Positions 1 to 22,331 of a stretch of 22,331 nt of DNA are shown in pieces. The position numbers were made by a program, and so were the translations under genes. A model generated the notes under the pieces. That model was not told the DNA's origin, made no database searches, and saw only the letters and a list, made by a program, of their open reading frames with translations. How positions within the stretch are numbered: position 1 is the first letter of the stretch; each line of letters opens with the position of its first letter. Where the stretch lies: positions 1 to 22,331 of the IMG/VR virus record IMGVR_UViG_3300023104_000019. One strand, given 5' to 3'. Source of the stretch: a virus.

Positions 1-37
1 AACTCCAATCCCTAAAGAGCAACAAAATCAATTGTCG

Positions 38-532
38 CTATTCACTGCGTAAACCTAAACGTACTCGTTGCGAATCATCATCACAGCTGTAGTCTTCAAA
101 TTGTGTAGTAAATGTCAAATCTCTCACTCTTAAACCTACATCGTTACGGTTTAGCCCTTTCGCACTGGTTCTGTTTAACAACTCGCAATAGTCACTTTCC
201 CAACTTGCAATAGCCATATATAACTTTTGTTCCAGTTCCAGATATGCCAAACCTAATTCCCTTACTTCAATTGGTGCCTTGTGATACGTTTGGCTATAAG
301 TATCCATTACCAAAATAATTGATACTGTAGGTAATGCCAATTGATTTTTCCCTTGTAGGTTCGAAAATCCTGTATCTGGAAAATCAATTAATACACCAGG
401 AAACGACATCATTTTTCGTGGGTCTTCAGAGCCTAACTGTCCAAGGTCTTGCTCAATATATGTAATCGCTGGAACTTTGGTTTTTATTTGTTCCTGAAGG
501 TCTAAAAATAAACGGGCAAATGGTGATTCCAT
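38..532 (-). CDS. Probable tail terminator/tail completion protein
   Basis: This 164-residue soluble protein has no signal peptide or membrane segment. It is the last gene of the leftward head operon and starts 2 bp after the stop of the gpG-like gene. I do not recognise a named domain with certainty. Its size, mixed alpha/beta composition (an N-terminal helix near residues 4-20, a strand-rich middle such as PTVSIILVMDTYSQ, and a long amphipathic helix near 88-110) and its place directly after a gpG/gpS-like gene fit a tail-terminator or minor tail protein of the Mu gp37/lambda gpU type. Such proteins cap the tail tube and join it to the head. The function is inferred from position; a head-closure protein is the alternative. 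Confidence 0.5.
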   Translation of the reverse strand: MESPFARLFLDLQEQIKTKVPAITYIEQDLGQLGSEDPRKMMSFPGVLIDFPDTGFSNLQGKNQLALPTVSIILVMDTYSQTYHKAPIEVRELGLAYLELEQKLYMAIASWESDYCELLNRTSAKGLNRNDVGLRVRDLTFTTQFEDYSCDDDSQRVRLGLRSE

Positions 533-534
533 AA

Positions 535-1095
535 TTATTGCATGATTTGTTTAATATCTCTGGCTACTTGTCTCTGAACAGCATTATTTAATACAGGACT
601 ATCATTAGGTTTTGTTGGCATAAATTGACGTTTTGGAATATTCATTTTACGCTGATGTGATCGTACTTGGCTACTACCTGATTTAAACGTAACGGTTTGC
701 ATTCGTTCTTTTCCTGTTTTGGTAAACTTTCCAGTGCCTTTTTTGGCTTTGCTGTATTTGTTCCGGCTATGAGCTTTAATTGTCACCGTTCCATTGAAAC
801 CTTCGTTATGAACTTTAGCATGAGGTGAACTATTTTTCAAAGTGGTTTGTCCTGGTTGCGTGGTGTAATAATTAGCAGCTCTCAAACCTCCTGATTTTAT
901 CAATGTACTACCGTGAGGTTTACGGCTTTTTTTCCATCGCTCAAAGCTTTGTCCTTGGAATCCCTGAGCCCTGAAATTACCATTAATAAAACGCAAACCA
1001 ATATTACCCGCTATCGATGGATAGCGATTATTAGCATAGTTTTCTATAGCTGCTGCCTTGGCTTTTAAAACCTTTGGTAATTCTTCAGGTGTCAT
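535..1095 (-). CDS. Phage virion morphogenesis protein (Mu gpG / P2 gpS-like)
   Basis: This 186-residue basic protein resembles the phage virion morphogenesis family that includes P2 gpS and Mu gpG, which act in tail completion and head-tail joining. The visible hallmarks come in the usual order: a FERWKKSRKP stretch near residues 51-60, a short STLIKSGGLR motif near 63-72, a PHAKVHNEGF motif near 91-100, and a terminal IPKRQFM segment near 153-159 that corresponds to the 'P-R-F' motif of the family. The start codon overlaps the 3' end of the Mu F-like gene by 4 bp, so the two are probably translationally coupled. The family assignment is firm. The exact step in assembly is inferred from the P2 and Mu relatives. 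Confidence 0.75.
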   Translation of the reverse strand: MTPEELPKVLKAKAAAIENYANNRYPSIAGNIGLRFINGNFRAQGFQGQSFERWKKSRKPHGSTLIKSGGLRAANYYTTQPGQTTLKNSSPHAKVHNEGFNGTVTIKAHSRNKYSKAKKGTGKFTKTGKERMQTVTFKSGSSQVRSHQRKMNIPKRQFMPTKPNDSPVLNNAVQRQVARDIKQIMQ

Positions 1096-1844
1096 TTTCT
1101 TATTGTAAAATAAGGATGTGAATTATTAAATATCAATCCTGTTAATGCTGCATTGTTATCGAAAATTGTTCCTTTAACTAATGGACCAACTACTTTGTTC
1201 GCCCAATTGCTATTGTATGCAGCACTCAAATTTTTAGCAACACCAGGAATAACGGTACAACGACAACCCCAGTCTAAAGGAGTATATAAACGCCTCCAAA
1301 TAGGATCACTTTTTAAAGCCGTAAACTTGTCAAATAGCTTATGACTAGCTCTAACATGGCTATCTCCTACAGTGGTAAACTCTAAATACTCAGAGTCTAA
1401 TGTCTCCCACTTATGAGCCATAATAGCACTTTGAGTTACAAATTGATGCTCAGCTCTCAAATAATTATTATTGAAGACTTCGCCCGTATCAGCAACTAAT
1501 TTTTTAACGGTGTCAAAGCTTTGTTTTTGCCCTTTTTCGTTAAAAACATAGTCTTTAAATAAATGAAATTGCGTTAAGGTTTTAGCATAACTAAATTGCT
1601 CAATGTTTTGAATAAACTTGCTTTGCAAAGCTTTCCGGCTATCATCGTCATCAAACGAGGTTCCGCCAAAGCCTTTGTTCATAGCAGCTATTAATTGAGC
1701 AGCTGTTTTATTGTATAGCGCATCGGTATTAAGGTCTTCGCCTTCTAATAACTGTCTTGCAATATCAGTATAGATGTTGTCCCATTCTTGGCCGTTATCG
1801 GCTAAGTCAGGTAATTCCATACAGTCGCAAGTATTGCTATACAA
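1092..1844 (-). CDS. Phage head morphogenesis protein, Mu F-like
   Basis: The C-terminal half matches the Mu F / SPP1 gp7 head morphogenesis family, a minor head protein that binds the portal and is packaged in small copy number. The signature lies at about residues 161-199: D-S-H-V-R..H (His168), a spacer, then TPLDWGCRC (Cys194 and Cys196), which corresponds to the family's 'P.GW.CRC' motif. The N-terminal 100 residues are helical and poorly conserved. The longest open frame begins at a TTG at 1842-1844; an ATG eight codons further in (1818-1820, MELPDLAD) is an equally credible start. The reading frame stays open upstream into the portal gene, but without an ATG or GTG. The gene lies just downstream of the portal, its usual place. 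Confidence 0.85.
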   Translation of the reverse strand: MYSNTCDCMELPDLADNGQEWDNIYTDIARQLLEGEDLNTDALYNKTAAQLIAAMNKGFGGTSFDDDDSRKALQSKFIQNIEQFSYAKTLTQFHLFKDYVFNEKGQKQSFDTVKKLVADTGEVFNNNYLRAEHQFVTQSAIMAHKWETLDSEYLEFTTVGDSHVRASHKLFDKFTALKSDPIWRRLYTPLDWGCRCTVIPGVAKNLSAAYNSNWANKVVGPLVKGTIFDNNAALTGLIFNNSHPYFTIRK

Positions 1845-1861
1845 ATTGTTTAATTGCCCAA

Positions 1862-3202
1862 CTAGTGTTGGGCTTGGTCGAAAAAATCGGCTAAGTTCTT
1901 AAAGAACCAGTCGGCTAAGTTTTGTTTTTTGGTGTCGGTCAATTGCCCTTTTTTAGGTTGTTGTCCTGGTCCTTTTTTGGTCTTTTCAGTTTCTAGTACT
2001 TCAGCGGTTTGGAGTTGCTTTTGTTCCTCCATTTTCGCCTTCAGTTCGTCATAATTATCAGGCTTCGGAATTCCATAAGTATTGTACCAATAATCGTCAC
2101 TTACTGGCACTTTCGAACTTACAAAAGTGTCAATTTCCATTCGAAGCTTCAACTTAGTTAAATCAAGGTCTAACTCAAATTCAAACTTTCCATCTACATC
2201 ATAACCATAAGATTTTAATATCTGTTTAAACTTCTTTGAATTAAGTAAGTTTTCTACAAAAATTAAATCAGAAATCGTTAATTCATCCTGCTGTTCTCCA
2301 TGCTCTTTAGACTGAGCATAGCCACTGGAACTGCTTGACGTTGTAGTTTCAGTATTACCAAGAATAGCAATAGACATTTCCTCGTTACAGGCATCTTTTA
2401 AGCCTATTTGTAGTTTACCATCACCGTTAGACGTTTTACCGTCCAGCATTTCAAATTCTGCCTGTTTTGGGATCATCATTGCTAATGACGAACCGCTATC
2501 AGTTAATAAGGTTTTTAGTTCCTGCTTGGTTTTAGTGTCATAAGCATCATATTTCATTATTCGAACAGGTTGCCCGAATATTTCCACATATTGTGCATAA
2601 TCGCCAAAGGTACCACGTTTGTAAATGGCATACATTGAACACGCCAAAAGCAATCCTAAATCGGTTTTTTTACCTACTACCCAAATAAAAGGCATGTCTT
2701 CATAAGCGAAACCATTATCTAATGAAACGCCATATTGTGACTTACTAATAATTCCTTTTTCGGGCTTGATGTGTTTTCGTGGAACTTCTTTAAACTCCAA
2801 TTCCTCACCAATAACAAACTCTATTCCTGAAGTACCCCAAAGTTTTGATTCCATCAACAACGTAATCAAATCACGTCCTTTTTGTCCGTTGATTAATTCG
2901 GTAAGGTCTTCGTTTTCTTTACCGTCCTTTTTAAGGAATTTGATTTTTTTATTATTGACTGCATCAATTCTTTTTTGAATAATTCCACGCAAAAAACCAT
3001 CCATAGACAGGATGTCGTGGTATAAATCGTAAAGCAATACACGGTTAGGGTAATAAATGCTTTCAGCACTAATAACACTTTCCTTTAACCTGCCAATATC
3101 CTTACTGCTACGGTCAGGAGCTACAAGAGTTAAATCATGGATAACATAAGCCTGATCCTGCTTAGTTGGAATTTCTTTTGAATTATTTTTTGCTTTTGCC
3201 AT
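1862..3202 (-). CDS. Phage portal protein, DUF935 / Mu gp29-like
   Basis: This 446-residue protein fits the DUF935 family, the portal of Mu-like phages, which forms the dodecameric ring at the capsid vertex through which DNA is packaged. Recognisable features are the N-terminal segment about DGFLRGIIQKRIDAV (an early portal helix), the GTFGDYAQYVEIFGQPVRIMKYDA stretch in the middle (the family's 'Y.E.FG.P.R..KY' motif), the MMIPKQAEFE segment, and a Ser-rich loop (TTTSSSSSGYAQSKEHGEQQ) before the C-terminal wing, as in other DUF935 members. The C-terminus is Lys/Gln-rich. The length is slightly below that of Mu gp29. The gene lies between the gp36-like connector and the F-like gene within the leftward packaging operon. 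Confidence 0.88.
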   Translation of the reverse strand: MAKAKNNSKEIPTKQDQAYVIHDLTLVAPDRSSKDIGRLKESVISAESIYYPNRVLLYDLYHDILSMDGFLRGIIQKRIDAVNNKKIKFLKKDGKENEDLTELINGQKGRDLITLLMESKLWGTSGIEFVIGEELEFKEVPRKHIKPEKGIISKSQYGVSLDNGFAYEDMPFIWVVGKKTDLGLLLACSMYAIYKRGTFGDYAQYVEIFGQPVRIMKYDAYDTKTKQELKTLLTDSGSSLAMMIPKQAEFEMLDGKTSNGDGKLQIGLKDACNEEMSIAILGNTETTTSSSSSGYAQSKEHGEQQDELTISDLIFVENLLNSKKFKQILKSYGYDVDGKFEFELDLDLTKLKLRMEIDTFVSSKVPVSDDYWYNTYGIPKPDNYDELKAKMEEQKQLQTAEVLETEKTKKGPGQQPKKGQLTDTKKQNLADWFFKNLADFFDQAQH

Positions 3203-3204
3203 CG

Positions 3205-3675
3205 TTAAAATCTTTGTGTACGTTTTTGATTAGAACCCCAAAAAACACCATCGTTTTGAGCGCTTTCGTCTTCAGGAGTTTCGGGATTATCGGGTTTGTA
3301 TGGCCAACTCGGATTTATATTTCCTTCTTTAATATCATACAGCCATCCAGGTACTTCTTTATTCCCAATCATTATTTCCCAATCATCTCTAAATAATTCT
3401 AGGTTTACATTGGGGTTTGATTTTCGAACCAACCAATAAGAGGCGATCACTTTAACCGTCTTTTTTAAGTTTTCATCAACAACTGTTGGAGCAACAACCG
3501 GATTAACAGTATCGTCACCAAAAAGGGCTTTTAAATCGTATTTAAACAAATAGGATTTGCAAAAGTCTTCAGCAGCTTTTATTTGTGTAATAGTCTCGTT
3601 TGGATCACTTCTAGTAATCGCTTCGATAATTTCAGGATAGAGTTCGGTATTTAATTCTGATGGTTGTACTAACAT
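3205..3675 (-). CDS. Head-tail connector-like protein (gp36/DUF1320-like)
   Basis: This 156-residue acidic protein starts with MLVQPSELNTELYPEIIEAITRSD, a pattern like the DUF1320 / Mu gp36 family, where a short helical N-terminus leads into an 'AE..v..YL..KYD' segment (here AAEDFCKSYLFKYDL, about residues 35-49). A second helix containing VIASYWLVRK fits the same fold. These proteins are gp6-like neck or connector components between portal and tail. The C-terminal 35 residues are Pro/Asn/Asp-rich and probably disordered. The start overlaps the terminase stop by one base (TAATG), a coupled arrangement. Placement before the portal, between terminase and portal, differs from Mu, where gp36 follows the capsid gene. 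Confidence 0.6.
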   Translation of the reverse strand: MLVQPSELNTELYPEIIEAITRSDPNETITQIKAAEDFCKSYLFKYDLKALFGDDTVNPVVAPTVVDENLKKTVKVIASYWLVRKSNPNVNLELFRDDWEIMIGNKEVPGWLYDIKEGNINPSWPYKPDNPETPEDESAQNDGVFWGSNQKRTQRF

Positions 3676-5207
3676 TACATTCGGTGTTTATTGGCTTGAC
3701 GTTTGAAACTTTCTATTGATCCGGTTGCTGATGTAATTTCTATTTCTTCAATTTTTACAGTTGCACCTTCCACAGCATCGGGTCCATCCATTAATTTTGC
3801 CTTTCGGTTAAATCCAGTAAACTGAGCAATCATTCGCTCCATGTGTGGATTTGCTTTTTCGGCTATGTTAAAAATCAATTTACCAAGCCTGTTAAGTGGT
3901 TCAAGTTTTCCCTCAATCCTTGCGTATTTTTCAGGCTTTTTTCTATCGTCTGGACGAATAGGTAAAAACACATTTCGTTCATTACTTATTCGGTAGATAT
4001 GGGGTAATATTACCTGTTCATAGAATGGGTTTTGTAGCGAGTTGTTTTCAATCCAGATATACACTATATCCACTCCTGCCTGTTTACAAATAGCATAAGC
4101 TTCAAATAAGTACTCACAAAATTGAGCGTTACCCATTTGATCTACCCAAACCTTATACACAAAAAACTGATTCCCTTTTTTTGCCTCAATAACAATAGCT
4201 TTACTACTGGCATTTGTTTTGTCCGAGTTTGACGGTGCGGGGTCGGCATAGATTACTACAGTATCACAATGGCGTAATTGCGGACATTTTTCGAAAACCA
4301 TATCTTTAAAAGTGTCGCCTCCATCCATTGGGTTGTTGCAATATTCTTTTTGGAAACTTTCGTATGAAATAGAGTTTTCCACTCTTTTAATAGCTTCGTC
4401 TGAGTTCTTGTTTGGCCACGAGCTTACACCGTCCTTATCGCGAATATTGACAATATCCCATTTATCGGCTTTCTTTCCCATTTCGGTAATACAGCAGTAC
4501 TTTGCAATGATGTTACCACAGGCAATAAGCAATAAGCCGTTTGAGATAGAACGTGTTGGAATTAAAGCCTGTTCAATCCATTTAACACGCTCTTTTACAA
4601 GTTCTAAATTTCTGCAAAATTCATCCGTATCAATATCATCAATCAAAATGACATCTGGACGACTTGCATCGTTACGGGTTCCACGAGGGGATTGACCCGC
4701 TCCAATAGCTCTAAAGGAAACTCCTTTACGAGTTTTGAACTCGCTGGACTCCCAAGAGCCAACTTTCTTTTGAATACCGTAATCGGCAATAATCCTGTTA
4801 TTGCGTTCTAATATTCCTTTATAAGGTAAAAGCAACCTTTCGGCATTATCAGCAGAATTCGAGATTAAAAGAATGTTTTTCTTTTTTCCCGTCATCGCCA
4901 GGTAAAGTACTTCCATCATGGTTCGACCTGACTTGGAAAGTTCTCTCGCCCATGAGCGTACTTCGTACCATTCGGCATTTGCTAATACACGTTTGGTTGC
5001 TTTTATATGAAATTCAGCGGGTTCGCTGGTATAATAATTTGGAAAGTAGTATTTAAACCACTCTTCGGGATTCTTTTCTAAGTGTGCAATTCTTCTAAGT
5101 TTTGCACCGTGGCTTTCAGTTAAGTCAATAGGTGTGGCATTGTCCATGTTTTCACAGAACTCTCTCCACGTATCTAAATATTCCTTATTGCTTACTTTTT
5201 TAGCCAT
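3675..5207 (-). CDS. Terminase large subunit (Mu gp28-like)
   Basis: This is the 510-residue motor of DNA packaging. It hydrolyses ATP to pump DNA into the prohead and cuts it at headful or pac/cos positions. The ATPase domain occupies roughly residues 45-240. A deviant Walker A lies at 88-96 (RELSKSGRT), NILLISNSAD at 111-120 follows the motor-domain strand, and Walker B is VILIDD at 186-191 followed by D193. The C-terminal RNase H-like nuclease is visible from Asp322 in VVIYADPAPS, Glu387 in IVYIWIENNS, and Asp474/Asp477 near DGPDAVEGA. All three acidic positions expected for metal binding are present. The gene overlaps the small terminase by 8 bp. Confidence 0.92.
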   Translation of the reverse strand: MAKKVSNKEYLDTWREFCENMDNATPIDLTESHGAKLRRIAHLEKNPEEWFKYYFPNYYTSEPAEFHIKATKRVLANAEWYEVRSWARELSKSGRTMMEVLYLAMTGKKKNILLISNSADNAERLLLPYKGILERNNRIIADYGIQKKVGSWESSEFKTRKGVSFRAIGAGQSPRGTRNDASRPDVILIDDIDTDEFCRNLELVKERVKWIEQALIPTRSISNGLLLIACGNIIAKYCCITEMGKKADKWDIVNIRDKDGVSSWPNKNSDEAIKRVENSISYESFQKEYCNNPMDGGDTFKDMVFEKCPQLRHCDTVVIYADPAPSNSDKTNASSKAIVIEAKKGNQFFVYKVWVDQMGNAQFCEYLFEAYAICKQAGVDIVYIWIENNSLQNPFYEQVILPHIYRISNERNVFLPIRPDDRKKPEKYARIEGKLEPLNRLGKLIFNIAEKANPHMERMIAQFTGFNRKAKLMDGPDAVEGATVKIEEIEITSATGSIESFKRQANKHRM

Positions 5208-5643
5208 TCTTTAACTTGGAGTTGATAAACTCATCTATGTAATTTTTGAATTTTTTAGCATCAGTCAAATCAATAGACTGGATGAATGTTAATAGCTTTC
5301 TTGAAACTTCTACATATTCGCCTAAACCTATTTCTGTTTCAAGTCGCTCAATGTTTGAAGTGATTTTCGACATGATGTCGGCTTCTTTTGATGTAGGAAT
5401 TGGTAAATCTCTTTTAGCAATATCTTCATTAAGTGCATCGAGTTGATTGTACCAGTGAACCAGTTGATTCTCTTTAGTGGTCAATAAACTTTTACGAAGT
5501 TTATCCCAATTATCCAATTCAGCCCATTTGCCAATAGTCTTTTCGGTTACTCCTGTTCGTTCGGCTATCTCCTTAAAGGTGATGCGTTCGTTTACATATA
5601 ATATTCGAGCATACTCCCGCTCTTGTGCTTTATTGATTCCCAT
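5200..5643 (-). CDS. Terminase small subunit with N-terminal HTH
   Basis: This 147-residue protein heads the leftward operon and overlaps the large terminase by 8 bp. The N-terminal 55 residues form a helix-turn-helix of the kind seen in phage terminase small subunits and gpP-type ATPase N-termini. The recognisable order is ARILYVNERITFKEIAERTGVTEKTIGKWAELDNWDK (helix 2 FKEIAERTG, turn VTEK, recognition helix TIGKWAEL). The rest is predicted helical, with coiled-coil heptads near residues 65-105 that could drive oligomerisation. Such proteins bind the packaging initiation site and regulate the large subunit. The job is inferred from position beside the large terminase and from the HTH. The start is the ATG at 5641-5643. 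Confidence 0.8.
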   Translation of the reverse strand: MGINKAQEREYARILYVNERITFKEIAERTGVTEKTIGKWAELDNWDKLRKSLLTTKENQLVHWYNQLDALNEDIAKRDLPIPTSKEADIMSKITSNIERLETEIGLGEYVEVSRKLLTFIQSIDLTDAKKFKNYIDEFINSKLKNG

Positions 5644-5786
5644 TTTCGACTTGATTACAGGGCAAAATTGACTAAAAACAAAGCCGTTTTAAAATATGTA
5701 TGCAAGCCTTGCGCCTTTATTTTCAAGGGTTTGCAAACATTCGCAAGTTTGTACTCACAATAAGAAATAACCCAAAATTGTAGCGA
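5644..5786. promoter_or_regulatory. Divergent intergenic control region with short palindromes
   Basis: These 143 bp separate the leftward packaging operon from the rightward capsid gene, so both sets of late promoters are expected here. Visible symmetrical motifs are a perfect GCAAG-C-CTTGC palindrome (5702-5712), a perfect GTTTGCAAAC palindrome (5729-5738), and an inverted CAAAC/GTTTG pair (5734-5738 with 5747-5751). The GCAAG core recurs three times. No convincing Bacteroidota TANNTTTG promoter pair was found; a TTGACT at 5668-5673 is present, but its -10 match is poor. Repeated palindromes suggest operator sites for a phage regulator or the terminase recognition site. The use as regulatory DNA is inference from symmetry and position. 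Confidence 0.5.
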
Positions 5787-6779
5787 GTGAGTAACCAGTT
5801 TAAAAAGATTGACAAAGAGTTTTGCTTAACTGATAATAGCGTGAACGTGTATAAGTATCGCCTGTTAACTGAAGGTTTAGATTTGGCGCAATACAAAAAG
5901 AATCCTATTGGTTTTTTGATGCACGACCGTGAAGGTGGTGTGTTAGTAAAATGGGAAGAATTTAGAATTGAAGGCGACAGACTATATGGCAAACCAGTAG
6001 TCAATCTATCACACCCAAAAGGCGAAGACATTGCCTCACAAGTTGAAAACGGTTTTATCAATGCAGCATCGTGTGGTAAAATTATCTGTTTGGCCGCTTC
6101 TGATGATCCTAAACTAAAACTAGAAGGACAAACAGGACCTACAGTTACCAAATGGTTTCCCCGTGAAATATCCTTTGTTGACATTCCGGGTAATCATAAC
6201 GCTTTGGCGAATCTCTATGACATTAATGACAACGAGTTAAACCTCGCTGATTTTGTAAAACCTAATACTAAAGAAATGAGTAAAATCCTTTTGACTGCCG
6301 CAATGTTGACGGCTTTAAATTTAAGTGATAAGTCTTCTGAAGATGATGCCGGAAAAGCATTTCAGGACCTAATCGACACGGCTGGTAAAGTACCAGGATT
6401 GGAAAAAGATTTGGCAGACAAATCGACAGCTTTAACTGCTAAAGAAAACGAGTTGAAAGACTTGAAAGCTGAATCGGTTAAAAAAGAATTTCAGGACTTA
6501 CTGGACAAAGGTAAATCTCAAAAGAAATTAACTAATGAGTTAGCTATTGAATTGGCTGATTTATTTGACGGTAATCCAACAGGACTAGCGAAAGTAATTG
6601 AGAAACTACCAGTACAAACATTAATTACTGACGAATTAGGCGATAAGGAAAAAGACTTAGCAAAATTCCAAGGTAAAAAATGGGACGATTTATATGCTTC
6701 TAATGAATTAGAAGGTGTAAGAACTCAATTCCCTGACTTGTACGAGCAATTGAGAAAAGAAAAATATCCTAACGCTTAA
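5787..6779 (+). CDS. Prohead protease with C-terminal scaffold domain
   Basis: The first ~155 residues fit the HK97-type prohead serine protease fold. They contain GFLMHDREGGVLVKWEEFRIE (His46) and, after a strand-rich stretch, VENGFINAASCGKI (Ser95), which together correspond to the catalytic His and Ser of this family. A following PREISFVDIPGNHNA stretch matches the family's 'E.S.V..P.N..A' ending. From about residue 164 the protein becomes a Lys/Glu/Leu-rich helical domain (coiled-coil-like near 205-240), as expected for a capsid scaffold that the protease removes. The start is a GTG at 5787-5789. An in-frame ATG at 6276-6278 (Met164) precedes the scaffold part and could give a separate scaffold protein, as the Mu I and Z proteins do. 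Confidence 0.82.
   Translation: MSNQFKKIDKEFCLTDNSVNVYKYRLLTEGLDLAQYKKNPIGFLMHDREGGVLVKWEEFRIEGDRLYGKPVVNLSHPKGEDIASQVENGFINAASCGKIICLAASDDPKLKLEGQTGPTVTKWFPREISFVDIPGNHNALANLYDINDNELNLADFVKPNTKEMSKILLTAAMLTALNLSDKSSEDDAGKAFQDLIDTAGKVPGLEKDLADKSTALTAKENELKDLKAESVKKEFQDLLDKGKSQKKLTNELAIELADLFDGNPTGLAKVIEKLPVQTLITDELGDKEKDLAKFQGKKWDDLYASNELEGVRTQFPDLYEQLRKEKYPNA
6276..6779 (+). CDS. Possible nested scaffold protein from an internal start
   Basis: The in-frame ATG at 6276-6278 (Met164 of the protease) is preceded by an AAAGAA stretch and opens a 167-residue helical, Lys/Glu-rich reading frame that begins MSKILLTAAML and has the composition of a capsid scaffold. In Mu and lambda the scaffold is encoded in frame with the 3' part of the protease gene and made from its own start. 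The coincidence of the start with the domain boundary supports the same arrangement here. Only the sequence position and composition are seen; separate expression is inferred. Confidence 0.4.
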   Translation: MSKILLTAAMLTALNLSDKSSEDDAGKAFQDLIDTAGKVPGLEKDLADKSTALTAKENELKDLKAESVKKEFQDLLDKGKSQKKLTNELAIELADLFDGNPTGLAKVIEKLPVQTLITDELGDKEKDLAKFQGKKWDDLYASNELEGVRTQFPDLYEQLRKEKYPNA

Positions 6780-6789
6780 TATTTAAAAT

Positions 6790-7752
6790 ATGGCAAATCC
6801 AAAAATACCACAAGAGTTTTGGAGCTCTTACATCGTCGAGAAATTAAGACGAACAAATCCACACATTGCACTTTGTTTCGATGAGTCGAAATATGTTCAA
6901 GGTGGTTCTATTGTGTATCTACCACAGGCAGGTGCAAAACCAAGTGTTGTAAAAAACAGAGCCTTTGGAGCTGCTACAGCAGTACAACGTGGAGATACAG
7001 CAGTAATGTATGCACTTGATGTGTTTACAACTGATCCTACAGCTATTACCACATCGGAAGCGATGGAAATTAGCTATGAAAAAACGGATTCCGTTTTAGC
7101 AGATCATACAGACACTTTAGCTGAGGCTATTGGTGATGAACTGACTTACAACTGGATTAGAGGTGTTAAACCTGCTAATGGCGGTGGAACTACTGTTGAA
7201 TTTTTACCAGCTGGTAGAAGAATTGCAACTTCAGGAGCTGCTACAGATGTAAATGCTGAAGACGGTCAAACAGGTACTCGTAAAGCGTTTACTTATAAAG
7301 AAGTGCAAGCAATGCAGGCAAAATTCAATAAAGATAATGTGCCTAAAGAAAATCGTTATGCGATGAATGAAAGCTACATGTATCAACAATTTATTGATTC
7401 GTTATCAGCAAATCAAATGGCAGCGTTTCAAGCTACTGCTGATTTAACTAATGGTATTGTCGGGAAATTTGCAGGCTTTACTTTTTTAGAAAGAAGTTCA
7501 GTTTTAGCCCTTCAGGCAAATGGAACTTTTAGATTACCAGGAGAAGCTCTTGGAGCAACTGATAATTTAGCGAGCATCTTTTGGCAAAAAAACAGTGTTA
7601 CTAAAGCATTGGGAGACACTAAGCTATTCCAAGATATGGATAACCCATTATACTATGGAGATATTCATTCAGGATTGGTAAAAATGGGAGGTCGTTGTCG
7701 TCGTGAAGACTGGAAAGGTGTTGGAATTGTAGTTCAAGCAGCCACGTCATAA
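6790..7752 (+). CDS. Major capsid protein (HK97-fold, probable)
   Basis: This 320-residue soluble protein is placed directly after the protease/scaffold gene, which is where the coat protein lies in tailed phages. It is followed by a strong terminator, in keeping with a highly expressed gene. The sequence shows the sort of order seen in HK97-fold coats: an N-terminal helical arm, a strand-rich middle with Ala/Gly/Thr-rich loops (IVYLPQAG, QRGDTAVMYALDVFTTDPTAI), a long helix around TSEAMEISYEKTDSVLADHTDTLAEAIGDEL, a long insertion around residues 130-180, and a C-terminal beta region ending GIVVQAATS. I cannot name a specific capsid family. The identity rests mainly on position, length and composition. 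Confidence 0.8.
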   Translation: MANPKIPQEFWSSYIVEKLRRTNPHIALCFDESKYVQGGSIVYLPQAGAKPSVVKNRAFGAATAVQRGDTAVMYALDVFTTDPTAITTSEAMEISYEKTDSVLADHTDTLAEAIGDELTYNWIRGVKPANGGGTTVEFLPAGRRIATSGAATDVNAEDGQTGTRKAFTYKEVQAMQAKFNKDNVPKENRYAMNESYMYQQFIDSLSANQMAAFQATADLTNGIVGKFAGFTFLERSSVLALQANGTFRLPGEALGATDNLASIFWQKNSVTKALGDTKLFQDMDNPLYYGDIHSGLVKMGGRCRREDWKGVGIVVQAATS

Positions 7753-7774
7753 CCTAAATAAATTTTATATAACA

Positions 7775-7807
7775 AAAGGCTGTCTCAATTGATGGCAGCC
7801 TTTTTTT
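7775..7807 (+). terminator. Rho-independent terminator after the capsid gene
   Basis: The hairpin is AAAGGCTGTC / GGCAGCCTTT with one internal T-G pair, a 9-nt loop and a run of seven T. It lies 22 bp after the capsid stop codon, so it probably sharply separates capsid from lysis-gene transcription or attenuates read-through. The stem and T-run are read directly from the sequence. Confidence 0.85.
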
Positions 7808-7820
7808 AAACCTACTCAAA

Positions 7821-8156
7821 GTGATTGAATATTACGACAGTTTTATAGACTTTATAAAAAAATTAAACCCCTTCCTATTAGGCGGTGCAATTGGTGCGAT
7901 AATTCACAGAATGCGAAATGAAATGTCTTGGAGTGCTTTTTTTAAGTCAGTAGTAATGTCAATGTTTATTTCTTTCTGTGTGGGTGTTTTTTGCAAGGAT
8001 TACCTAGATGTAAAAAACGACAATATCATTTTTGTTGCCTGTGGACTTTCGGGCGCATTTTCAAAAATCATACTTGATGAATTTGAACAAATTTTAAAAC
8101 TAGCCTCGGTTTATGCTAAGGTGAAATTAGGAATCAATAAAAAAACAGAAGAATGA
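7821..8156 (+). CDS. Putative holin (small membrane protein)
   Basis: This 111-residue protein has up to three hydrophobic segments: about residues 17-30 (PFLLGGAIGAII), 40-58 (FFKSVVMSMFISFCVGVFC) and 67-84 (NDNIIFVACGLSGAFSKI). Charged ends include a Lys/Glu-rich C-terminus. Size, membrane topology and position immediately before an endolysin gene fit a phage holin, which forms the inner-membrane hole that triggers lysis. The start is a GTG at 7821-7823, downstream of the capsid terminator, so a promoter must lie in the small gap or transcription reads through. The 3' end overlaps the endolysin start by 4 bp (ATGA), pointing to coupled translation. No family is named with certainty; it could also be an antiholin or a membrane accessory. 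Confidence 0.65.
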   Translation: MIEYYDSFIDFIKKLNPFLLGGAIGAIIHRMRNEMSWSAFFKSVVMSMFISFCVGVFCKDYLDVKNDNIIFVACGLSGAFSKIILDEFEQILKLASVYAKVKLGINKKTEE

Positions 8157-8665
8157 CAAAACAAGCTTTTGTAGATCATTATGGTCCTTTTGCTATTGCC
8201 AGTGAAAAAGAAACGGGAATATCAGCAATTGCACAATTATCACAAGGAGCACTAGAAAGTGCATGGGGTAAAATTGCACCAGGTAATATGCTATTTGGAG
8301 TAAAAGACACTGATGGTATTAATGGTAATGAACAATTACTCACAACTACCGAGTATTCCAGAAATGCCAACGCTAAGTTTCCTAATATCATTTCGGTAAC
8401 ACCAGTAATGCGTAACGGTCAAAAATGGTACAAATACAAAATTAAGGATTACTTCAGAAAGTATCCTACACCTAAAGAAAGCTTTGTAGATCATGCAAGC
8501 TTCTTTATTAAAAATAAACGCTATGCGAAAGCATTAACCGTGAAACATGATCCTTACAAGTTTATTGATGAAATAGCCAAAGCAGGCTATGCCACAGACC
8601 CCAACTATGCCACTACTTTAAAAAGTATTGCAAAAAGCATTGAAAAAATAATTCCAAAAAAATAA
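8153..8665 (+). CDS. Endolysin, glucosaminidase (GH73-like)
   Basis: This 170-residue protein is a single glucosaminidase domain of the FlgJ/GH73 type, which cleaves the glycan strand of peptidoglycan. The signature is ISAIAQLSQGALESAWGK (catalytic Glu35 in ALES.WG), followed by PGNMLFGVK at about 43-51. The end includes the 'YATDPNYA..L' motif (near residues 151-160) typical of this family. No signal peptide is visible, so release through the holin is expected. It sits second in a holin-endolysin-spanin cassette. The family call is strong; its bond specificity follows from the family only. Confidence 0.92.
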   Translation: MTKQAFVDHYGPFAIASEKETGISAIAQLSQGALESAWGKIAPGNMLFGVKDTDGINGNEQLLTTTEYSRNANAKFPNIISVTPVMRNGQKWYKYKIKDYFRKYPTPKESFVDHASFFIKNKRYAKALTVKHDPYKFIDEIAKAGYATDPNYATTLKSIAKSIEKIIPKK

Positions 8666-8667
8666 AT

Positions 8668-9183
8668 ATGAAAAATTTAAAACTCAAAAATCTGTTGTCT
8701 TTTCTGTTCTTGTTTTGTTTGTTGGTCACAACACTAGTCTCTTGTAAAAGTACTGGTGTTGTTCCACCAACAACAATCGAAACGATAAAGACAATAACTA
8801 AAACAGAAGTAATTAGAGACACTGTTTTTGAAATCCAAAAAGACAGCTCCTATTATAGAGCATATCTTGAATGTGTTAATGGTAAAGTTGTCATTAAAGA
8901 TAAGACGGTACCAACTTCTAAAAAAGGTGATTACTTGAAGCCTCCAAAAGTCAATATACAGGATAATATAATTACAGTTGACTGTACAGCTGAAGCGCAA
9001 AAGTTATTTGCTAAGTGGAAAGAAACTTACACCGATGCTGTATTTAAAACCATTACTGAGAATCCTTATATAGTAGAAAGGGAATTAACGTGGTGGCAAA
9101 AAACACAAATCATCCTTGGGCGCATCTTTATATTCATAGCCATTTTACTCGGTTTAGGATTTGCCTTTAAAAATCGTATTTAA
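8668..9183 (+). CDS. Predicted u-spanin (lipoprotein with C-terminal membrane anchor)
   Basis: The 171-residue sequence starts with a basic, hydrophobic signal (KNLKLKNLLSFLFLFCLLVTTLVSC) with lipobox Leu-Val-Ser-Cys26, so it should be acylated and go to the outer membrane. A single C-terminal transmembrane helix spans about 148-167 (near QIILGRIFIFIAILLGLGFAF), followed by a short basic tail. A lipoprotein with a C-terminal transmembrane anchor is the topology of a unimolecular spanin such as T1 gp11, which fuses inner and outer membranes in the last step of lysis. The periplasmic part contains a Pro/Thr-rich start and several Lys/Asp stretches but no known domain. It sits directly after the endolysin, where spanins are found. 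Function is inferred from topology and location. Confidence 0.75.
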   Translation: MKNLKLKNLLSFLFLFCLLVTTLVSCKSTGVVPPTTIETIKTITKTEVIRDTVFEIQKDSSYYRAYLECVNGKVVIKDKTVPTSKKGDYLKPPKVNIQDNIITVDCTAEAQKLFAKWKETYTDAVFKTITENPYIVERELTWWQKTQIILGRIFIFIAILLGLGFAFKNRI

Positions 9184-9189
9184 AAACCA

Positions 9190-9209
9190 TTTAAAACCCT
9201 TTTAAAATG
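9190..9209 (+). promoter_or_regulatory. TTTAAAAC-N3-TTTAAAATG leader of the 9207 gene
   Basis: The bases before the start codon are TTTAAAAC, three variable bases, then TTTAAAATG. The same pattern precedes the gp25-like gene at 15755-15774 (17 of 20 positions identical). The AT-rich, non-Shine-Dalgarno leader fits Bacteroidota translation signals. Whether it has a specific function is not known. Confidence 0.35.
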
Positions 9210-9752
9210 TCAAAAGAATTAGCAGCTGATTACTTCAGCAGACACCAAAATGACGAATGTCACATTACATCAGACAATCGTGTTTTTCATACACTGGGAT
9301 CAGCGCAAAGTTTTGCATCTGGATTAAAAGATACTAAAGTAGCATCTTATACCAGAGCTGAATTTGAAACCGTAAATACTGAGGATTCACAGGATGAAGA
9401 AAAAGAATCTCGTTTTAAATCTCGTGTTGATCGTTTGATTGAGCTTGGTTTTGAAAGAACTGATGATGTATTTGTAAAAGATGCTATCAGTATTGATACT
9501 ACAGCAGTTTATGAAATTTCAGACGATGAGTTTGAAATTGGATTAAAGCCATTAGTAATTGATAATTCAGATCAATCAAAAGTACAAGCATTAGAAGCTT
9601 TGAAAAATTTCGATGCAACTACAGCTCTTTACCCTGAAATCAAAGCTTTGTTTAAGGATTTAGGTCTTGATGCTCCAACACTAAAACAGCCTGATTTATT
9701 AGCAGCAATTGAGGCTTATAAAACAGCTATTAATACTGAAGTAAAAGAATAA
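9207..9752 (+). CDS. Hypothetical phage protein between lysis and tail genes
   Basis: This 181-residue acidic, soluble protein has no signal or membrane segment. The N-terminus (DECHITSDNRVFHTLGSAQSFASGLKDTKVASYTRAEFE) has a short 'SD...F...A..FA..L.D..V..Y.R' pattern, which I recall from unnamed proteins at the same location in other Bacteroidota Mu-like phages. A central coiled-coil-like Glu/Lys segment (60-75) and a helical C-terminal region (125-181) follow. It starts 24 bp after the spanin and its stop abuts the sheath gene start, so it probably belongs to the tail or neck module. I do not assign a function. Confidence 0.6.
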   Translation: MSKELAADYFSRHQNDECHITSDNRVFHTLGSAQSFASGLKDTKVASYTRAEFETVNTEDSQDEEKESRFKSRVDRLIELGFERTDDVFVKDAISIDTTAVYEISDDEFEIGLKPLVIDNSDQSKVQALEALKNFDATTALYPEIKALFKDLGLDAPTLKQPDLLAAIEAYKTAINTEVKE

Positions 9753-10906
9753 TGGCACAAGGAACTGGAACGCCAAAAGTAAGCGTAGAGGTTACTAATG
9801 GCAACCTAAGACGTCAGGTTCAAGTACTGGACGGCGTTGCAGGACTCGTGGGAACTTCGGTTTCTAAAATTGGCGAAATCGTAACGGTTTTTAATTACGA
9901 TGATGCTGTAGCAAAAGGATATACCGTAGCTGGTGAGCCTTTTTTGAATAAAGCAATTCAGTTGTTTTATCAGGAATTAGGAGGAAATCAAGCCTTAACG
10001 ATTTTAGGAGTTGAAGACACAATGACTTTAACTCAAATGGCAACTTCTACGAATGCTAACGGATTGAAAAAGTTGTTGAATTCAGCTCAGGGAACAATTA
10101 CAGTAGTAGGATTAATTCGTAAACCTGCTGTTTCTTATGTTCCTGTTGTTGATCGCTTTTTAGACAAAGATGTTGATGATGCTTTATTAGCCTCTAAAGC
10201 TTTAGGGCAATATCAACAATCTATTAATAAACCTGTTCGAATCCTAATTGAAGGTAGAACCAACGAATTAGACGGTGTTGTATTCGAACCTAATTCGGTT
10301 GGAAATGGTTTTGCGGGTGTTGTTTTGGGAAGCAACTTAAGCGATGGTTCCGGGGCGGTTGCCTTGGCTTTAGCTAGAGCGGTTAAATATCCTTCTCATG
10401 TAAAATTGGGTAACGGTCAAAACGGTGCTTTAAGCATTCCACAAGTATACATTGGTAATAAACCTTTAGAACAATTTTACCCAGAGGAATTAGATGCTTT
10501 TGCAGATGCGGGCTATATCATTATGCACCGTCGTGATGGTGCTGCGGGTTATTATTTTGGACGTGATAACATGGCCACTGATGATGATTTTAAAATCTTA
10601 GTTCATGGTCGTATTGCTGATAAAGCGCAACGTGTAGCAGTAGCTACAGCAACACCATTACTTGAAACAACCGTTCGTGTTGATGCTGATGGAAAAATTA
10701 ATGCCACCGATGCCAAGCACTTAGAAAACGAAATTAGTCAACAATTGTTATCTCAAATGGCGGGACAAATTAGCGATGTAGATGTTAATGTACCTACTGA
10801 TGTAGACATCATTAATACTAGTACGGGCGAAATTGAAGTAAAAGTGCTACCACTGGGTTATTTAACCTGGTTAAAAGTAACCATTGGTTTAACCTCTAAT
10901 ATTTAA
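9752..10906 (+). CDS. Tail sheath protein (DUF2586-like)
   Basis: This 384-residue protein is placed directly upstream of the tail-tube gene, the normal order of contractile tails. It begins MAQGTGTPKVSVEVTNGNLRRQVQVLDGVAGLVGTSVSK, the N-terminal pattern of DUF2586, which in Bacteroidota phages replaces the classical sheath family. The later part includes GNGQNGALSIPQVYIGNKPLEQF and RRDGAAGYYFGRDNMATDDDFKILVHGRIADKA, and the sheath-like C-terminal arm EVKVLPLGYLTWLKVTIGLTSNI. The sheath contracts to drive the tube through the envelope, so this gene makes the phage a myovirus. The start overlaps the previous stop by one base (TAATG). Confidence 0.88.
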   Translation: MAQGTGTPKVSVEVTNGNLRRQVQVLDGVAGLVGTSVSKIGEIVTVFNYDDAVAKGYTVAGEPFLNKAIQLFYQELGGNQALTILGVEDTMTLTQMATSTNANGLKKLLNSAQGTITVVGLIRKPAVSYVPVVDRFLDKDVDDALLASKALGQYQQSINKPVRILIEGRTNELDGVVFEPNSVGNGFAGVVLGSNLSDGSGAVALALARAVKYPSHVKLGNGQNGALSIPQVYIGNKPLEQFYPEELDAFADAGYIIMHRRDGAAGYYFGRDNMATDDDFKILVHGRIADKAQRVAVATATPLLETTVRVDADGKINATDAKHLENEISQQLLSQMAGQISDVDVNVPTDVDIINTSTGEIEVKVLPLGYLTWLKVTIGLTSNI

Positions 10907-10909
10907 GAA

Positions 10910-11344
10910 ATGAATGTAAATATAACATCTGCTGAATGCGCATGGGCGCACTTTGAGATTAAAATATTAGGCAGAACCATTAAGGGACTTCGTGGTTTTG
11001 GTTTCAAAAAAGAAGTCGAAAAAGAACATCTTTATGGTGCTGGTGACGATGCTATTGACATTCAAACCGGAAACAAAAAGAATTCTGGAAGTATCAAAGT
11101 ATTAGGATTTGAAGCGGATGCGATGAATGCAGCTGCAAAACTAGCAGGCTTTGACGACATTACCGATGTTCCACACGAGGCCATCGTAATTACTTGCTCT
11201 TATAGAAAAAGGCTTATTGATCCTATCAAAACTTACATCGCTTCAGGTGTTGCTTTTACCGAGGCGGGTGTTGATTTAGAGCAAAATGCTAAACATCGTG
11301 AAATCACATTGCCTTACTTGGCGATGAACGTAATATTACCTTAA
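10910..11344 (+). CDS. Tail tube protein
   Basis: This 144-residue beta-rich protein lies immediately after the sheath. It has the features of a tail-tube monomer: a first strand region FEIKILGRTIKGLRGFGFKKEVEKEHLYGAGDDAIDIQTGNKKNSGSIKV, an alternating hydrophobic/polar pattern and a C-terminal strand region ending LPYLAMNVILP. Two short helical or turn segments, MNAAAKLAGFDDITD and VDLEQNAKHREIT, complete the fold. The identification comes from order (sheath, tube, chaperone, tape measure), length and composition, because tube proteins diverge greatly in sequence. Confidence 0.82.
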   Translation: MNVNITSAECAWAHFEIKILGRTIKGLRGFGFKKEVEKEHLYGAGDDAIDIQTGNKKNSGSIKVLGFEADAMNAAAKLAGFDDITDVPHEAIVITCSYRKRLIDPIKTYIASGVAFTEAGVDLEQNAKHREITLPYLAMNVILP

Positions 11345-11353
11345 TAAAACAAT

Positions 11354-11773
11354 ATGAAAAACCAAAACAAACCAGCAGGAGATTTGAATGCTTTATTTGC
11401 TAATAGAATAGCAAAAGAAGCTGAAAAGGCAAAACCAGCTGCAGAAACCTCTGAGGCTAAAGCGGCATTTATTGCTCGATTTGGTCAGGAAAAATTAGAT
11501 GCTTGGAAACAACAGTTTGATGGACGAGAATTAGTATGCTTAAAAGTTGATAATGATATGGCGGTTTTACGACCTCCTACAGCTGACGATTTAGGCGAGT
11601 ACATGACTTCCATTGGAACAAATGGAATGAGTAAAGCTGTTGCTTTTATTATGCAACAATTGTGGTTAGAAGGAGATCATCCATTAATTGAGGATGAAGA
11701 TAAGTTTATCGCAGTATTTCTGCAAATAAACAATATCCTGGAGGGGAAAAAAGCCGACTACTTTCGCTTTTAG
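11354..11773 (+). CDS. Tail assembly chaperone (gpG-type, short product)
   Basis: This 139-residue Ala/Lys/Glu-rich protein lies between tube and tape measure, where all tailed phages place their tail assembly chaperones. The order is an N-terminal disordered stretch (PAGDLNALFANRIAKEAEKAKPAAETSEAKAAF), a central domain with KVDNDMAVLRPPTADDLGEYMTS, and helices to the end. The product ends at the TAG at 11771-11773. A GGG-AAA-AAA site four codons before the end of the shared frame (11744-11752) could send a fraction of ribosomes into the extended frame at 11754-11945. The short form would bind the tape measure during tail polymerisation, by analogy to lambda G. Confidence 0.75.
   Translation: MKNQNKPAGDLNALFANRIAKEAEKAKPAAETSEAKAAFIARFGQEKLDAWKQQFDGRELVCLKVDNDMAVLRPPTADDLGEYMTSIGTNGMSKAVAFIMQQLWLEGDHPLIEDEDKFIAVFLQINNILEGKKADYFRF
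11744..11753 (+). other. Candidate programmed frameshift site GGGAAAAAAG
   Basis: In the chaperone frame this reads GGG-AAA-AAA-G. Slippage by -2 (or +1) moves ribosomes to a frame that continues from CCG 11754 to TAA 11945. The A6 run after GGG is the only obvious slippery sequence in the overlap. The lambda G/GT arrangement is conserved across tailed phages, and Mu is reported to use a -2 shift in these genes. No slippery heptamer for the -1 frame is relevant, because that frame stops at TAA after 11 sense codons. Confidence 0.65.
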
Positions 11774-11945
11774 CGATAGAGGAATAAAAGATTGCCAAAA
11801 CCAAAAAGCAGGAATTGATTACTTGATTGTTTTTGGTTCTATGAAGTTTGGTGCAAATGCTCTTAAAGAATGGGGCGATGAACTGTTTTTTTATCGTACC
11901 GGAATAGCTTTAGAATTATCTAAAAAAGAATCACCAAATGAATAA
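11754..11945 (+). CDS. Frameshifted extension of the tail assembly chaperone (T part of GT)
   Basis: A 63-codon frame without an ATG near its beginning runs from CCG at 11754 to TAA at 11945 and fills the space between the short chaperone and the tape measure. It reads PTTFAFSDRGIKDCQN..., then DYLIVFGSMKFGANALKEWGDELFFYRTG..., ending SPNE. This is protein-like, with mixed helix composition and the same bias as the neighbours. Joined to the first 133 codons it would give a fusion of 196-197 residues. Its stop overlaps the tape-measure start by 8 bp (ATGAATAA), as is common when chaperone T and the tape measure are translationally coupled. The production route is inferred from the slippery site. 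Confidence 0.65.
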   Translation, partial: PTTFAFSDRGIKDCQNQKAGIDYLIVFGSMKFGANALKEWGDELFFYRTGIALELSKKESPNE

Positions 11946-13635
11946 CACGATTGAGTTTGTTTTACGAATGAAAAATTTGATGAGTTCAGAGCTAACGAAA
12001 GTTGGTTCGGCTTCTCAATCTACATTCAGTAAAGTGGCAAAATCAGTGGACCAGGTAACGGGGCGAAATAAGATTTTAGGAATGAGTTTTAACGAGCTTC
12101 AAACCAAAATCAAACAAACCGAAGATACTATTTCAAGAAGTACAATTCCTTCTCAAATAGCTGCTGCCAGACGTGAATTAGGCGCTTTGCAAAGTCAAGC
12201 CGCTAAACATAGTGGTAATCTTGGCGGTGGTATTTCGCCTTCAGGTTCTGGAGGCATTGGAATTGGCGGTATTGCTATGGGTAATGTGGTTGGGAATTTA
12301 GCCACCAAAGCAGCGGGTTATGTCATTGATGGGGTAAGTGAAATGATCCAGAAAAGTATGGAAAAAGAGCGTGCCATTGCTGGTATGTCTACTTTTTTAG
12401 GAAAGTCTGGAGCTATTGATGCTTACAAGAATATTCGTAACGATGCGAGTATTACTTCTTTTGACACTGCATCTTTATTACAAGTTAATAGAGCTCTTGT
12501 TTCAACTGGATTAGATGCTAGGAGTGCACGATTTGACACGATGAATTTAGCAAATGCTATAGTTGCTGTTGGCGGTGGTAATGATGAGTTAAGTAGAATG
12601 GCTGTGAATATGGCTCAAATTAAGCAAGCTGGTAAAGCTACATTAATGGATATACGCCAATTTGCTTACGCTGGTATTAATATTTATGAAATGTTATCTC
12701 GTTCAACAGGAAAAACCATTGCTCAAATTAGAGAAATGGATATTACGTATGAACAATTAGCAAAGTCTATGGCAGTAGCACGAGGGAAAGGCGGTATTTA
12801 TGAAAATGCCCTTGAAATCAATGCTAATACAAAATCTGGAAAGTGGGACACTGTTAAAGATTTATCTGGAAACGCTCTGTCTGATATTGGTGATGCCTTT
12901 TCTCTTGTTATAGTGAAATTGCTAGACATGGGAATTCGTTTTGCTTCGAGTATCAGTGATGGAATTACTCGCGCTCAACCATACATCGACATCTTTTCAA
13001 ATAGTATCAATCAGGGAGTTGATTATATCATGGCTATTGTAAATGGCACAAGTGAATGGAGTGACTATACTAATAAAATTATGGAGCTGGTTAATTACAT
13101 CGCTCCGGCATTTTTGAAAATCGGTAGGTATGTTGGTTCAATGCTTGGTGATATATTTGAATTTATTAAGAAATCAGAAATCCTAAGAGGAATATTGTCG
13201 CTCGTTGTTGGTGTTGCAAAATATGCCTGGGATATTATTTCTTGGGCTGCTGACAAAATTATGTGGTTGTGGAAAAATGCTGTAATGCCAATACTGAACG
13301 CTGTTGAACGTGCTTACAGATGGATTGCAGGGATTAAGGATGTTAAGGTTACAGCAACCAAAAACATCATTTCAGTAAAACCAAAAGGAGATGATCCTAA
13401 GAATTCACCATTAGGCGCTGGAGGTGCATTGATGGCAACAAATAACGCATCAGGTCAAACAGCGGGTGAAACCGTGGCAGGTGCTGGTCCTAAAGTGGTA
13501 AACATTCACGTAGGAAAGTTTTTTGACACAATCCAATTTACCACAATGGATGGTAAAGAAACGGCTGAGGAACTTGAAAAAGTGGTAATGGAAGTTTTAG
13601 CAAGGGTATTGTATAACGGGGCAAAAACAGTTTAA
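11938..13635 (+). CDS. Tape measure protein
   Basis: This is the longest gene in the tail module (565 residues), directly after the frameshifted chaperone pair. The N-terminal ~100 residues are helical (coiled-coil-like SELTKVGSASQSTFSKVAKSVDQV, and LQTKIKQTEDTISRS). A Gly-rich hydrophobic segment follows at about 104-132 (GIGIGGIAMGNVVGNLATKAAGYVIDG), then a domain around residues 140-290. Further hydrophobic stretches (LSLVVGVAKYAWDIISWAADKIMWLW) lie in the C-terminal third. The end is beta-rich (VVNIHVGKFFDTIQFTTMDG). Tape measures set tail length at about 1.5 Å per residue, so a short tail near 85 nm is expected, by family rule. Confidence 0.88.
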   Translation: MNNTIEFVLRMKNLMSSELTKVGSASQSTFSKVAKSVDQVTGRNKILGMSFNELQTKIKQTEDTISRSTIPSQIAAARRELGALQSQAAKHSGNLGGGISPSGSGGIGIGGIAMGNVVGNLATKAAGYVIDGVSEMIQKSMEKERAIAGMSTFLGKSGAIDAYKNIRNDASITSFDTASLLQVNRALVSTGLDARSARFDTMNLANAIVAVGGGNDELSRMAVNMAQIKQAGKATLMDIRQFAYAGINIYEMLSRSTGKTIAQIREMDITYEQLAKSMAVARGKGGIYENALEINANTKSGKWDTVKDLSGNALSDIGDAFSLVIVKLLDMGIRFASSISDGITRAQPYIDIFSNSINQGVDYIMAIVNGTSEWSDYTNKIMELVNYIAPAFLKIGRYVGSMLGDIFEFIKKSEILRGILSLVVGVAKYAWDIISWAADKIMWLWKNAVMPILNAVERAYRWIAGIKDVKVTATKNIISVKPKGDDPKNSPLGAGGALMATNNASGQTAGETVAGAGPKVVNIHVGKFFDTIQFTTMDGKETAEELEKVVMEVLARVLYNGAKTV

Positions 13636-13636
13636 G

Positions 13637-14257
13637 ATGAGTACTAACACGGCTTTTGATTTATACAAATTATACAAGACATACTTTGCAAATTCGCCTT
13701 ACTACGTTGACCCAAAAGGGAACTCTAAACCCATTACTGAAGAAATAGGATATTCTATTACTATGGAAAATCCAAGACCTAAAGGCAGCATAGATTATTC
13801 AAGTAAGAACATTGCTTTTAATAAAATAGGTGCTTACGGTCAGGACATTTGGTTTCCTATTGAGTTATGGAAATCAGGTAAAAAGTTAATTGAAATTGAA
13901 GCTTGTACTGTGGGAGTAAATCTAGTAAAAGAGATTATTAGAACACAAGTAAGTGAACGTAGTGGTCGGGTAAAAGAATGCTTTGCCATCGACGATTATC
14001 GATTTACCATTAAAGGCTTTTTAATTGGTAAAAACCGATTAGTTCCTGAAGACCAAATCCAAGCTTTAAAAGACTGGTTTGAAACAACTGAACCAATAGA
14101 GCTACATGGTGGTTATCCTGAAATATTCCTTGACGAAAGTTGTCGTGTTGCTGTTAGCAATTTAGACTTTCCAGAAGTTCAGGGAAAAGCACCTTTTATT
14201 CGTCCTTTTTCGATGATTGTTGAAACTGATTACATACAAGATTTAATTATACCATAG
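13637..14257 (+). CDS. Baseplate-proximal phage protein (DUF6046-like)
   Basis: This 206-residue soluble protein lies just after the tape measure and one base before the hub gene, the location of a P2 gpU- or N-terminal hub-type baseplate protein. Visible stretches include KITEEIGYSITMENPRPKGSIDYSS near the N-terminus, WFPIELWKSGKKLIEIEACTVGVNL and IIRTQVSERSGRVKECFAIDDYRFTIKGFLIG, then YPEIFLDESCRVAVSNLDFPEVQGK. I recall a similar pattern in the DUF6046 family of Bacteroidota phages and Mu-like prophages, which have a beta-rich core. The function is likely tail-hub assembly or tail-tube initiation; it is inferred from gene order only. Confidence 0.65.
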   Translation: MSTNTAFDLYKLYKTYFANSPYYVDPKGNSKPITEEIGYSITMENPRPKGSIDYSSKNIAFNKIGAYGQDIWFPIELWKSGKKLIEIEACTVGVNLVKEIIRTQVSERSGRVKECFAIDDYRFTIKGFLIGKNRLVPEDQIQALKDWFETTEPIELHGGYPEIFLDESCRVAVSNLDFPEVQGKAPFIRPFSMIVETDYIQDLIIP

Positions 14258-15244
14258 ATGTTTTACCTCACAAGCGATATTACTATAGGCAACTATAAAA
14301 AGGTAAAACCTTCCAGAGTAACGTGGCGTACGGATGTAAACAGCTTTACTGATACTTGTACTATCGAGCTTCCAAGGATCACTTATTTGAAAACGATTAA
14401 AACAGTTGGAGAAGATAAGCAAGAACCAAACGAGCGCAAAGAATATGTGTTTAAGGAAAACGATAAAATTAGTGTTTTGCTGGGTTATGATGGTAATAAT
14501 GTTAAACGTTTTGAGGGATTTATCAAGCGGGTCAATATGGGAATTCCTGTAAAGATTGAATGTGAAGGTTATAGTTATCTATTATACGATGTAATATTTA
14601 GTAAAACCTATTCTTCAGTAACGGTTAAGCAATTATTAACCGATGTATGCTCAGGCACTGAAATAGTATTATCAGCTGATATGCCAAACATTCCTTTGCA
14701 GAATGTAAGGTTTAAAAACGCTACTGGAATTCAGGTTTTAGAATGGTTAAAAAAGGAATGTCATTTAGCGGTGTATTTCAATTTTAATGAGCTGTATGTT
14801 GGGACTTTATTTGGAAGTAAAGGAAAAAGAATAAAACTACGATTAGGTTGGAACACGGTTAAAGACGATGATTTTAAGAAACGAATAGTTGACAAGAACC
14901 TCAGAATTGTTATTCAGGAAAAAGACGGTCAAGGCGAAGTAAAACGCACTAAATCGGATGCTGACAAGTACAGTAATGAAAAGCGATTGAAGATTAAAGC
15001 GGGTATGCCTTCTGGTCTATTAAAGCAAATTGTTAACCGATTACAGACTAAAAGTAATTACAACGGCTACGAAGGTAATATAGTGGCATTTTTAGAGCCT
15101 GCTGCCAATAAAGGTGATGTAGCTGAAATTGACGGATATAAATATCCAGAAAAATCAGGGACATTCTTTATTGAAAGTGTGGACGGTGAATTTGGCAGAC
15201 GTGGAGGACGACAAAAAATTGAATTAGGATTTATAACATCATAA
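14258..15244 (+). CDS. Baseplate hub protein (P2 gpD / Mu gp44-like)
   Basis: This 328-residue protein follows the position and general layout of the phage late control D / T4 gp27-like hub. It is strand-rich at the start (ITIGNYKKVKPSRVTWRTDVNSFTDTCTIELPR), with a 'DKISVLLGYDGNNVKRFEGFIKRV' segment (about 67-90) that corresponds to the tube-attachment domain. A middle domain has VTVKQLLTDVCSGTEIVL, then 'ATGIQVLEWLKKECHLAVYFN', and a C-terminal domain ends with the beta-rich 'GTFFIESVDGEFGRRGGRQKIELGFITS'. Hub trimers connect the tail tube to the spike. It overlaps the spike gene start by one base (TAATG). Confidence 0.8.
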   Translation: MFYLTSDITIGNYKKVKPSRVTWRTDVNSFTDTCTIELPRITYLKTIKTVGEDKQEPNERKEYVFKENDKISVLLGYDGNNVKRFEGFIKRVNMGIPVKIECEGYSYLLYDVIFSKTYSSVTVKQLLTDVCSGTEIVLSADMPNIPLQNVRFKNATGIQVLEWLKKECHLAVYFNFNELYVGTLFGSKGKRIKLRLGWNTVKDDDFKKRIVDKNLRIVIQEKDGQGEVKRTKSDADKYSNEKRLKIKAGMPSGLLKQIVNRLQTKSNYNGYEGNIVAFLEPAANKGDVAEIDGYKYPEKSGTFFIESVDGEFGRRGGRQKIELGFITS

Positions 15245-15753
15245 TGGCAACACCTGAACAAATACGTGAAAGATTACGGCTTTTTGCAAAAGAAGGTGGA
15301 CCAGCTGTAAGCAACATTGCTAAAGTACAATCGGTTGATGAAACAAAGGCAATTTGTGTTTTAGTTGATGAAGATGGCCAAGAGTTTTTTGATGTTCGAC
15401 TTCGTCCGGTTCTTTCAGATAAAAAGAGTTTTATCCTGGTACCGAAATTAGGAAGTTATGTTTTGGCAGTTCGAGTTGAAGATGATGAGGACTGGATGGT
15501 GATTGCAGCTGACGAAATTGAAAAAATCGGTTATTACATTGGTGATACAATTATTGAAATAGATGCTTCAGGTTTTTTATTGCAAAAGGAAAACGAGACT
15601 CTAAAAAAAATAATGATTGATTTATTAGGAGCTATTAAATCAATGGGTTTCGTACTTACAACACCTGATACTATTAACGGAACAACAACACAGTTGGTTA
15701 ATCTGGCTCAATTTGAAAGTATTGAAACAAGAGTTAATCAGTTTTTAAAATAG
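15244..15753 (+). CDS. Baseplate spike protein, gpV-like (OB-fold, no long beta-helix)
   Basis: This 169-residue protein corresponds to the P2 gpV/Mu gp45 spike located after the hub. The N-terminal segment VSNIAKVQSVDETKAICVLVDEDGQEFFDVRLRPVLSD... resembles the OB-fold that binds the hub trimer, with the typical 'V..V......v.V....g....v.l......' pattern. The C-terminal half is a short beta region (IGDTIIEIDASGFLLQKE) and a helical end, much shorter than the long beta-helix of P2 gpV. No PAAR-repeat tip protein is seen near it. The domain call is by pattern and position, not by an invariant motif. Confidence 0.7.
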   Translation: MATPEQIRERLRLFAKEGGPAVSNIAKVQSVDETKAICVLVDEDGQEFFDVRLRPVLSDKKSFILVPKLGSYVLAVRVEDDEDWMVIAADEIEKIGYYIGDTIIEIDASGFLLQKENETLKKIMIDLLGAIKSMGFVLTTPDTINGTTTQLVNLAQFESIETRVNQFLK

Positions 15754-15754
15754 G

Positions 15755-15774
15755 TTTAAAACAGCTTTAAAATG
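15755..15774 (+). promoter_or_regulatory. TTTAAAAC-N3-TTTAAAATG leader of the gp25-like gene
   Basis: This repeats the motif seen at 9190-9209 before another tail-region gene (17 of 20 positions the same, including the ATG). It may be a translation-enhancing leader or chance AT-rich similarity; nothing else in the window clearly shares it. Confidence 0.35.
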
Positions 15775-16059
15775 ACAGATTTCTTATTAGACGATGATTT
15801 GGATTTACGTATTTCTGATGATGGAGATTTTGTAGTTGGTGAAAGCTCAGCTCAACATCAAAAAATATTGATTTTAGCTGATAAAACGGAATTTAAAGAA
15901 GTACCCATGAGAGGTGTTGGAGCTAGAAGATATTTAGAAGATAGCGACCCAAGCAGTTTAGCCAGGGAAATTAGAACTGAGTTTATAGCGGATGGAATGA
16001 CAGTAAATAAAATAAAAATTGCTGATGACTTGAATACTCAGGTAGACGCTAATTATTAA
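15772..16059 (+). CDS. Baseplate wedge protein, gp25/GPW-like
   Basis: This 95-residue acidic protein matches the usual size and order of the GPW/gp25 baseplate wedge, which nucleates sheath assembly. The beginning DFLLDDDLDLRISDDGDFVVGESSAQHQKILI contains the 'D..L...G...........Q.I...L' pattern of the family. The C-terminal part (PMRGVGARRYLEDSDPSSLAREIRTEFIADGMTVNKIKIADD) keeps the helix pattern where W proteins bind the J protein. The identification is strengthened by its place between spike and J-like proteins. Confidence 0.8.
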   Translation: MTDFLLDDDLDLRISDDGDFVVGESSAQHQKILILADKTEFKEVPMRGVGARRYLEDSDPSSLAREIRTEFIADGMTVNKIKIADDLNTQVDANY

Positions 16060-16063
16060 GAAA

Positions 16064-16363
16064 ATGACAGTAACGGCATTAATATTACAATCTTGGTTTG
16101 ACATCGCTATCCGATACACAGGAAATGTTACCAATGCGTATGCTATTGCTTTTGAAAATGGCTTTAATATAACCGATGACATTACACCTGGACAAACAGT
16201 TATTATTTCTGATAGCATATTAAAATCAACCAAGGAAGTTTCTTTTTTTCAAGGAAAGGATATTATGCCTGCAACCTCAATTTCAACTACCGATTTAGAA
16301 CAAATAAACCCAACGTTAGGCATTGGAACAATGGTAATTGCCTCAACTTTTATAGTAGGATAA
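16064..16363 (+). CDS. LysM-like small baseplate protein
   Basis: This 99-residue protein has an N-terminal ~45-residue LysM-type fold pattern: QSWFDIAIRYTGNVTNAYAIAFENGF, then DDITPGQTVIISDSIL, which matches the LysM 'ytv..gDtL..IA..y....n......N.l....l.pG..l.ip' order. In P2/Mu-like phages small LysM proteins (gpX-like) join hub and wedge, or hold the tail to peptidoglycan. The C-terminal portion is short and not assigned. It sits between gp25-like and J-like genes, start 4 bp after the previous stop. The fold call is reasonable; its role is inferred from gene order. Confidence 0.65.
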   Translation: MTVTALILQSWFDIAIRYTGNVTNAYAIAFENGFNITDDITPGQTVIISDSILKSTKEVSFFQGKDIMPATSISTTDLEQINPTLGIGTMVIASTFIVG

Positions 16364-16364
16364 C

Positions 16365-17204
16365 ATGGCTAGAACAATAACAGAAATACAAAACCAAATT
16401 TTTGCAAAAATAGCTGGTGATCCTAAATTAACGGCATTGAATTCCGTGAGTAAAGTGGCTATTTATCGCTTATTTGTATTTGTGGTGGCTTATGCTTGTT
16501 GGCTGTTAGAAGTTATTTTCGATAGCCATGCAGCACAAATAGACAACGCTATTTTACAACAAAAAAGCGGAACTCCAAACTGGTATAAAAATAAAGCTTT
16601 GGCTTTTCAGTATGGATTTGATTTGTTGCCCGATAGTGATATATATGATAACACGGGCTATACGGATGAAGAAATTGAAGCTTCAAAAATCGTGAAATAT
16701 TGTTCGGTGAAAGAATCGCAGGAATCAAACCGATTAGTTATAAAAGTGGCGGGCGAATCAGGTGATGATTTGCAACCATTGGAAGGTGAAGAAAAAACGG
16801 CTTTTGATGCTTATTTACAAGAAATAAAATATGCAGGTGTTAAATTATTAGTTGTCAATAATCCCGCTGATAAACTACTGTTAAAAATGGAGGTTTATTA
16901 TGATGTTTTGGTATTAGACAATAATGGAACTAGCATCTTAAACGGTGATAAACCTGTCGAAAAAGCAATTCGGGCTTATATGAAAGCTTTGCCATTTAAC
17001 GGTGAGTTAGTATTGAATGATCTGATTGGTTATTTGCGATTAGTACCAGGAGTAAAAAACGTCCATATTAATACAGCCAGTGCCAGTGCTTATGATAATG
17101 TTACGAGCGCTTTTTTAGACTATGTGGGAATTTATGTTCGCACTATTCCAAGCGCTGGATATTTTGAAATAGAAACCTTTGAAAACGTGAGTTATGTGGT
17201 ATAA
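16365..17204 (+). CDS. Baseplate assembly protein J-like
   Basis: This 279-residue protein begins MARTITEIQNQIFAKIAGDP, the typical N-terminus of J-like baseplate wedges. It continues with VSKVAIYRLFVFVVAYACWLLEVIFDSHAAQIDNAILQQKSGT, the helical region that packs at the wedge core. The middle is rich in strand (NRLVIKVAGESGDD, YYDVLVLDNNGTSIL), and the C-terminus contains VEKAIRAYMKALPFNGELVLNDLIGYLRLVPGVKNVHINTASASAY, a region where J-like proteins have an 'i..y.......g....s.l...i....gV..v' motif. It overlaps the I-like gene by 11 bp. J, I and W form the wedge of the contractile baseplate. Confidence 0.82.
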   Translation: MARTITEIQNQIFAKIAGDPKLTALNSVSKVAIYRLFVFVVAYACWLLEVIFDSHAAQIDNAILQQKSGTPNWYKNKALAFQYGFDLLPDSDIYDNTGYTDEEIEASKIVKYCSVKESQESNRLVIKVAGESGDDLQPLEGEEKTAFDAYLQEIKYAGVKLLVVNNPADKLLLKMEVYYDVLVLDNNGTSILNGDKPVEKAIRAYMKALPFNGELVLNDLIGYLRLVPGVKNVHINTASASAYDNVTSAFLDYVGIYVRTIPSAGYFEIETFENVSYVV

Positions 17205-17658
17205 AGTGAACTGGAACAAGCTCGTTATTTTGCTTTTGCCCACCTTTTTGCGAAAGCCTGTTCTTGTACGTTATCTGCAAGCTTTGGTTTCTCCTATTGG
17301 GACTTTGCATTATAAATGGCTGCAAAAGCGGGATGCCGATTGGTACAAGCTCAATCATACAGGACAAGTTTGTTATTTACGAAAGGTTCTTAATGATGCT
17401 CTGGATGTTTCAGACAGACGAATTTACATTGATGAAGGAAATTCATTCCCTCGAAAATACATCTACACAAGAGCCGAAAACAAGCCTCATTTTTTAGGTA
17501 AGATGTTTATTTATCGGAATGAGGAATATACAAATACGGGTGCTGACTTTATTGTTTTTGTACCACCTGAGATTATAAATACTAAGATTCACGAATTGAA
17601 ATATTTAATTGAATATTACAAATTAGCTTCAAAACGCTATCAAATACGACCGATATGA
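17194..17658 (+). CDS. Baseplate/tail-tip protein I-like
   Basis: This 154-residue protein overlaps the 3' end of the J-like gene by 11 bp and the start of the fibre gene by 4 bp. Its N-terminus (NWNKLVILLLPTFLRKPVLVRYLQALVSPI) has the 'LLP..LR......yl.al..pi..l...w' pattern of tail-protein I-like wedge proteins in Bacteroidota Mu-like phages. The remaining region is beta-rich (DRRIYIDEGNSFPRKYIYTRAE) and ends in a helix rich in Lys/Tyr (TKIHELKYLIEYYKLASKRYQI). In P2-like baseplates gpI binds J and anchors the fibres. The evidence is position plus the N-terminal pattern. Confidence 0.7.
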   Translation: MWYKVNWNKLVILLLPTFLRKPVLVRYLQALVSPIGTLHYKWLQKRDADWYKLNHTGQVCYLRKVLNDALDVSDRRIYIDEGNSFPRKYIYTRAENKPHFLGKMFIYRNEEYTNTGADFIVFVPPEIINTKIHELKYLIEYYKLASKRYQIRPI

Positions 17659-18461
17659 ATACTATTAATTTTAACCAAAGTATTGGTTTTCCTTTAGAAA
17701 CGGAGATTTTGGATTTTATGCAAAAGTCATATTCGCTTTTCAATGCTTTTGGAGCTGTAGCGGGTGATTTTTCTATAATTAAAGGTTGTGAAGTTTCGGG
17801 TGGAGCAGTAAACGATGGCGTCGTTTACATCAACGGTGAACTATTGCCATTTAAAGGCGCACCAATTGACGCTAATGTTGTAATTATTGAAGAAAAACAG
17901 GCTTTAGAATTTGAAGATACCATTTCCCGAGACGTAACATTTACAAGATATGCCACTTTTGGTGGTGGATCAGTACAATGGGCGTGGTCAACTTTTAAAC
18001 GTGGAATGCCTACCATTGATATTGCATCAGCTTTAGCGGGAAAAGCAAGCGAAACTGCTTTGAGCAATCTGGCTAATACCGTCACCACGATGTTAAATAA
18101 ATTGAACACAATCGATGAACATGCCAAAGTACAAGTTAACACCGATTGGAACGCAACATCTGGGAAAGCTCAACTTCTAAATAAACCCGATTATTCGAGT
18201 CCTTACCTTTATAAAGGGTATGCAGTTATTGGAGATATTGTGACAACAGACATGCTAAGAACTATAAATTTTCCGAATGTTGGGACGAATAATTACATGG
18301 TTTTAGGAAGTTTAAGATGTAATACTTCAGATTGGAATAAAGACAATGACGTTTTCTGGACTTGGAGAAATCAAGGAAATACTTCTTTCGATTTAATTTT
18401 AAGAGAAATAACTGGTAACGTTCAAGATTTAACTTTTTACTACATATTAATACCACTATAA
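17655..18461 (+). CDS. Tail fibre protein (proximal)
   Basis: This 268-residue fibre starts with a baseplate-attachment-like N-terminus (MNTINFNQSIGFPLETEILDFMQKSYSLFNAFGAVAGDFSIIKGCEVSGGAVNDGVVYINGELLPF). This resembles the first domain of fibre proteins of Mu-like phages, which have a repeated 'G..f..........g......i.G......dg..yi.gel' pattern. A helical section (ALAGKASETALSNLANTVTTMLNKLNTIDEHAKVQVNTDW) probably forms a trimeric coiled coil. The C-terminus is beta-rich (GTNNYMVLGSLRCNTSDW...YILIPL) and may be a receptor-binding or hub domain. No chaperone domain is visible. The role is based on location after baseplate genes and domain order. Confidence 0.72.
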   Translation: MNTINFNQSIGFPLETEILDFMQKSYSLFNAFGAVAGDFSIIKGCEVSGGAVNDGVVYINGELLPFKGAPIDANVVIIEEKQALEFEDTISRDVTFTRYATFGGGSVQWAWSTFKRGMPTIDIASALAGKASETALSNLANTVTTMLNKLNTIDEHAKVQVNTDWNATSGKAQLLNKPDYSSPYLYKGYAVIGDIVTTDMLRTINFPNVGTNNYMVLGSLRCNTSDWNKDNDVFWTWRNQGNTSFDLILREITGNVQDLTFYYILIPL

Positions 18462-18462
18462 C

Positions 18463-19425
18463 ATGGCAGTTACAGACAAATCAATAATAAAAAACTGGTT
18501 TAAAAACGGTTTGATTCCTTTTCAAGAACACTTTTGGAATTGGATTGATAGTTTTAGACACATGAACGATAAAATTCCTTTGGCTGATGTTGAGGGAATT
18601 GATGATGCTCTGAATAGTAAGGCCAGTGCAACGGTTTTAAATCAACACATCACAGCAAATGATGCACATCAGGCATTGTTTGAATTAAAGCAAAGTTTAA
18701 TCGAAAAAGGTCAAGCAAATGGATACGTTCCATTAAATGAAATCATAAAGATTTCATCTCAATTTTTGGATATTGTTGACGATCTTATTACTGGCGGTTC
18801 TACGGCTTTGGCATCTGCTGAAACCGTTAAAACTTTGAAAGGTCAAATAGATGCCATAAACTTGATTTTAACCTCTGATGATGTTAATCTTGACACCGTT
18901 CAGGAGCTTGTAGATGCAATTAAAGAAGTTGAAACTTCATTGCAAACTATCTTGGTGAACGACCTGACCACGGGCGGAACTACCAAAGCTCTTACTGCTG
19001 AAATGGGTAAGAGTTTAAAGGCTTTGATTGATGCTTTGGGAACTAATAAGGTTGACAAAGTTGCGGGTGAAAGATTGATTAGTGCAGCGGAACAGTTGCA
19101 GTTATCTAATTTGTCAATTGATTTATCGGGTAAACAAGATATTGCCAATCAAATTGAGGTGAATGTTTCGCAAAATGCACAGGCATCGTGGCACGGTAAA
19201 ACCGTTTTTTTTACGGCTAATGTTACTATAACAATACCAGCAGCGGGCTTGCCAACTGGATACACCTTCGAAGGTGTTACACCTCCTAGTTGTAGTGTCA
19301 CATGGGCGATTATTGCGCCAAAGGTTTGGGCTTTGGGTTCACCCGCTGCCACACCCGAAAAAAGCATTTTTACACTAATGCAGCTAATGAGTAATAGTAA
19401 TAATATTTATTTATTTGGATTGTAA
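18463..19425 (+). CDS. Tail fibre / short shaft protein
   Basis: This 320-residue protein has long trimeric coiled-coil-like and spacer segments typical of tail fibres. These include KASATVLNQHITANDAHQALFELKQSLIEKG, a TGGSTALASAETVKTLKGQIDAI segment (about residues 109-130), and DLTTGGTTKALTAEMGKSLKALIDALG further on. Similar 'GG..ALSAE.GK.L' phrases recur in fibres of Bacteroidota phages and likely form a shaft. The C-terminal ~100 residues are beta-rich, with a Thr/Pro-rich section (ANVTITIPAAGLPTGYTFEGVTPPSCSVTWAII). It follows the first fibre gene at once and its stop is one base before the next start codon, suggesting the LRR protein is made together with it. Confidence 0.7.
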   Translation: MAVTDKSIIKNWFKNGLIPFQEHFWNWIDSFRHMNDKIPLADVEGIDDALNSKASATVLNQHITANDAHQALFELKQSLIEKGQANGYVPLNEIIKISSQFLDIVDDLITGGSTALASAETVKTLKGQIDAINLILTSDDVNLDTVQELVDAIKEVETSLQTILVNDLTTGGTTKALTAEMGKSLKALIDALGTNKVDKVAGERLISAAEQLQLSNLSIDLSGKQDIANQIEVNVSQNAQASWHGKTVFFTANVTITIPAAGLPTGYTFEGVTPPSCSVTWAIIAPKVWALGSPAATPEKSIFTLMQLMSNSNNIYLFGL

Positions 19426-19426
19426 A

Positions 19427-20944
19427 ATGGGATTGCAAAAAACAGTTTTCGGAATGACCAAAGCAAAGCCTAACACGTTTATTGGCGGTGTATCTGGAAC
19501 AATAAATACACCTGCTTTGGTGGCCGCAAGATTGGGGATTTCAGTTTCGAGAATTAAGGCTTTTTCCGTAATAGGTAGTAATATTCAATTTGCGGTTACT
19601 GGTGGCAGTTATACTATAGCTGCAAATGCTTTTTCAGGTAATGCAAATTTGACTTACTACACAGAGAATTCTAACTTGGTTACAGCAATCGCTTCTTCAG
19701 CTTTTAATGACTGTGTTAAGTTAACAAGTATTGATTTATCTAATTGTACAAGCATAGGAATACAAGCTTTTATCAATTGTGTATTATTAAATAATATTGG
19801 TAGCTTTAATTCTTGTTTAACAATAGCTACAAATGCTTTTAACAATTGTCAATCTTTAGCAGGAAATATAACTCTTCCTGTGTGTACCTCACTTAATGGA
19901 GATAGTGTTTTTAGAGATTGTAAATTAATAACATCTTTTACCGCTAATAGTTTAACTACTATGACAGGTAATAATATGTTTACAGGTTGTACAATGTTTA
20001 CTTCTTTTACTGCTACTAGTTTGACTGTAATAAATGGATTTTCACAATTCTTTAACTTAACTAATTTAACAACTGTAAATGCTCCCTTATTAGTTCTAAC
20101 AAGTTCTAACACTTCGGTTTTTATAAATTGCATAAATTTAGAAAATTTAATAATTGGAAAGCCTACTTCAATAGGTAGTACAGTTTTTTCGGGCTGTGCT
20201 AAGTTAACAAGTATTGATTTATCTAATTGCACAAGTATAGCTATTCAGGCTTTTATAAATTGTGTGTTATTAAGTAATATTGGTAGCTTTAATTCTTGTT
20301 TAACAATAGGGGTAAATGCTTTTAACAATTGTCAATCTTTAGCAGGAAACATAACACTTCCTGTGTGTACCTCACTTAATGGGGATAGTATTTTTAGAGG
20401 TTGTAAATTAATAACATCTTTTACGGCTAATAGTTTAACGACTATATCAGGTAATAATATGTTTCTTGAATGCTTAATGTTTAGTTCGTTTACCGCTACT
20501 AGTTTGACTACGATAAATGGGATTTCGACATTCAGAAATTTAACTAATTTAACAACTGTAAATGCTCCTTTATTGGTTTTAACAAGTTCTAATACAACTA
20601 TTTTTGGCGGGTGTGTAAATTTAGAAACGTTAATAATTGGAAAGCCTACTTCTTTGGGAACAGCTGCTTTTGATGCTTGTTCAAAAATTACAACAATAGA
20701 TTTATCTAATTGTACGTCATTATTAAACCTATCTCTAAGGGGATGTTCTATGTTAAATTCTATATATGCTCCGATTCTTAACACATTAGGTTTAACGTCG
20801 GGCGATGATGGTGTTTTTGGAGTTATAAAAATAGGTATTACGATTACAGTACCAACAGCTTTACAAACAGTTAATTCAGGTGCACCTGATGGCGATTTAC
20901 TCTATGCAGCAACTTCAAGAGGAGCAACAATAGTTTATATATAA
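19427..20944 (+). CDS. Leucine-rich-repeat (BspA-like) tail protein, probable receptor-binding tip
   Basis: This 505-residue protein has many short repeats of BspA/LRR_5 type (e.g. LTSIDLSNCTSIGIQAFINC, SFTANSLTTMTGNNMF, LTTVNAPLLVL) with regular hydrophobic and Asn/Cys positions, forming a solenoid. An internal tandem unit of 161 residues (483 bp) occurs twice, with a third partial copy. The ATG at 19427-19429 is preferred; a TTG at 19415 lies upstream but inside the previous gene. There is no signal peptide, so it is not a bacterial surface BspA. Location after the fibres makes it a likely receptor-binding protein. The C-terminal segment has strand-rich sequence ending GDLLYAATSRGATIVYI. 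Confidence 0.72.
   Translation: MGLQKTVFGMTKAKPNTFIGGVSGTINTPALVAARLGISVSRIKAFSVIGSNIQFAVTGGSYTIAANAFSGNANLTYYTENSNLVTAIASSAFNDCVKLTSIDLSNCTSIGIQAFINCVLLNNIGSFNSCLTIATNAFNNCQSLAGNITLPVCTSLNGDSVFRDCKLITSFTANSLTTMTGNNMFTGCTMFTSFTATSLTVINGFSQFFNLTNLTTVNAPLLVLTSSNTSVFINCINLENLIIGKPTSIGSTVFSGCAKLTSIDLSNCTSIAIQAFINCVLLSNIGSFNSCLTIGVNAFNNCQSLAGNITLPVCTSLNGDSIFRGCKLITSFTANSLTTISGNNMFLECLMFSSFTATSLTTINGISTFRNLTNLTTVNAPLLVLTSSNTTIFGGCVNLETLIIGKPTSLGTAAFDACSKITTIDLSNCTSLLNLSLRGCSMLNSIYAPILNTLGLTSGDDGVFGVIKIGITITVPTALQTVNSGAPDGDLLYAATSRGATIVYI
19685..20650 (+). repeat. Two 483-bp tandem repeat units inside the LRR gene
   Basis: The codons around AAG-TTA-ACA-AGT-ATT-GAT-TTA at 19718 recur at 20201 and, more diverged, at 20684, always 483 bp apart. 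The two full units share long identical blocks (e.g. around TTGGTAGCTTTAATTCTTG and CTGTAAATGCTCC) interrupted by short divergent patches. A third partial unit begins near 20651. Unit borders are approximate, set by the offset and the matching blocks. Confidence 0.85.
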
Positions 20945-20960
20945 TTAAAATCAAATATTT

Positions 20961-21308
20961 ATGATAAAATCAAATATTGAGCTCAATTATGATGCTCGAC
21001 ACGGTGAAAAACACGCCGTTATAGAAATAGAAATAAGTACCTGGTCAACTAATCAAGCAGGTGTTATTTATACCGTAAATGATTATGCAGTTGGCGAAAA
21101 TGAAGCTAAACAGTTAATCAACTCCAAAGATGTTTTTTACACCTCAGAGCAAATTAATCAAATGGATGAACTTATTAGTTCTACAACTGATTTCACAGGA
21201 TTGTCAAGAACTGAAATTGAATGGCTAAAGGTTAAAAAAGCCTTGCTTTATGTCACACAGCAAGCTCCTGTATATGGTTCAATCGCTGCTAACTGGATTG
21301 AAGTATGA
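20961..21308 (+). CDS. Hypothetical small protein after the tail tip
   Basis: This 115-residue protein has no signal or membrane segment and no recognised family. It starts 16 bp after the LRR gene and overlaps the next start codon by 4 bp (ATGA), so it probably belongs to the same late operon. The sequence opens with a beta-rich stretch (SNIELNYDARHGEKHAVIEIEISTWSTNQAGVIYTVNDYAV) and ends with helix (TEIEWLKVKKALLYVTQQAPVYGS). Position after the tip protein suggests a fibre-assembly, tail-tip or accessory factor, but I do not assign one. Confidence 0.6.
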   Translation: MIKSNIELNYDARHGEKHAVIEIEISTWSTNQAGVIYTVNDYAVGENEAKQLINSKDVFYTSEQINQMDELISSTTDFTGLSRTEIEWLKVKKALLYVTQQAPVYGSIAANWIEV

Positions 21309-21703
21309 TAAAGCTATTTATAGAATTATTGTTTTTAGTTGTAGCAATATTGGTATTTCCGTTGCTGTTTGTGGTTGGTTTTGTCTATACTTTTTTCAAG
21401 CATATTTGGAAATTCGATTATTCAATTTCGAAACAACTTTTACCCATAGTTAGAAGTATAAGCCTATTGCTTGACGGTTTAGCCAATGCAGGAGCGGGCG
21501 AACTATTGAATGATGTGTACAAAGTCAACGGTAACATCAAATACGGCAAATGGTATCAAACTATTTCAGCAGTTACGGGATTGTTGCTTTTGCATGTTAA
21601 GGACACGAAGTTAAGGCGGTTCCTGGACAAAGTTTTAGGAACTGATCATTGCGTCGAGGCGATAAGTAAAGAAGATTTATTCTTTTACGAAAAATTTAAG
21701 TAA
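21305..21703 (+). CDS. Small membrane-anchored hypothetical protein
   Basis: The 132 residues begin with a strongly hydrophobic N-terminal segment (about residues 2-33, MIKLFIELLFLVVAILVFPLLFVVGFVYTFF), followed by basic/aromatic residues and a soluble, helical C-terminal ~95 residues. It is a predicted single-pass membrane protein (a signal anchor); a second weak hydrophobic stretch occurs near TISAVTGLLLLHV. The start overlaps the previous gene's end by 4 bp. It is the final apparent phage gene before the structured region. Function unknown; a lysis or superinfection-related membrane role is possible but not supported by any motif. Confidence 0.6.
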   Translation: MIKLFIELLFLVVAILVFPLLFVVGFVYTFFKHIWKFDYSISKQLLPIVRSISLLLDGLANAGAGELLNDVYKVNGNIKYGKWYQTISAVTGLLLLHVKDTKLRRFLDKVLGTDHCVEAISKEDLFFYEKFK

Positions 21704-21876
21704 TGTTTCCAGGAGGCGGGAAAAAAAATAGTCCTCCAACATTTAAAAAAAACTCTCACATCCTTTTTAAACTGACGCATCCAAGGTCGTCGGAGGACTT
21801 AATTATTAAGTCTTCTGATGGTCTTGGATGTGTTTTTTGTTGTAAGGATGTGAGAAGTGCAAATATAGAATATTAA
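21703..21876 (+). CDS. Possible 57-codon ORF overlapping the hairpin region
   Basis: An ATG at 21703-21705 overlaps the TAA of the preceding gene (TAATG), and the frame stays open to a TAA at 21874-21876, reading MFPGGGKKNSPPTF and ending CCKDVRSANIEY. It contains the complete nested hairpin, so its codons are constrained by the stem. The TAATG coupling favours a real gene. The hairpin, the unusual composition (CVFCC, GGGKK) and the lack of any familiar pattern favour a chance ORF. Only the frame itself is seen in the sequence. Confidence 0.25.
   Translation: MFPGGGKKNSPPTFKKNSHILFKLTHPRSSEDLIIKSSDGLGCVFCCKDVRSANIEY
21754..21855 (+). ncRNA. Nested structured RNA / extended hairpin
   Basis: A 12-bp perfect outer stem (21754-21765 with 21844-21855) encloses a continuous 29-bp inner stem (21774-21802 with 21806-21834) with a 3-base loop. 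The inner stem contains seven G-U pairs, at bases 21774, 21777, 21786, 21787, 21789, 21792 and 21795, and no mismatches when read as plus-strand RNA. These positions would be A-C mismatches on the minus strand, so the plus-strand transcript is the likely functional molecule. The region lies between the last phage gene and the TS-like gene. Whether it is a non-coding RNA, a terminator or an attenuator is not known. Confidence 0.6.
21774..21838 (+). terminator. Candidate intrinsic terminator of the late operon
   Basis: The 29-bp inner stem ends with a T-run (21833-21838, TTTTTT, two of whose bases are in the stem), like an oversized Rho-independent terminator. It is at the right place, 71 bp downstream of the last late gene stop. 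The extra 12-bp outer stem and the upstream AGTCCTCC segment are not explained by a simple terminator. Confidence 0.55.
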
Positions 21877-21888
21877 TTAAAAAATGAA

Positions 21889-22331
21889 ATGAATAAATAC
21901 CACCAAATTTTAAATAAAATAACCACTAAAGGAAAGGTTCAAAAGAATAAAAAAGGAAATATAACTTATTTGCTCAATCAAGAACTCCAAATGAAACCAA
22001 TAGATCTATTGGAGTTATTCGAGGGACACGCTGTAGCTAAAAAGAAGCTCAAGGATGAATTGTTATTGTTTATGCAGGGCGAACGCTCAACTGAGGCTTA
22101 TCGTGAAATAGGCGTCACGTGGTGGGATTATTGCGGTCCTATTTTAGTGAATAGTTACCCAACGTACTTCGAACAGCTGCCAAAGCTTATTGAGAAGATC
22201 AATAAAGAGAAACGACCGTCAAAGAATTATGTTTTATTTCTAGGCTCTAATAACACCGAGAGCAACCAACAGCCGTGTCTTAGCTTAATTCAGTTCCAGA
22301 TAGAAAAAGGAAAGGTAGTTATTAGCGCATA
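21889..22331 (+). CDS. Divergent thymidylate synthase-like protein, N-terminal part (runs off window)
   Basis: 147 codons are visible, with no stop. The order matches thymidylate synthase: MNKYHQILNKITTKG start, DELLLFMQG (Glu57, aligned with E. coli TS Glu58), VTWWDYCGP (Trp79-Asp80, aligned with Trp80-Asp81), and QQPCLSLIQF (Pro129-Cys130), the conserved Pro-Cys context of the catalytic nucleophile. However, the phosphate-binding arginine of the 'DRTGT' loop is Lys (KNKKGNIT), and the Arg-Arg pair before the nucleophile is SKNYV. The YGKQWR segment is also absent. Together these mean dUMP binding is altered or lost. It may be a dUMP/dCMP hydroxymethylase-like modifier, an effector, or a degraded TS. 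The start at 21889 is the first usable ATG; an ATG at 21884 stops after one codon. Confidence 0.7.
   Translation, partial: MNKYHQILNKITTKGKVQKNKKGNITYLLNQELQMKPIDLLELFEGHAVAKKKLKDELLLFMQGERSTEAYREIGVTWWDYCGPILVNSYPTYFEQLPKLIEKINKEKRPSKNYVLFLGSNNTESNQQPCLSLIQFQIEKGKVVISA

Follow-up and report, generated by a model that had tools for sequence, protein, structure and literature searches.

The best comparison for a phage protein mounted at the tip of a fibre is gp38 of phages T2, S16 and PP01. According to the accessible text of PMC12892980, gp38 is a separate gene product at the fibre tip that carries a variable receptor head, made of polyglycine helices and hypervariable loops, and its N-terminus docks on gp37 and has to match it; T2 lacking gp38 is rescued by PP01 gp38 only once the N-terminal 113 residues of the latter are those of T2. 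Two reports bring LRR-like or BspA-type repeats into phage genomes. A vibriophage LRR-like protein is, like the protein studied here, encoded in the tail module and variable among genomes, but its HHpred probability is 10% and the accessible part of its description mentions neither LRR_5 nor a docking pair (PMC10945359). ORF 287 of the Vibrio jumbo phage pir03 is entered as DUF285 'BspA family' and is thus an example of BspA-type repeats in a phage genome; it differs in being a table entry for which the accessible text gives no tail location or adaptor (PMC7765460). In the open-access literature covered, with most subscription journals outside its scope, we found no LRR_5 tip described together with a docking pair of the fibre.

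Here we analyse a virus record of 22,331 bp, taken in full and called the window below, in which a gene for an LRR_5 protein follows the fibre genes. We consider it likely that this protein is a separate distal adhesin, which would be present in the virion, would dock on the preceding fibre protein, fib2, and would bind a host ligand through a capped LRR solenoid, the head being exchangeable. Family profiles find portal, terminase and sheath families encoded in the window, and a tape-measure match below cut-off; the window comes from a phage of the contractile-tail type that, by comparison of its baseplate anchor protein, appears to be a relative of Winoviridae. Among isolates the best match is Flavobacterium phage fF4, classified under Winoviridae, whose baseplate anchor is 56% identical over 279 aa; the same single protein is 37% identical in lotta8 and 33% in Peternella, a Winoviridae isolate that the accessible text of PMC8776804 describes as Mu-like and myoviridal. 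The order of baseplate and fibre genes is the same in fF4, but the gene at its fibre end is non-LRR by sequence. The annotation of the stretches examined of the Winoviridae isolates lotta8, pippi8, Peternella and FPSV contains no LRR product. Because matches to the tip family concentrate in our sample of the genus, the host of the window phage is probably a Flavobacterium.

The features of the fibre end are collected in Table 1, where the labels bpJ, P2I, fib1 and fib2 were assigned by gene position. As the sequence-only reading had it, the tip gene comes after fibre genes, two fibre-like genes preceding it. Its ATG lies one base past the fib2 stop, with an alternative start, TTG, at 19415. 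Among the loci listed, relatives usually have the order baseplate, fib1, fib2 and then a varied end gene, and by synteny across these loci the tip gene is the end of a conserved baseplate-fibre operon.

Table 1. Features at the fibre end of the window
Feature	Position	Strand	Basis or remark
bpJ, baseplate-type protein, search anchor	16365..17204	+	
P2I, baseplate-type protein	17194..17658	+	syntenic in relatives
fib1, fibre-like protein	17655..18461	+	syntenic in relatives
fib2, adaptor-bearing fibre protein	18463..19425	+	weak sub-threshold match to Phage_fiber_rpt; PHROG tail fiber at E 7.9e-8
adaptor (socket) domain, fib2 residues 219-315	19117..19407	+	profile, model, fold search
LRR_5 fibre-tip gene, 505 aa	19427..20944	+	open frame, Pfam
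docking peptide, residues 1-12, MGLQKTVFGMTK	19427..19462	+	motif common to genes after the fib2 C-terminal domain
N-cap, about residues 13-64, NTFIGGVS..., ...NTFIGGVSGTINTPAL...	19463..19618	+	profile and model pLDDT
about 16 LRR_5 repeats of 22-24 residues each	19619..20752	+	
duplicated unit, copy A, 161 codons, seven repeats	19682..20164	+	
duplicated unit, copy B	20165..20647	+	
C-cap, residues 443-505	20753..20941	+	present in 16/17 tips examined
o115, small gene 3' of the tip gene	20961..21308	+	relatives in L090, L118, L119
o132, small gene 3' of o115	21305..21703	+	relative in L118 (59%)

Two further features lie 3' of the tail genes. The intergenic stretch 21705-21885, after the last tail gene, forms a very long hairpin (MFE -69.1 kcal/mol, z -10) that has no Rfam match and whose 5' block recurs 3' of tail genes in more than 20 fetched loci. 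An alignment of 15 rows shows GTCCTCC pairing with GGAGGAC, one pair being AU in nine rows and GC in five, and by eye GGAGGAC can alternatively pair with the GTCTTC that follows; read by eye, the stretch resembles a conserved, switch-like element belonging to this group of phages. The ORF at 21892-22331, cut by the contig end, has a weak thymidylate-synthase match. Its relatives (up to 84-89% identical) end the tail region in L012, L032, L089 and others, and in the loci listed they are often found near a DNA-methyltransferase-like gene. In phage Mu the DNA-modification gene mom occupies a comparable place, and by analogy the 3' end of the tail region may be a place for DNA-modification genes.

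That the tip protein is a BspA-like LRR protein is borne out by a match to LRR_5 (PF13306) with an E-value of 1.3e-56 and 190.3 bits against a cut-off of 27.7. Proteins of this kind are found mostly on the surface of bacteria. Its best match by sequence among solved structures is 4fs7, an LRR protein of Bacteroides ovatus (E 2.9e-20), and the best fold matches of its structure model are the LRR proteins 4fs7, 4cp6 and 4gt6, at low TM-scores. The model is moderate (mean pLDDT 60.5; better over residues 11-120, with the N-cap region at 71-87), and because of this low confidence it was not used for claims at the level of residues. Pfam also gives a weak, sub-threshold match to a fimbrial lectin (E 2.6e-4), likely an artefact of the repeats. 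The protein had also been read as having no signal peptide, and by hydropathy, the only measure applied, residues 1-40 hold no strongly hydrophobic stretch (best 12-residue mean 1.14); NCBIfam gives no match to a cell-surface anchor or sorting domain.

As the query of a scan of viral contigs, the LRR protein gave five pattern matches and no confirmed relative, and the baseplate gene was therefore taken as the search anchor. By tblastn it matched ten records of a phage collection with identities of 24-31%, for the most part human faecal contigs without annotation, which were set aside because LRR_5 repeats match one another without implying a shared tip; tblastn with one member of the tip family and two adaptor domains found no match in 50,697 phage records. 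The baseplate anchor yielded 3 loci first and then 40 genome and 44 viral loci, some records being in both sets, and among these 84 only L052 and L087 carry relatives of the window LRR protein. A different LRR-like repeat is found in the Tenacibaculum-type loci L020, L083, L025 and L023, the protein of L083 matching LRR_4 just below cut-off (E 2.4e-5), and the proteins of L022, L080 and L081 have a similar N-terminus, the repeat being absent.

By alignment the tips of the window, L052 and L087 have homologous N-termini, and a scan with this segment led to L089, L090, L093, L094 and L095, in each of which the match lies immediately 3' of a fibre-type gene. About 60 N-terminal residues are common to tips of different phages with differing C-terminal parts, and a profile of residues 1-62 finds this N-cap in 17 tip proteins. 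It matches 14 of the 199 genomes sampled from the genus Flavobacterium, nine of them strongly; the other five (E 1e-4 to 7e-4, in short loci without an ORF matching the tail proteins of the window) we take to be chance. The family-wide sample gave one match in 299 genomes and the phylum-wide sample two in 395, both already among the genus matches. Members of the family are built of the docking peptide or a close variant, the N-cap, about 3 to 16 repeats depending on length, and the C-cap, which is lacking from one of the 17 members, truncated at a contig end (the near-duplicates L095, L087 and L132 are left out of this count). The C-cap matches twice in each of L114, L119 and L120; in L114 and L120 so does the N-cap. 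Some members include fn3, Laminin_G_3 or DUF285 regions, the fn3 matches being mostly below the curated cut-off. Of nine tip-bearing genomes searched for the sheath, six gave a match, which lay either on a different contig from the tip locus or at a long distance from it.

We find that the start of the tip gene goes together with the end of the fibre gene before it. Used as a profile against the 2142 ORFs of the fetched loci, the last ~100 residues of fib2 detect 23 proteins. With the docking motif expressed as M-x(2-11)-[IVFYTL]-[FY]-[GS], the gene after the adaptor opens with the motif in 19 of the 23 cases as printed, or 20 using the window ATG, and 85 of the 2142 ORFs do so overall. The adaptor is found immediately upstream of 13 of the 17 N-cap tips; the exceptions are L052 and L087, where another gene separates the two, L120, whose tip has no adaptor directly upstream, and L116. 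In hold-out loci chosen on the adaptor alone, excluding weak adaptor matches and those already used, 21 of 25 next genes carry the docking motif versus 5 of 80 background genes; the expression was unchanged, and a match counted at whichever of several possible starts close to the stop, for test and background genes equally. Of the four misses, three come close to the motif (MGSLKKYYFAKSK, MSLNTFNFGKTR and MNLFQRQILGNKK); in the last, L143, the adaptor is followed by nothing but short fragments. Once near-duplicates are removed (L132 repeats L118), about 16 of 20 distinct peptides remain, read by eye. The heads carried on this dock include LRR_5, DUF285, Laminin_G_3 (a LamG lectin), DUF5074/DUF6923 (propeller-like) and others without assignment, as seen by Pfam in 10 of the 25 hold-out next genes and in members of the first set. 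The structure model of fib2 has a confident C-terminal domain from about residue 230 (block pLDDT 75-93), though as a whole it is poor (mean 59.9). For the adaptor, Foldseek ranks the capsid spike of a Pseudomonas phage first (E 3.3e-5; 96 columns at rmsd 2.2) and a baseplate protein of a Klebsiella phage second (E 5.7e-3). By co-occurrence, docking peptide and fib2 C-terminal domain form a coupled pair, and the two presumably dock physically.

Other arrangements of these genes were seen. Adaptor-tip pairs stand in tandem within one locus in L114, L115, L120, L127 and L128, with three such pairs in each of L115 and L128; their heads are of the DUF285, LRR_5 or lectin type. The Flavobacterium loci L114, L115, L117, L120 and L123-L125 combine adaptor-tip arrays with proteins of ~1940 aa (weak VWA) and ~2470 aa and with lysis-type genes, and in their genomes a sheath match lies elsewhere or is absent; these loci may represent an atypical prophage or a particle derived from a phage. 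One genome holds both an intact LRR tip gene without an adjoining adaptor (L116) and, elsewhere, an adaptor fibre followed by short fragments (L143). Among the loci listed, the N-terminal segment of fib2 is repeated within one locus in L014, L019, L063 and L065, suggesting duplicated fibre cassettes.

The 483-bp tandem duplication noted from the sequence is recovered by Tandem Repeats Finder (period 483, score 1441). Its description as near-identical over long blocks was fair but generous, since it suits a 300-nt block that is 88% identical, the remainder being about 77-81%. In codon phase, copies A and B share 407 of their 483 bases and, once translated, 132 of 161 residues, the unit comprising seven LRRs, and the lag-161 self-identity of the protein is 0.54, with a maximum of 0.14 among 1000 residue shuffles. 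The start of a third copy, 76% identical, lies at 20666-20715. Between copies A and B dN/dS is 0.32 (bootstrap 0.18-0.54). Amino-acid differences occur at 3 of 65 sites in strand segments and at 26 of 96 elsewhere (Fisher p 0.0003), whereas synonymous differences, at 8 of 65 and 18 of 96 sites, show no such avoidance (p 0.38); the strand segments were picked from the repeat motif, with boundaries of our own choice. This fits a strand face that is constrained in both halves, by ligand or by solenoid packing, and the pattern does not look like diversifying selection. A crude motif scan of the window and the fetched loci found no reverse transcriptase of a diversity-generating retroelement.

Does the protein serve the virion or the lysogen? 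The one-base spacing to fib2, the N-terminus common to other fibre-end genes and the lack of a signal-like stretch or of an NCBIfam sorting-domain match make it unlikely that the gene is moron cargo, a captured bacterial BspA-like surface protein serving the lysogen, although solved LRR_5 structures include bacterial cell-surface proteins, the L116 tip gene occurs on its own in a bacterial genome and the gene at the same position in some relatives has a signal-like leader. By eye, such a hydrophobic leader is present on the gene after fib2 in at least nine loci (L033, L040, L048, L057, L063, L064, L065, L073 and L074), which is unexpected for a virion protein, and because of these relatives gene position alone is weak evidence.

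A distal adhesin docked on fib2 is in line with the receptor-binding role that the sequence-only reading had thought likely. The conserved operon end, the coupling of dock and adaptor, the shared N-terminus and the adhesin- or lectin-type heads point the same way, and likely is as far as we would go. The adaptor/dock pair, the caps and the constraint on strand segments go beyond that reading. In the mechanism we propose, the first ~12 residues of the tip (the plug) would dock onto the C-terminal beta domain of fib2 (the socket), the N-cap and C-cap would seal a BspA-type LRR solenoid with about 16 repeats, and this solenoid would bind a host surface ligand, most likely via its strand face. In the window the solenoid would have been lengthened by the seven-repeat duplication, its strand segments then staying nearly constant. 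Given that the dock/adaptor pair is conserved and the head exchangeable, specificity could be changed by head swaps or by gain and loss of repeats. It is a more tentative proposal, towards which we lean less than away, that in Flavobacteriia phages and Flavobacterium phage-derived loci a common socket of ~100 residues and plug of ~12 residues mount interchangeable heads, including a capped LRR_5 solenoid that varies by in-frame duplication. If true, the LRR_5 head class would be a phage counterpart of LRR-based recognition receptors; LRR solenoids elsewhere are known mainly as recognition scaffolds, and little is known about the receptor-binding proteins of Bacteroidota phages. A recognisable socket and plug would allow the binding head to be found from sequence in any phage with the pair, and would offer a modular site for specificity studies, LRR solenoids included.

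What the tip would bind admits another answer, namely environmental glycans, mucus or particles instead of the host cell. The dock is common to LamG lectin-type heads, and the vibriophage with an LRR-like tail-module protein is discussed for mucus adherence in the accessible text of PMC10945359; we nevertheless hold this answer to be very unlikely, as the concentration in Flavobacterium (9 of 199 genomes in the genus versus 1 of 299 family-wide) fits host-linked recognition, even if it may only mark prophage habitat. The slightest chance goes to a fibre assembly factor, which would aid folding of the fibre end and then be released, as T4 gp38, such a chaperone for gp37 (accessible text of PMC12892980), since large variable repeat- or lectin-type heads on a constant dock are unexpected for a released chaperone and the smaller genes o115 and o132 would suit that role better, even though the tip gene comes directly after the distal fibre gene.

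Taken as a docked distal adhesin, the tip protein can be set beside two kinds of known protein. It shares its repeat family, and by sequence and fold search its fold, with the BspA-type LRR_5 proteins (4fs7, 4gt6, 4h09 and 6mlx); unlike them it has no apparent signal peptide or sorting domain, and it has a phage docking peptide, an N-cap, a C-cap and a gene in a tail operon. To gp38 of T2 and S16 it is taken to be not homologous, the folds being unrelated by description and a sequence relationship neither seen nor expected, and its head is predicted to be an LRR_5 solenoid on a dock of ~12 residues. Where gp38 is described as docking on gp37 (accessible text of PMC12892980), docking of the tip is suggested by co-occurrence. 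Both genes are nevertheless encoded directly downstream of a distal fibre gene, here at a spacing of one base, and by analogy the tip would, like gp38 of T2, S16 and PP01, be a separate gene product that places a variable receptor head at the end of the fibre.

Follow-up and report, generated by a model that had tools for sequence, protein, structure and literature searches.

The mom operon of phage Mu is controlled through activation by C, through OxyR and Dam, and through Com, and we know of no RNA element in Mu that follows the plan described below. The attenuators of pT181 and pIP501 contain leaders with mutually exclusive pairings, which are overlapped by a short antisense RNA from the opposite strand. 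In lambda, tI/sib is a terminator whose read-through RNA forms a longer hairpin, and oop is a short antisense phage RNA. The mom function is lethal if mis-expressed and is specially controlled, according to the title of a 1985 article by Kahmann that is cited in PMC4461284. Bacteroides encode the DonS family of cis-antisense RNAs, which are 78-128 nt long and antisense to the gene that they repress (PMC7366714).

Here we describe an element within a 22.3-kb virus record (IMGVR_UViG_3300023104_000019), all 22,331 nucleotides of which constitute the window. With confidence and doubt about evenly balanced, we propose that it is a two-strand RNA control element, which lies between the late (tail) genes and a modification gene in Mu-like phages of Bacteroidota. 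Like mom, the DNA-modification gene lies at the right end of a Mu-like phage, and Mom homologs follow the element in nine regions; unlike mom, control is proposed to involve a pair of RNA hairpins and an antisense RNA. The mutually exclusive pairings and the short antisense RNA predicted here resemble those of pT181 and pIP501. However, the second pairing appears to be selected on the antisense strand rather than in the mRNA, the predicted antisense RNA covers the whole terminator, and the downstream genes modify DNA instead of starting replication. As a short antisense RNA, the predicted transcript also recalls the DonS family, and it differs from that family in its phage location and in being highly structured. 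Compared with lambda tI/sib and oop, a different gene is involved and one segment is shared by both strands.

A long hairpin within a larger element

An earlier note on this DNA, made from the letters alone, had described a hairpin of 29 consecutive pairs around a 3-nt TTA loop at 21774-21834, with seven non-Watson-Crick positions that are all G-U on the plus strand and A-C on the minus strand. Folding reproduced this structure, and comparison of the two arms yielded six G/A positions and one T/C position. The plus strand of 21774-21834 folds at -40.3 kcal/mol (z -11.1, with values of about -9 to -11 overall), which was equaled by 0 of 200 shuffled sequences, whereas the minus strand folds at -21.7 kcal/mol with seven mismatches. 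Although its coordinates were correct, the hairpin does not represent the whole feature, because an outer stem and the complementarity of a further segment (segment 1) extend it. The hairpin forms the core of an element that spans about 21706-21867, and its parts, together with the gene that follows, are listed here.

21706-21722, plus: segment 0, with a small TTTCC/GGGAA hairpin whose loop contains GGAGG (21712-21716); pairing with segment 1 is possible and is kept in relatives
21721-21728, minus: A-tract on the plus strand, read on the minus strand as a U-tract just past segment 1', where the minus RNA is predicted to have its 3' end; each of the 70 non-redundant viral copies has at least 4 T among the first 7 nt
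21721-21855, minus: predicted small RNA of about 135 nt, suggested by the 2':1' pairing together with the promoter box and U-tract
21730-21740, minus: segment 1 (AGTCCTCCAAC on plus), which pairs with segment 2 in the minus RNA; covariation with segment 2 and minus-only G-U wobbles
21754-21765, no strand assigned: 5' arm of the outer stem, TCTCACATCCTT; perfect 12-bp inverted repeat with compensatory changes in relatives
21774-21834, plus: the hairpin, with arms 21774-21802 and 21806-21834 and loop TTA at 21803-21805; found by folding and more stable as plus RNA in relatives
21789-21799, no strand assigned: segment 2 (GTCGGAGGACT), partner of segment 3 in plus RNA and of segment 1 in minus RNA
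21810-21819, plus: segment 3 (GTCTTCTGAT), G-U-rich partner of segment 2
21833-21838, plus: T-tract behind the hairpin, terminator-like
21844-21855, no strand assigned: 3' arm of the outer stem, AAGGATGTGAGA (inverted repeat, covariation); predicted 5' end of the minus RNA
21860-21867, minus: leftward -7 promoter box TATATTTG (Bacteroidota consensus TANNTTTG)
21889-22329, plus: thymidylate-synthase-like gene, the DNA-modification gene after the element (PF00303, E 2.8e-8; phrog_160, E 6.8e-11), truncated by the end of the record

On the plus strand, the order is segment 0, A-tract, segment 1, an A/T linker, outer stem, basal arm and segment 2, which are followed by the loop, segment 3, the second basal arm, the T-rich tail, the outer stem, GCAAATATA and the next gene. 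Segment 1 is complementary to segment 2, which lies in the 5' arm of the hairpin, except at one A-C position. The pairing of segments 0 and 1 is present in relatives, including as GGGGG/CCCCC pairs, and displays no strand preference (354 Watson-Crick, 7 G-U and 6 A-C). The stop codon of the upstream gene in relatives is frequently at or overlapping segment 0. An open reading frame of 57 amino acids crosses the hairpin (21703-21876); it has no family match and no sign of retention in relatives, which suggests that it is probably not a gene. Elsewhere in the window, a gene block that includes a terminase-like gene is on the minus strand, and genes for capsid, sheath, tape-measure and fibre proteins are on the plus strand. 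The minus block (38-5643) contains a DUF1804/terminase-small-subunit-like gene and a likely large terminase, opposite the plus-strand capsid and tail genes.

Strand use and transcription signals

The earlier note had asked for a search for related copies with covariation. This search recovered a conserved element in which the outer and inner stems both covary. Across 70 non-redundant viral copies, the outer stem scored 27.0 with its true arms and 17.5 with arms swapped between copies, and the basal (inner) stem scored 23.1 and 13.4, respectively, with a control of simple arm swapping that does not model phylogeny. The note had also held that the plus transcript is the strand that folds, and this idea gained support from the variable, basal part of the inner stem, which on plus contains 108 G-U and 22 A-C positions among 103 viral relatives. 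For these wobble counts the arms were aligned with equal scores for G-U and A-C, and they cover related sequences and not independent events. Furthermore, in each of the 70 non-redundant relatives the plus RNA forms the more stable hairpin. The inner hairpin of the 61 copies from genomes and phages has 231 G-U versus 26 A-C positions on plus, most of which are near-invariant apical pairs. The three apical G-U pairs alone would be weak evidence for plus folding because they are nearly invariant and tied to the competing pairing.

Selection on the plus fold is nevertheless an incomplete account, because the same 5' arm also takes part in a second pairing, which appears to be selected on the opposite strand. 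Beyond its fixed core, the helix of segments 1 and 2 has A-C on plus in 24 of the 70 non-redundant copies and G-U in none, which indicates that its wobbles are G-U on the minus strand only (24 sequences versus 0). A preemptor of the pT181/pIP501 type would have its 1:2 pairing selected in the mRNA, whereas here the G-U positions fall on the antisense strand. The same columns of this helix feature A-T, G-C, C-G and T-A pairs, with examples including GCCTTCCAAC/GTTGGAAGGC in L058 and GTCCCCC/GGGGGAC in L112. In the minus RNA, whose segments are marked with primes, the mean energy of the 2':1' pairing is -18 kcal/mol versus -3 kcal/mol for 3':2'. The 1:2 pairing is also energetically possible in plus RNA, where an antiterminator role is possible. 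A mutational strand bias was rejected as the source of the one-sided wobble because the inner stem and the 1:2 helix lean in opposite directions. Taken together, comparison of the copies lends good support to the anatomy of the element and its strand use, with the long hairpin selected in plus RNA and the 2':1' pairing selected in minus RNA.

Transcription signals were also found on both strands. On the minus strand, TANNTTTG lies immediately next to the outer stem in 60 of the 61 copies from genomes and phages. Among non-redundant viral copies, 97% have the -7 box, compared with 4% of shuffled sequences, and free variation is confined to its NN positions. The plus strand features no excess of this box (3% versus 6%). 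The sequence TANNTTTG is the published -7 consensus of Bacteroidota (PMC7366714), and the element thereby carries the -7 box of a Bacteroidota primary-sigma promoter. In Flavobacterium johnsoniae no -33 motif was detected, and in Flavobacterium it is reported as weak (PMC7366714); among the copies, TTTG at -33 is enriched at a spacing of 18 (12 versus 1.1), yet it is missing from many copies and from the window.

A stable GC-containing hairpin followed by a U-tract, which is the form of an intrinsic terminator, is present on the plus strand of the window and of the Bacteroides hankyphage. The T-rich tail is clean in these two and uneven in relatives, and because the T-tract is weak in several copies (L014, L009 and L094), plus termination does not appear equally convincing across copies. 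On the minus strand, the U-tract follows segment 1' in 70 of 70 copies, and the wobbles of the 2':1' stem are those of minus RNA. This stem closes a long structured loop, and the putative terminator would form a pseudoknot with both the inner and the outer stem, which is an unusual form. The resulting minus RNA is predicted to extend from about 21855 to 21721.

Downstream genes and distribution

In 151 of 164 downstream regions we found a gene from one of six DNA-modification families, always on the plus strand, and none of these six families is encoded in the upstream regions. The families comprise D12 N6-methyltransferases (60, in two families), ThyA-like proteins (49), an ATPase-GNAT fusion (24), C5-methyltransferases (9) and Mom (9; PF25680, E 5.6e-62). 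Most of the remaining downstream regions with enough sequence share one ParB-like/N6_N4 methylase family, for which one representative was confirmed by Pfam (PF01555), and the region of L126 contains a gene of unknown function. At L083 and 23 other loci, the fusion of an ABC-type ATPase with GNAT (phrog_11143, unknown function) replaces Mom or the methyltransferases, and it may represent a DNA-modification enzyme. The right end of hankyphage p00 encodes TS and an N6-methyltransferase. In the hankyphage locus L116 (3204-3446; BX-TP1 40721-40963), the element is followed immediately by a gene with the annotation Mor-domain transcription activator, which precedes the TS and methyltransferase genes. 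Placement of the DNA-modification gene close to the right end of a Mu-like phage matches that of mom in Mu, which suggests that the element most likely serves the control of DNA modification.

The related copies number about 165 and derive from viral contigs and from genomes of Flavobacterium, Chryseobacterium and their relatives, in addition to homologs in Bacteroides hankyphages. Pattern searches located the element in further viral contigs and in genomes of Flavobacterium and Chryseobacterium. With only the three core segments fixed, the pattern returned 108 distinct viral matches, of which 103 have both stems. A covariance model matched 32 of 300 genomes in the genus of G001 (from a Flavobacterium locus), 12 of 173 in the genus of G004 (from Chryseobacterium daeguense), 6 of 36 in the genus of G002, 6 of 300 at the level of family and 3 of 395 at the level of phylum, with sometimes two to four copies per genome. 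The regular-expression search of genomes also matched unrelated, mostly GC-rich genomes, which were dropped by eye, and the counts leave out at least 120 mostly unchecked matches of the GC-rich, hankyphage-type pattern in viral contigs. Three genomes (G166, G285 and G279) have three to four copies each, which suggests that one host can harbor several related Mu-like prophages.

The hankyphage element, whose locus is p00 40529-40709 (L115 1823-2003), follows the same plan with a different sequence, and its four variants feature compensatory changes. The R1 model, which was built from flavobacterial copies, detects it at E 9.5e-10. When the window and five related loci, hankyphage included, were compared with Rfam 15, no match exceeded the gathering threshold, and the weak matches were only to eukaryotic miRNA/snoRNA-like models of long hairpins. 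A search of one literature collection found no earlier description of such an element. Judged by these comparisons, this is a widespread RNA element without an Rfam entry that is tied almost exclusively to DNA-modification genes.

Proposed mechanism and alternative explanations

Sequence comparison gives good support to both pairings and their strand assignment, as well as to the promoter box, the U-tract and the link to modification genes, and these features suggest the following model. In the late plus mRNA, segments 2 and 3 and the basal arms would form the long hairpin with its U-rich tail, which may end or attenuate late transcription ahead of the modification gene. The host-type leftward promoter, with its -7 box TANNTTTG, would start the minus RNA at the outer stem. 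Within this RNA, the G-U pairs of the hairpin would turn into A-C mismatches, which would leave segment 2' free to pair with segment 1', and because segment 1' lies directly before the U-tract, we propose that the 2':1' pairing ends the minus transcript. The minus RNA would be antisense to the leader of the modification gene. In a lysogen, the terminators and the antisense RNA, acting through RNA pairing or polymerase collision, would keep the costly modification gene off, and strong late transcription would override both. The plus terminator-like hairpin and the minus RNA thus probably restrain the modification gene jointly.

We weighed this model against other explanations. A plain bidirectional terminator, which would insulate the late operon from the modification cassette and stop leftward transcription with the minus RNA as a by-product, is consistent with the presence of a hairpin and a T-tract in each direction and with each pairing being favored on its own strand. 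However, the conserved leftward promoter sits right at the boundary of the element, such that its sole product would be the element itself, the outer stem is conserved though neither terminator needs it, and the association is specific to DNA-modification genes. This explanation appears unlikely to us, and the suggestion in the earlier note that the hairpin is more than a plain terminator seems right. The promoter box, the closing outer stem, the terminator-like end and the nearly invariant AGAAGAC/GTCCTCC would also suit a minus RNA that acts in trans as a small RNA of the prophage, or that binds polymerase or a protein, with the plus hairpin being mostly its mirror image. We consider that possibility quite improbable, given that the wobbles of the inner stem favor plus five to one and the position before modification genes is fixed.

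The very stable plus structure could instead be the only functional one, serving the processing or stability of the late mRNA (an RNase III site, as in lambda sib) or acting as an attenuator governed by translation of the upstream gene, for which the 0:1, 1:2 and 2:3 pairings provide an attenuator-like chain of alternatives, with the minus features incidental. The 1:2 wobbles oppose plus RNA (0 G-U versus 24 A-C) and the leftward promoter box is near-universal, and we regard a role confined to plus as highly improbable. The occurrence of a conserved element ahead of seven different gene families could suggest a DNA site (a cruciform, or a site of recombination) for the exchange of modification cassettes. 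Yet a double-stranded DNA site would give no G-U bias, and two helices have strand-specific wobble while the element carries a promoter box and U-tracts, all of them signatures of RNA and transcription, which makes a DNA site extremely improbable.

Within the preferred reading of a two-strand control element, we advance a broader interpretation tentatively, with slightly less than even confidence: the element would be two-faced, in that one DNA segment contributes to two mutually exclusive terminators, one per strand, with the G-U pairs serving as a strand filter and the antisense RNA timing DNA-modification genes across Bacteroidota. We know of no earlier account of such a design, in which wobble pairs make the two strands of one DNA segment follow opposite folding rules. 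For Mu-like phages of Bacteroidota, the element offers a possible explanation, at the level of RNA, of how a costly mom-like activity stays off until late in infection. The element is open to testing now, as hankyphage lysogens of Bacteroides thetaiotaomicron have been cultured and studied by RNA-seq; in that study, most phage genes rise upon silencing of the repressor, and its text does not mention the locus of the element (PMC12135933).

Two other element types were considered and rejected. The outer inverted repeat resembles the a1/a2 repeat of a retron, but the 78 nt between its arms hold the 61-nt hairpin and leave no room for an msr, and the downstream gene is never a reverse transcriptase. 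The conserved boxes do not agree with attC or a different kind of recombination site, and the RNA signatures dominate.

At locus L138, where the element lies near 758-849 on the minus strand, segment 1 and the linker are duplicated in tandem (GTCCTCCAAAATTAAAAAC twice). In the window, the gene at 19415-20944, directly behind a fibre-like gene, encodes a BspA-type leucine-rich-repeat protein (PF13306, E 9.5e-57), which is possibly a variable receptor-binding or fibre protein of the phage.
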